Positions 1 to 52,294 of a DNA stretch of 52,294 nucleotides are shown in pieces. The DNA comes from Myxococcales bacterium (GTDB lineage Bacteria; Myxococcota; Myxococcia; Myxococcales; JAJYLH01). Positions within the stretch are counted from its first letter, which is position 1. Each line of letters begins with the position of its first letter. Under the pieces are notes generated by a model. The model worked only from the letters and a program-made list of their open reading frames with translations. It ran no database searches and was not told the DNA's origin. Made by a program: the position numbers and the translations under genes. The DNA lies in contig JAJYLH010000043.1 in NCBI GenBank assembly GCA_021787845.1, forward strand, positions 1-52,294, written 5' to 3'.

Positions 1-247
1 AGGCTGTGCCGAGCCCTCACGGCCCTTCGAGGGCCGGGCACGAGGGCGGTGGCAACGAGCGAGGTCCGTGGGCCCGGCCGCCTCAGGGCGAGCGGGAACG
101 ACAACCTGAGATTTCTGGATACCCAGCGTGCGTCAAGCCGATAGGCATGGTCCAGACCATCCCGAGAAGGTTCCCGATCCTGATCGAGCGCATTCGAGGG
201 TACCCGACGGCCAGTTGAGGAGGGCGGTTTGCCGAGGCTCCGCCGGG
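1..247. other. Left edge, no supported gene
   Basis: Open frames cross this stretch on both strands, but their translations are arginine- and proline-rich, as expected of GC-rich non-coding DNA, and show no recognisable domain. The MetE-like gene on the minus strand ends at 248. I see nothing here that I can support. Confidence 0.5.
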
Positions 248-1258
248 TCACACCGTCCGCAGGAGCCGCTGCGCCTGGGCGAGGTCGTCGAAGACCTGCT
301 CGGTCTCGGCGACGGTGCGAAGGGCGAGCCCGCAGGCCGGGGTGAGAATCGACCGGGAGAGAATCGCCGCGCGCTTATCGCCCATCAGCGCCAAGGCCGA
401 CGCCACCAGGTCCTCCACCGGCATCCGCTCGGCGACGTTCGTCGGAATGATGCCGAGCGCGAGCCTCCCTCCGCGGGCGAGGAAAGCGTCGAGACTGCTG
501 CCCGCCGCCAGCTCGGAGGCCAGCGACAGCCGCGCGTCCGCCGACACGAAGTCCAGCGGCAGCTCGAAGAGCGCCGACCAGTCGGTGTTGCCGCAGCAGT
601 GGACGCCGACCAGCGCTCCCGCCTGGCGCAGCGCGGTCGCGGCGAAGGTCAGCTCTTGCAGCTCGACCCGGTGCGCCGGCCGGTTCCTGTCGAAGGCGTA
701 GAGCCCGGGCTCGTCGAGGAACAGAATCGGTCGCGTTCCCGCGCCCGCGAGCGCCCGCGTCATCGCGAGCGCGCGCGCGAGGACGAGCCGCACGACCTGC
801 GCCGCGATCGCCGGCCGCGTGGAGAGCGGCGCGCCGTCGGTCAACGTCGTCGCCCACGACGCGGTCAAGGGGCCCGTCACCTGCACCTTGGCGAACGCCG
901 GATGCCGCGCTTCGACCTCCCAGACGAACGGCTTCCACGCGCGACACGACGTCTCGCCCGGCTCGAACGCTTCGAGGCCTTCGCCTTCCAGCGCGCGGTC
1001 GAGCTTCTCCGCCAGCGCACCCGCGCCCGCCTGCCAGCGCGCGGGATCGATCGCCGTGCGACCGTCGGCCTCGCTGATGAGACCCGGCAGGCCATCGAGC
1101 GCCTGGGGAAGCATGTACTCGGCGGCATCGGCTCGCGGAAGCTGCGGCAGCGTCGGCACGTCGAGGCGGAGGGCGAGCTGCAACGCCAGCTCGAGCTGGG
1201 TGTGCGGCAGGCTCCCGATGGCGGCCGTCGACAGCGGCGCCGGATGGCTGGGAAGCAT
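248..1258 (-). CDS. Core-type MetE-like methionine synthase (UROD/MetE-like)
   Basis: A 336-residue protein about the size of the C-terminal catalytic barrel of cobalamin-independent methionine synthase; the N-terminal half of full MetE (about 750 residues) is absent. The zinc ligands of the family appear conserved: His220-Cys-Cys222 (the HxC motif) and Cys309 in a PACGL context matching the C-terminal PDCGL of MetE. LDEPGLY (181-187) fits the barrel core. The ATG at 1258 is chosen over the TTG three bases upstream because AGGAGG (complement of 1266-1271) lies 7 nt before it. It lies downstream of metH on the same strand, about 250 bp away across a repeat-filled gap. Stand-alone core MetE proteins are known to take methyl groups from methylcobalamin proteins or other donors, so the methyl donor here is open. 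A UROD-like methyltransferase is the alternative. Confidence 0.75.
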   Translation of the reverse strand: MLPSHPAPLSTAAIGSLPHTQLELALQLALRLDVPTLPQLPRADAAEYMLPQALDGLPGLISEADGRTAIDPARWQAGAGALAEKLDRALEGEGLEAFEPGETSCRAWKPFVWEVEARHPAFAKVQVTGPLTASWATTLTDGAPLSTRPAIAAQVVRLVLARALAMTRALAGAGTRPILFLDEPGLYAFDRNRPAHRVELQELTFAATALRQAGALVGVHCCGNTDWSALFELPLDFVSADARLSLASELAAGSSLDAFLARGGRLALGIIPTNVAERMPVEDLVASALALMGDKRAAILSRSILTPACGLALRTVAETEQVFDDLAQAQRLLRTV

Positions 1259-1265
1259 CAACAGG

Positions 1266-1271
1266 CCTCCT
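1266..1271 (-). promoter_or_regulatory. RBS deciding the MetE-like start
   Basis: On the minus strand this reads AGGAGG, 7 nt upstream of the ATG at 1258 and only 4 nt upstream of the overlapping TTG at 1261. The spacing favours the ATG. Confidence 0.6.
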
Positions 1272-1290
1272 GGTCGTGCGTCATCGGTAT

Positions 1291-1430
1291 TAGTCGTTGC
1301 GAAAGTAGTGGCAGTCGGAGTCTCGTGGCACAGGCGTCCTCGCCTGTGAAAGCCACAACGAAGGCTACACGGGCGGGGACGCCCGTGCCACGACTGATGA
1401 TGCGAGGTGCAGATACTTTCGCAACGATTA
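1291..1430. repeat. MITE-like element with 17-bp terminal inverted repeats
   Basis: TAGTCGTTGCGAAAGTA (1291-1307) is matched by the inverted TACTTTCGCAACGATTA (1414-1430) with one mismatch, bounding a 140-bp element with no coding potential. Inside are two smaller palindromic modules, a GGCACAGGCGTCC...CCTGTG type and a GGGCGGGGACGCCC type. It abuts the next repeat at 1432 and sits between metH and the MetE-like gene. Confidence 0.7.
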
Positions 1431-1431
1431 A

Positions 1432-1510
1432 TAGGATGGGCGGAGCGTAGTGCAGCTCATCGTCTGAGCGCTCACCGCCCGATGGGTTCCGCTGCGCTTC
1501 ACCCATCCTA
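1432..1510. repeat. Dispersed palindromic repeat, family A copy 1
   Basis: Starts TAGGATGGGCGGAGCG and ends CGCTTCACCCATCCTA, an imperfect palindrome of 79 bp. Related copies are at 10006-10080 and 41239-41320. Its right-hand terminal CTA is the complement of the TAG stop of metH (1508-1510), so the metH stop codon is part of the element. Confidence 0.85.
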
Positions 1511-4500
1511 CGCCTCGCGTTCGGCGCCGAGGTCGGTCACCGAGAAGTAGGTCGCCTGAGGATGGTGGAACACGAGAGCGGACACGCTCGCCTCCGGGTC
1601 CATCATGCAGCCGTCCGAGAGCTCGACCCCGATGTCGCCCGGCCGGAGCGCTTCGAAGAGCGGCTGCTGGTCCTCGAGCCGCGGGCACGCCGGGTAGCCG
1701 AAAGAGTACCGCTTCCCGCGATAGCTCGCCTGGAACCGGTCGAGCATCGTCGTTTCCGGCGGATCGGGGAAGCCCCAGCGCGCGCGGAGCTGGCCGTGCA
1801 GCATCTCGGCGTACGCCTCCGCCGTCTCCAGCGCCAGCGCCTGCAACGCGTGCGACTTGAGGAACTCGCCGCGGCTCTTGAGCTCCGCCGCCCGCGCCCG
1901 GATGCCCTCGCCGGCCGTCACGACGAACAGCGCGAGCGAGTCGTTCGCCCCATCCGGCGCGACGAGGTCCGCGAGGCACAGCCCGTTCTCGCGCGGCTGC
2001 CGCGGGAAGGTCCAGCTCGCCGCGATCGAATCATCCGGTCGGCGCAGCGTGATCGTGTTGCCGTCGCTCGACGCGCGGAAGAACTGGTAGACCGCCCGCG
2101 GGTGCATCCCGTCGTTGCGGCACTCGACCTTGAGCGCCTCCACCGCTTCCCTCAGCTCCAGCGCTTTGCGGCCGGCCTCGGTGCAAGCGAGGATCGCCTT
2201 GTCCTCGGTCTCCACCGTCCGCACCAGGCGGCCCTTCAACCCGAGGTGCCGGCCGTAGAGCATCACCGGGTTCACGTACTTCCAGATCAGATCGACCGGC
2301 GTGTTCGCGAGCACGTGGCGGTCGAAGTCGGGCGCCGCCGGCAGCTCGCGCAGGACCTCGATTTCCGGCGACCGCCGCCGCGCCGTCTCGCCCGTTCGCG
2401 CGCGCGGGCCTTCGCCTTCGGCCTTCAGCTTCTCCCGCCGCTCCCGCAGCTCGACCTTCAGCGCGTCGAGCTTCGCCGGGTCGACCATTTGCTTCGCCAG
2501 GTCGAGCCCGTTCATCGCGTCGGTCGCGTAGGCCACCGTCCCGCCGTAGGCCGCTGCGATTCTCTTGTCGACGAAGGCCCGGGTGAGCGCCGCGCCGCCG
2601 ACGATCATCGGCACCTCCACGCCCGCCTCGGTCAGGTCGCCCGCGGTCGAGACCATCTGCTGCGCGCTCTTCACGAGCAGGCCACTCAAGCCCACGATGT
2701 CCGGCTCGTGCTCCCGCACCGCCCGGATGATCTCCTCCGGCGCGATCTTGATGCCGAGGTTCACCACCTCGAAGCCGTTGTTCGAGAGGATGATGTCGAC
2801 CAGGTTCTTCCCGATGTCGTGGACGTCGCCCTTGACGGTCGCGAGCAGCACCTTACCGCGCACCGCGCTCGACTGCTTCTCCAGGAACGGCTCCAGGTGC
2901 GAGACGGCGAGCTTCATCACCTCCGCGCTCTGCAGGACCTCGGCGACGATCAGCTCGTTCTTGTTGAAGAGCCGCCCGACCTCGTCCATGCCCTTCATCA
3001 AGGGACCGTTGATGATGTCCAGCGGCTTCGCTCCCGAGGTGCGTAGCCGCTCCAGGTCGTCGACGAGCCCCTCGCGCGAGCCCTCGACGATGCAGCGCGC
3101 GAGCCGCTCTTCGATCGGCAGCTCGCTCTTCGGCGCCGCCTTCGCCACGCGGTTTCGAAAGTGCGCCGCGAAGGCCCCCACCGGGTCCTCCCCGCGATTC
3201 CAGAGGAGGTTCTCGGCGAGGCGCCGCTCCTCTTCCGGGATCGACGGGTAGCGCTCCAGCTTCTCCGCGTTGACGATGGCGAGGTCGAGCCCGGCCTGGA
3301 CCGAGTGGTAGAGGAAGACCGCGTTCAAGACCTCGCGCCCGGCAGCAGGCAGGCCGAAAGAGACGTTGGAGATGCCGAGCAGGGTCCGGCTCTTGGGGAA
3401 GCGCGCCTTGATCAGCCGCACCCCTTCGATGGTCTCGACCGCGCTCCCGAGGTAGCTCGCATCGCCGGTCGCGCAGGGAAAGACGAGCGGGTCGAAGTAG
3501 AGGTCCTCTTCGGGGATGCCGTACTTGCCGGTCAAGAGCGCGTGGCTGCGCTCGGCGATGGCGAGCTTGCGCGCCCGCGTCACCGCCATCCCTTGCGTCT
3601 TGTCCTCGTCGATGCAGCCGACCACCAGCGCCGCCCCGAACCGCTTGGCGAGCGGCACCACTTTCTGGAACCGCTCCTCGCCGTCCTCCAGGTTGACCGA
3701 GTTGATGATCGCTTTGCCCTGCGAATAGGTCAGCGCCTCGGCCACCACCTTCTCGTCGGTCGAGTCGATCATCAGCGGCACCTTGACCTTGTGGATGAGC
3801 CGCGAGAGCAGCTCCCGCGCGTCGGTGAGCTCGTCGCGGTCCGGGTTCGCCAGGCACACGTCGACGATGTGCGCGCCGTTCTTCACTTGCGTCTTCCCGA
3901 TTTCCGCCGCGTCCTCGAACTTGCCGTCGACGATGAGGTTCTTGAACTTCTTGGAGCCGATGACGTTGGTCCGCTCGCCCACCAGGATCGGCCGCTTCTC
4001 CTCGGTGACCTCGAGGACCTCGATGCCGCTCAAGGTCGACCGCCGCCCTTGTGGAACGGCGCGGACCTTCAGGCTCGGCGCGAGGCGGGCGAGGGCCTCG
4101 ATGTGCCCGTAGCCGGTCCCGCAGCAGCCGCCGATGACGTTGAGCCAGCCGGCGTTGGCGAACCGCTCCAGCACCCGGGCCATCGTCTGCGGCGTCTCGA
4201 GGTAGCGGCCGTTCTCGTCGGGCAGGCCCGCGTTGGGCACGCAAGCGACGCGCGCGCGCGCGACCTCCGCCAGCGAGCGGACGTGGTCGGTCATGAACTC
4301 CGGGCCGGTCGCGCAGTTGAGACCGAGGTAGAGCAGCTCGACGTGCTCCAGGCTCGCCGCCAGCGCTTCCACCGACTGCCCCGCGAGCATGGTGCCCATC
4401 GGCTCGATGGTGCCGCTGACCGCGACCGGCAACGCCACCTGGGCCCGCCCGTTCACCTCGGCCACCGCGAGCAGCGCCGCCTTCACATTGCGCGTGTCCT

Positions 4501-5005
4501 GCGCCGTCTCGATGAGGAAGTAGTCGACGCCGCCGTCGTAGAGCGCTTGCGCCTGCGCTCGGAAGTGCTCGACGAGATCCGGGAACGCGACCCCGCCGGT
4601 GATCGTGAGCGACTTCGTCGTCGGACCGATGGACCCCGCGACCCAGCGCGGCCTCTCGGGCGTCGCGAACTTCGCGCAAGCCTCCCGCGCCAGCCTCGCC
4701 GCCGCGGCGTTGACTTCCCGCGTCCGCTCGGCGAGGCCGTACTCGCCCAGCACGAGCGGCGTCCCGCCGAAGGTGTCGGTCTCCACGATGTCCGCGCCCG
4801 CCGCGAGGTAGCGCTCGTGGATGTCCAGAATCACCTCCGGCCGGGTGACCACCAGCACCTCGTTGCAGCCTTCGTACCTGGGTCCGCCGAAGTCGTCCGC
4901 GGTCAGGCCGAGCGACTGGATGGTCGTGCCCATCGCGCCGTCGAGGACCAGCACCCGCCGCTCCAGAGCCGCCTTCAGCGCGTCGATCCGCACCCGTCGA
5001 TCCAT
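1508..5005 (-). CDS. metH: Cobalamin-dependent methionine synthase
   Basis: A full-length 1165-residue MetH that transfers the methyl of 5-methyltetrahydrofolate to homocysteine through bound cobalamin. The homocysteine domain (about 1-315) has the three zinc cysteines Cys231, Cys294 and Cys295 (GGCCGTG). A pterin-binding domain follows (about 335-620), then a four-helix cap and B12 domain (about 630-860) with DVHDIG at 727-732, where His729 is the lower axial ligand. The C-terminal SAM-binding reactivation domain (about 900-1160) is present and ends in the usual proline- and glycine-rich block. The ATG at 5005 has GAGGAG (complement of 5011-5016) 5 nt upstream. No missing domain or catalytic residue was noticed. 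The TAG stop lies inside a dispersed repeat. Confidence 0.98.
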   Translation of the reverse strand: MDRRVRIDALKAALERRVLVLDGAMGTTIQSLGLTADDFGGPRYEGCNEVLVVTRPEVILDIHERYLAAGADIVETDTFGGTPLVLGEYGLAERTREVNAAAARLAREACAKFATPERPRWVAGSIGPTTKSLTITGGVAFPDLVEHFRAQAQALYDGGVDYFLIETAQDTRNVKAALLAVAEVNGRAQVALPVAVSGTIEPMGTMLAGQSVEALAASLEHVELLYLGLNCATGPEFMTDHVRSLAEVARARVACVPNAGLPDENGRYLETPQTMARVLERFANAGWLNVIGGCCGTGYGHIEALARLAPSLKVRAVPQGRRSTLSGIEVLEVTEEKRPILVGERTNVIGSKKFKNLIVDGKFEDAAEIGKTQVKNGAHIVDVCLANPDRDELTDARELLSRLIHKVKVPLMIDSTDEKVVAEALTYSQGKAIINSVNLEDGEERFQKVVPLAKRFGAALVVGCIDEDKTQGMAVTRARKLAIAERSHALLTGKYGIPEEDLYFDPLVFPCATGDASYLGSAVETIEGVRLIKARFPKSRTLLGISNVSFGLPAAGREVLNAVFLYHSVQAGLDLAIVNAEKLERYPSIPEEERRLAENLLWNRGEDPVGAFAAHFRNRVAKAAPKSELPIEERLARCIVEGSREGLVDDLERLRTSGAKPLDIINGPLMKGMDEVGRLFNKNELIVAEVLQSAEVMKLAVSHLEPFLEKQSSAVRGKVLLATVKGDVHDIGKNLVDIILSNNGFEVVNLGIKIAPEEIIRAVREHEPDIVGLSGLLVKSAQQMVSTAGDLTEAGVEVPMIVGGAALTRAFVDKRIAAAYGGTVAYATDAMNGLDLAKQMVDPAKLDALKVELRERREKLKAEGEGPRARTGETARRRSPEIEVLRELPAAPDFDRHVLANTPVDLIWKYVNPVMLYGRHLGLKGRLVRTVETEDKAILACTEAGRKALELREAVEALKVECRNDGMHPRAVYQFFRASSDGNTITLRRPDDSIAASWTFPRQPRENGLCLADLVAPDGANDSLALFVVTAGEGIRARAAELKSRGEFLKSHALQALALETAEAYAEMLHGQLRARWGFPDPPETTMLDRFQASYRGKRYSFGYPACPRLEDQQPLFEALRPGDIGVELSDGCMMDPEASVSALVFHHPQATYFSVTDLGAEREA

Positions 5006-5089
5006 GCCGTCTCCTCACGTTCCCGTCTTCGCTGGGCGAGCGAGCGCCGGTCGTGACCGCCGCTCGGCCGCCGTCCGGGGAAGCATACA

Positions 5090-5101
5090 TCGATGCATCG
5101 A
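5090..5101. promoter_or_regulatory. Perfect 12-bp palindrome upstream of metH, possible operator
   Basis: TCGATGCATCGA is perfectly self-complementary and lies about 85 bp upstream of the metH ATG, in the divergent gap to the Uma2-family gene. A half-related TCGATGGATG follows at 5109. Dimeric repressors of methionine or SAH metabolism (SahR and others of the ArsR family) bind short palindromes in such positions, but no regulator is encoded nearby and I do not claim a match to a specific motif. Confidence 0.35.
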
Positions 5102-5167
5102 GATGTGTCGATGGATGGCGCGGCCCCGGCCGATCTCGCGTCACGCCGCCGACGTCGGCCGCCTCGC

Positions 5168-5173
5168 TATAAT
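5168..5173 (+). promoter_or_regulatory. Putative -10 box of the Uma2-family gene
   Basis: A consensus TATAAT in otherwise GC-rich DNA, 17 bp before the ATG at 5191 and directly followed by GGAGGGAGG (5177-5185). If used, the transcript would start at about 5180 with a very short leader that still keeps GGAGG. No clear -35 box is visible. Confidence 0.4.
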
Positions 5174-5190
5174 CGCGGAGGGAGGACGCC

Positions 5191-5757
5191 ATGGACGCAT
5201 CGACCGAGCGCCCGCGCCATCGCTTTTCGGTGGACGACTACCACCGGATGATCGACTCGGGCTTGTTCGCACAACAACGGCTCGAGCTCATCAATGGGGA
5301 GATCATCGACATGAGCCCGCAAAGTCCCACCCACTTCGGGCTTCTGTTGCGCATCGCCAAGACGCTCGAGGAACTCTTCGGCGTCGGTTTCCACGCCCGC
5401 CCGCAAGGACCGCTCGCGCTCCAGCACAGCGAGCCAGAGCCCGACGTCGCCGTCGTTCGGGGCCACCTGAACGACTACCTGGACCGCCACCCGACGACCG
5501 CCGAGCTGGTGGTGGAGGTGTCGGATACGTCGCTCGCTTACGACCGGCGGACGAAGAGCCCGGTCTATGCCGAGGCCGGCATCCCCGAATACTGGGTGGT
5601 CAACCTGTCCAGTCGGGTCCTCGAGGTCTACCGCGAGCCCAAGCCCATCGGCAGCGGCTTCGGTTACGGCGAGACCCGGCACTACCGCCCGGACGAGCGG
5701 GTGTCGCCTTTAGGCGCCCCAGCGGCTTCGGTCCTGGTGAGCGACTTGCTACCCTGA
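5191..5757 (+). CDS. Uma2-family (DUF820) PD-(D/E)XK nuclease-like protein
   Basis: A 188-residue protein with the whole Uma2 fold signature. It has the N-terminal YHRMIDSG and ELINGEI block (17-38), an EPDV strand with Asp85, VVEVSDTS with Glu109, the basic RRTK with Lys122, and the family hallmark AGIPEYWVVN (129-138). Asp85, Glu109 and Lys122 fit the PD-(D/E)XK active site. Uma2 proteins are abundant in cyanobacteria, Chloroflexi and Myxococcota and are often found singly; their cellular role is not established. A strong RBS lies 5 nt before the ATG. It is divergent from metH and convergent with the membrane protein whose stop is 2 bp away. Confidence 0.92.
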   Translation: MDASTERPRHRFSVDDYHRMIDSGLFAQQRLELINGEIIDMSPQSPTHFGLLLRIAKTLEELFGVGFHARPQGPLALQHSEPEPDVAVVRGHLNDYLDRHPTTAELVVEVSDTSLAYDRRTKSPVYAEAGIPEYWVVNLSSRVLEVYREPKPIGSGFGYGETRHYRPDERVSPLGAPAASVLVSDLLP

Positions 5758-5759
5758 GC

Positions 5760-7316
5760 TCAGAACAATCCCGGCCGGACGTCGTGCGCCGTCGGCTCCC
5801 AGGTCCGTTCGATCCACGCGCGCATCGACCTCTCCTGGGGCGTCACGCGGGGGACGGCGACGAACAGAAGCCCCACGAAAGCGGCGAGGGTGAGCAGGCC
5901 CACCGCCACCGACGGCCACGAGCGGGGCTTCTCCAGCACGCGCAGAGCGACGACGAGCGCGACCAGGGCGACGCCCCCGAGCCACGGAATCCAGGTCCAG
6001 ACCGCGACCCGGCCGAGCGCCACCTCCGCCAGGTTGTAGGGAAAGTGTCCGCTCGCCGCCAGCGGCCAGACGAGGTGCGAGAGCGCCGCCGAGAAGCGTT
6101 CGGGAATGTGCGGGTAGACGGCGGTGCACAAGCCGGTGACCAGGATCGACCCGACCGCGAGCCCGGCAGCAGCGCCGCCGGCCAGATTCCAGCCCGGCGA
6201 TCGAGAGCGGCGACGCCGCAGGAGGGCGAAAGCGCAAGCCAGCGGCGTCACGAGGAACGGCATCAGCGGCGCGAGGTGGCGCGGCCCGAGCATCCAGCCC
6301 CAGGCCTGGTAGAGAAACGACGCGGCGAAGAAGAGGTAGAACGCGGTGACGCCGAGCGCGAGCACGCCCTCCTTCGGCGATTCGCGCACGTAGGGTCGCA
6401 GGCCGAGGATCGCGATCAGCATCGCCGGCGAGAAGGCGAACAGCCCGCGGGCCGGCGAGAAGAGGTTTCCCGCGAGGCTCGACGCCTTCGGCCAGGTGAG
6501 GCCCATCAGCCCTTGCGCGTGCCAGGAGGCGAAGGTCCGGTTCTGCACGAACTCGTAGCTGACCCGGAACGGGCTGCCGAAGGCGTCGAGCTGGTACCAG
6601 CCGAGGAGGATCGCGAAGGGCAGGGCGCCGAGGACGACGCGGCCGGCGGTCGAAAGCCGCCGGGGCGAGACGACGACCGCGTAGATGGCGAGCATCACCG
6701 CGACCGGCGCCAGCGTGTACTCGGTCACCACCGCGAGCCCGGCGAGAGCGGCGCCGAGGACCTCGAACGCCGCGCGCGGCCTTTCCCGCGCCCGCTCGAT
6801 GGCGAGGAACGACCCGATGGCGAGGTTCGCCGCGAGCTGGTGGGAGAAGAAGAGCAGGGAGTACGTCAGCGCCAGCGAGCCGAAGGCGTACGTCAGGACC
6901 GCCGCGTCGGCCGCGCGCCCGTCGCCCGAGACCCGCGCCGCATGACGCCGGAGCGGCTCGAGCAAGAGCAGCGTCGGCAGCGCGCAGAGGAAGAGCCGTA
7001 GGAAGTAGAGCAGCGCTCGGTTCGGCACCCGGTCCGCGCCGCCCCGCAGCCGTTCGATGGCGAAGTAGATCGGCGCGCCCAGGAAGCTGATGCCCGGCGC
7101 CTTGTTGGGGAAGAGCCGGCCGCGCGTGCCGACCGAGAGGTCTCCCATCGAGCCGAAGCGCTGCACCTCGGCGTTGACCGCCGGCGTCCCCTCGTCGACC
7201 AGCGCCCGTACCTGGTAGAGGCGCGACAGCTCGTTGGGGCTGTGCAGCACTTCGAAGTAGGGAAACGGAAAGGCGAAGAGGAGCGCGAGGCCTGCCGGCA
7301 CCAACGCCGTCCGCAA
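5760..7316 (-). CDS. Polytopic membrane protein, GT-C glycosyltransferase-like
   Basis: 518 residues, mostly hydrophobic, with about 11-13 likely membrane spans starting at residue 5. The first long loop (about 25-85), with SPNELSRLYQVRAL followed by FPNKAPGISFLGAPIYF, resembles the extracytoplasmic loop between the first two helices of ArnT/PMT-like GT-C proteins, which use polyprenyl-phosphate sugars. That assignment is inferred from topology and loop position only. Its closeness to the polysaccharide locus fits a role in decorating a surface glycan. It is transcribed away from that locus and converges on the Uma2-family gene. It could equally be an uncharacterised membrane protein. Confidence 0.6.
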   Translation of the reverse strand: MRTALVPAGLALLFAFPFPYFEVLHSPNELSRLYQVRALVDEGTPAVNAEVQRFGSMGDLSVGTRGRLFPNKAPGISFLGAPIYFAIERLRGGADRVPNRALLYFLRLFLCALPTLLLLEPLRRHAARVSGDGRAADAAVLTYAFGSLALTYSLLFFSHQLAANLAIGSFLAIERARERPRAAFEVLGAALAGLAVVTEYTLAPVAVMLAIYAVVVSPRRLSTAGRVVLGALPFAILLGWYQLDAFGSPFRVSYEFVQNRTFASWHAQGLMGLTWPKASSLAGNLFSPARGLFAFSPAMLIAILGLRPYVRESPKEGVLALGVTAFYLFFAASFLYQAWGWMLGPRHLAPLMPFLVTPLACAFALLRRRRSRSPGWNLAGGAAAGLAVGSILVTGLCTAVYPHIPERFSAALSHLVWPLAASGHFPYNLAEVALGRVAVWTWIPWLGGVALVALVVALRVLEKPRSWPSVAVGLLTLAAFVGLLFVAVPRVTPQERSMRAWIERTWEPTAHDVRPGLF

Positions 7317-7770
7317 CCACCCGCGCGCGACGGAGGCCGCCCGCCGGTGGACCCGCGGCGTCGTGATCGCCCCTTCGCTCGTCGCCGCTGGCGCGATTGC
7401 CTCACTCCCCTTCGGGTCTCCCCCGGACAGCGGCTTCTACTGCGAAACGCGCCCGCCGCGACACCGCTGGGCGCTCGCCCGCCGGATCGTCGAGGTCGCG
7501 GTCGGCGGATCGCCGGCTGCCTCGCGCGGGAAAGAAGCCGCCAGGTCCGCTGTTCTCCGGGCCTGGCCGGCGGTAGAAACGTTGACCCCCTGGCGCCCGA
7601 GAAGCTACGTTCGGCCGCCAGGGGAGAGACGCGCGACGCCGAGCGCCACCGGCTCGGTGAAGGCGGGGCGTCGCTCGGAGCACGAATGGGGCGCCCCGCG
7701 TCCTCGGCGAGCCGTCCACGAACGCGGGGGGCGGGCAGGCGGCTTGGAACGCTCGGACGAAGGTGGGTGA
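7317..7770. other. Divergent intergenic region before the polysaccharide locus
   Basis: 454 bp between the GT-C-like protein and the BY-kinase gene. Translations in both directions are low-complexity and show no domain. TTGACC (7582-7587), followed 18 bp later by TACGTT, is the best promoter-like pair for the plus strand, but its -10 is poor. AAGGTGG about 5 nt before the ATG at 7771 is a plausible RBS. I see no structured RNA. Confidence 0.4.
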
Positions 7771-10008
7771 ATGGCTCGAAAGGCTGGCGAGGTGATCGCC
7801 ATCGACACGGCGCGCGACTCGACAGCGGCAGCGGTGTCGGCCCCCGCGACCGATGCCCCGGAGCTGCGGGACTACCTCGCCATCCTCTCCAAGCGGCGCT
7901 GGGTCTTCGCGACCTTCTTCTTCGCCATCGTCGTCGGCGCCGGGGTCTGGGTCTGGCGCCAGCCGCGCGTCTACGAGGCGAGCTGCTCCTTGGAAATCGA
8001 CCCGTTCACTCCGAGCCCGACCGGGTCGAGCATCCAGGGCGTCTCCACCGTCGGCGGCGGCTTCTTCTGGCAGGAGAAGGCGTTCGAGGAGACGCAGTAC
8101 CAGATCATCCAGTCGCGCGCGGTCTCCCAGCGGGTGGTGGACAAGCTGGGCCTCGCCGACGACCCGGCGTTCCTGGGCGTCGACCAGGTGAAGGACCCGG
8201 TGCTGCGGCAGAAGCTGATGAGCGAGAGCGACCCGGTCGCGCGCCTCCAGGGGATGATCACCGTCCAGCCGGTGAAGGATTCGCGCATCGTCACGGTGTC
8301 GGTCGACGACACGAACCCAGCCCGAGCGCAGCGGCTCGCCAACGCCATCTCCGACGCCTACGTCGAGGAGAACCTCGACCGCAAGGTCGACACCACCCGC
8401 GCGGCCGGCACGTGGCTCGCCGACCAGCTCGACGGGCTCAAGACCAAGCTCGACCAGAGCGAGCTGAAGCTCTTCGACTTCAAGCGGGCGAACGACATCC
8501 TCACCGCGTCGATCGAGGACAAGCAGTCGATCGAGAGCCAGCGGCTGCTCGCGTTCAACGACGCGCTCAACCAGGTGCGCATCAAACGGGCGCGGGCGGA
8601 GGCGGACCAGGCGGCGCTGGACGACGCGAAGAAGCGCTTCGCGGCGGGGGACAAGACCGCTCTCGAAACCCTGCCGGCGATCGCGAAGGACCCGACCGTC
8701 ATCGGCTTGCGCGAGCAGCTCCTGAGCCTGGAGGAGGAGAGGAGCGCTCTCGCGCAGCGCTACCTCGACCAGCACCCGAAGCTCGCCGAGGTCGACGCGA
8801 AGATTCTCGACGCCGAGGCGGCGCTCCAGGGCGAGGTGCGGCGGCTGGTCCGGGTGAAGGAGCGCGACTACGCGGAGATCGTCGACACCCAGCACCAGCT
8901 CGAGCGGCTCATCGGCGAGGCCAAGCGCGACACCTTCGACCTCAACAAGCACGAGATCGAATACGACAAGCTCAAGCGCGACGAGGACAACGACCAGCGG
9001 CTCTACGACATCGTCTTGAAGCGCTTGAAGGACACCGACCTCTTGGGCCTGTTGCGCACGAACAACGCCTCGATCCTCGACCGGGCGCTCGTCCCGAATT
9101 CGCCCATCAAGCCGAACCGCAAGGTGGTGATGATTCTCGCGGTGGTGCTCGGCCTCTTCGGCGGCATCGGGGTGAGCCTGCTCTTCGAGTACCTGGACGA
9201 CACGATGAAGAGCCAGGACGACGTGGAGAAGATTCTCGGGCTGTCGTTCCTCGGCATCGTTCCTGTCATCCGGGAGCCCTCCCAGGAGGCGGGAGCGGAC
9301 CGGGGCCCAAGCCGCGACCTCCACGTCTACCAGCGGCCGAAGTCGTCGGTGGCGGAGTGCGTCCGGTCGGTGCGCACGAACCTCTTCTTCATGTCGCCCG
9401 ACCGGCCGCCCAAGCGGCTGTTGGTCACCAGCTCCGGTCCCCAGGAGGGCAAGACCACCGTCGCCACCAGCCTCGCCGTCGCGATGGCCCAGGCCGGCTC
9501 GAAGACCTTGCTCGTCGACACCGACTTGCGGCGCCCGCGGATTCACCGCACCTTCGGGCTCTCCGGGGAGGCGGGCGTCTCGAACCTGATCATGGGCCAG
9601 GCCCAGGTGCAGGACCTGATTCACAAGACCGAGGTCCCGAACCTCTTCGTCCTGCCCTGCGGCCCGATTCCGCCGAACCCGGCCGAGCTCCTGCACACGC
9701 AGCGGTTCCAGCAGCTCCTGCCGGAGCTCGACGGCCTCTTCGAGCGCATCGTCTTCGACTCGCCCCCGGTCGCTGCGGTGGCCGACGCGCTCATCCTCTC
9801 CGGGGTGGTGGACGGGGTGGTGCTGGTGGTCAAGGCCGGCCGCACGACGCGGGAGATGGCCCGCCGCACCCGGCGCGCGCTCGACGACGTCAACGCGCGC
9901 TTCTTCGGGGTGGTGATGAACGACGTCGACCTGGAGAAGCGCGGCTACGGCTACTACTACTATTATCAGCAGTACGGTTACTACTACGGCGAGAAGCCGG
10001 AGAAGTAG
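7771..10008 (+). CDS. Wzz-BY-kinase fusion (polysaccharide copolymerase/tyrosine autokinase)
   Basis: 745 residues. The N-terminal Wzz part starts with a membrane helix (about 43-62) and has a long periplasmic coiled-coil region up to a second helix (about 451-474). The cytoplasmic kinase follows, with the BY-kinase Walker A SSGPQEGKTT (about 553-562), Walker A' LLVDTDLRRPR (about 580-590) and Walker B IVFDSPPVA (about 660-668). The C-terminus (about 727-740) is a cluster of ten tyrosines, the autophosphorylation tail of this family. Such fusions control chain length and export of exopolysaccharide or capsule. It is the first gene of the polysaccharide locus. Its TAG stop is the first three bases of a dispersed palindromic repeat. 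Confidence 0.95.
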   Translation: MARKAGEVIAIDTARDSTAAAVSAPATDAPELRDYLAILSKRRWVFATFFFAIVVGAGVWVWRQPRVYEASCSLEIDPFTPSPTGSSIQGVSTVGGGFFWQEKAFEETQYQIIQSRAVSQRVVDKLGLADDPAFLGVDQVKDPVLRQKLMSESDPVARLQGMITVQPVKDSRIVTVSVDDTNPARAQRLANAISDAYVEENLDRKVDTTRAAGTWLADQLDGLKTKLDQSELKLFDFKRANDILTASIEDKQSIESQRLLAFNDALNQVRIKRARAEADQAALDDAKKRFAAGDKTALETLPAIAKDPTVIGLREQLLSLEEERSALAQRYLDQHPKLAEVDAKILDAEAALQGEVRRLVRVKERDYAEIVDTQHQLERLIGEAKRDTFDLNKHEIEYDKLKRDEDNDQRLYDIVLKRLKDTDLLGLLRTNNASILDRALVPNSPIKPNRKVVMILAVVLGLFGGIGVSLLFEYLDDTMKSQDDVEKILGLSFLGIVPVIREPSQEAGADRGPSRDLHVYQRPKSSVAECVRSVRTNLFFMSPDRPPKRLLVTSSGPQEGKTTVATSLAVAMAQAGSKTLLVDTDLRRPRIHRTFGLSGEAGVSNLIMGQAQVQDLIHKTEVPNLFVLPCGPIPPNPAELLHTQRFQQLLPELDGLFERIVFDSPPVAAVADALILSGVVDGVVLVVKAGRTTREMARRTRRALDDVNARFFGVVMNDVDLEKRGYGYYYYYQQYGYYYGEKPEK

Positions 10009-10080
10009 GATGGGCGGAGCGGAGCGCAGCCCATCGGCGAAGGGTCAGGGGAGGGGCTGCGCTTTCGCTCCACCCATCCT
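10006..10080. repeat. Dispersed palindromic repeat, family A copy 2
   Basis: Begins TAGGATGGGCGGAGCG, whose first three bases are the stop codon of the BY-kinase, and ends GCTCCACCCATCCT. 75 bp, imperfect palindrome, same family as 1432-1510 and 41239-41320. It could form a strong hairpin at the mRNA 3' end. Confidence 0.85.
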
Positions 10081-10131
10081 CCGGCGAGGGCGGTGGGCGA
10101 ACCCCCGAGCCAAGGAGCAGGACGACCGGCG

Positions 10132-10968
10132 ATGAAGGTGGTGATTCTCTGCGGGGGCCTGGGAACGAGGCTCAGGGAAGAGACCGACTTGAAGCCCAAG
10201 CCGATGGTGGAGATCGGCGGCCGGCCGATCCTCTGGCACATCATGAAGTCCTACGCCGCCCAGGGCTTCACCGAGTTCGTCCTCTGCCTCGGGTACAAGG
10301 GCGAGAAGATCAAGGAGTACTTCCTCAACTACCAGGCGATGGGCTCGGATTTCACCATCGACCTGGGCGCGCCCGCGGATGTGACCTACCACCGCCACCA
10401 CGCCGAGCGCGATTGGAGGGTGACCCTGGCCGACACCGGCGCCAACGCGATGACCGGGGCGCGCGTCAAGCGGGTCGAGCGCTACGTCGACGGCGACGAG
10501 TTCATGCTGACGTACGGCGACGGCGTCGCGGACATCGACCTGAAGGCGCTGCTCGCCTTCCACCACGCGCACGCCAAGACCGCCACCGTCACCGGGGTGC
10601 GGCCGCCCAGCCGCTTCGGCGAGCTGATCGCCGAGGGCGACCAGGTGGTCGAGTTCTCGGAGAAGCCCCTCGCCACCTCCGGCCGCATCAACGGCGGGTT
10701 CTTCGTGTTCTCCCGCGCGTTCTTCCGCTACCTTTCGGCCGACGACGCCTGCGCGCTGGAGAAGGCGCCGCTGGAGGAGTGCGCGCGGGACGGCGAGCTG
10801 AAGATGTACCGGCACGACGGGTTTTGGCAGTGCATGGACACCTACCGGGACATGCAGTCGCTCCAAAAGCAGTGGGAGAGCGGTGCCGCCCCCTGGAAGA
10901 TCTGGCGCGACCAAGAGGGCGTGGGAACGATGCAGCCGCAGAGCATGGGCCAGAACCGCTCATCCTGA
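10132..10968 (+). CDS. rfbF: Glucose-1-phosphate cytidylyltransferase
   Basis: A 278-residue nucleotidyltransferase making CDP-glucose from CTP and glucose-1-phosphate, the first step of the CDP-3,6-dideoxyhexose pathway. The signature loop GGLGTRLREET (7-17) and KPKPMVEIGG (20-29) are those of RfbF rather than RmlA. GDGV and the C-terminal FWQCMDTYRD block also fit RfbF. The start is the ATG at 10132; the open frame extends 13 codons upstream into the repeat zone. AAGGAG (10112-10117) lies 14 nt upstream, somewhat far. The last residues RSS and the TGA stop are encoded by a dispersed repeat (10952-10993). rfbG follows. Confidence 0.96.
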   Translation: MKVVILCGGLGTRLREETDLKPKPMVEIGGRPILWHIMKSYAAQGFTEFVLCLGYKGEKIKEYFLNYQAMGSDFTIDLGAPADVTYHRHHAERDWRVTLADTGANAMTGARVKRVERYVDGDEFMLTYGDGVADIDLKALLAFHHAHAKTATVTGVRPPSRFGELIAEGDQVVEFSEKPLATSGRINGGFFVFSRAFFRYLSADDACALEKAPLEECARDGELKMYRHDGFWQCMDTYRDMQSLQKQWESGAAPWKIWRDQEGVGTMQPQSMGQNRSS

Positions 10969-10993
10969 GCGCCGTCGAAGGACGAGCGGTTCT
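10952..10993. repeat. Palindromic repeat, family B, overlapping the rfbF stop
   Basis: AGAACCGCTC (10952-10961) and GAGCGGTTCT (10984-10993) are perfect inverted ends around a CATCCTGAGC-GTCGAAGGAC core. The TGA stop of rfbF (10966-10968) lies inside. A further partial copy of the same motif, in the opposite sense, follows at about 11009-11040. Related copies are in the RND permease gene (46510-46541), at 36708-36748 and at 47602-47633. Confidence 0.8.
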
Positions 10994-11118
10994 AGCCGGG
11001 GCGTCGCACGCATCCCTCGACTGCGCTCTTCGATGAGCGGTTGGGCGCGCAGCGCGCCGAGTTTTGGGCTACACCCTCCCAGCGGGAGCGGGAATTGAAC
11101 GAGCGACCAGGAGACCAA

Positions 11119-12162
11119 GTGCCGCTGTCATCCCCGAGCTTCGACCGGGTTCCCCTCCGCCGCGACTTCTGGCGCGACCGGCCGGTGCTGGTGACCGGTG
11201 CCACTGGGCTCTTGGGCTCCTGGTTGACGGAAGCGCTGGTGGAGGCCGAGGCGGCGGTGGTGGCGCTGGTGCGCGACGAGGTGCCGCAGAGCCGCCTGTG
11301 GTCGACGCGAGCGGCGGAACGGGTGTCGGTCGTGCGCGGCCGGGTCGAGGATCAGGCGCTCATCGAGCGCGCGCTCGGCGAGTACGAAATCGAGTGCGTC
11401 TTCCACCTCGCCGCCCAGACCATCGTCACCATCGCCAACAAGAACCCGGTTTCCACCTTCGAGACCAACGTCAAGGGGACCTGGAGCGTTCTCGAGGCCT
11501 GCCGGCGCTCCCCCTCGGTCAAGCGCATCGTCTTCGCCTCCTCCGACAAGGCGTACGGCGACCACGAGATGCTGCCGTATGACGAGAGCGCTCCTCTCCA
11601 GGGGAGGCATCCGTACGACGTGTCGAAGAGCGCGGCCGACCTCATCGCGCAGTCGTACCACGCGACCTTCGGCCTCCCGGTCGCGGTGACGAGGTGCGGC
11701 AATTTCTACGGCGGCGGCGACCTGAACTGGAACCGGATCGTTCCGGGGACCATCCGCAGCGTCCTGCGCGGGGAGGCGCCGCTCATCCGGAGCGACGGTA
11801 CCTACGTCCGAGATTATTTCTATGTGAAGGATGGTGTGCACGCCTACCTCACCCTCGCCGAGCAACTCGACCAGCCGGGAATCGCCGGCCAGGCGTTCAA
11901 TTTCTCCAACGAAATCCAGGTCGATGTCCTCGCGTTGACCCGGCAGATCCTGGCGGCGTTGGGCTCGGGCCTGGAGCCCGAGGTGCTCGGCCAGGCGTCG
12001 GGCGAAATCCGGCACCAATACCTTTCGGCGCGGAAGGCCCGAGAACGGCTCGGCTGGCGGCCGCTCTATGGCCTGGACGAGGGGCTCGCCGAGACGGTCG
12101 CGTGGTATCGCCGGTTCTTCGAGGACCACCGCCCGCGTCCGGTCGCCTCGGAGGCGGCGTAG
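11119..12162 (+). CDS. rfbG: CDP-glucose 4,6-dehydratase
   Basis: A 347-residue extended SDR converting CDP-glucose to CDP-4-keto-6-deoxyglucose. NAD-binding GATGLLG is at 27-33 and the catalytic YDVSK at Tyr166-Lys170; the [18 protein letters not shown] segment is typical of RfbG. I choose the GTG at 11119 because AGGAG (11109-11113) is 5 nt upstream and the length matches the family. The open frame extends 26 codons further up to an ATG at 11041, but that part is encoded by repeat DNA. Three bases separate its stop from the rfbH ATG. Confidence 0.95.
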
Positions 12163-12165
12163 AGC

Positions 12166-13527
12166 ATGCCCCGCAAGGCGCCCGTGCCGACCGATCCGTC
12201 CGCGGACCGGGAACAGACCCTCCGCGCGGAGATCCTCGACCGCGTCGAGGAGCTGTACCGCTTACGCAAGGCGCGAGAGTCGTTCGCCCCGGGCGTCGAC
12301 AAGGTGCACTACGCCGGGAGGGTCTTCGACGAGCGCGAGATGGTGGCGGTCGTCGACAGCGCCCTCGACTTCTGGCTCACGCTCGGCAAGCACGGCGAGG
12401 CCTTCGAGCGCGCGTTCGCGCAGGTCGTCGGCGCCAAGCACGCGGTGCTCACGAACTCCGGCTCGAGCGCGAACCTCCTCGCGATGACCGCGCTCACCTC
12501 GCCCTCGCTCGCCGACCACCTGAAGCCCGGCGACGAGGTGATCACCAGCGCTGTCGCTTTCCCCACGACCGTCAACCCGATTCTGCAAAACGCCCTGGTG
12601 CCGGTCTTCGTCGACGCGGAGCTCGGCACCTACAACCTCGACCCGCATCAGCTCGAACGGGCGCTCGGCCCGAAGACGCGGGCAGTCTTCGTCGCCCACA
12701 CCCTCGGGAACCCCGCCCCGATGGGGGAAATCGAATCGTTCTGCGACCGGCACGGGTTGTGGCTCTTGGAGGACTGCTGCGACGCGCTCGGCGCGACGTT
12801 CGGCGGCCGCCCGGTCGGGCGGTTCGGAAGTCTGGCGACCTGCTCGTTCTACGCGGCCCACCACATCACGCTGGGCGAGGGCGGCGTCGTCTGGTGCGAC
12901 GACCTGGCCATCGAAACCGTGCTCTTGAGCCTGCGCGACTGGGGCCGCGCCTGCTACTGCCCCACGGGAGAGGAGCACCCCCTCGGCAAGTGCCGAAAGC
13001 GCTTCTCTTGGAGCTTCGAAGGGCTGCCGGAGGGCTACGACCACAAGTACACCTACACGCACCTGGGCTACAACCTGAAGCCGCTCGACCTCCAGGCGGC
13101 GATGGGCGTCGTGCAGCTCGAGAAGCTCCCCGGCTTCATCGAGCGGCGGCGGCACAACTTCCAGGTGCTCTACGACGCGGTCCGGGAGTTCGACGATTTC
13201 CTGGTGCTCCCGACCTGGTCCGCCCAGGCGGAGCCCTCCTGGTTTGCCTTTGCGCTCACGGTCCGTCCCGGCGCTCCCTTCGACCGGCGGGAGATGGTGG
13301 CGTTCCTGGAGAGCCGGAAAATCGAGACGCGCGGGCTCTTCGGGGGGAACATCCTGCGCCATCCGGCCTACCAGAACGTCGCCCGCCGGGTGGTCGGCGG
13401 CCTGCCCGTCGCGGACCTCGTGCTGACCAACACCTTCTTCGTCGGCGTCTATCCCGGCTTGACCGAGGAGAAGCTCTCCTGGATGGCGGGAGCGCTGCGG
13501 GAGTTTCTCGCCTCGAAGCGGCGGTGA
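12166..13527 (+). CDS. rfbH: CDP-4-keto-6-deoxyglucose 3-dehydrase (PMP/[2Fe-2S], E1)
   Basis: 453 residues of the RfbH/AscC/DdhC family, which removes the C3 hydroxyl of CDP-4-keto-6-deoxyglucose using PMP and an iron-sulfur cluster. The Schiff-base lysine of DegT aminotransferases is replaced by His232 in the AHHITLGEGG motif, diagnostic of this dehydrase. The unusual [2Fe-2S] ligand pattern is visible: Cys205, then after 57 residues Cys263-Tyr-Cys265, with a last cysteine at 276. The final spacing is 10 residues, where I recall 7 for the Yersinia enzyme. The enzyme needs an electron-donating reductase (E3, AscD/DdhD); none is encoded in this window. Flanked by rfbG and a flippase gene. Confidence 0.95.
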   Translation: MPRKAPVPTDPSADREQTLRAEILDRVEELYRLRKARESFAPGVDKVHYAGRVFDEREMVAVVDSALDFWLTLGKHGEAFERAFAQVVGAKHAVLTNSGSSANLLAMTALTSPSLADHLKPGDEVITSAVAFPTTVNPILQNALVPVFVDAELGTYNLDPHQLERALGPKTRAVFVAHTLGNPAPMGEIESFCDRHGLWLLEDCCDALGATFGGRPVGRFGSLATCSFYAAHHITLGEGGVVWCDDLAIETVLLSLRDWGRACYCPTGEEHPLGKCRKRFSWSFEGLPEGYDHKYTYTHLGYNLKPLDLQAAMGVVQLEKLPGFIERRRHNFQVLYDAVREFDDFLVLPTWSAQAEPSWFAFALTVRPGAPFDRREMVAFLESRKIETRGLFGGNILRHPAYQNVARRVVGGLPVADLVLTNTFFVGVYPGLTEEKLSWMAGALREFLASKRR

Positions 13528-13553
13528 CCTTTGGTCGCCGGCCGAGGTCGATC

Positions 13554-15089
13554 GTGAGCGAAGCGAACGACGCGCGCGCAGCCGAGGTGCGGGGAACCGT
13601 CGTCCGCCTGGCGATGGTCAGCGTCTTCGCGTCCGCGCTCAACGTCGTCGTCTCGATCGCGCGGGGCAAGGTCACCGCGGTGATCCTGGGCCCCCACGGG
13701 CTCGGCCAGGCGGCCGAAATCAGCCAGGTCATCGCCACCGCATTCGTCCCGCTGTCGCTGATCGGTGGGCCCGCGCTGGTGACCGCGCTCGCCCGCGCGC
13801 TGACCCGGCCCGAAGGCGAGCGTTCGCCCGCCAAGCAGCGAATCATCGACACCGTCTCGACGGTGGTGATCCTGGCGGCGGTGCCGCTCACCGTGGCGGT
13901 GGTGGCCGCGAGCTGGGGCCTGTTCCCCTCCTGGCGTTCGCAAGCGGTGCTCTACACCGCGCTGGCGGCGCTCGGCACCCTCTTCGGCGCCCTCACCGCG
14001 GGACCGGTCCAGCTCCTCATCGCCTCTGGCGACATGCGGCGCTTCGCTTCGCTCTCGGTCGTCACCTCGGTGCTCCAGGGCGTCGCGACCATCGTCGCCA
14101 CCTGGCTGTGGAAGCTCGAAGGCCAGTTCTTCGCCCGCGCCGCCGCGCCGGCGGTGATTCTGTTCCTCTCGGTGGGCGTCGCCCGCAAGAACGACCCGCG
14201 CTTGCGCTTCTGGCCGCGCTGGCTGGTCGATCGTTCCTTCTTCAAGGAGGCGCTCGCGGTGGGGACCGCCAGCGTCGTCGCGGGGTTCACGCTCCAGGGC
14301 GCGCTCTCCGTCTTCCGCTGGCGGGTGCAGCTCGCGGGGGGCGGCACCGCTCGCGGCCAGTACTTGAACGGCCAGTTCCAGGCGGCGTGGGCGATGGGCG
14401 CCACCTACTTCGGCGTGGTCCTCACCGGCTTGGGCAACGCGGTCTTCCCGCGTTACGCCGCGGCGGCCGACCCCGAGGCCCTGGGGCACGAAATCGACGC
14501 GGCGGTCTCCTTCGTCCTGCGCTTCGCGCCGCCGTTGATTCTCGCAGCCATCGCGCTTCGACGGTGGGTGATACCGCTCCTGTACTCCCGGGAGTTCGGC
14601 CCCGCCGAGCACCTGCTGGGGCTGACGATGGCGGGCGACCTCGCGAAAGCGGTCTCTTGGGCCTACGCCGGCCCGCTGCTCTTTCGGGGGCTCGTGCGCC
14701 CGTTCCTGTTGTCGGAGGGTCTCGGCGCGGCGCTGCTGGCGGGTGGCGCCTACCTCTTGATCGGCCGCATCGGCCTGGACGGCGCGGGCTGGGCCTACCT
14801 CGGCGCCTACCTCGCGTACGTCCTCTTGACGCGGACCATCGTCGCGCGCGTGTGCGCGGTTCGTCCGAGCTGGCGCGCGCTGGTCTTCGTAGGCGGTTTC
14901 ACCGCCGTCGCGCTGGGCGCGGTGTGGGCGACGGACCAGACCGGCCTCGGCGGTCTCGTCGCGCAGACGGTCGTCCTCGGCGCCGCCGCGATTTGGGGAG
15001 TGAGGACCGGCGTCGTTTCTGCCGCCATCCGGCGCATCAAGCGTAAGCTCGGCCGCGCGGCTCCGGCCGAGGGCGCGGGCGCCGGTTGA
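13554..15089 (+). CDS. Wzx-like oligosaccharide flippase (MATE/MVF type)
   Basis: 511 residues with about 12-14 predicted membrane helices, beginning near residue 15 with RLAMVSVFASALNVVVSIA. The opening segment and the loop ILGPHGLGQAAEISQV resemble polysaccharide flippases, in which helix 1 and 2 carry the RGKVTAVILGPxGLG pattern. It would move undecaprenyl-diphosphate-linked repeat units across the inner membrane. The open frame runs far upstream through rfbH, but the GTG at 13554, 27 bp after the rfbH stop, fits the family N-terminus; the RBS is weak. Its position between two nucleotide-sugar modules supports the role. Confidence 0.88.
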   Translation: MSEANDARAAEVRGTVVRLAMVSVFASALNVVVSIARGKVTAVILGPHGLGQAAEISQVIATAFVPLSLIGGPALVTALARALTRPEGERSPAKQRIIDTVSTVVILAAVPLTVAVVAASWGLFPSWRSQAVLYTALAALGTLFGALTAGPVQLLIASGDMRRFASLSVVTSVLQGVATIVATWLWKLEGQFFARAAAPAVILFLSVGVARKNDPRLRFWPRWLVDRSFFKEALAVGTASVVAGFTLQGALSVFRWRVQLAGGGTARGQYLNGQFQAAWAMGATYFGVVLTGLGNAVFPRYAAAADPEALGHEIDAAVSFVLRFAPPLILAAIALRRWVIPLLYSREFGPAEHLLGLTMAGDLAKAVSWAYAGPLLFRGLVRPFLLSEGLGAALLAGGAYLLIGRIGLDGAGWAYLGAYLAYVLLTRTIVARVCAVRPSWRALVFVGGFTAVALGAVWATDQTGLGGLVAQTVVLGAAAIWGVRTGVVSAAIRRIKRKLGRAAPAEGAGAG

Positions 15090-15179
15090 TACGCGGGAAG
15101 GGCGAGAAGCTCGACCGTGTTTCGCGCCACGAGACCTGCGATCTGCCAGTTGGCCGGGCGGCCAGTTTTCGAGGGACCG

Positions 15180-15908
15180 ATGAAGGGCATCATCCTGGCG
15201 GGCGGCAAGGGCACCCGGTTGCACCCGCTGACCAAGGCGACGAACAAGCACCTCCTGCCGCTCGGCCGGGAGCCGATGCTCTACCACCCGATCCGGCAGC
15301 TCACCAGCGCCGGTCTCGCTGACCTATTGGTCGTCACCTCGACCGAGCACATGGGCGACGTCGTCAACTGCCTGGGCTCGGGCGCGGAGTTCGGTTGCAC
15401 GCTGACCTACAAGGTGCAGGAGACCGCGGGTGGCATCGCGCACGCGCTCGCGCTCGCCGAGGGGTTCGCGCGGGGCGAGAAGTGCTGCGTCTTCCTGGGC
15501 GACAACGTCTTCGAGCGCTCCATCGCCCCGTACGTCCGGGCGTTCGAGGAGCAGCCGATCGGCGCGCGAGTGGTGCTCAAGGAGGTCGGCGACCCGGAGC
15601 GCTACGGGGTGGCGGCGCTCGACGAACACCAGGTGATCGACATCGAGGAGAAGCCCAAAGAGCCCAAGAGCCCTTATGCTGTCCTCGGGCTCTACTTCTA
15701 CGACCCGCAGGTCTTCGAAATCATCCGCGGCATCCGGCCCAGCGCCCGCGGCGAGCTGGAAATCACCAGCGTCAACAACGTCTACATCCAGAAGCACCAG
15801 CTCCAGTACGAGATCTGCGCGGGGCGCTGGACCGACGCGGGGACGTTCGACTCCTACTTCGAGGCGAACCGCATCCTGGGCGAGCAGCAGAACCGGATTC
15901 TCGCATGA
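15180..15908 (+). CDS. rmlA: Glucose-1-phosphate thymidylyltransferase, short form
   Basis: 242 residues making dTDP-glucose from dTTP and glucose-1-phosphate. The signature GGKGTRLHPLT (8-18) and NKHLLPLG are intact, and the LGDNVFE and ELEITSVNN blocks fit RmlA. It lacks the C-terminal extension of the roughly 290-residue Gram-negative RmlA and matches the short SpsI-like form. The start is the ATG at 15180; 21 upstream codons are open but do not belong to the family. Its TGA overlaps the ATG of rmlB. Confidence 0.93.
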   Translation: MKGIILAGGKGTRLHPLTKATNKHLLPLGREPMLYHPIRQLTSAGLADLLVVTSTEHMGDVVNCLGSGAEFGCTLTYKVQETAGGIAHALALAEGFARGEKCCVFLGDNVFERSIAPYVRAFEEQPIGARVVLKEVGDPERYGVAALDEHQVIDIEEKPKEPKSPYAVLGLYFYDPQVFEIIRGIRPSARGELEITSVNNVYIQKHQLQYEICAGRWTDAGTFDSYFEANRILGEQQNRILA

Positions 15909-16930
15909 CGCACGTTCCCGAACGCGTGCTCGTCACCGGCGGCGCCGGGTTCATCGGCGCGAACTTCGTGCGGCACCTGCTCGCGACCGATCCGTCGGTC
16001 ACCATCGTCGATCTCGACCTCCTGACCTACGCCGGGTCGCTCGACAACCTCGCGGAGCTGCCAGATCCGTCGCGCCATCTCTTCGTGCGCGGCGATATCC
16101 AGGACGCGGAGCTCGTCCAGCGACTCTTTCGCGAGCACCGTCTCGACACCGTCGTCCACTTCGCCGCCGAAAGCCACGTCGATAGGAGCATCACCGGTCC
16201 CGGGGCCTTCGTGCGCACCAACGTCCTCGGGACCTTCACGTTGCTCGAGGCCGCGCGGCAGGCGTGGATCGTCGACCGCGAGTTGGGCGCGCGGTCGGTT
16301 CGCTTCCACCACGTCTCCACCGACGAGGTCTACGGGTCGCTCGACCGCGCCGACCCGCCGTTCTCGGAGACGACGCCGTACGCGCCCAACTCGCCCTACT
16401 CCGCCTCGAAAGCCGGGAGCGATCACCTGGTGCGCGCGTACCGCCACACCTACGGGCTCGACGCGACCCTCTCCAACTGCTCGAACAACTACGGCCCGTT
16501 CCAGCACGACGAGAAGTTCATTCCCACGGTGATTCGCGCCTGCCTGAGCGGCCAGCCGATTCCGGTCTACGGCGACGGTTCGAACGTTCGCGACTGGCTC
16601 TACGTCGGCGACCACTGCGCCGCCATCGACCGCATCGTGCGCGAGGGGCAGTCGGGCGAGACCTACAACGTCGGCGGCCGGAGCGAGCGCGCGAACATCG
16701 ACGTCGCCCGGACCATCTGCCGTATCCTCGACCGGCTCGTGCCGGCCGGCGCCCCGCACGAGAAATACCTGTCCTTCGTTCCGGACCGGCCCGGCCACGA
16801 CTGGCGCTACGCCATCGACTCTCGAAAGATCCAGGAGCGCTTGCGCTGGGCGCGGAAGGAGACCTTCGAGTCGGGCTTGGAACGCACCGTGCGCTGGTAC
16901 GTCGAGCGCGCGCGGAGGATGGCCGCGTGA
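15905..16930 (+). CDS. rmlB: dTDP-glucose 4,6-dehydratase
   Basis: 341 residues, an extended SDR giving dTDP-4-keto-6-deoxyglucose. NAD-binding TGGAGFIG is at 11-18. The catalytic triad and acid-base pair are visible as Thr139-Asp140-Glu141 (STDEVYGSL) and Tyr165-Lys169 (YSASK). NCSNNYGPFQ and GDGSNVRDWLYV are family hallmarks. Start and stop overlap both neighbours by 4 bp (ATGA upstream, GTGA downstream), indicating translational coupling through the dTDP-sugar module. Confidence 0.97.
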   Translation: MTHVPERVLVTGGAGFIGANFVRHLLATDPSVTIVDLDLLTYAGSLDNLAELPDPSRHLFVRGDIQDAELVQRLFREHRLDTVVHFAAESHVDRSITGPGAFVRTNVLGTFTLLEAARQAWIVDRELGARSVRFHHVSTDEVYGSLDRADPPFSETTPYAPNSPYSASKAGSDHLVRAYRHTYGLDATLSNCSNNYGPFQHDEKFIPTVIRACLSGQPIPVYGDGSNVRDWLYVGDHCAAIDRIVREGQSGETYNVGGRSERANIDVARTICRILDRLVPAGAPHEKYLSFVPDRPGHDWRYAIDSRKIQERLRWARKETFESGLERTVRWYVERARRMAA

Positions 16931-17697
16931 TTCACCCAACAGCGCTCGTATCATCGAAAGCGATCCTGGGCGCTCGTGTCGAAATCGGGCCCTTTACCGT
17001 CATCCACGACGGAGTGGTGCTCGGAAACGATGTGGTGGTCGAAAGCCACTGCGAGATAGGACATCCGACCCCGCTCGCCGAAGGCGCGCCCCTGGTCATC
17101 GGTGACGGTGCGCTCATCCGCTCGTATTCCTGCTTCTACCAGGGCTCGACATTCGGACCGGGCTTGAAGACCGGCCATCGGGTCACCGTGCGCGAGAAGC
17201 TTGTCGCAGGCGCGGGCATCCAGCTTGGAACCAACGCCGACCTGCAGGGCCACGGGACCATGGGCGACCACGTGCACACCCACTCAGCGGTGTTCGTTGC
17301 GCACGGTGCCCGGATTGGATGTTTTGTGTGGCTCCTGCCGAGGGTGACCCTGACGAACGACCCGCTGCCGCCCAGCGACGACCACGTCGGCGTGATGGTT
17401 GAAGACTACGCGGTCCTCGCCGCGAACGTCACCGTGCTCGCTGGGGTGACCGTTGGCGCGCGCTCTCTCGTGGGCGCCCAAAGCTTCGTGAACCGAGACG
17501 TGCCGCCGGACACCGTCGTCGCCGGCATCCCCGCGAAATCGATGGGCTCGACCGCGCGCCTGGTCCGCAAAGATGGCTCCGGCCAGCCGGCGTATCCGTG
17601 GATGCGCCATTTTCACCGTGGCTACCCGCCCGACGTCGTGGAGCGTTGGCTCCAGGAATTCGGGAGCGGTCCCGTTGACGGAGAGCCCAACGGATGA
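16927..17697 (+). CDS. Left-handed beta-helix acetyltransferase, FdtC/QdtC-like
   Basis: 256 residues of hexapeptide repeats (for example ILGARVEIGPFTVIHDGVVLG near the start), with a C-terminal helical tail. Given fdtA- and fdtB-like genes directly downstream, the best reading is the 3-N-acetyltransferase acting on dTDP-3-amino-3,6-dideoxyhexose. Family-level alternatives are an LpxA-like or serine acetyltransferase-like enzyme. The GTG at 16927 overlaps the rmlB stop, and the ATG of the next gene overlaps this stop. I cannot tell whether the product is the galacto (Fuc3NAc) or gluco (Qui3NAc) sugar. Confidence 0.78.
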   Translation: MIHPTALVSSKAILGARVEIGPFTVIHDGVVLGNDVVVESHCEIGHPTPLAEGAPLVIGDGALIRSYSCFYQGSTFGPGLKTGHRVTVREKLVAGAGIQLGTNADLQGHGTMGDHVHTHSAVFVAHGARIGCFVWLLPRVTLTNDPLPPSDDHVGVMVEDYAVLAANVTVLAGVTVGARSLVGAQSFVNRDVPPDTVVAGIPAKSMGSTARLVRKDGSGQPAYPWMRHFHRGYPPDVVERWLQEFGSGPVDGEPNG

Positions 17698-18104
17698 GCC
17701 TCTCCGACTGTCATCTCGTCGAGCTTCAGCGAATCACGGACGATCGCGGCACCCTGGGTGTCGCCGAGGTCGGCCGGCACGTGCCTTTCGTCGTTCGCCG
17801 AGCGTTCTGGCTGGTCGACGTTCCCCGGGACCGCAGCCGGGGAGCGCACGCGCACCGGACCCTCGAAGAGTTCGTGGTCGCCCTCGCGGGCTCGGTCGAG
17901 GTCACGGTCGACGACGGTCGGGAACGCGCGACGTACCGGTTGGCGCAGGGCTCGCCCGGGCTCTACGTGCCCGCGATGATCTGGGTGGAGATGCGCTCCT
18001 TCTCTCCGGGGGCGGTGTTGATGGTCTTGTGCTCGGCGCCTTACGACGAAGCGGATTATCTTCGCGACCGCGCCGCCTATCTGCGCGCGCAAGGGCTCGC
18101 GTGA
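17694..18104 (+). CDS. dTDP-4-keto-6-deoxyglucose 3,4-ketoisomerase, FdtA/QdtA-like cupin
   Basis: 136 residues, a single cupin barrel of the WxcM/FdtA family. The signature RGAHAHR (49-55), with His52 and His54, and the [18 protein letters not shown] strand pair match the ketoisomerases that move the keto group from C4 to C3. It overlaps the acetyltransferase by 4 bp and its stop is 1 bp before the aminotransferase ATG. The choice between FdtA (C4 epimerising) and QdtA (non-epimerising) cannot be made by eye. Confidence 0.88.
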
Positions 18105-18105
18105 G

Positions 18106-19212
18106 ATGGTTCCGTTCCTCGATCTGAAAGCGCCCTACCAGGAGCTGCGCGCCGAGCTCGACGCCGCCTGGCGCCGGGTGAACGAGGCCGGCTGGTACGT
18201 GCTCGGCCGCGAGGTCGAGGCGTTCGAGCACGAATGGGCGGCGTATTGCGGGACCCAGCACTGCGTCGGCGTGGCGAACGGGCTGGAAGCGCTGCACCTC
18301 ACCTTGCGCGCCTGGGGCATCGGTGAAGGCGACGAGGTGATCGTTCCTTCGCACACGTTCATCGCGACGTGGCTCGCGGTGACCTACGCCGGCGCCCGGC
18401 CGGTGCCGGTCGAGCCGGACGAACGCACTGGCAACATCGATTCGAATCGCATCGAGGCAGCGCTCTCGCCGAGGACCAGGGCTATCGTCCCCGTACACCT
18501 CTACGGCCAGGCGGCAGCGATGCCGGAGATCACGGCGATCGCGCAGCGCCATGGGCTCAAGGTGCTGGAGGACGCCGCCCAGGCGCACGGGGCGACCTGG
18601 GAAGGCCGGCGGACCGGCGCCCTCGGCGACGCGGCCGCGTTCAGCTTCTATCCCGGGAAGAATCTCGGCGCCCTCGGGGATGCCGGAGCGGTGACGACCA
18701 ACGACAGCGCTCTCGCCGACCGGCTTCGGGTGCTGCGCAACTACGGGTCGCGCGTCAAGTACGAGAACGAGGCCGCCGGCTACAACGAACGGCTCGACGA
18801 GCTGCAGGCCGCGGTCCTGCGCGCCAAGCTGCCCCGTCTCGACGCCTGGAACGACCGGCGCCGCCGCATCGCTCAACGCTATCTCGCGCAGCTCGCCGGG
18901 CTGCCGAGTCTCGAGCTGCCGCTGGTCGCGCTTGGAGCCGACCCGGTCTGGCACCTGTTCGTCGTCAAAACCCGGGGTCGCAGTAAACTGCATGATTTTC
19001 TCGCCGACCGCGGAATCGGCACTTTGATTCATTACCCGATTCCGCCACATCTTTCGGGCGCGTACGCGGCTTCCGGCTATCGCCGCGGAGACTTTCCCCT
19101 CGCGGAACGCCTGGCGGCCGAGGTCTTGAGCCTGCCGATGGGGCCGCACCTGACCGACGCGCAGGCCGCCGAGGTCGTCGCCGCGGTGCGTGCTTTCGAG
19201 GACCGGCGATGA
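18106..19212 (+). CDS. dTDP-3-amino-3,6-dideoxyhexose aminotransferase, FdtB/QdtB-like
   Basis: 368 residues, PLP-dependent DegT/DnrJ/EryC1/StrS family. The opening [14 protein letters not shown], the ANGLEALHL phosphate loop, the HLYGQAA segment, and Lys185 in [17 protein letters not shown] form the usual motif set. It would aminate the 3-keto sugar made by the adjacent cupin. It closes the rmlA-rmlB-acetyltransferase-ketoisomerase-aminotransferase module. Short stretches resembling its first and last codons recur at 21669-21770. Confidence 0.92.
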
Positions 19213-19507
19213 ACCCGCGCCCGGACCTGGCAACCGGTCGGCCATCGAATCTCCACGTCGCCGCTCGCACGATCCGCGGCGCCGACCGCGCCCGACCTTC
19301 CCGCCTCACGAGACCTCTTCACCGACCCACCACGACCCACAACGGGGAAACGATGTCTTCTCCGCACGTGAGCCTGCTGGTCTTCGCCTACCGCCGGTCA
19401 CCGATGCCAGCGTTCCCTTCCAGGACGCTACCGCGGCCCGCGTTCGCACCCGGGGGCCGCTTGGGGGGTGTCTTACGCGTCAACGAGAGAGGTGCAGCAC
19501 GGCTTTC
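19209..19507 (+). pseudogene. Scar region with a GT2-like N-terminal remnant
   Basis: An ATG at 19209 overlaps the aminotransferase stop but reads low-complexity sequence. Inside, an ATG at 19353, preceded by GGGGAA, opens with MSSPHVSLLVFAYRR, which looks like the first beta strand of a family 2 glycosyltransferase, and then degenerates to a stop by 19517. I read this as the broken 5' end of one glycosyltransferase, immediately before the body of another. Confidence 0.4.
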
Positions 19508-19513
19508 AGACCA

Positions 19514-20419
19514 CTGACCTTGATCCTGGCCTCCTACAACCACGCCAAGCTGCTGCCCGAAGCGGTGCGGTCGGTTAAGGCACAGGGGCGCCCATTCGAC
19601 CGGATCATCGCGTTTAGCGATGGATCTCAGGATGATACGCTAGACGTGGCTCATGCCATGCTCGCCTCCGATCGAAGAGTCGAGTGGCTAGACCGACTGC
19701 ACGAGAACCACGGAGTGGTGTCTCGAATGCGCGAAGCGAGCAGCCGGGTACACGATGGTTACATCATGGCTTTGTCGGCGGATGATGTCTACGGGCCCGA
19801 TGCCGTCGAACTGCACGAGCGCTCCGTCGAGGCAACGGGCACCGCGTGGTCTCTCGGGGCGGTCGTGCTGACCGACGACCGGCTGCAGCCCATCCGCGTT
19901 TCGTCACCGGCCTGGATGCAAACGGCAAGCGAGCGGGAGCGGTTCAGACGCGTGCTCCGCGCGCAGCCATGGCCGCATCCTCTCGGCTGGTGCTACTCTG
20001 CCGCTTTACTGCACTCTGTCGATGGGTTCCCGGCGGGCTCGTACGTGGAGGACTACGGTCTGGCCCTCAAGTTCCTGAGACGTACTGCTCCGCATGCATT
20101 TGGCAATGCGGTCGCCTATGCCCGCGGACACGGCCCCGCGAATCCGGCGGCGTTCAGCGGAAGCGGGATAGCGCACAGCCATGCCCGAACCGCGCTGCGA
20201 TTCGTAGCTCAAGATCCCGCAGCCGTCCTGTCGCAGGCGTCCCGATTTCTTGCCGGCGCTGGCGCGGCAGAGTTGCGCGAACATGCGTGGTCGGATGGCC
20301 TGCGCGACTTCGCTTTTTCCATCGCACTGTGGCCGTCGCCCTGGTCGGTGGGGCGAGCGGCGATGCGCGTTTCGCGGGCCGTATTGAGCCGAGTAGGCGT
20401 GATCGCCCCATCTTCCTGA
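19514..20419 (+). CDS. Family 2 glycosyltransferase, 5' end uncertain
   Basis: About 301 residues with a GT-A fold. TLILASYNHAKLLPEAVRSV is the normal first strand and helix of GT2 enzymes, FSDGSQDDT follows, and ALSADDVYGPDA carries the acidic DXD-like motif. The second half, WYSAALL-like and HSVDGFPAGSYVEDYGLALKFLRR, resembles the acceptor side of GT2 proteins. No ATG, GTG or TTG with an RBS lies where the family should start: upstream in-frame codons are open but lack a credible start, and a CTG at 19514 sits at the expected N-terminus. The gene may have lost its own start. Codon use is less GC-rich than in neighbours, suggesting a later arrival. Confidence 0.7.
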   Translation: MTLILASYNHAKLLPEAVRSVKAQGRPFDRIIAFSDGSQDDTLDVAHAMLASDRRVEWLDRLHENHGVVSRMREASSRVHDGYIMALSADDVYGPDAVELHERSVEATGTAWSLGAVVLTDDRLQPIRVSSPAWMQTASERERFRRVLRAQPWPHPLGWCYSAALLHSVDGFPAGSYVEDYGLALKFLRRTAPHAFGNAVAYARGHGPANPAAFSGSGIAHSHARTALRFVAQDPAAVLSQASRFLAGAGAAELREHAWSDGLRDFAFSIALWPSPWSVGRAAMRVSRAVLSRVGVIAPSS

Positions 20420-20578
20420 CGGCCGACGCCGCCCCGGGTTCCCGGGGGCACTTCAGAGAAGCGCAAGCGGTTGTCGGGCCATGTTCAACGAAGGCGACAC
20501 CCTTCTCGCTTGACCACCGCCGACAAGCGCGACTAGGCTGCGCTTGGGCTCCCGTGCTGTTCGGGGGAGGCAAGGCCG

Positions 20579-21376
20579 TTGCCGATGATCAAAGAGCTTC
20601 TCAAGCAGGCCCACGCCCAGTTGAGCTTGCTGCTCTTCGATCCGTTGGAAATCGGACGGCGATGGCGCGCGATGCCGTATTTCGTCCGAAACGTTCTCGC
20701 CTACGGGCGCACCACGGGTCAGTCGCCGTTTCGCGTGACCCTGCGCGATCTCCAGTACCGGACGTTCGACCGCTTCGCCCCTGCCGGCAGCACCAACAAC
20801 CACTACTTCCATCAAGACCTTTGGGCCGCACGGCATCTCTTTGACCGAGGTGCCAAGCACCACGTCGATGTCGGGTCGCGGCTGGATGGTTTCGTCGCCC
20901 ACGTTCTGCCCTTCTGCCGAGTGTCCTTCGTGGACTTGAGACCCCTGCCGGCCCCGGTCCCGGGACTCGACGTCCAACCTGGCTCGATCCTCGACCTGCC
21001 CTTCGACAGCGGGTCGGTTCAGTCTCTGAGCTCCCTCCATGTCCTCGAGCACATCGGTCTCGGGCGCTACGGCGATCCCGTGGACCCCGATGGGTACCTC
21101 AAGGCCGCACGGGAGCTGGCGCGGGTGCTGGCGCCCGGAGGAACTCTCCTCTTCAGCGTCCCGGTCGGACAAGAGCGTCTCGTCTTCGATGCCCACCGGG
21201 TGTTCGACCCCCGGACGATCGTGGAGGCGTTCGCTGGTCTGCGCTTGTCGGAGTTCCACTTGATCGACGACCGGGCACAGGGAATCCAGGAGCGAGCGAC
21301 CTTCGACGAGGCGCGCGATTGCCGGTTCGGGTGCGGGCTCTTCGTGTTCGAAAAGCCGGCCGGGGTGGCGCGATGA
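20579..21376 (+). CDS. DUF268-family methyltransferase-like protein
   Basis: 265 residues. FHQDLWAARHLF, followed by HHVDVGSRLDGFVAHVLPF and VSFVDLRPLP, matches the DUF268 family, which has a Rossmann SAM-methyltransferase-like fold. LSSLHVLEHIGLGRYGDPVDPDG is the DUF268 hallmark, and LAPGGTLLFSVPVG is strand 5. Such proteins occur in polysaccharide loci, but their reaction is not known to me. The TTG at 20579 is 8 nt after GGAGG (20566-20570); the ATG at 20585 would be 14 nt away, so TTG is preferred. The stop overlaps the ATG at 21373. Confidence 0.82.
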   Translation: MPMIKELLKQAHAQLSLLLFDPLEIGRRWRAMPYFVRNVLAYGRTTGQSPFRVTLRDLQYRTFDRFAPAGSTNNHYFHQDLWAARHLFDRGAKHHVDVGSRLDGFVAHVLPFCRVSFVDLRPLPAPVPGLDVQPGSILDLPFDSGSVQSLSSLHVLEHIGLGRYGDPVDPDGYLKAARELARVLAPGGTLLFSVPVGQERLVFDAHRVFDPRTIVEAFAGLRLSEFHLIDDRAQGIQERATFDEARDCRFGCGLFVFEKPAGVAR

Positions 21377-21519
21377 AGGCGCGCAACGAGTCGGCCGCCA
21401 GGGCGCTGCTCCGGCGGTTTGCAAACAACGAACTGCTCTGCCGGTTTGGATGCACCGTCGTAGCGGCGCGCTCGCTGGCGCCGGACACGTCAGTGTCCGA
21501 ATGGTCCCAGATGCCTTGA
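21373..21519 (+). pseudogene. 48-codon gene fragment ending in a dispersed repeat
   Basis: The ATG overlaps the stop of the DUF268 gene as in a coupled operon, and the first 35 or so residues, including ALLRRFANNELLCRFGC, look like a real protein N-terminus, possibly a methyltransferase. At 21482 the frame enters a palindromic repeat and stops at 21519. I read it as the 5' remnant of a gene cut by the element or by a rearrangement at it. Confidence 0.5.
21482..21499. repeat. Dispersed repeat, family C core copy 1
   Basis: CGGACACGTCAGTGTCCG, an 18-bp near-perfect palindrome. An identical 18-mer is at 47459-47476 and a variant at 38573-38590. A GAGTGCGTCAACC follows at about 21563, resembling the terminal repeat of the larger element at 38556-38664. 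Confidence 0.8.
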
Positions 21520-21802
21520 AGGCGTGTCCGAGCACTCGCGCGCTCGGCTCGGACATCGGGCGAGTGCGTCAACCGCATGGGCCTGCTCTCACGCCCGCAA
21601 ACAACACCTCGACCGCGGCCTCCCGCGCCCGACGACGAAGCGCACTATCCTCGTTCAGCCGCGTTCCCGCGTGCGAGGGCTCGCGTGAGATGGTTCTCGA
21701 CCTGAAGACACCGCGCGACGCGGCTTGGCCTGACCGACGCCCAGACCGGCGAGGTCGTCGCGCCCGGGCGTTCTCGCGTGGCCACCTCCCCGGTTCCCGC
21801 CG
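21520..21802. other. Intergenic scar with degenerate copies of fdtB ends
   Basis: No gene. From about 21669 the sequence closely follows the end of the ketoisomerase gene and the start of the aminotransferase gene (GGGCTCGCGTGAGATGGTT shared with 18093-18111, then after a 6-base gap a CTCGAYCTGAA match). From about 21729 it follows the aminotransferase 3' end (CTGACCGACGC, then GGCGAGGTCGTCGC; compare 19150-19181). Roughly 1 kb between those points is missing in this copy. Confidence 0.65.
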
Positions 21803-24433
21803 ATGCCGAGCTTGAGCGCTAGCGCCCGGCGCCCTTGGCGCACCGCCGCCGAGGCCCTCCTCTGGGTCGCGGTGTTCGGCTGCCCCCTCGCGCGCGGCGG
21901 CGTCGACCCAGCGGTGTTCTTCGCGCTCGCCGTCGTCGCGGCGCTCGCGCTGGCCTTCGAGTCCCGCGCCTGCCGCCGGGAAGGGCTGCCCGTTCCCTCC
22001 GCCGCCCTCGGCCTCGCCGGCGGCGCGCTCCTGGCCCTGCTCTCAGCGCTACCGCTGCCGGCCTTCGTCACCGGTCTCCTCTCCCATCGGGCGGTGGCGC
22101 TCGCGAGCTTGCCCCCGGAGCCCGCGCGCTCGTTCGTCGCCTGGTCGCTCGACCCGCCCGCCTCGCTGGTCGACGCCGTCCGCCTCGCCGCCCTGGCGGC
22201 CGTCCTCGTCACCGCGGCGGCCCTCGCGCGCCAGGAACGCAACGCCCGCCGGCTGGCGGCAGCGGTGGCGCTCGCCGGTCTCGCGGTGACCCTGGCGTCG
22301 GTCGCGCGCTTCCTCGCCCACGCCAGCACCTTCTTCGGCCTCTTCTCCATCGGCCACCAGGAGATCCTCCCGACCACCTTCATCAACCAGAACCACTCCG
22401 CGAGCTTCTTCATCCTCGCCACCGTCGCCTCGATCGGGCTCTTCCGGGTCGCCCACACCCACCTGGAGCGCTTCGGCTGGGGAGCAGCGGCGACGGCGAA
22501 TGGCGCCCTGGCGCTGACCAGCCTCTCCCGCGGCGGCATCGCGGCGCTGGTCATCGCCTGCGCGCTCATCGTCTGGCTCGCCGACCGGCGCGCCCGGCTC
22601 TCGCGCGGCTCCCGCTCGCCCTTCGGCGTGGTGATGATCGTCGGCCTCGTCTTTTCGGCAGCGCTCCTGGTCGGCGTCGAACGCTTCCTCGCGCCCTGGC
22701 GGAAATCCCCGGAGGCCGCCGTCGACAAGATGGCGGTCTGGCCCGCCACCCTCCGCCTCATCCGCGACCACTGGCTGACCGGCGTCGGGCGAGGCGCCTA
22801 TTCCCCCGCGTTCTCCGCCTACGTCCCCCCGGGAATCCACGCCACTTTCACCCATCCCGAGAACCTCTTGCTCCAGTGGATGGCGGAATGGGGCGTCCCA
22901 GTGGCGCTCGCGGGCTTGTTCCTCCTCGGCTGGACGTTGTGGCGGGCCTACCGGCGGCCGGCCAGCCAGGACCACCCTCTGGTCCCCCTTTGCGACGCGC
23001 TCTTCGCCGGCCTCGTCGCGGTGCTCTTGCACGACCTCGCGGATTTCGGGCTCGAGTTCGCCGGGGTCGGCGTGCCGTTCGCGGTCCTCCTCGGCGTTCT
23101 CGCCGGCCAGAGCGCGGGGCCCACCCGGCTCCACGAACGGGGCGCACTCGCCTTCGCCGGAGCGGTCGCGCTCGTCTTTCTCCCGCTCGGCATCAGCGCT
23201 TCCCATCGGCTGGTGGACGGGCAGCTCGCTCGGGTGGCCCGGGAGACGAAGGGGGCGGGACCGCAACGGCTCGACGCGGCCTACCGGCGGGTGCGCGCGA
23301 CCCATCCGGCCGACCCGTTCGTCGACGTCACCGCCGCCGACCGCCTCCTCGACCTCGGGCTCGACCCGCGCCTTCCCCTGGGCGAGCGCAGCGACGCGGT
23401 GCGCCGGGCGCTGCCGTTTCTGGCGCGGGCGCAGAGCCTGTGGATGAGCGACGAGCCGCACCTCTTGACCGCCCGGGCGCTCTGGCTCATCGGCCGGCGG
23501 CCGCAGGCGTTCACCGAGCTGCGCCAGGCGCTGCGCATCGGCGGGAACACGGGGGCGGTGGTGAACGAGGCGCTGCGCATCGGGGCGACGCCGCGGGACC
23601 TGGCGAGCTTACCGGAAGCGCTGTCGTCTTCCTGGCCGGGAGCGCCGGTGGCGCCGCTCTTCACGCCGGCGACCGGGGCGGCCGCGGTCGTCTTCGATCT
23701 CTGGGCCGGTCACCACCTCTGGCGGCTCTCGCGGCAGACGGCAGCGGTCCTGGTCGCCGACCAGACCGCGCCGTGGGCGACCGATCGGAAGTTCCTCGTC
23801 GGCGCGTGCACCGCGGGGGCGATCGACGGCAACTCGGTGGGACAGCCGCAAGCCTCGACCAAGGACGAGCTGCCGGCCATCTCGAAGCTTTTGGGTTCGA
23901 TCGCGGACCGGCTCACGGCGGTGGCCCCCTCGGACTCCGCCCGCTACGTGTGCGCGGCCGACGCCGCTCGGTTCGAGGGCGACCAGGCGCGCGCGGACCG
24001 ATGGCTCCAGGCGGGCGTGGCGGCGATTCCGTCGGACGTGTCGTTGCGTCTGATGTGGGCGCGGCGGCTTCTCGCGTCGAACCAGCCGGAGCAGGCGGTC
24101 AGCGCCTTGCGCGGAATCACCGACCCGGCGGCCGGCAACCTGGTGCGCCAGGTGCGGGAGCTGCGCGTCGCGGCGTTGCACGCGGCCGGGCGGGTGCGCC
24201 GAGCGGAAGCGGAAGCGCAGGACGTGGTCGACGCGCACTACGACCAGTCGTGGGCGCACCAACTCTTCGCCAGCACGCTCGCCCAGGATGGCCTCTACGT
24301 TCGGGCGGCGCGCGAAGCGCAGGTCGCCGCCCGTCTCACGACCGGCGCGCAACGGGTGCAGCTCGAAGGCTGGCGCCAGGCGCTGCTCCTCAAGGCCCGG
24401 CAGGAGCTTCCCCCGACCCAGCCGGTGCCGTGA
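21803..24433 (+). CDS. O-antigen ligase/polymerase family membrane protein with TPR tail
   Basis: 876 residues. The first 450 or so hold about 12 membrane helices. The long periplasmic loop contains GVGRGAYSPAF and FTHPENLLLQWMAEWG (about 349-364), the histidine-bearing motif of the Wzy_C/WaaL family. After about 460 the protein is soluble and alpha-helical, with repeated A-x-x-x-L-x-x-G/A patterns consistent with TPR repeats, on the periplasmic side if the helix count is even. It would polymerise repeat units or ligate the glycan to a lipid or protein. The ATG at 21803 lies just after the degenerate aminotransferase copy. Confidence 0.88.
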   Translation: MPSLSASARRPWRTAAEALLWVAVFGCPLARGGVDPAVFFALAVVAALALAFESRACRREGLPVPSAALGLAGGALLALLSALPLPAFVTGLLSHRAVALASLPPEPARSFVAWSLDPPASLVDAVRLAALAAVLVTAAALARQERNARRLAAAVALAGLAVTLASVARFLAHASTFFGLFSIGHQEILPTTFINQNHSASFFILATVASIGLFRVAHTHLERFGWGAAATANGALALTSLSRGGIAALVIACALIVWLADRRARLSRGSRSPFGVVMIVGLVFSAALLVGVERFLAPWRKSPEAAVDKMAVWPATLRLIRDHWLTGVGRGAYSPAFSAYVPPGIHATFTHPENLLLQWMAEWGVPVALAGLFLLGWTLWRAYRRPASQDHPLVPLCDALFAGLVAVLLHDLADFGLEFAGVGVPFAVLLGVLAGQSAGPTRLHERGALAFAGAVALVFLPLGISASHRLVDGQLARVARETKGAGPQRLDAAYRRVRATHPADPFVDVTAADRLLDLGLDPRLPLGERSDAVRRALPFLARAQSLWMSDEPHLLTARALWLIGRRPQAFTELRQALRIGGNTGAVVNEALRIGATPRDLASLPEALSSSWPGAPVAPLFTPATGAAAVVFDLWAGHHLWRLSRQTAAVLVADQTAPWATDRKFLVGACTAGAIDGNSVGQPQASTKDELPAISKLLGSIADRLTAVAPSDSARYVCAADAARFEGDQARADRWLQAGVAAIPSDVSLRLMWARRLLASNQPEQAVSALRGITDPAAGNLVRQVRELRVAALHAAGRVRRAEAEAQDVVDAHYDQSWAHQLFASTLAQDGLYVRAAREAQVAARLTTGAQRVQLEGWRQALLLKARQELPPTQPVP

Positions 24434-24783
24434 GGCGCCAGTCCGGCGTTTCGGTGCGCTGGGGAGCGCGTTCGGTCGCGGCCGCGAACCCTTGAAGCGG
24501 TGGTCGCCGCACGCCGATCCGACCGATCCGACCGATCGGACCGATCGGACCGAGCCGGCCGGGCCGGCCGATCGCGTGGGGCGCCTCGGCGGCCAAGGGT
24601 CTGTGGGGCTACAGCGCTCGCGGTGGGCGGCGCCGCAGCCGCCCCCCCTTGGGTTCCCCCGCCCGGCGAGCGCCCGGTCGAGCGGGCGGCGGCGGCCTTG
24701 CCCCGTCGCGCCTTGCCCGCGGGTGCACCGCTCGGACAGAATCGCAAGAGCGTCTTCTTGGCGGCCGGCTCCGGGGAGCTTTC
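24434..24783. other. Intergenic region with 9-bp tandem repeat
   Basis: 350 bp between the WaaL-like gene and the radical-SAM gene. It contains a short tandem array (24514-24553), GC-rich palindromes and the RBS of the next gene (GGGGAG, 24773-24778). The plus-strand frame of the radical-SAM gene is open from 24649, but its translation there is low-complexity. Confidence 0.5.
24514..24553. repeat. 9-bp tandem repeat, family D copy 1
   Basis: About four units of a 9-mer, CCGATCCGA changing to CCGATCGGA. The same 9-bp unit, or its complement GGATCGGTC, recurs at 42162-42180 and 44041-44089. Confidence 0.8.
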
Positions 24784-26769
24784 GTGCGACGAATCGAGGT
24801 CACGCATCGGTGCCCGACTCCCTGCGCCGCTTGCACCGCGTGCTATCCGGAGGAGGACGACACGCTTCTCGCCGACGTGCTCGAGGCGAGCGCCGGCGAC
24901 GAGGAGATCGCCCTCGGCGGCGGCGACGCGACCCGCTGGCGGCACCTGGCAGCGCTCCTGGTGGGCAACAGCGGTCATGCCAAGCCGCGGCGGTACTGGA
25001 TCGAGGCACCGGCGTCGGCCTTCGACCCGGCGACCCTCGCCACGATTCGCGAGCGGGCGGGGCACGGCGTCGTGGTGCAGTTCGACCTCACCGGCGAGCC
25101 GGGCGAGACCGCCCTCGGGGAAGCGGCGGTGGCGGAGGCGGAGCGGCTCGGGCTCAAGGTGCAGGCCCGAATCTGCGCTCGGCCGCGCGGGTTCGCCGGG
25201 CTGGGCCCGCTCTTCGAGCATCTCGCGCCGCGCGAGACCCGGCTCGAGCTGACTCCCCGGGACACCAACGGCTTGGTCTCGGCGCTGCCGGTCGCCGAGC
25301 TGGACGAGCTCCTCGCCGGCGCCGCCCACGTCGAGTTCACCGGCCATCGCCTTCCCACTTCCGGCTTCCCGCCGCCCTGCGTGATGCCGAAGACCTGGCG
25401 GCAGCGCCCGCAGGCCTGGAACGGCGCGTTCGAGCGATGGGAGGAGCCGAATGAGAGCTTCCCCGCCTGCGAGCCGTGCGCCCTCCGCAACCGCTGCCAC
25501 TTCGAGCGGCCCGCGTGGCTCGACACCACCGTTAGGCGCTGCGTGGCACCGGTCCTGGCTCCCGACAGCGCACCCGAGCCCACCGGCGACGACCGGGGCC
25601 CGGCGCGGCCGAAGAAGCGCGAGAAGACCGCCGCGGAGTCGGTGGTGTGCACGATGCCGTGGACGACGATGGAGCTGCCCTCGCCCGACGGCCAGATCTA
25701 CCAGTGCTGCGCCAACTGGACGCGCTCGCCGCGGGGGAACCTCGCCCAGCAGTCGCTCCTCGAGACCTGGAACGGCGAGGGTTACCGGTTCGCGCGCCGG
25801 GTGATGAGCGGCGAGGACGTCTCGCCCCTGTGCCATTCCCTCTGCCCCAGGCTCTACGACCGCCAGTTCGGCGAGGAGAGGTTCGCGTTCACCGAGGGCG
25901 CCGAGCCGTTCATGCAGAACCAGCGCCTGCTGCTGGAGGACATCGAACGCCGGGAGGAGGTCGCCCGCGGCAAGCCGCTATACCTCGTGCTCTCGCCGAG
26001 CTCCTACTGCAACTACGACTGCATCATGTGCTCGTTCGGGCGCAGCCCGCGCAGGGACCTGCCCGACTCGGTCTGGGACGACGTCGACGCGCTCTTGCCG
26101 ACCTTGGCGGCGCTGACCTTCCTCGGCGGCGAGCCGCTCGCGAGCGACCAGGTGATGCGCTTCCTGCGCGGGTTCGACCGCACGAAGTATCCCGATTGCG
26201 GCATCTCGCTGACGACCAACGGCAGCCTCTTGACGGAAAAAGCGCTCAAGCACATGGAGCGGGTCCACTTCGCCGCGGTGACGCTCAGCTTGAACGCGGG
26301 AACGGCGGAGACCTACCAGAAGGTGCACCGCGGCATTCCCTTCGAGCAGGTGCTCCAGAACCTCGACGCCCTCCTCGAGTTCCGGCGCCGCCAGCCCCAG
26401 CCGTTCAACCTCCAGCTCAGCTTCGTCGTGCAGCCGCAGAACATCGACACGATTCTCGACTTCGCCGCCATCGCGCACGCCCGCGCCCTTCCCATTCGGC
26501 TCCTGCCCCTCGACGTCTCCCAGCTCCCGAGCGCTCTCCACGGCGCGCACGACTACTCCCGCGACCCGAGGGCCGTCGCCCACGTGCTCGAGCAGATGGA
26601 CAAGCTGCGCACCTGGGCTGCTGAGCGGGAGCCCTCTTGGTTGCCAGGCATCCTCGCGACCGCCGAATCGATTCGGCAGAAGGCCACCCTCCGCGAGGCC
26701 GCCGTCGCCAAGCCCAGCGAGCCGCGGCCGATTCTCTCGCGCCTGCGCGGGTTCCTATGGCGGAGCTAG
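24784..26769 (+). CDS. Tandem radical-SAM/SPASM-like protein
   Basis: 661 residues starting at a GTG with GGGGAG 5 nt upstream. The N-terminus carries CxxxCxxC at Cys10-Cys14-Cys17. It is followed by a small SPASM-like cysteine cluster Cys229-x2-Cys232-x5-Cys238. A second SPASM-like segment runs from Cys289 (CTMPWTTMEL) through Cys308-Cys309 and GNLAQQSLLETWN to Cys350-x3-Cys354. A second radical-SAM domain follows with Cys409-x3-Cys413-x2-Cys416 (SSYCNYDCIMC), FLGGEPL and TTNGSLL. The C-terminal half is a convincing radical-SAM enzyme; the N-terminal one is more divergent. The order rSAM-SPASM-SPASM-rSAM in one chain is uncommon. Its place after the polysaccharide locus suggests glycan or peptide modification, but the substrate is unknown. 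Confidence 0.85.
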   Translation: MRRIEVTHRCPTPCAACTACYPEEDDTLLADVLEASAGDEEIALGGGDATRWRHLAALLVGNSGHAKPRRYWIEAPASAFDPATLATIRERAGHGVVVQFDLTGEPGETALGEAAVAEAERLGLKVQARICARPRGFAGLGPLFEHLAPRETRLELTPRDTNGLVSALPVAELDELLAGAAHVEFTGHRLPTSGFPPPCVMPKTWRQRPQAWNGAFERWEEPNESFPACEPCALRNRCHFERPAWLDTTVRRCVAPVLAPDSAPEPTGDDRGPARPKKREKTAAESVVCTMPWTTMELPSPDGQIYQCCANWTRSPRGNLAQQSLLETWNGEGYRFARRVMSGEDVSPLCHSLCPRLYDRQFGEERFAFTEGAEPFMQNQRLLLEDIERREEVARGKPLYLVLSPSSYCNYDCIMCSFGRSPRRDLPDSVWDDVDALLPTLAALTFLGGEPLASDQVMRFLRGFDRTKYPDCGISLTTNGSLLTEKALKHMERVHFAAVTLSLNAGTAETYQKVHRGIPFEQVLQNLDALLEFRRRQPQPFNLQLSFVVQPQNIDTILDFAAIAHARALPIRLLPLDVSQLPSALHGAHDYSRDPRAVAHVLEQMDKLRTWAAEREPSWLPGILATAESIRQKATLREAAVAKPSEPRPILSRLRGFLWRS

Positions 26770-26805
26770 ACCCGCGCCGAGAAGCGGGATCGCCTTTCTT
26801 GAAAG

Positions 26806-26877
26806 GGCTTGAGCCGCGGTACCTGTCTGTGGACGCGGCTTGTTGGCAAGAACCGGCTCATGCCCGCGGCTCAAGCC
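26806..26877. repeat. Long inverted repeat after the radical-SAM gene
   Basis: GGCTTGAGCCGCGG (26806-26819) pairs perfectly with CCGCGGCTCAAGCC (26864-26877) across a 44-nt loop. Just before it, CCTTTCTTGAAAGG is another short palindrome. There is no T-run, so this is not a classical terminator; it may be a transcription-end structure between convergent genes or a small mobile repeat. The 66-codon frame over it (from 26757) is low-complexity and not supported. Confidence 0.65.
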
Positions 26878-26982
26878 GTCCACCGCCCGAAGACGTGCCA
26901 GGTGGGGGAATCAAGGGAACCGGAGCCACCGAACCCTTTCGGCGCGGCTCGAGCTAGGCGCCCGGAAGAGGCTCTGGCCTCG

Positions 26983-28692
26983 CTAGCCGTACATCCGGAC
27001 CACTTCCGCGCCGCTGAAGTAATGGGCGAGGATTTCGCGGTGGCCCTGTCCCGCCAGGGCGCGGCCGATGGCGCCCTGCTGGCACATTCCCGCGCCGTGT
27101 CCCCAGCCGGCGCCGCGAAAGAGATAGCGCCGCGTGTCGCCTTCACCGCTCGGGTCGACGACGAACGCGCCGCTCTCGAGCATCCCGAAAGCGCGGCGGA
27201 TGGCGAGCTCGCCGAGGATGCGCGCGGCGCCCTTCGTCCCGTGGATCGCGAGCGACCGGGCGCGCCCGGAGATGCCGCGCCCTTCGACTTCTAGCCGCTC
27301 GACAGCGCCGATACCGAACGGCAGCGCTACCGCATCCACCTCGGCCTGGGTGAAGGTGCGGCTCCAACGAAAGCGGGCGAGGTTCTTGCCGGAGGGCGCG
27401 CGGCAATAGGCGGGAACGTCGGTCGAAACCCACTCGCGGATCAGCGCGTCGCCGATGCCGTCCTGGAAGCGGCGGGTGGTGGGCGAAAGCTCGAAATCGC
27501 GCCGGCCGCGCAACGACGGGTTCGCGACTCCGCCCCAGACGACGTCGTTGTCCTCGGTGAAGCCGCCGCAGATCGCCGAGTAGTACGAGGGCACGAGCGG
27601 CCCCCCGTGCGGCGCGAAGAGCGCCTCGCCTTCCGTCGCCGCTACTGCTCGGGTGGAGCGCTCGTCCTCGCCAGCGACGCCGCGGAAGACCTGGCAATGC
27701 TGCTCGGCGCAGAAGAGGTACGGGTCGCCGACGTGACGGGCGCCGACCTTGGCGAGCATGTCGCCCCGCGCGGCGATCGCCTGGCACCGGAGCGCTTCCG
27801 GCGGCGCCTGGGCGAACATCTCCGCCGGCACCACGCCCTTCGTCAGCGCCTCGAGCCCGAGGAAGTTCACCGCCGCGAGCCTTCCCTGCGCGTCGACGGC
27901 CGCGTAGATCCGGCCCCGATAGGTCCGGTCCTCGAAGCCGTGGTCGGCATAGCCCCTCTGGAACTCGACCTGCTCGACGGTGATGCCACCGTCGCCTTGG
28001 GCATCGATCGCGAGCGCGCCCTCGCTCTGCGCCAAGACCGTCCCGTCGGGCGCGAGCACCTCGACGAGGCCGGTCGCGCGCTCGATGGGCTCCTGGTGGA
28101 GCTCGGGACGCAACCCGAACTTCCCGTCGAGCTTGGCGAGGAGGGCTTGCGCGCCCTGCAGGGACCCGTCGGCCTCGAGCAGCACCAGGATGCGCCGGGT
28201 GTCGACCGTCCGCCCCGCGAGGCCATAGACCGTGCCGACCGAGAGCAGCACCGGGCGAAAGCCGCGGTCGCGGAAGAACTTCGCGTCGGTCCGGGCACCC
28301 GCCGGATCGTCGAAGAGGTGCTCGCCGACGAGGACGCGCGCGACGCTCCTGCCCGGCCGCGAGCGCACCACCCGCGCGGTCCAGGGCCCCCCGGCCTGAG
28401 CGCGCCGGACCGTCCGCCGCGGCCGGCGGGTGGTCAGGGTCACCTCGCCGTGCGGGACAAAGCTGAAGCGCTCTTGCCCCTCGAGGATGCGCACGGTGAC
28501 GTGCGGGAGGCCGTTCTCGAACGCGAGCCGGTGGCTGTAGAGAATCGAAATCGGGTCGGCCGGGTCGAGCGGGTCCTCCGTCGCCGCCGGCTCGGAGAGC
28601 GGCTCGACGGACGCGCGGCCGGGGCGCGCCCGCAGGACCAGCGGGGAGGCGAGCAGCCAGGAAAGAAGCTCGCGCCGGAGCACCTCGGGCAT
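26983..28692 (-). CDS. SpoIID/LytB-domain protein
   Basis: 569 residues with a hydrophobic N-terminus (LLSWLLASPLVL), probably exported. The SpoIID catalytic region is clear in the second half: LEALTKGVVPAEMFAQAPPEALRCQAIAARGDML, SYYSAICGG, and at the end FRGAGWGHGAGMCQQGAIGRA. SpoIID-type enzymes are lytic transglycosylases acting on denuded peptidoglycan; in Gram-negatives they are found outside sporulation, with little known. The first 250 residues hold beta-rich sequence I do not recognise. The ATG at 28692 is preferred over one 11 codons upstream because it gives a cleaner signal peptide. Convergent with the radical-SAM gene and divergent from the SPFH gene. Confidence 0.88.
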   Translation of the reverse strand: MPEVLRRELLSWLLASPLVLRARPGRASVEPLSEPAATEDPLDPADPISILYSHRLAFENGLPHVTVRILEGQERFSFVPHGEVTLTTRRPRRTVRRAQAGGPWTARVVRSRPGRSVARVLVGEHLFDDPAGARTDAKFFRDRGFRPVLLSVGTVYGLAGRTVDTRRILVLLEADGSLQGAQALLAKLDGKFGLRPELHQEPIERATGLVEVLAPDGTVLAQSEGALAIDAQGDGGITVEQVEFQRGYADHGFEDRTYRGRIYAAVDAQGRLAAVNFLGLEALTKGVVPAEMFAQAPPEALRCQAIAARGDMLAKVGARHVGDPYLFCAEQHCQVFRGVAGEDERSTRAVAATEGEALFAPHGGPLVPSYYSAICGGFTEDNDVVWGGVANPSLRGRRDFELSPTTRRFQDGIGDALIREWVSTDVPAYCRAPSGKNLARFRWSRTFTQAEVDAVALPFGIGAVERLEVEGRGISGRARSLAIHGTKGAARILGELAIRRAFGMLESGAFVVDPSGEGDTRRYLFRGAGWGHGAGMCQQGAIGRALAGQGHREILAHYFSGAEVVRMYG

Positions 28693-28830
28693 TGGAGCAA
28701 AGCTCGGCCCTCGCCCGCAAGCCAAGAGCTGCCCACGGGCGACCGGCGAAGCGTCCGGCCACGGCGCATCGCCGCAGCCCCCGGAACGGCTCGCGGGAGC
28801 GGCTTTGCCCGAGGGAGCCGCCGCATTCGC

Positions 28831-28858
28831 TTGCAGTGTCCGCCCGGGCCTCTATGAT
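28831..28858 (+). promoter_or_regulatory. Putative sigma-70-type promoter of the SPFH gene
   Basis: TTGCAG (28831-28836) and TATGAT (28853-28858), separated by 16 bp, in the divergent gap. The -10 is 49 bp before the ATG at 28908. This is one of the better promoter matches in the window. Confidence 0.5.
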
Positions 28859-28907
28859 GGGGCGTTCTCGCGCGTCTTCGAGGCGCGCGGACTCAAAGGA
28901 GACGAAG

Positions 28908-29975
28908 ATGGGCCTGTGGGGTTCGATCAAGGGCGAGGTCCGGCGCAACTTCATCGCGCGCGCGGACGACGCCAAGGAAGCGCTCGTCTACAAGTACCCG
29001 GACCACAACATCCGCAAGGGGACCGAGCTGACGGTCGGCGCGGACGAGGTGGCCATCTTCTTCCGCGACGGCACCCCCCGCGGCGTGCTCTCGCCCGGCC
29101 GCCACACGCTGACCACCGAGGAGGTCCCCTTCCTCGGGATGCTCATCGACTACGCCACCGGCGGAAACCTCTACGTTTCGGAGATCTATTTCGTCACCAC
29201 CCGGGAGGTGCCGGACGTGAAGTTCGGCGGGCCCATCGGCGACCTGATGGACCCCCAGACCCAGCTCGTCATCTCGACCACGGTCTACGGCGAGTTCTCG
29301 GTGCGCATCACCGACCCGGAGAAGTTCGTCGTCGGCTACGTCGGCCTCGGGCGCAAGTCCAACGACGAGATCCTCGGCTGGTTCAAGCAGATCTTCCTGC
29401 GGACGGTCAAGGACGCGGTGGCCGAGCTCATCGTCAAGAAGAACTGGGCGCTGTTGCAGGTGACGAGCGGCGCCTTCACCGAGGAGATCATCACCGAGGT
29501 CCTGAAGCGCTCGGTCGACGCGATTTCCAAGTACGGCCTCGAGGCGGTGAACCTCGCGAACTTCAACGTCGTGATCAAGGACGAGGACTCCCAGACCTTG
29601 AAGAAGTTCGCCAAGGACGCGGCGATGAGCCGGATGACCGGCGGGTTCCAGAACTACGCGATGGGCGAGGCGATGATGCAGGGCGGCGGCGCTCCCGGTG
29701 GGGGCGGCGGCGCGTCCGGGATGGACATGATGGGCATGATGATGGCCCAGCAGATGATGCAGAACATGCAGCACGGGCAGCCGGCGTTCCAGTCTCCCTT
29801 CGGGGCCCCCCAGGGCCAGCCGCCGATGCCGAACGCGCAAGCGCCCGCGCCGGCCGCCGACCCGATGGCGGAAGCCAAGGCGAAGCTCGCCCAGCTCAAA
29901 GAGCTGGTCAAAGACGGCCTCATCTCCGAGGAGGAGTTCGAGGCGAAGAAGCGCGACATCCTCTCGAAGATCTGA
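28908..29975 (+). CDS. SPFH (virion-core-like) domain protein with C-terminal SHOCT
   Basis: 355 residues. The N-terminal two thirds (about 10-250) match the SPFH-type YdjI family: ALVYKYPDHNIRKGTELTVGADEVAIFFRDG, then LSPGRHTLTTEEVPFL and a QTQLVISTTVYGEFSVRITDPEKF block. A Gly/Met/Gln-rich linker (about 260-320) follows, then a SHOCT helix hairpin LKELVKDGLISEEEFEAKKR at the end. These proteins are thought to act in membrane organisation or stress complexes. The ATG at 28908 has AAAGGAG 6 nt upstream; the longer open frame to 28692 is not used. Confidence 0.92.
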   Translation: MGLWGSIKGEVRRNFIARADDAKEALVYKYPDHNIRKGTELTVGADEVAIFFRDGTPRGVLSPGRHTLTTEEVPFLGMLIDYATGGNLYVSEIYFVTTREVPDVKFGGPIGDLMDPQTQLVISTTVYGEFSVRITDPEKFVVGYVGLGRKSNDEILGWFKQIFLRTVKDAVAELIVKKNWALLQVTSGAFTEEIITEVLKRSVDAISKYGLEAVNLANFNVVIKDEDSQTLKKFAKDAAMSRMTGGFQNYAMGEAMMQGGGAPGGGGGASGMDMMGMMMAQQMMQNMQHGQPAFQSPFGAPQGQPPMPNAQAPAPAADPMAEAKAKLAQLKELVKDGLISEEEFEAKKRDILSKI

Positions 29976-30301
29976 GCTCGACCGCGACGCGGGTCCGGCT
30001 CTCGCCTCCGCTCCGCATCGCGCGGTCTGACGCCCGCGACTCGTCCGATCGGACTCAGACCGGCAGTGCCGGCCCTCGGGCCCGGCATGATCGCGCTGGT
30101 TGGTGTGCCGGGCCAGAGGGCTTGCACCACCGACTTCGGCGAAACGTCGACACGCCGCGCGCGGCGCCCCGTCGTAAAGCGGCAGCGCTCTCGATAGCCA
30201 TGAGCGGCGGCCGCGGGTGGCGGTCGCCCAGGGGTCCGTCTTCGGCGCGGCGCGTCACTCCTGCTATCATCCGCCGTTTTGGCGGGACGGAGGCGCAAAA
30301 G
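29976..30301. other. Intergenic region with palindromes and a promoter-like box
   Basis: 326 bp with short GC-rich palindromes (for example GCCGGCACTGCCGGT-like around 30061) and a GTCCGATCGGAC palindrome at 30045. TATCAT at 30265-30270 could be a -10 for the receiver-DUF4388-J gene; no good -35 is visible. An in-frame ATG at 30200 exists but lies upstream of that box. Confidence 0.4.
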
Positions 30302-32185
30302 CTGCCCTGGCACATCCTCATCGTCGACGACGACCCAGCGCTGGGGAGGCTCTATGCCGAAGCGCTCTCGCCCGAGGGCTGGGCTGTCGAGATCCGAGGC
30401 GAGGTCGAAGGCGCGGTGCGGGCGTTTCGCGCCCAGACGCCCGACTTGGTGGTGCTCGACGCCCACCTGCAGAACGGCAGCGGGTTCGAGCTCGCGAAGC
30501 GGCTGCGCCAGGAGGCCCCGGGCGCCGAGGTGCCGCTGTTGTTCATCTCCGGGGTCTTGAAGGCCGCGCGGCACCGCGCCGACGTGATCGACCAGCTCGG
30601 AGCGATCGATTTTCTGGAGAAGCCGGTGCACCCGGGCGAGCTGGCGGCGCGGATCCGGGTCGCCCTCGGTCCCGAGCCGCCCCGGCCGCCGCCCCCGCCG
30701 CCGGACGCGCTGGTCCCGACCCCGACGCCGAACCCCTTGGCGGCGCTGCCGCTAAGCGCACCGTCACCTTCCGGCCTCCTCCGGGGCGAGCTTTCCGAGC
30801 AGCCGTTCTTCCAGGTCTTCGCCCAGCTCGCCCGCTCTCGGGCAAGCGGCCTGCTCGTCGTCCGCCGCGAGAAGGTCAAGAAGATCGTCGGATTCCAGGA
30901 CGGCCGTCCGGTCGCGGTCAAGTCGAACCTGCTCGCCGACTGCCTGGGCCGGGTGATGGTCCGCGCCGGAATGCTCACCGAGGACCAGTGCGCCTCGTCG
31001 GTCGAGCGCGCGAAGGCGACCGGCCGCCGGCAAGGGGAAGCGCTCCTGGAGCTCGGCTACGCCAACGAACGGCTGATCGAGGAGGCGCTCGAGCTGCAGG
31101 TCGACCAGAAGCTGCTCGACCTGTTCGGGTGGGAGAGCGGGGAGCTCCATTTCCTCCCCAACGCGACCGACGAGCAATCGGTGACCGCCGTCGGCCGCAG
31201 CGCCGTGCGCGTCTTGCACGAGGGGCTTTCGCGCTTCTTCGACGAGCGCCACCTGGCAGCGCTCCTGGGGGACATCGAGGCGCTGGCCGCGCGCCTGCTT
31301 CCGGGCGGCGCCGAGGCGGGCACCACCCTCGAGAACGCGACCGAGCTGCTGCCGATGGTCGCCGCCCTCGACGGCCGCCGGCCGCTCTCGGAGCTGGTCG
31401 AGGCGCGGGTGGTCGAGGCGCCGCAGGCGCTGGCGCTGGTCCTCGCCTTGAAGCTCGTCGGCTTGTGCGAGCTCGTGCCGCCGAGCGCTCCGCCGAAACG
31501 CGCCTCGATGCCGCTCGAGCGATTCGAGCTCGAGGACCCGACCTCGCCGGACAGCGCCCGGCGCTTGCAGGAGCGCATCGAGGAGCTGGGCGCGGTCACG
31601 TACTACGAACGGCTGGGGGTGACCCGGCGCGCGTCGATGGAAGAGATTCACCAAGCCTACCTCGCCCAGGCCCGCGACTACCATCCCGACAAGCACTTCC
31701 AGACCGCTCCCGCCGAGCTCAAACGCCTCGCCGAGCGTCTGTTCGATCTCTACATCGAGGCGCAGTCGGTGCTGGAGAGCCCCGAGGAGCGGGTGGCCTA
31801 CGACGAGGCGACCCCCGAAACCGGGGCGGAGCGGGCCGAGCGGATTCTGCGGGCGGACGAGGCCTACCGGGCCGGGCGCGCGCTCGTCACCGAGGCCAAG
31901 TTCGCCGAGGCCCGAGAGCGCTTCCGGGAAGCGTTCGAGGGCTACCCGGAGGAGCCGGACTTCCTCGCTTGGCTCGCGCTCGCGCTGTTCCAGGCGAACG
32001 CCCAGTCCCTCGAGGCGGCGGACCGCTCGCTCACGATGTTGGCGGAGGCGCGCCGGCGCCACCCGCGGCTGGAGGAGGCGGCGCTCTTCGCGGCACACAT
32101 CCACCGCGCGGTCGGGCGCGCCAAGGAAGCGGAGCGGGAGCTCGCTTGGGCTCGCGCCCTGCGGCAGGACGAGCACCAGCGATGA
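30302..32185 (+). CDS. Receiver-DUF4388-J-domain-TPR protein
   Basis: About 627 residues. The REC domain (1-125) has the acidic triad near residues 9-11, phospho-acceptor Asp53 (LVVLDAHL) and Lys107 (FLEKPV). After a proline-rich linker, a DUF4388 region (about 160-290) shows RSRASGLLVVRR, FQDGRPVAVKSNL and LGYANERLIEEALELQ. A J domain with His461-Pro-Asp463 follows, then helices with a TPR character (about 515-625). Such stacks are typical of myxobacterial and other deltaproteobacterial signalling proteins. The start is not canonical: the first good RBS (GGAGG, 30289-30293) is 8 nt before a CTG at 30302, exactly at the REC N-terminus. An ATG at 30200 is the fallback. The stop overlaps the patatin ATG. 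Confidence 0.85.
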   Translation: MPWHILIVDDDPALGRLYAEALSPEGWAVEIRGEVEGAVRAFRAQTPDLVVLDAHLQNGSGFELAKRLRQEAPGAEVPLLFISGVLKAARHRADVIDQLGAIDFLEKPVHPGELAARIRVALGPEPPRPPPPPPDALVPTPTPNPLAALPLSAPSPSGLLRGELSEQPFFQVFAQLARSRASGLLVVRREKVKKIVGFQDGRPVAVKSNLLADCLGRVMVRAGMLTEDQCASSVERAKATGRRQGEALLELGYANERLIEEALELQVDQKLLDLFGWESGELHFLPNATDEQSVTAVGRSAVRVLHEGLSRFFDERHLAALLGDIEALAARLLPGGAEAGTTLENATELLPMVAALDGRRPLSELVEARVVEAPQALALVLALKLVGLCELVPPSAPPKRASMPLERFELEDPTSPDSARRLQERIEELGAVTYYERLGVTRRASMEEIHQAYLAQARDYHPDKHFQTAPAELKRLAERLFDLYIEAQSVLESPEERVAYDEATPETGAERAERILRADEAYRAGRALVTEAKFAEARERFREAFEGYPEEPDFLAWLALALFQANAQSLEAADRSLTMLAEARRRHPRLEEAALFAAHIHRAVGRAKEAERELAWARALRQDEHQR

Positions 32186-33624
32186 GTGGACCCGCAGCCC
32201 TGGCGCTCGCCGAACGCCACGCGCTCCTGGCGCCGCTCGACGAGCTCGAAATCCGGCTGGTCCGGCACGCGCTCGAGCACCCGGGCGCCATCCATCCGCG
32301 CGACGAGGCGGCCCTGCGCTACGCGCTCACTCTCGCCCGGCTCATCGAAGTGCGCGCGGAGGACGGCGAGGACCTCGCGGTCGACCGGGTCACGGGCGAG
32401 CTGCGCGACAAGGTTCGGACCGCGCTCGCTCCAGCCTTGGCGCACGGCCGGGTCGACCGGGCGCTCGTCGCCGGCGCGGTCGGCCCGCTCTCGCAAGCGG
32501 TCCGGGCGACGCGGGGCAAGCTCGTCGTGTTCCTGGGAAACCGCCTCTCGCCGCAGGCGCTCGAAGAGGACCTGACGCGGCGGGCGCTGGTGCTCGCCTG
32601 CGGTGGCGGCGGCGGAACCGGGTACGGCCACATCGCGACCTTCGCTCTCCTGGAGAGCGCGGGCCTGACGCCGACGCTTCTCGCCGGCGCGAGCATGGGC
32701 TCGGTCCTCGGCCTCTTTCGCGCGCGCGCGCTGCGGTTCGAGGTCTCGCAGGTCCCGCGGATCATGGGCGAGCTGGAGGGCCGGCGGGTGTTCCGGCCCT
32801 TCTCGGTGGAGAGCCGCTACACGCTGCCGAGCGCCATCCGCCTCGCGCTCCGGGAGGGCATCGGCCCCTACTTCGAATACGACGGCGTGCCGCTCCGGCT
32901 GCGCGACCTACCGATACCGCTTCTGGTCACCGTGACGGGCTTGCGCAAGGACGCGCTGCCGAAGCCGCTCGCGCACTACGAGCGGCTCGCGACCTCGCTC
33001 ACCCGGCTGAAGAACCCGCGCTCGCCGGAAGCGTTTCGGGGTCTCGTGCGCGCGGTGCTCTCGACGCTGGCGGACCTCCTGCGGGTGCCGGGGATCTTGA
33101 AGAACGTGGTCCTGGGCGAGAGCGCCGAGACCAGGGAGCTGGACGTGGTGGACGCGGTGGGCTTCTCGTCAGCGGTGCCGGGGGCCTTGCACTACGAGCT
33201 CGCCCGCGACGCCCCGACCGAGGTCGACCGGATCGAATCGATCCTCGACGAGCACGGGCTGTTCCGGGTCACCGACGGCGGGGTCATCGACAACGTCCCG
33301 GCCCGGACCGCCTGGGGCGCGGTCCAGGGCGGGATGATCGGCACGCGCAACGTCTTCATCCTCGCCCTGGACGGCTTCTCGCCGCGCCTGTCGACGCCGC
33401 TGTGGCTGCCGATCGAGCGCATCGCCCACGAGAACGTCCGGCGCAGCGTGCCCTACGCGCACCATTACGTCGCCTACCGCAAGACCCTGTCGCCGGTCGA
33501 CCTCCTGCCGCGCGCGGCGGCCGTGATGCGCATCGTCGAGAGCACCAAGGCCGAGCTCTCCGACCAGATGCCATTCATCCAGCGGATGCTCGAGCCGCTG
33601 CCCGGCGTCGCGGCGCTGCCCTAG
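32182..33624 (+). CDS. Patatin-like phospholipase
   Basis: 480 residues. A helical N-terminal region (1-135) of unknown role precedes the patatin domain, which has the oxyanion loop CGGGGGTGYGH (about 140-150), the nucleophile Ser171 in GASMGS and the catalytic Asp365 in TDGGVIDN. All catalytic elements are intact. Patatins are lipid acyl hydrolases. The ATG overlaps the stop of the receiver-DUF4388-J gene by 4 bp, implying co-translation and probably functional coupling. No signal peptide, so probably cytoplasmic or membrane-associated. Confidence 0.93.
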   Translation: MSGPAALALAERHALLAPLDELEIRLVRHALEHPGAIHPRDEAALRYALTLARLIEVRAEDGEDLAVDRVTGELRDKVRTALAPALAHGRVDRALVAGAVGPLSQAVRATRGKLVVFLGNRLSPQALEEDLTRRALVLACGGGGGTGYGHIATFALLESAGLTPTLLAGASMGSVLGLFRARALRFEVSQVPRIMGELEGRRVFRPFSVESRYTLPSAIRLALREGIGPYFEYDGVPLRLRDLPIPLLVTVTGLRKDALPKPLAHYERLATSLTRLKNPRSPEAFRGLVRAVLSTLADLLRVPGILKNVVLGESAETRELDVVDAVGFSSAVPGALHYELARDAPTEVDRIESILDEHGLFRVTDGGVIDNVPARTAWGAVQGGMIGTRNVFILALDGFSPRLSTPLWLPIERIAHENVRRSVPYAHHYVAYRKTLSPVDLLPRAAAVMRIVESTKAELSDQMPFIQRMLEPLPGVAALP

Positions 33625-33699
33625 CGCGGGACCTGCGCCGGCAACCCGAACGAGGGGATGGGTTTCTTCCCGCTCTTCGTCGAAACCGGGGAAGCGACA

Positions 33700-33813
33700 G
33701 GAGCCGGGCACGGGAGTCCCCGTGCTACGGCACGGCACGAAAAAAATGCGCAGCGACCCTTTCGGTGCGGCGCGAAGGCACTGCTCTATCCGGGCACTTC
33801 CGTGCCCGGCTCC
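33700..33813. repeat. Small element with 17-bp inverted ends
   Basis: GGAGCCGGGCACGGGAG (33700-33716) and CTTCCGTGCCCGGCTCC (33797-33813) are inverted with one mismatch, bounding 114 bp without coding potential in the convergent gap between the patatin and lipoprotein genes. The rest of the gap (33625-33889) holds nothing else I can support. Confidence 0.65.
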
Positions 33814-33889
33814 CGTCCTTCCCGCATCGGATACTGCCGGTGCCGCCCCCCGAATCGCACAGCAGCAGCGCCGCCGCCGACCGAGAGCG

Positions 33890-34969
33890 CTACTTGGCGT
33901 CGACGACGCTCTCGAGCACCTTCTCGACCTCTGGCTTGAGAGCGCGGGCGAGGGCGGCGTCCGCGAGCTCCACCGCGCGCTGTGCGCTGGCGACGCTCGA
34001 CTCCTGCCGTTCCAACGAGAGCGTTTGCACGGCCTCCCCGGTGTCGGTGCGCACGATGTTCACCACCACCCGCCGGTGGGCGACGACCGCGTTGGGCACC
34101 AGCGGCACCCGCGAGAACTCGGGCGGCTGCGCGTCGCCGACGATGGAGAGCACGACGTCCTTGGTCTCGCCGGGGTTGCGCAGGGTCAACCCGGCCGCCG
34201 GAACGACCTGCCGCAGGGCTTGGGCGACGATGGGGTCGCCGGGCACGCTGACCTGGACGCCGAGCCGCGCCCGCAGGCGGGAAAGCTCGCGCCGCGCCTC
34301 GTCCGCCGCCCGCCGCGGCTCTTCGGACGCTTGGCCGCCCAGGCCGCGGACGATCGCCATCTCCCGGGCGTCCTTGTCGAGCTCTTGGACCGCCTCGCGC
34401 ATCACCTTGAGCGCGTCGAGGAGCCTGTTCGCGCCCTCCGACGCCGCTGCCTGGGCCCGGGTCGCCTTCGCCTGGGCAAGACCGCTCTCGGCCTGCGCGA
34501 TGAACGCGCGCAAGAGCGCCCGGCGCTCGACCACCTCCAGGGCGTAGTAGGTCGTCGTCCCCGGCTCGTAGCAGGTCGCGACCACCTGGCTGCCTGGAAT
34601 CGAGAGGGTGCTCGTCTTCTCCGTCGCGAAGTCCTTGATCGAGACGTTGCTCCCGGCGGAGCCGGCGGACTGCTGGACCGACGTCTTCGCCTGGACCTCG
34701 ACCGCGAGTTGCTTGGCGATCTGCCCGGTGGCGTCCGACTCCGCGGCGTTCTTCGCGTCGGCGTTGTCCAAGACGTCGGAGACCGCCCCCACCCCGACGA
34801 TGTAGGAAGGCGACGGAAACTGGTCGCGCGGCGGGTCGGTCGGTTGTGACCAGCCGCTGCAACGCGCGACGACGGGCGCGGGCGGCACGTGGGCGCAACC
34901 GGCCGCGAGCAAGGCGAGAGCGCAAACGCTCGGCATCAGGATGGGGCGGCTCGAGAAACTTCGCGGCAT
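33890..34969 (-). CDS. LPP20-family lipoprotein
   Basis: 359 residues with a lipoprotein signal: a basic start, hydrophobic stretch and lipobox LAAGC at about residue 25. The N-terminal part, YIVGVGAVSDVLDNADAKNAAESDATGQIAKQLAVEVQAK (about 57-96), is the LPP20 pattern of outer-membrane-associated lipoproteins. A helical middle and a C-terminal domain similar to the LPP20 or CsgG-like alpha/beta fold follow. Function unknown. It shares strand and gene order with the next lipoprotein, whose gene is upstream of it, suggesting a two-gene envelope operon. Confidence 0.8.
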   Translation of the reverse strand: MPRSFSSRPILMPSVCALALLAAGCAHVPPAPVVARCSGWSQPTDPPRDQFPSPSYIVGVGAVSDVLDNADAKNAAESDATGQIAKQLAVEVQAKTSVQQSAGSAGSNVSIKDFATEKTSTLSIPGSQVVATCYEPGTTTYYALEVVERRALLRAFIAQAESGLAQAKATRAQAAASEGANRLLDALKVMREAVQELDKDAREMAIVRGLGGQASEEPRRAADEARRELSRLRARLGVQVSVPGDPIVAQALRQVVPAAGLTLRNPGETKDVVLSIVGDAQPPEFSRVPLVPNAVVAHRRVVVNIVRTDTGEAVQTLSLERQESSVASAQRAVELADAALARALKPEVEKVLESVVDAK

Positions 34970-35116
34970 CGCTCGCTCGTCGGGTGAGGAGGGGTTCGGC
35001 GCGGCCGAAGCGGCTGGCGTCGCGCGCCGGTCGTCCAGGTCGGCGAGGCTAGCAGAATCGGTCGGACCGCCAGATGCGCGATCGATCGCGATCCGGCGGT
35101 CCGTTCCCGCCGGCTG

Positions 35117-36178
35117 CTAGGACCCCGCGGGCGCCTGGGGCTTCTCCTGGTCCTGGAGCTTCTTCGCGTCGCTGCGCCACTGCCTGACGCGGCCGAGCAT
35201 CTCGGACCAGTCGTCGTTGGTGTCGCCGACCTTCTCCAGGATCCTCAGCGCCGACTCCATCTGCGCGATGCCCTCGTCGTACTGGCCGCGGAAGGCCTCG
35301 GCGACGCCGAGCGCGTAGTGCGCCTCGGCCCGCGCGTTGGGCTCGATCTTCGACGACGGGTCGTCGGCCCGCGCGACCGCTTTGGTGTATTCGGCGGTGG
35401 CGTCGTCCCAATCGCTGCGCTTGGCGGCGAGGTTGCCGGCCGCCAGCGTCGGCAGCGAGCTGTCCGTCTTCACGAGGTACACCCTCTCCCGCACCTGGTA
35501 CGGCGCGATGCGGTGCATGAACTGCGTGACGACGTTGTGCCGGCAGGAATCGACGAGCGCGCCGACGTCGATGTCGTCGGGCTCGCGGTCGTAGGCGTAG
35601 GTGCTCGCCCGGTTCGTGCAGCGCAGCGCCGACGGCGCGAGGACTTGCCCGGTGGTGGCGTCGACGATCTTGAGGAACGCGCTGTAGTTGACCGTCACCG
35701 TCCTGGTCTCGTGCAGGCACCGGTAGTTCTCCGACCGGCCGTTGACGTAACGCGAGCAGGTCTCCCACTCCCGCTGGACCTGGCCGTCGGCCCGGGACCC
35801 GGCGTTGCCGATGATCAACGCCGCGGCCGGCAACAGCTTCGAGAGCTGCAGGGCCTTGTTCTCGTCGATCATCCCCGTGCCGGCGAGCTGCTGCTCCTGC
35901 ATCACCTTGCCCAGGCTCTGCCGGTCGACCAGCGTGAAGACGGGCGTCGTGCCGTCAGCTTGCATCGCCTGGCTGATCGCCACGGTCAGGTCCTGGTTGA
36001 GCTGCTGGCCGTCCATGCCCCCGAAGCGCAGAACCGCAATCTGCTTCGCTTTGATGCTCAGCTCCGCCGGCTTCGTGCGCAGCACCATCACCGACGGGGT
36101 GCACCCCGCGGCCGCCGCCGCCGTCACGGACAACAGCACCGCTTGCCTCCACCGGATCGCTCCCTTTCGTTGCGCCAT
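35117..36178 (-). CDS. CsgG-like lipoprotein with TPR-like C-terminus
   Basis: 353 residues. Lipobox AAAGC at about residue 25 after a short hydrophobic signal. KQIAVLRFGGMDGQQLNQDLTVAISQAM, then FTLVDRQSLGKVMQEQQL, is the CsgG/LpoB-like alpha/beta core, which senses or spans the outer-membrane periplasmic face. The last 130 residues (about 225-335) are helical and TPR-like. Four scattered cysteines in the middle (CSRYV, CLHE, CTNR, CRHN) could form disulfides. The ATG at 36178 has AAGGAG 5 nt upstream; the open frame continues upstream into unsupported sequence. It lies upstream of the LPP20 lipoprotein. Confidence 0.8.
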   Translation of the reverse strand: MAQRKGAIRWRQAVLLSVTAAAAAGCTPSVMVLRTKPAELSIKAKQIAVLRFGGMDGQQLNQDLTVAISQAMQADGTTPVFTLVDRQSLGKVMQEQQLAGTGMIDENKALQLSKLLPAAALIIGNAGSRADGQVQREWETCSRYVNGRSENYRCLHETRTVTVNYSAFLKIVDATTGQVLAPSALRCTNRASTYAYDREPDDIDVGALVDSCRHNVVTQFMHRIAPYQVRERVYLVKTDSSLPTLAAGNLAAKRSDWDDATAEYTKAVARADDPSSKIEPNARAEAHYALGVAEAFRGQYDEGIAQMESALRILEKVGDTNDDWSEMLGRVRQWRSDAKKLQDQEKPQAPAGS

Positions 36179-37091
36179 CACCGCTCCTTCAAGGTGCGCG
36201 TCTGGCCGTTCGGCCCACGCGTGTCGCTGTCGGCGCGTCCCGACGCGGCGCTCCACGCCGCCCGTGCCGCGCCCGTTGGAAAGAACCGTCGTCGCCTCCG
36301 GCGGAGGGCAAGAGCCCTCCCCCTTCTCGCGCGCCCTGCCCGCGCTCGGGCTTTCGGGGCGTGCCCGCCGGCTGTGGCGAGGAGCGGAATTGTCCTCCGC
36401 GCGACGAGGTTGTCCAGTGGCGGTCGAAACCGCCGGTATTTCCCGGGCGAGCGGCACCGGGCCGAGCCCGCGCCCCTGACCACCGCGACCGTGGTCGCCC
36501 GCGCCAGGACGGAATCGATGACGCCCCCTGGGAGCGGCGCCGCCGACCTTGCGGCGGGTCATCCCCCGGCGTCACCGCTCCTGGCCTGCTTGACCGCTCG
36601 CGCCTGGCGGGTTCGATACCGGGCTCCGCCGCCGTCCGAGACACGCCGTATCGGAGATCTCCCCTCATCGCGAGCGCAGTCGAGGGAGAGGCGCCGCCGC
36701 GAAGGACCGCTCGTTCCTCGTCCTTCGACTGGCGCGCAGGATGAGCGGGGGCGGAGCGCTCAGATGACCGCTCGGAATGAGCTGCTCTTCGCTCGGGCAC
36801 GGCATCTGTCTTGGACGGAGTGAACTGGCTCCTGGCTCCGGGATGAGCAGGCGAGGGAAGGGAGGCGCCGGTGCTCGCCCGACCGCCCTCGCGGACCGCG
36901 GACGCATCGCGGCAGCCCCCGGAGCCCTGGTTCTTGCGGCCGTCGAGGCGCGCCGCGAGGCGCGAACGGCAAGCGCTGATCACCGTCGCGGGCATCGCTT
37001 GGCGAACGTTCGTGCTAGCCTCGGACGCCTCCGTCCCGGAAGCCGTCCTTCGCCGTCTCGAGGCGGTGGAGCCCACCTCCCGGGCCTGGAT
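36179..37091. other. Long intergenic region, no supported gene
   Basis: 913 bp. Several frames are open on both strands, but the translations are Arg/Ser/Pro-rich with no domain and no RBS-start pair I trust. It includes a copy of the CATCCTGAGC/GTCGAAGGAC repeat family (36708-36748) and a related half at about 36664-36690. It may be a graveyard of repeats or hold a decayed gene. Confidence 0.5.
36708..36748. repeat. Palindromic repeat, family B, reverse copy
   Basis: CGCTCGTTCC, then GTCCTTCGACTGG, ending AGGATGAGCG: the inverted form of the element over the rfbF stop (10952-10993), with diverged middle. Confidence 0.6.
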
Positions 37092-38042
37092 TCATTTCGG
37101 CCTCCGGGACCGCTGTCGGTCACAGGCGCCGCTGTCGCCCGGCGCGGAAGCCAGGCGCTCGTCCGGGTGCGCGTGGCGGTACGTCTCGACCAGGTCCGCG
37201 GTCGACAGGTGCGTGTAGACCTGCGTCGTGGCGAGCGAGGCGTGGCCGAGCAGCTCCTGGATGGTCCGCAGGTCGGCGCCGTGGTCGAGCAGGTGGGTCG
37301 CGAAGGAATGGCGCAGCGTGTGCGGGGTCGCCCGCCGCTCGAGCCCGGCTTCGAGCGCGCGCCGGGAAACGATGGTCTCGAAGGAGCGCGTCGATAGCCG
37401 CCGCCCGCTCCGGCCGACGAAGACCGCGGGCTCGCCGGGTCGGGCGAGATGCGGCCGTTGCTCCAACCAGTCGCCGAGCGCTTGCGCTGCCGGTTCCCCG
37501 AAGACGACCAGGCGCTCCTTGCGCCCCTTGCCGGTCACCGTCGCTTCCCGGCGGTCGAGGCTGAGCGCGCCAAGGTCGAGGCCGCACACCTCGCTCGCGC
37601 GCAAGCCCGCGCCGTAGGCGAGCTCGCACATCGCCCGGTCGCGCGCGCGCTTCTCGCGGGTTCCCTGGCCCTCGACCGACGCGAGCGAAGCGGCATCGGT
37701 CTCGTCTAGCGCTCCGGGGAGCGGCTTCTTCTGCCGGGGAGGCCGGACCATCCTCGCCGGACTTCGCTCGATCACCCCCACCGACACCCGCCAGGCGTAG
37801 AACGAACGGATCGCGGAGAGCTTGCGCGCCATCGAGCGCGGGTCGTCGAGGCCGAACCGCGAGGAGACGAACGCCCGCACGTCGTGCGCCTTCGCCCGGT
37901 CGGGCGGGACGTTCTGCCGGGCGAGGAAGCCGAAGAGCTGCTCGAGGTCAGAATGGTAGGCCCGCACCGTGTGCGGCGAGGCGCGCCGGGCTCGGAGAAA
38001 CCCGTCGAAACGGTCGAGCAGCGCCTCGCGCTCGAGGTTCAT
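37092..38042 (-). CDS. xerC: Tyrosine recombinase, XerC/XerD type
   Basis: 316 residues. The N-terminal SAM-like core-binding domain (1-100) is followed by a catalytic domain with the complete active site: Arg148 (GAGLRASEV), Lys172 (GKGRKER), His241-x-x-Arg244 (HTLRHSFATHLL), His267 (LLGHASL) and nucleophile Tyr276. LLGHASLATTQVYTH is the Xer signature. Length and motifs fit the housekeeping XerC/XerD dimer-resolution recombinases; the letter is a best guess. The ATG at 38042 is chosen; an upstream GTG would add 13 residues not typical of the family. A short basic tail follows residue 290. Confidence 0.92.
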   Translation of the reverse strand: MNLEREALLDRFDGFLRARRASPHTVRAYHSDLEQLFGFLARQNVPPDRAKAHDVRAFVSSRFGLDDPRSMARKLSAIRSFYAWRVSVGVIERSPARMVRPPRQKKPLPGALDETDAASLASVEGQGTREKRARDRAMCELAYGAGLRASEVCGLDLGALSLDRREATVTGKGRKERLVVFGEPAAQALGDWLEQRPHLARPGEPAVFVGRSGRRLSTRSFETIVSRRALEAGLERRATPHTLRHSFATHLLDHGADLRTIQELLGHASLATTQVYTHLSTADLVETYRHAHPDERLASAPGDSGACDRQRSRRPK

Positions 38043-38135
38043 CGCCCACGAGCTTCGCCGAAGAACCTCCCCGGTTTCCACTTTTCAAACGGGCCGCTTC
38101 CGGGCAGAATGTCGCGCGCAACCCAAGGGGGAGCG

Positions 38136-38483
38136 ATGACGATCCTGCTGGTGGAGGACGACGACCGCGTGATTCGGGCGGTGCAGCGTCTGGCGCGCAT
38201 CTTGGGGCACGAGCTCTTCTGGGCCCGGTCGTCCCGCGAGGCCCTGGACCGGGTCGAGCAGGGGGGCATCGACGTGGTCCTCGCGGACCTCGACCTGGGG
38301 AGCGAAAGCGGTCTCGATGTCCTGGACCGCATTCGGGGTCAGTTCCCAGAGGTCAAGCGGGTGCTGATCTCCGGCTCCGACCCGCCGCCGGACTTCGCGG
38401 ACGACCCGCCGCGCCAGCTCTTCCTCGCCAAGCCCTTCGGACGCGCGGAATTCGAGAGCCTCTGCGACGCCGTCGGCGGGTGA
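38136..38483 (+). CDS. Single-domain response regulator
   Basis: 115 residues consisting only of a receiver domain. Acidic pocket EDDD (7-10), phospho-acceptor Asp51 (LADLDLG), Ser79 region (LISGSD) and Lys99 (LAKPFG) are present. No output domain, so it is CheY/Spo0F-like. GGGGGAG (38127-38133) is directly before the ATG at 38136. Divergent from xerC; no histidine kinase gene is nearby. Confidence 0.92.
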   Translation: MTILLVEDDDRVIRAVQRLARILGHELFWARSSREALDRVEQGGIDVVLADLDLGSESGLDVLDRIRGQFPEVKRVLISGSDPPPDFADDPPRQLFLAKPFGRAEFESLCDAVGG

Positions 38484-38555
38484 GGCGATCCGGCTTCGTC
38501 GGTGGCGGCCTCGCCCGTTCGGCGATCGTCCGCCGCGCCGAACCATGCCTGTCCG

Positions 38556-38664
38556 GTTGACGCACTTGGAGCTGGACAAGTCAGTGTCCGGGTCAGGCAC
38601 GATGTCCTGGGCAAACCCGGACGCTGATGCGCGTCCGGCTCCAACCTCGGGAAAGTGCGTCAAC
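38556..38664. repeat. MITE-like element with perfect 12-bp terminal inverted repeats
   Basis: GTTGACGCACTT (38556-38567) and AAGTGCGTCAAC (38653-38664) are perfect inverted ends of a 109-bp element. It contains a family C core variant (38573-38590). The other family C copies, at 21482 and 47459, lack one or both ends. The flanking gap 38484-38797 holds no supported gene. Confidence 0.8.
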
Positions 38665-38797
38665 GGGATAAGCGTGCGCCGAGCCAGGCAGCGCGGCCGC
38701 GAAACAGTTGGCATTCGCGCCGCGCCAAGGTGAGAATCCGCGAGCTTTCGAGCGAAGAAGCGCGGGCTTCAGGCGGCCCGGGGAGCAGGCGAAGGCG

Positions 38798-39625
38798 ATG
38801 AGGCTCGATCGACTGGTCGGAAACGACGTCGCCGGGCGGGTGGACCGCCTCGAGCTGCCCTTCGACGCGCTCGGTGTCGACCGGTACGGCATCTCCAAGC
38901 GCTACCTCGCGGACGCGATGCGGCTCGCCTGGCCATTCTACAAATATTATTTCCGGGTTTCGGCGCACGGGCTCGACCACGTCCCCGCGCGGGGGCGGGG
39001 GATGCTGGTCGGCAACCATTCGGGCGGCGTCGCCATCGACGCGGCGATGGTGCTCTCGGCGGTCTTCTTCGAGATGGACCCGCCCCGGCTCGCGCAGGGG
39101 ATGGCGGAGAAGTTCATCAACCGGGTGCCGTTCATGTCGACCTGGGCGAGCCGGCTCGGCCAGCTCACGGGTCTGCCGGAGACGGCGGAGCAGCTCCTGA
39201 AGGACGAGCGGCTCCTGATGGTCTTTCCCGAAGGCGTCCGCGGCACCGCCAAGCTCTACCGGGAGCGCTGGAGCCTGGTCGACTTCGGGACCGGGTTCGT
39301 CCGGCTGGCGCTCAAGACGAGGACGCCGATCGTTCCGTTCGGGTTCATCGGCGGCGGCGACGCGCTGCCGACGATCGTGAACCTCTACCGGGTGGGGCAG
39401 GCGTTCGGCGCGCCGTACCTGCCGGTGACCGCCTACCTCGTGCCGTGGCCGCGGCCGGTCCCGCTGGAGGTCCACTTCGGGGCACCGCTCCTGTTCAGCG
39501 GCACCGGTAACGAGGACGACGAGGTGGTGCAGAGCTACGTCGACCAGGTGAAGGCGGCGATCGCCGGGCTCGTCGAGCGAGGCCGCGCCCACCGGCACGA
39601 AAGCCGAAAGGGGCTTTCGCGATGA
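38798..39625 (+). CDS. PlsC-like lysophospholipid/glycerolipid acyltransferase
   Basis: 275 residues. Motif I is present as NHSGGVAID, where the histidine (74) and aspartate (81) are seven apart instead of the usual HX4D spacing. VFPEGVRGTAKLYRERW is motif III with the FPEG glycerol-phosphate-binding core; VPFGFIGGGD follows. The form resembles the branch of bacterial PlsC-like proteins with an NHSGG block. Substrate unknown. The ATG at 38798 fits the family; 30 upstream codons are open and low-complexity. It overlaps the next gene by 4 bp. Confidence 0.85.
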   Translation: MRLDRLVGNDVAGRVDRLELPFDALGVDRYGISKRYLADAMRLAWPFYKYYFRVSAHGLDHVPARGRGMLVGNHSGGVAIDAAMVLSAVFFEMDPPRLAQGMAEKFINRVPFMSTWASRLGQLTGLPETAEQLLKDERLLMVFPEGVRGTAKLYRERWSLVDFGTGFVRLALKTRTPIVPFGFIGGGDALPTIVNLYRVGQAFGAPYLPVTAYLVPWPRPVPLEVHFGAPLLFSGTGNEDDEVVQSYVDQVKAAIAGLVERGRAHRHESRKGLSR

Positions 39626-40551
39626 CCGTGCTGATTCCAGGCATCGCTGGGGCCATCGCCCGGCAGGTCGCGCGGCGGCTGGCCGAGAGCGGGCACCAGG
39701 TGGTCGGCCTCGACGTGCGTCCCTGGCCCGACGCGCCCAAGGGCATCGAGGCCCACACCGTCGACCTGCGCAAGAGGGCTGCCGAGGAGCTGTTCCGCCG
39801 CTTCCGGCCGGAAGCGGTGGTGCACATGGCTACCGTTTCCGGTCTCGCGCGCGCGGGCGAGGAGCGCTACCGCATCAACCTGGGCGGCACCCGGGCGGTG
39901 TTCGAGCACGCCCGCCGCTACGGGGTGAAGCACGTCGTCTTCGTCGGGCGGCACACCTACTATGGAGCAGGACCGGACACGCCCCTCTACCACACCGAGG
40001 ACGAGCCGCCGCAGGCCCTCGCGAGCTATCCGGAGCTCGGGGACCTGGTCGCGGCCGACCTCTACGCGGCGACGGCGCTCTGGCGCGCGCCGGAGATGAC
40101 GACCTCCATCCTCCGGCTCGTCTACACGCTGGGGCCGTCGGGGAGCGGGACCCTCGCGGGCTTCTTGCGCGGCCGGGCGGTGCCGTTGGTGCTCGGGTTC
40201 GACCCGCTCTTCCACTTCGTGCACGAGGACGACGCCGCCAAGGCCATCGTCACCACCGTCGAGAAGCGCCCGCGGGGCGTCTTCAACATCTGTGGGCCGC
40301 AACCGGTGCCGCTCTCCTTGATCGCCCGCCACGCCGGCCGGCCGGTGCTGCCGCTGCCGGAGGCGCTCCTCGGGCTTCTCCTGGGCCGGGCCGGCCTCCC
40401 GCGCTTGAGCCGCGGAGCGCTCGCGCACGTCAAGTACCCGATCGTGGTCGACGGCACGGCGTTTCGCGCGGCGACCGGGTTTTCGCACGACTTCGACGAG
40501 GTGGCGACCCTGCGCGGCTTCGCCGAGCACTTTCCCCGCAACGCCGACTGA
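39622..40551 (+). CDS. Degenerate extended SDR (NAD-dependent epimerase/dehydratase family)
   Basis: 309 residues. The Rossmann start is VLIPGIAGAIARQVARRL, with the third glycine of the usual GxxGxxG replaced by alanine. VVHMATVSG and NLGGTRAVFEHARRYGVKHVVFVGR are the normal SDR core. The catalytic YxxxK appears lost: the equivalent region reads SYPELGDLVAAD. It may bind a dinucleotide but need not be an oxidoreductase. Coupled by ATGA overlap to the acyltransferase gene, an arrangement that suggests a common lipid-related role. Confidence 0.82.
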   Translation: MTVLIPGIAGAIARQVARRLAESGHQVVGLDVRPWPDAPKGIEAHTVDLRKRAAEELFRRFRPEAVVHMATVSGLARAGEERYRINLGGTRAVFEHARRYGVKHVVFVGRHTYYGAGPDTPLYHTEDEPPQALASYPELGDLVAADLYAATALWRAPEMTTSILRLVYTLGPSGSGTLAGFLRGRAVPLVLGFDPLFHFVHEDDAAKAIVTTVEKRPRGVFNICGPQPVPLSLIARHAGRPVLPLPEALLGLLLGRAGLPRLSRGALAHVKYPIVVDGTAFRAATGFSHDFDEVATLRGFAEHFPRNAD

Positions 40552-40578
40552 CGCACCAGGAACGAGGAGAAGGGTCCG

Positions 40579-41205
40579 ATGAGCGCCGACCAAGAGAAGC
40601 CGACCGATTCCGCGACTCCCGAGGCCGAAGGCCCACCCGAAGCGCTGCCAGAGGGCAGGAGCAACGAACGCGAGGGCGAGGGCGCGAAGAGCTTCCGGGT
40701 CGACCTCTCCGAGGGCGTGGAGAAGGCGTTCGAGCGGTTGAAGGAGCGGCTGGCGCGGCTGGTGAAGAAGGGCCAGCACACGAAAGTGCGGCTGAAGTTT
40801 CGGGGGCGGGAGCTGGCGACCCTGCCGATACCGGTGCTGCTCGCCGCCGAGGCGGCGACGTTCCTGGGCGGCGGCGGGCTCTTGCGCTTCCTGGTGGTCA
40901 ACGCGCTCGGGCGGACGTTTCTCGACGTCGAGGTGCTGAACGACGCCGACGCGGTGGTCCAGGCGGGGCGGCAGCGGCTCCTGGACGGCGAGCTGGACGA
41001 CGCGCTCGCGAAGTTTCGCGAGGCGATTTCGATGGACCCGGGCCACGCGGCGGCGCAGTTGAACCTCGGCATCGCGCTCAAGCTCAAGGGTGCCCGCGAG
41101 GAAGCGGCGAAGGCGTTCGAGGAAGCGGCGCGGCTCGATCCGGAGGGCGAGACCGGTAAAGAGGCCCGCCGGCAGCTCGACGCGATGAAGTCGCGCGGAA
41201 CCTAG
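40579..41205 (+). CDS. DUF4342-like plus TPR protein
   Basis: 208 residues. A charged, probably disordered N-terminus (1-40) precedes a segment, KVRLKFRGRELATLPIPVLLAAEAATFLGGGGLLRFL, resembling DUF4342, with one possible membrane-inserting hydrophobic stretch. Two TPR-like repeats follow (about 128-190, GRQRLLDGELDDALAKFREAI and LNLGIALKLKGAREEA). Function unknown. It has its own RBS 28 bp after the SDR gene and is probably part of the same transcript. Confidence 0.65.
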   Translation: MSADQEKPTDSATPEAEGPPEALPEGRSNEREGEGAKSFRVDLSEGVEKAFERLKERLARLVKKGQHTKVRLKFRGRELATLPIPVLLAAEAATFLGGGGLLRFLVVNALGRTFLDVEVLNDADAVVQAGRQRLLDGELDDALAKFREAISMDPGHAAAQLNLGIALKLKGAREEAAKAFEEAARLDPEGETGKEARRQLDAMKSRGT

Positions 41206-41238
41206 CGTCTCGCCGAAAAGGTGCCTCCGCCAAGCTCG

Positions 41239-41320
41239 TAGGATGGGTGGAGCGGCAGCGGAACCCATCGTCTCCAGCGATCGCCCGGTTGATGGGCTCC
41301 GCTCCGTTACACCGATCCTA
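41239..41320. repeat. Dispersed palindromic repeat, family A copy 3
   Basis: TAGGATGGGTGGAGCGG at the left and GCTCCGTTACACCGATCCTA at the right, 82 bp. Same family as copies 1 and 2 but here it lies 33 bp after a stop codon, in a convergent gap. Confidence 0.85.
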
Positions 41321-41361
41321 CGGTTTGGGGTTGTCGCGACAGCCCGCTCTCGAGGGCGGAC

Positions 41362-42030
41362 CTAGACGGCGGCGGGCGCGATGACCGTAAGCAGCCGTTG
41401 CACGAGGGACATCGCCCATGCTTCGGGGCCGCTGAGAAGGACGCCGCCGAAGATGATCACGGCGACGAGCAGGAACGGCGCCAGAGCGCTGAAGCGCTCC
41501 CACGCACCGCGCCAGCGGTAGGGCATCAGGCCGTCGACGATGCGGCTGCCGTCCAGGGGCGGAATCGGAATCAGGTTGAAGAGCGCCAGGACTACGTTGA
41601 TCTCGATCATCAGCCAGAGCAGGCGGCCGAACGGGGTGTCGAACTGGACCGCCGCCGGCGCTACCCGCATCAGGATTCCGAGCGCGACGGTGCTGAGGAT
41701 GGCGAGCAGCACGTTCGACAGCGGCCCGGCGGCAGCGGTGATCATCATCCCGGTCGCCATGGAGTGCTTGTGGTTGAAGCGGACGGGGTTGACCGGCACC
41801 GGTTTCGCCCAGCCGAACGGCACGCCCAAGAGCGGGAGGATGAGCGTGCCGAGGACGTCGATGTGGACGATCGGGTTCAAGCTCATCCGTCCGGCGCGAG
41901 CGGCCGTGTCGTCGCCGAGTTGGTAGGCGCTCCAGGCGTGCGCGAACTCGTGCACCGTCAGCGACAGGAGCATCGGCAGGAAGATGAGGACGTTGCCGAG
42001 AAACGAGTGCAGGTTCAGGGGCAAGTTCAT
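41362..42030 (-). CDS. Site-2-protease-type M50 metallopeptidase
   Basis: 222 residues with about five membrane helices. Zinc motif HEFAH (27-31) and the second motif NLIPIPPLDGSRI, with the third-ligand aspartate, are intact. There is no PDZ or CBS domain, so it is the minimal form of the family (rseP/SpoIVFB relatives). Substrate unknown. Convergent with the TPR protein gene. Confidence 0.93.
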   Translation of the reverse strand: MNLPLNLHSFLGNVLIFLPMLLSLTVHEFAHAWSAYQLGDDTAARAGRMSLNPIVHIDVLGTLILPLLGVPFGWAKPVPVNPVRFNHKHSMATGMMITAAAGPLSNVLLAILSTVALGILMRVAPAAVQFDTPFGRLLWLMIEINVVLALFNLIPIPPLDGSRIVDGLMPYRWRGAWERFSALAPFLLVAVIIFGGVLLSGPEAWAMSLVQRLLTVIAPAAV

Positions 42031-42161
42031 GGGCGCTATCTAGCAGCCCGGTCGATCGCTGGCAACCATCCGGCGCCGCTCCTGCTTGCCGTGACCGGCG
42101 CTCCCCTTCGGGGCTCCCCGGCGGCGAGCGGCGGCGGGTGTCCGCGCGAACGGCACCAGCA

Positions 42162-42180
42162 GACCGATCCGACCGATCCG
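42162..42180. repeat. 9-bp tandem repeat, family D copy 2
   Basis: Two units of GACCGATCC in the gap between the M50 and DUF2127 genes; the same unit is found at 24514 and, inverted, at 44041. Confidence 0.7.
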
Positions 42181-42229
42181 CCTCGCTCGACCCCGGTGGC
42201 TCCAGCCCGGCATCGCAGGCTTCGCGTCG

Positions 42230-42739
42230 CTACCGTCGGCTTTGCCGCCGGACGCGGTACTCGACGCCGATGAGCAGCGCGATGATCGCGTCGATGCACA
42301 TCAAGGTGAGCACGAACCAGGAGAAGGTGAGGGTCAGCCGGTACGCCTGGTACGCGATGAAGAGCAGGAGGACGCCGATCGCGGTCGGGTAGGCCCACAG
42401 CTTCTTCGTGAGGATGGCCGAGACGAGGAGGATCTTGATGCCGCCGTTCACGACCAGGTAGGTGGCGGCCAGGAGGCGGTGCGCTTCGATCTGCGGTCCG
42501 ATGTGGAGCAGATGATTCGCGACCCAGTCTCGCGGGTCCTCGGACAGCTCGTGCTGTGTGAGCAGAACGAGCAGGTGGGAGATGGCCGCCGGACCGAGCA
42601 GGTAGAGCAGCCCGCCGCCGAGGATCTCCAGCACGCCGTCGATGCCTTTGAGAAGGACTCCGACAAAGAACCAGAGGTGTACCCATCGGGTTCGGCGGTC
42701 CCTGTCGCGTAGTCGGTCGGGGCCGGTCGGGGGCGTCAT
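42230..42739 (-). CDS. DUF2127-family membrane protein
   Basis: 169 residues with four membrane helices. LWFFVGVLLKGIDGVLEILGG at the N-terminus, HRLLAATYLVVNGGIKILLV in the middle and the TLTFSWFVLTLMCIDAIIALLI end match the DUF2127 family. Function unknown. The ATG at 42739 fits; the frame is open for another 107 codons upstream without domain content. Divergent from the RND operon. Confidence 0.85.
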   Translation of the reverse strand: MTPPTGPDRLRDRDRRTRWVHLWFFVGVLLKGIDGVLEILGGGLLYLLGPAAISHLLVLLTQHELSEDPRDWVANHLLHIGPQIEAHRLLAATYLVVNGGIKILLVSAILTKKLWAYPTAIGVLLLFIAYQAYRLTLTFSWFVLTLMCIDAIIALLIGVEYRVRRQSRR

Positions 42740-42905
42740 GGGGCGAAGACTACCAGCCCGCTCGGCGTCCGCGTCGTCGAGTCGTGTAAACCGGCCGTGT
42801 GAATACGCGAAGACCCTTTCACGTCCTCGGCTGGGCGCGGGTCGGTCTTCTTGCGCCTGGTCGGGAATACCTGCATGTTTGCCCGCCGTTGGTGTGGGGC
42901 GTCTG

Positions 42906-43982
42906 ATGCGGAGCGTAAGGAAGAGCGGGTGGCGGACGAACCTCGGCGCGAAGCGTCTCCCGCTGGCCTGGGCGCTGATGGGCGTCCTGCTCGCGTCGCC
43001 GGCACGGGCGGCGGAAGTCGCGACCGGCGCGACGGTCCGCGTCCAGGCGCAGCCGTTCACCCCGCATTTTCGGGCCTACGCGCAGGTCGAGCCGGTGGCG
43101 TTGGTGCCCGTTCGCGCGCCTTTGGCTGGCCGGGTCGCGGCCTTGCGGGTCGTGCCCGGCGCCGAGGTGACGGCGGGAGAGGTCGTCGCCGTGCTGGCCG
43201 GTCCCGAGGTGCGCGCGCGGCTTGCGGCGGCGCGGGCGGCGGTGCAGAGCGCCGAGACGGAAGCGGCGAGCGCGAAGAAGGCGCTAGCGATTCAGCGCCG
43301 CCAGGCGGCGTCGCACCTGAGCACTCGACAAGCGGTGCTGGAGGCTGAGAGTGCCTTGGCCTCGGCGGAGGGGATGCTCGCAACGGCCGAGGCTCGGTTG
43401 CAATCGGTCCAGCGTCTGACCGAGCTGCGGGCGCCGGCGGACGGCGTGGTCGTCGCGGTGCGCGCGGCGAATGGGCAGCGCGTCGCGGCAGGCGAGACGC
43501 TCTTCACGCTGCAGTCGAATCAGTCGCTCTGGGTCCGGGCGGCCTACTACGGTTCGGACGCGTTCGCGATTCATCCGGGCATGCAAGGAACTTTCACGCC
43601 GACCGCCGGAGCCGCGGTGCCCGTCCGGGTGGCGACAGTCTTTCCAGCGGTTTCACCCGATGGCGGCCGCGGGGTCGGGCTCGTCGGTTCCACGCCCAAC
43701 GCGGCCTGGCTGAACGGCGAAACGGGAACCGTGGTCCTCGACGGCGCGCCGCGAACGCTGCCGGTCGTCCCGACGCAGGCGCTGATCCTCGACCAAGGGA
43801 AATGGTGGGTCGTCGTCCGCACGCCGCAGGGCGATCGCCCGCGGGAGGTGACGCCCGGACCGAGCCGCGGCTGGCGCACGTTCATCGAACGCGGTCTGGC
43901 CCCGGGCGCCGAGGTCGTGGTCCAGAACGCCTACCTCGAGTATCACCGCGGCGTCGCCAAGACCTATCAGCCGCCGGACTGA
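42906..43982 (+). CDS. RND efflux periplasmic adaptor (HlyD/MFP family)
   Basis: 358 residues. A signal peptide (LAWALMGVLLASPARA, ending about 36) is followed by the barrel-sandwich half PVRAPLAGRVAALRVVPGAEVTAGEVVAVL, a coiled-coil hairpin (about 105-165), the second lipoyl half ELRAPADGVVVAVRAANGQRVAAGETLFTL and beta-barrel and membrane-proximal domains. It joins the inner-membrane RND pump to the outer-membrane channel. First gene of the adaptor-permease-channel operon; no regulator is adjacent, so the substrate is unknown. Confidence 0.92.
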   Translation: MRSVRKSGWRTNLGAKRLPLAWALMGVLLASPARAAEVATGATVRVQAQPFTPHFRAYAQVEPVALVPVRAPLAGRVAALRVVPGAEVTAGEVVAVLAGPEVRARLAAARAAVQSAETEAASAKKALAIQRRQAASHLSTRQAVLEAESALASAEGMLATAEARLQSVQRLTELRAPADGVVVAVRAANGQRVAAGETLFTLQSNQSLWVRAAYYGSDAFAIHPGMQGTFTPTAGAAVPVRVATVFPAVSPDGGRGVGLVGSTPNAAWLNGETGTVVLDGAPRTLPVVPTQALILDQGKWWVVVRTPQGDRPREVTPGPSRGWRTFIERGLAPGAEVVVQNAYLEYHRGVAKTYQPPD

Positions 43983-44040
43983 CCATGCCAGGGCTGGTTG
44001 CCATCGCTCCCGCCGTCTTGCGTCCACGGTGGTCGAGTCA

Positions 44041-44089
44041 GACCGATCGGACTGATCGGTCGGATCGGTCGGATCGGTCGGATCGGTCT
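44041..44089. repeat. 9-bp tandem repeat, family D copy 3, next to the RND start
   Basis: About four units of GGATCGGTC, with a GACCGATCGGACTG lead, end 4 bp before the RND ATG at 44094. Read as protein this would give an implausible (IGR)n N-terminus, so it is leader DNA, not coding. Confidence 0.85.
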
Positions 44090-44093
44090 GCCG

Positions 44094-47000
44094 ATGCCTG
44101 ACTCGCCCTCCGCGCTCGCGCGTCGCATCCTCTTGCGCCCGCTGCTCTGGGCGCTGGTGGGCGTGGCCGTGGTCGCGTTCGGCGTCTCGGCGCTCTTCCG
44201 GATTCCGGTCGAGGTCTTGCCGCGGTTCGACTTCCCGCAGGTGGCCGTGGTCGCGCATCAGCCGGGCGCGACCGCGACCGAGCTGGAGACCCTCGTCGCC
44301 CGGCCGATCGAGGGACAGGTTCTCGCCATCCCGAATCTGGTCAGCGTGCGCTCGGTGATGGGCGACGGCACTCTGGAAATCGACGCGCGCTTTCGCCAGA
44401 CCACCAACGCGCAAGAGGACCTGCTCGCGGTCAACAGCGCCATCGATCGCGCGCGCGGGCGGCTTCCTCCCGGGGTCGAGCCGCTTGCGCAGATCATGGG
44501 CAATGCCATCAACGAGGTCGTCGACTACAGCGTGGAGATTCCCTCGACCGTCGCACCGGCCGAGGTCGAGCGCAGCTTGCGGGCGTCGGTGGTCCCGGCG
44601 CTACGCGCGCTCGATGGCGTGCAGCTCGTCGAGCTCTATGGCGCGGGCGACGCCGCGATTTGGGTGCAGCCGGACCTCGATGCCCTGCGCCATCACGGGG
44701 TTCCGATCACCGCCATCGTCGCCGCCATCCGCTCTCAGGTCTTGCTCGCGCCGGGCGGCTACGTCACCGCGGGTCACCAGGATGTTCTCATCGAGGCGCG
44801 CAGCCTCCCGGTGCACATCGCCGACCTGGAGCGCATCCCGGTCCCGTCGCCGTCGGGACCGATTCCCCTGGCGTCGCTGGCGCGCATCGTCCGCTCGCCG
44901 GTGCCGACGCACAACGCGGTGATGCTCGATGGCCGGCCCGGGCTCGCCCTTACCATCTTCAAGCAGCCAGGCGCGTCGACGGTGCCCGTGACGAAGGAAG
45001 TCGCGAAGACCCTCGCCGAGACCGCGCACGAGCTCCCCCCGGGCGCGCACTGGGTCGTCACCTACGATCAAGGGCATCTGGTGCACGTCGTCGGCACCGA
45101 TCTCGGTCGCAACCTCGCCCTCGGCGGCGTGCTGGCGATTCTGGTCTTGTTCTGGGTCCTCGGTGCAGGCCGCGGCATCTGGCTCTTGGCGTTCAGCATT
45201 CCGATGTCGCTCCTCCTGGGCATCGCCGCGCTCTACGAAGCCGGCCAGAGCCTCAACCTGATGACGCTCGGCGCGCTGACCATCGCGGTGGGGCTCCTGG
45301 CGGACGATGCGATCATCGTGCTCGAAAGCATCTACCATCGCTGGGAGAGTGGCGACGGGCACTGGCTGGGCGTCTGGAACGGCGTCAAGGACATTGCCGC
45401 GCCCGACGCGACGGGCACCTTCACCACGGTGGCGATTTTCATCCCGCTGCTCTTCGTCGGCGGCCTCGCGGGCCTGTTCTTCATCCCCTTCGCGCTGGCG
45501 ATGGCGCTATCGCTCCTCGCGTCGCTGGTCGTGTCGCTGGTGTTCATCCCGCTCGGCCTGGGCTTCCTCCGCGCGACGCAACACACCCGGCTGACGCTGG
45601 CCGCGCGGGCGCTCAACTGGGTGCGCGCGAAGAACGAGCACGCGTTCGTCTGGGTCTCGCGGCATCCGGTCTGGAGCGTCGGAGCCTGCGTCGTGGCCCT
45701 TGTCGCCAGTGCCGCGGGGCTCGCGCTGGTCAATGTGAGTTTCCTGCCGCTGCCGAACGAGGGCGTGCTCCTCGAAAGCTACACTCTGCCGCCGGGAACC
45801 TCCCTCGTCGACACCGAAGCGGCGGTGCAAGCGATGACCCGGCGCATCGAAGAAGACCCCGCGGTCGCGCACGTCTGGGCTCGCATCGGATCTTCATCGC
45901 GCACGGCCTACACCGAGCCGGCGTACGCCGGGGAAGTCGAGATCCCACTCAAGCCGAACACCGACGTGAACAGCCTCGACCAGATTGGCGCGCGCATCGA
46001 GAAGCTCAGCCGCGCGCCGGGGATCCAGGTCGGCCTGAACACGCCGACGCTCGAACGGGTGGGCGAGAGCCTGTCCGGGTTGCCGCAACCCTTTGTCATC
46101 CACGTCTTCGGGAGCAGCATCCCCAAGCTGCGGGAGTTGGCGAATGACGTCGCCAATCGCCTGCGGCAGGTGCCGGAGCTGACCGACATCTTCAACAACG
46201 ACGGCTACCCGATCACGCAGCTCGACCTCACGCCGCGCCCGGACGCGCTGGCGACGCTTCATCTGACTCCGGCGGATCTGTATGCCCAGCTCGAGCCGCT
46301 GCTCGCGGGAAAGATCGTAGCCGAGGTGCCGCAAGGCAACGTGCCCTTGGCGCTCTACGTGCGGGTCGCGGACGCACCGTACAAGACCATCGCCGAGTTG
46401 CGGCGCCTTCCCATTCGCGTCGGCGACGGTGGATCCGCTCATCCTGCTGGGCTCCACCCCGCTGATTCTGCCGGGCTCCATCCCGCTGATCCTGGGTGGC
46501 TCCACCCCGCTCATCCTGAGCGCAGTCGAAGGACGAGCGGTTTCGCAACGGCCGACGACCAAGGCTGGACGCCGCTGGGCGAGCTCGCGAAGCTCGACCT
46601 GGTGACGACGCCCAACCAGATCCGCCACCTCGAGGGTGCGCGGGCACTGGACATCTTCGCGCTGCCGAGCGGTGCCCCGACGAGCGCCATCTCCGCCGCG
46701 AAGGACGCGCTCGCCGGCATCAAGCGCCCGCCGGGATATCGCATCACCTTTGGCGGTCTGTATCCGGAGCTCGAGCGCGCGGCGCTGGGCGTCGGCATCG
46801 CGGCGGTCGCGGCGTTCGTCTTGATGCTGGGCATCCTGATACTCCAGTTCGAGGGTCTGTTGGTGCCGGGGCTGCTGCTGCTGGAGATTCCGCTGGCGTT
46901 CACCGGCGGCGCCGCGGCGCTGGTCCTGAGCGGCGTCGGCCTCAATGCGGTCGGGCTGGTCGCGTTCCTGACGCTCATCGGCATCGGCCTGAACCACGAG

Positions 47001-47291
47001 ATCGTGCTCTTGACCCGGACGCGGCGCAACGAGGCGGCGGGCATGCCCGTCGAGGAAGCGGTGCGCGAGGCCATCCACGTCCGCTTCCGGCCGATCGTCC
47101 TGACGACCCTGACCGCGGTGCTCGGAATGCTGCCCACCGCGCTCGGCTGGGGCCAAGGCGCGGCGCCGGAACAGGGGCTCGCGGTCGTGCTCCTCGGGGG
47201 AATCCTCTGGAGCGCCGTCCTCAGTACCAACCTCATCCCCGCGCTCTACCTGAACCGGCGCAAGAAGCAGCTCGCGCGGGGTCGGAGATGA
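44094..47291 (+). CDS. RND efflux permease with in-frame repeat insertion
   Basis: 1065 residues, RND superfamily. Topology is one helix, a large periplasmic loop, five helices, a hinge helix, a second large loop and five helices. The proton-relay pair Asp404-Asp405 lies in LLADDAIIVLES (helix 4), and helix 10 has GIGLNHEIVLLTRTRRN, with the usual lysine position occupied differently. Start at ATG 44094; a longer frame from 43998 translates the 9-bp tandem repeat. Residues about 782-816 are encoded by a 24-bp tandem array plus a family B repeat, replacing a short porter-domain loop between RRLPIRVGD and WTPLGELAKLD. The frame is intact, so the protein may still work. The adaptor gene is 111 bp upstream. 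Confidence 0.93.
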   Translation: MPDSPSALARRILLRPLLWALVGVAVVAFGVSALFRIPVEVLPRFDFPQVAVVAHQPGATATELETLVARPIEGQVLAIPNLVSVRSVMGDGTLEIDARFRQTTNAQEDLLAVNSAIDRARGRLPPGVEPLAQIMGNAINEVVDYSVEIPSTVAPAEVERSLRASVVPALRALDGVQLVELYGAGDAAIWVQPDLDALRHHGVPITAIVAAIRSQVLLAPGGYVTAGHQDVLIEARSLPVHIADLERIPVPSPSGPIPLASLARIVRSPVPTHNAVMLDGRPGLALTIFKQPGASTVPVTKEVAKTLAETAHELPPGAHWVVTYDQGHLVHVVGTDLGRNLALGGVLAILVLFWVLGAGRGIWLLAFSIPMSLLLGIAALYEAGQSLNLMTLGALTIAVGLLADDAIIVLESIYHRWESGDGHWLGVWNGVKDIAAPDATGTFTTVAIFIPLLFVGGLAGLFFIPFALAMALSLLASLVVSLVFIPLGLGFLRATQHTRLTLAARALNWVRAKNEHAFVWVSRHPVWSVGACVVALVASAAGLALVNVSFLPLPNEGVLLESYTLPPGTSLVDTEAAVQAMTRRIEEDPAVAHVWARIGSSSRTAYTEPAYAGEVEIPLKPNTDVNSLDQIGARIEKLSRAPGIQVGLNTPTLERVGESLSGLPQPFVIHVFGSSIPKLRELANDVANRLRQVPELTDIFNNDGYPITQLDLTPRPDALATLHLTPADLYAQLEPLLAGKIVAEVPQGNVPLALYVRVADAPYKTIAELRRLPIRVGDGGSAHPAGLHPADSAGLHPADPGWLHPAHPERSRRTSGFATADDQGWTPLGELAKLDLVTTPNQIRHLEGARALDIFALPSGAPTSAISAAKDALAGIKRPPGYRITFGGLYPELERAALGVGIAAVAAFVLMLGILILQFEGLLVPGLLLLEIPLAFTGGAAALVLSGVGLNAVGLVAFLTLIGIGLNHEIVLLTRTRRNEAAGMPVEEAVREAIHVRFRPIVLTTLTAVLGMLPTALGWGQGAAPEQGLAVVLLGGILWSAVLSTNLIPALYLNRRKKQLARGRR
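46438..46541. repeat. 24-bp tandem array plus family B repeat inside the RND gene
   Basis: Three 24-bp units (46438-46461, 46462-46485, 46486-46509), each of the form CTSATYCTGnnnGGCTCCAYCCCG, run into CTCATCCTGAGCGCAGTCG and the end of the family B element (to 46541). The units look like duplications of the first bases of that element with a GGCTCCACCC module. The frame stays open. Confidence 0.85.
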
Positions 47292-47458
47292 GCGCAACCG
47301 TGTTGCCAGCGCGGAGCGCGAACGTCTGTCGGAGTCACCCCCCGCTGTTGCGCGCCCGATTGAGCCCGTCCCCCGCCCCTGCCCCGCAAGTGGGAGACGG
47401 GCCAGTGCCTGCACGTGGGCGGATTTGTCCACCCTCGCTCCTGGACATCCTATGGAGC

Positions 47459-47476
47459 CGGACACGTCAGTGTCCG
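47459..47476. repeat. Dispersed repeat, family C core copy 3
   Basis: CGGACACGTCAGTGTCCG, identical to the core at 21482-21499. Confidence 0.85.
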
Positions 47477-47601
47477 GGTACGGCTGAGGCCCAGGAGGCC
47501 CGGACACCAAGAGGGTGCGGCCAAAACAACCGGCAGACGGCAGGCCTCACCCGCTCGTCCCGAGCGCACTCGAGGGGCGAGCAGGTCAGGCCGGAGCGTG
47601 G

Positions 47602-47633
47602 CGCTCATCCCTCGACTGCGCTCGGGATGAGCG
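47602..47633. repeat. Palindromic repeat, family B variant
   Basis: CGCTCATCC (47602-47610) and GGATGAGCG (47625-47633) are perfect inverted ends around CTCGACTGCGCTC. Confidence 0.75.
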
Positions 47634-47728
47634 GATCTTCTCCCAGCGCGTCGATCTCTTGGCCACACCCTCCAACATGTCCGGCTCCATCCGCTCTTGG
47701 CGAGGGCGGGTCGGGGAGGTGGGGCTCT

Positions 47729-49084
47729 TTGGCGGCAGCGCGGGGTGAGGTCGTTCCGCCGCGCAGCGTCTGGGCTCTTCTCAGTCTGCTCTTCCTAACC
47801 GCCTGCGCGATGGTGGCTCCGCTCCCTCTGGCATCCTCCGCGGACTTGGCGCCCGCTGCGTCGGTGACGGTGCCCTTGACGCGTACGGATCTGCCTAGTC
47901 TCTCGCGCCGGGCGATTCATCCGGAGCGCGGGGTGGACGAGCTCGACGTCGTCACGCTCGCGGTGCTCGGCAATCCGGACTTGAAGGCGGCACGGCTAAG
48001 GGCGGGCGTCGCGCAAGCGCAGCTCGTGCAAGCGGGACTGATACCCGACCCCACGTTCGATGCCTCGCTCGGTCGCAGCTCGTCGCACACGGGTTACGCG
48101 GTCGGGTTGAACGAGGACCTTCAGCCGCTCTTCACCCGCGATGCCCGGGTCGCGGCGGCGCGGGCGCACGTCTCGGCGGTGCATCTGGAGATTCTCTGGG
48201 ACGAATGGCAGGTCGCGGAGCGCGCGAGCGAGCTCTTCAGCGTGGCGCAGGCGGACGATGCGCTCGCGCCGATCCTGAAGAGTCAGTCGGCGCTCCTGGA
48301 AGAGCGTTACCGGGTCGCGCAGGCGGCGCTGGCTCGGGGCAATGCGACGATGAGCGCGGTGTCGTCGGAGCTCGTGGCCTTGGCCGATGTCCAGGATCGC
48401 TTGCGGCGGCTGGACCTCGACGCGAACCGGGCGCGGCATGAGCTGAACGCGCTCCTCGGTCTCGCGCCGGAGGCGAAGCTCATGCTGCGAGGCGAGGCCA
48501 CGCCACCGCTTCTGGTGCGCCCGGCGTTCGCATCGGCGCTCGCGACGATGCCAAAGCGGCGTCCGGATCTGCTGGCGTTGGAGGCGGGCTATCGCTCGTC
48601 GGAAGCGCGGCTGCGCGAGGCGATTCTGGGCGAGTTCCCTCCGCTGACGGTCGGCGTCGAGCAGGGTCGGAGCACCGAAGAGGGTGTGAGCTCGGTGGGC
48701 CTGTCGCTCAACGTGACCCTGCCGTTCTTCAACGGGAACCGAGGCGCGGTGGCCATCGGGGAAGCGACGCGCGCGGCGCTCCGGCAAGAATATCAGGCGC
48801 GACTGGACCAATCCGAGAGCGACGCCGACCGCGTCTGGCATGCGACCCGGATTCTCTCGCGCGAGCTGGCGACGTTGAACGCCCGCCTGCCGGCGTTGCA
48901 GTCGGCGGCCGACGCCGCGAAACAGGCGTTCGCCAAGGGGACTCTGGACATCGACTCATACACGTCGCTGACCACCTATGCCCTCACCGAACAGGCGGAC
49001 GCGATTCGGTTGGCGGCGTCGCTTGCCGCCGCCCAGGCGAGCTTGCGGATGCTGCTCGGGCTTCCGTTCGAAGGCCCGCCCTGA
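47729..49084 (+). CDS. TolC-like outer-membrane efflux lipoprotein
   Basis: 451 residues. The signal is a lipoprotein type (VWALLSLLFLTAC, lipobox LTAC about residue 25). The rest is the duplicated OEP fold: GNPDLKAARLRAGVAQAQLVQAGLIPDPTFDASLG, a long helical hairpin, RPDLLALEAGYRSSEARLREAILGEFPPLTVGVEQG and the second hairpin ending in LRMLLGLP. The start is inferred as TTG at 47729, 9 nt after GGGGAGG (47713-47719), because it gives a normal lipoprotein N-terminus; the frame is open upstream into repeat DNA. Third component of the RND system, separated from the permease by an unusual gap. Confidence 0.9.
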   Translation: MAAARGEVVPPRSVWALLSLLFLTACAMVAPLPLASSADLAPAASVTVPLTRTDLPSLSRRAIHPERGVDELDVVTLAVLGNPDLKAARLRAGVAQAQLVQAGLIPDPTFDASLGRSSSHTGYAVGLNEDLQPLFTRDARVAAARAHVSAVHLEILWDEWQVAERASELFSVAQADDALAPILKSQSALLEERYRVAQAALARGNATMSAVSSELVALADVQDRLRRLDLDANRARHELNALLGLAPEAKLMLRGEATPPLLVRPAFASALATMPKRRPDLLALEAGYRSSEARLREAILGEFPPLTVGVEQGRSTEEGVSSVGLSLNVTLPFFNGNRGAVAIGEATRAALRQEYQARLDQSESDADRVWHATRILSRELATLNARLPALQSAADAAKQAFAKGTLDIDSYTSLTTYALTEQADAIRLAASLAAAQASLRMLLGLPFEGPP

Positions 49085-49096
49085 CAGATCGACAGA

Positions 49097-49295
49097 CAGT
49101 AGGATGGGCAGTCCCGGAGCCCGCGGGGCTTCGGGCTGCCCGTCGTTCCAGAGCGACAGACCGTCGTTCCAGAGCGGATGTGTGACTACAGGCCGATGCC
49201 GCTCGAGCGGTCTCGAAGATCCGCAACGATCGCTCTCGGACGGACAGCCCGCCGAGCGCAAAGAGTCGCGCTCGACGGGACTGTCCATCCTACTG
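49097..49295. repeat. 199-bp element with 20-bp inverted ends
   Basis: CAGTAGGATGGGCAGTCCCG (49097-49116) and CGGGACTGTCCATCCTACTG (49276-49295) are inverted with one mismatch. Inside are two direct copies of CGTCGTTCCAGAGCG (49141-49155 and 49162-49176). The outer TAGGATGG resembles family A. No coding potential. The gap 49085-49429 holds no gene. Confidence 0.8.
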
Positions 49296-49429
49296 GCTCC
49301 TGGTGCACGGCGCTTGCGAAATCGGTCGCCGTTCATCGACAAGGAACACCCTTCCCCTGATGCGCACGTGCCGCCGGCGCGGCCACGGGCTTGCGTTCTC
49401 CCCGTTTTCCCGCTACTTGGGCGCGCGCC

Positions 49430-51055
<1,626 letters not shown>

Positions 51056-51144
51056 CGGGGGCGTGGCGCGCGATGCAGCCGCTCATCGCGAGCGCGGCCC
51101 GGCGTGACCCCCGACGGCATGTGAACCGAGCATGCCTGACCGAG

Positions 51145-51444
51145 CTAAACTCGCACCTTCGCGACAATGCGCTCGGCCATGCCCGCCCAATCGCCCCGGT
51201 CGGTCGCCAGGGCCGGCAGCACCGTCAGTCCCCAACCTCGCGCGTACGCCTCCGCGTCGCGTCCGACGCGCAAGAAGAAATCGACGGTCTGCAGCGGTGT
51301 CGGTCCTGGCTCATGCAGGCGAGCCAGGGCGGTATCGGGTCGAATCACGAGGGGCTGGACGATTGCCGTCGCGCGCAGCGCGGCCTCGGAGAGTCGCTTC
51401 TCGAAAGCGGCGGCGACGGCCGGGCTGCGCTCGCGTCTTGAAAC
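51145..51444 (-). pseudogene. Unrecognised ORF remnant beside the CRISPR array
   Basis: On the minus strand the frame ending at 51145 has a protein-like C-terminus, including TPLQTVDFFLRVGRDAEAY, and reads leftwards out of the CRISPR repeats. No plausible start lies between the array and the protein-like part; the first GTG would leave about 72 residues. It could be the 3' remnant of a gene truncated by the array, or chance. I do not recognise the family. Confidence 0.25.
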
Positions 51445-51477
51445 GCTCAAGGTCGGCCTCGGTGAGGGTCGAGCCGG

Positions 51478-51797
51478 GTTCGTCCCTCCCTCCGGGGGGG
51501 ACGTGGGTTGAAACTTCGGTGCAGACCCGCGAGCCGAGCCGCCTGAGTTCGTCCCTCCCTCCGGGGGGGACGTGGGTTGAAACGGCTGCCGGACGACGGC
51601 AGCCTGGACGCGCACGATGTTCGTCCCTCCCTCCGGGGGGGACGTGGGTTGAAACAAAAACACTGTCGTCGGCAAAGCCATCAGCGGACGTTCGTCCCTC
51701 CCTCCGGGGGGGACGTGGGTTGAAACCTCGCGCGACGATAGGCGAGAGCCCTACCGGTCGGTTCGTCCCTCCCTCCGGGGGGGACGTGGGAAGAGAC
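51478..51797 (+). CRISPR. Orphan CRISPR array, five 37-bp repeats and four spacers
   Basis: Repeats at 51478-51514, 51547-51583, 51619-51655, 51690-51726 and 51761-51797. The repeat starts GTTCGTCCCTCCCTCC, has a GTCCC/GGGAC hairpin, and ends GTGGGTTGAAAC. Four copies are identical; the fifth ends AAGAGAC, marking it as the leader-distal terminal repeat and so plus-strand transcription. Spacers are 32, 35, 34 and 34 bp and unrelated. The TTGAAAC end is typical of type I and III repeats. No cas gene lies in the window. At 51434-51444 CGTCTTGAAAC, followed by 33 bp to the first repeat, may be the 3' end of a decayed sixth repeat. Confidence 0.95.
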
Positions 51798-51821
51798 AAA
51801 AAGGGTGCGAGAACCAGGAAG

Positions 51822-52157
51822 ATGACCGTCAAGGCCCTCCTCGACTCGGGCGCGCAGCAGACCGTGATCGACAAGGCCCTAAGCGATGCCCTCGGCGGAA
51901 ACGTCGACCAGAAAGCCACGGAAATCAACGGTAGGCGGGTCTCGACGATGAACGCGACGACGAGGGTTCGCGTTCGCGGCTGCGAGGAATTCACGAGAGC
52001 CGTAGCGATCGACGATCAAATGGCCAGCCTGGCGGGCAAGGACGCCCGGATGATCATCGGATCGGATCACATGCAAGACCGCAGGATGAGGCTGCTCTTC
52101 TCGAACATTCGTGGCAAAGATCGCGCCGCATATTCGAAATCCGGTCGCCGTCGGTGA
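51822..52157 (+). CDS. Retropepsin-like (clan AA) aspartic protease ORF
   Basis: 111 residues. ALLDSGAQQTVI (5-16) carries the D-S/T-G-A active-site motif of retropepsins at Asp8, with the hydrophobic flanks of the family. MIIGSDHMQ (77-85) matches the second psi-loop motif (IIGxD). Bacterial clan AA proteins of about 110-130 residues are known as stand-alone genes, usually with one more N-terminal beta strand than seen here. The ATG at 51822 is only 25 bp after the last CRISPR repeat and AGGAAG abuts it directly, so the original 5' end may be lost. A basic tail follows residue 97. Confidence 0.6.
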   Translation: MTVKALLDSGAQQTVIDKALSDALGGNVDQKATEINGRRVSTMNATTRVRVRGCEEFTRAVAIDDQMASLAGKDARMIIGSDHMQDRRMRLLFSNIRGKDRAAYSKSGRRR

Positions 52158-52224
52158 GCCAAAACCACTAGTGTAACCCGCCACAAGTTTCCTTGATCGT
52201 GCTATGCTGCCGAGAGGAGGTGGC

Positions 52225-52294
52225 ATGCCGGTTGCTCCTGAGGTGGTGCTCACGAACGAAGATCAGGCGCGGATCAAGGTGATTCTGGCTTCGC
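52225..52294 (+). CDS. Partial gene, probable IS630-family transposase N-terminus
   Basis: An ATG at 52225, preceded by GAGAGGAGG (52212-52220), opens a frame running off the window. The 23 visible residues include VVLTNEDQARIKVIL, which resembles the leader of the N-terminal helix-turn-helix of IS630-type transposases (IxLTxEERxxLExLxR). Too short to be sure. Confidence 0.45.
   Translation, partial: MPVAPEVVLTNEDQARIKVILAS

Follow-up and report, generated by a model that had tools for sequence, protein, structure and literature searches.

The window, as we call the whole stretch of 52,294 nucleotides from a Myxococcales bacterium analysed here, carries at positions 24784-26769 of the + strand a gene for a double-barrel radical SAM protein of 661 aa, named B below. 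The frame is open throughout, from a GTG start codon at 24784 to a stop codon at 26767-26769, which is included in the coordinates, and sequence comparison places the start of all full-length homologues at the position of this GTG. The initial annotation had read the product as one chain with a CX3CX2C motif at residues 10-17 and another at 409-416, separated by two cysteine clusters of SPASM type. Both motifs are indeed there, and the first is extended by a fourth cysteine to CX3CX2CX2C (C10, C14, C17 and C20; 24811-24843). It lies within an N-terminal barrel of derived radical SAM type (residues 1-186; 24784-25341), delineated with AlphaFold2, Foldseek and hhalign, in which GGDA (residues 46-49; 24919-24930) replaces the AdoMet-binding GGEP. 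In hhalign comparisons this segment aligns with the GGEP of two related proteins, A and C, and the surrounding LGGGDAT is invariant. The second motif, CNYDCIMC (C409, C413 and C416; 26008-26031), is the canonical CX3CX2C of a C-terminal radical SAM barrel (residues 399-577; 25978-26514) that is recognized by Pfam and modelled by AlphaFold2. Its AdoMet-binding GGEP (residues 448-451; 26125-26136) is, like CNYDCIMC, invariant among the homologues. All these features, and the auxiliary motifs that follow, are on the + strand.

Between the barrels are two auxiliary motifs. The first belongs to the N-half, C199-x29-C229-x2-C232-x5-C238 (25378-25497); it is invariant and aligns with a counterpart in A and C. 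The second, made up of C289, C308/C309, C350 and C354 (25648-25845), is also invariant and coincides with a Pfam SPASM match (residues 289-351; 26.4 bits, cut-off 21.5). A twitch domain holds one auxiliary cluster and a SPASM domain two (PMC10470005). As the C199-C238 segment has cysteines for one cluster only, ‘twitch-like’ describes it more exactly than the ‘SPASM’ of the initial annotation. The C-half is, by its motifs, a canonical twitch-radical SAM unit, with the twitch preceding a barrel that has CX3CX2C and GGEP. C10/14/17/20, C199/229/232/238, C289/308/309/350/354 and C409/413/416 recur at equivalent positions in all six full-length members, so the pattern is not due to chance; C131, C253 and C472 are not conserved. 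These comparisons confirm B as a single chain with two predicted radical SAM barrels and four putative Fe-S cysteine ligand sets.

Family models see one half of this protein only. Pfam Radical_SAM (PF04055) matches residues 404-535 with 64 bits (cut-off 29.5), and this match, CNYDCIMC, GGEP and the AlphaFold2 barrel place the C-half in the radical SAM superfamily. Residues 1-285 have no match in Pfam or NCBIfam, so no curated family model recognizes the N-half, which is assigned to the superfamily through its (beta/alpha)6 barrel fold and its homology. The HMM search against subfamilies that the initial annotation had proposed gave Radical_SAM and SPASM for the C-half and no NCBIfam match for the N-half searched alone. 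Auxiliary Fe-S ligands of twitch/SPASM type are represented by the SPASM match together with the invariant C199-C238 set. Membership of NF033640 was dropped, the score over residues 287-567 being 99.7 bits against a cut-off of 170. B does not qualify as HxsB, HxsC or HxsC4 of the His-Xaa-Ser (Hxs) peptide-modification systems (TIGR03977, 36 of 267.9 bits; TIGR03978 and NF038332 absent among the 25 families listed), nor as the FO synthase FbiC, there being no CofG, CofH or FbiC model among those 25 families and the core of the N-half being derived. A prokaryotic viperin (pVip) or other defence gene was rejected, as NF038283 gave 37.6 bits against a cut-off of 180 and the PADLOC pVip model covered the generic core only, with 45 bits. 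Searches for a phage or plasmid origin gave no match.

The profile of the N-half matches the N-halves of the canonical double radical SAM proteins A (98.2%) and C (97.5%) in hhalign, and a second profile comparison gave 98.5% with E 2e-15; the alignment to A and C spans CX3CX2C, the GGEP position and the terminal C-x30-CX2CX5C. AlphaFold2 run on five N-half sequences alone, an input alignment without any canonical radical SAM sequence, gives six alternating strand-helix units, with strands at residues 2-5, 41-45, 70-76, 95-102, 125-132 and 152-156, helices between them, and pLDDT mostly 80-94 over residues 31-210. The leading Foldseek matches of the model are AprD4, which is the best, Mmp10, lysine 2,3-aminomutase, biotin synthase and SkfB, with other TIM barrels interspersed and only three matches passing 1e-3. 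The full-length model of B has a low pTM of 0.51. Because the N-half folds as a radical SAM barrel in these predictions and every homologue retains its cysteines, the two-barrel architecture of the initial annotation holds at the two points on which it could have failed.

The N-half keeps CX3CX2C and GGD, and is altered at the P of GGEP and in the TNG segment: GGEP has become GGDA, TNG has become EAPA, the beta-4 motif is VQ[IF][ED], and the third cysteine has no preceding aromatic residue. Most of these substituted core residues are themselves invariant, and on these sequence grounds the N-half is derived rather than decayed. Between genomes G096 and G107 the N-half has a dN/dS of 0.32 and the C-half one of 0.22, which indicates that both halves are constrained by purifying selection.

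Full-length relatives of B occur in G096 and G107 and at loci L033, L034 and L035, and a further homologue, at L038, is cut by a contig end. Identity to B of the window is 35-42% in the N-half and 47-49% in the C-half; the architecture is found in six genomes with N-half identities of 35-83%, and every named cysteine is kept. A more distant paralogue in the window genome (G000), L002 (C142:18748-20952; 26% identity), has the order radical SAM, four-Cys, twitch, radical SAM and shares C10/C14/C17/C20, which are thus invariant in it as in the six full-length homologues, and C229/C232/C238; it lies near a flippase-like gene. Two other loci, L036 and L037, have the B C-half fused to a different protein, E, and the B N-half is absent from them. 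Two paralogous double proteins of the window genome, one on contig C40 (L148:6788-9877) and one on contig C19 (L149:6881-8833), have N-halves in the course of degeneration. The former keeps CX3CX2C and has GGTA in place of GGEP; the latter has lost the N-half cysteines and keeps CX2CX5C. These paralogues show a graded, stepwise loss of N-half motifs. The C40 protein also carries a fused Gfo/Idh/MocA oxidoreductase domain, and another such gene lies upstream.

The neighbourhoods of the homologues, whose analysis the initial annotation had also proposed, proved rewarding: the clusters contain several double-barrel radical SAM proteins and E, and four of the loci lie 8-12 kb from Hxs genes. The proteins A (L047:6861-8744) and C (L047:13347-15188) have two Radical_SAM matches each and two canonical halves. 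E is a degenerate radical SAM-like protein whose cysteines have the spacing CX24CX2C, a stretched form of CX3CX2C, and it is fused to a DUF483-like YPxCC part; its motif is GCP[FYW]-x24-[KR]GC[ST]FC, with [KR]GC[STA]FC as a wider form of the second segment, and C167, C192 and C195 are invariant. It is nearly invisible to Pfam and NCBIfam, and its members include L047:10722-13355 (+), L034:9995-12874 (-), the N-terminal parts of L036 and L037, and a gene on contig C113 of the window genome (L067:15276-17102). In all seven testable loci outside the window genome, E adjoins B (G096, G107, L033, L034 and L035) or is fused to its C-half (L036 and L037), a near-obligate pairing. The genes are tightly packed in G096, where there is a four-base overlap between the stop of A and the start of B, and E begins 16 bases beyond B. 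In G107 there are about ten radical SAM genes in 25 kb alongside HxsA4, HxsB, HxsC4 and HxsD, whose NCBIfam scores are 102 of 55 bits, 537 of 370, 576 of 500 and 57 of 50, respectively. This cluster (L058 and L059; G107:C58:496001-528000) also includes a radical SAM-methyltransferase fusion and a tryptophan-halogenase-like gene.

The proximity to Hxs genes extends beyond G107. A B homologue lies ~8-12 kb from HxsD in four genomes, G096, G107, G197 (the contig of L035) and G199 (the contig of L037); for L034, L036 and the window genome the two are on different contigs, and the contigs of L033 and L038 do not reach far enough to show the distance. HxsA4 is above its cut-off in each of the nine genomes that have a B homologue, and all nine have HxsD, which is above its cut-off in eight and at 49.1 of 50 bits in G196. 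Among 195 genomes assigned to the Myxococcota, HxsD is present in 31, HxsC4 (E<=1e-60) in six, E in seven and the B N-half in three, and all three N-half carriers fall inside both the HxsC4 set and the E set. The hypergeometric probability is about 1.6e-5 by genome and 1.5e-3 by genus for HxsC4, and 2.9e-5 for E; these values are optimistic because two of the three carriers share a genus, the statistic resting within the phylum on three genomes of two genera only. As every relative found sits in an Hxs-carrying genome, B is likely a new part of the His-Xaa-Ser peptide-modification system. HxsC4-positive genomes without B exist (G053, G106 and G145), so B is accessory at most. Co-occurrence and nearness to HxsA or HxsD are those of an Hxs accessory component, with the qualification that in the window genome the genes are not near B.

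The same parts are present in the window genome. Contig C108 encodes a complete double protein C (676 bits), the A/C-like doubles are on C40 and C19, E is on C113, HxsC4 on C128, and HxsD on C104 with two HxsA4 peptides. These peptides, of 235 aa (L104:15353-16096) and 162 aa (L104:16199-16744), have 58 and 35 HGS/HAS triplets, respectively, and each ends in HGSW. B itself is at least 24.8 kb (the contig end) from any Hxs gene or partner, and its actual neighbours are polysaccharide genes: by Pfam, genes of CDP-sugar type, one RmlA-like gene, FdtA, a pair of DegT aminotransferases and, last in the locus, an O-antigen-ligase-type (Wzy_C) gene (21803-24433, + strand) 350 bp upstream of B. The rare-deoxysugar locus of the initial annotation is therefore real, but its functional link to B is weak, since the homologues track Hxs. 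Because the Hxs, E and double-protein parts are present in this genome but scattered, the polysaccharide genes are probably not partners of B. Two similar 9-bp tandem repeats lie at 24514-24573 (CCGATCCGA), between the ligase gene and B, and at 44045-44088 (GATCGGTCG). Near the contig end, at 51478-51790, is an array of 71-bp units with a CRISPR-like look, the repeat of which starts with GTTC and ends with GTTGAAAC.

On balance we favour a role for B in maturation, as an accessory enzyme of the HxsA4/HxsC4-type His-Xaa-Ser systems, in which its C-half would be catalytic and its N-half an iron-sulfur partner module. The C-half would cleave AdoMet reductively, and its substrate, which is entirely conjectural, would be a peptide or some intermediate in the Hxs pathway. 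The N-half would run no second independent reaction; it would hold two Fe-S clusters beside the C-half, passing electrons and/or positioning substrate and partner E. This partner role is preferred because the E-fused proteins L036 and L037 do without an N-half and because the C40 and C19 proteins suggest graded loss of its motifs. For PapB, return of an electron between molecules, involving auxiliary clusters, is supported as part of the radical SAM cycle (PMC10470005), and this intermolecular transfer makes an in-chain electron relay in B plausible. In the literature searched, HxsB and HxsC are putative maturases only, no experimental function for the Hxs system or for B was found, and a search for tandem or double radical SAM proteins found no papers; none of the NCBIfam models encountered in this analysis describes an Hxs component with two barrels.

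The initial annotation had offered either two coupled radical steps or a degenerate N-terminal partner, and of these the evidence leans somewhat towards the partner, as a derived half. It is nevertheless conceivable, if doubtful, that AdoMet is cleaved in both halves and that a single substrate undergoes two coupled radical steps, in the manner of FO synthase (FbiC), which has two radical SAM domains generating two separate 5'-deoxyadenosyl radicals (PMC11917521). The retained and invariant CX3CX2C and GG[D] of the N-half and the two fully canonical halves of the neighbours A and C would suit such an enzyme; the altered GGEP, TNG and beta-4 segments, the missing aromatic residue before the third cysteine, the lack of an N-half in L036 and L037 and the C19 paralogue without N-half cysteines argue against it. 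That B is instead a sugar enzyme of the adjoining locus, modifying a nucleotide sugar or glycan in the way of BtrN, AprD4, DesII or BlsE, we consider unlikely. B does follow Wzy_C in the same orientation, downstream of genes for CDP-sugars and amino sugars, its best PDB sequence match is BlsE (3.6e-7), the N-half resembles AprD4 in fold, and NAD-epimerase, PIG-L and glycosyltransferase-like genes were noted by eye near L034 and L037. Most B homologues, however, are without sugar genes, those of G096, G107, L033 and L035 having multiple radical SAM genes nearby instead, which disfavours this reading; the family models score far under cut-off (33 bits against 400 for BlsE, 21 against 450 for DesII), and the occurrence of B follows Hxs. 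Least credible by far is an accidental joining of the halves through a chance frame, a sequencing error or a decaying pseudogene. The failure of the libraries to detect the N-half might have hinted at such an accident, but a fusion artefact or pseudogene is ruled out by the homologues in six genomes, with the same architecture and all cysteines kept, and by the dN/dS of the N-half.

Beyond the accessory role favoured for B, a broader and more tentative suggestion is that deltaproteobacterial HxsA4-type systems have gained several double-barrel radical SAM proteins and the CX24CX2C/DUF483 partner, at least 10 radical SAM cores per locus, which may act serially on the His-Gly-Ser polymer (up to about 58 triplets) to give a heavily modified peptide, one barrel of some doubles perhaps relaying electrons or substrate to the other from within the same chain. 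Whatever the reaction, the extra radical SAM components, with co-occurrence and fusion evidence, are concrete candidate genes for Hxs systems, and a concrete Hxs precursor peptide, with HGS repeats ending in HGSW, is now available to follow. The double-barrel layout is also a natural test case for a second radical SAM barrel as an internal electron relay.

B shares features with several known systems and coincides with none of them. NF033640 (N_Twi_rSAM) has the same order of twitch before barrel as the C-half but is without the second, N-terminal barrel. FbiC, a CofG-CofH fusion, likewise has two radical SAM cores per chain (PMC11917521). It belongs to a different family from B, and both of its halves are catalytic. 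To our knowledge, it has no auxiliary-cluster domains. BlsE, BtrN, AprD4 and DesII combine a radical SAM barrel with an auxiliary cluster, as B does, but have one barrel with the auxiliary domain after it. A and C also have two barrels per chain, and N-halves homologous to that of B, including the C-x30-CX2CX5C end; unlike B, they have GGEP in both halves, and the auxiliary motif of their second half follows the barrel rather than preceding it. The Hxs system accompanies B homologues in all nine genomes, in four of them at a distance of 8-12 kb, although B itself is neither HxsB nor HxsC.
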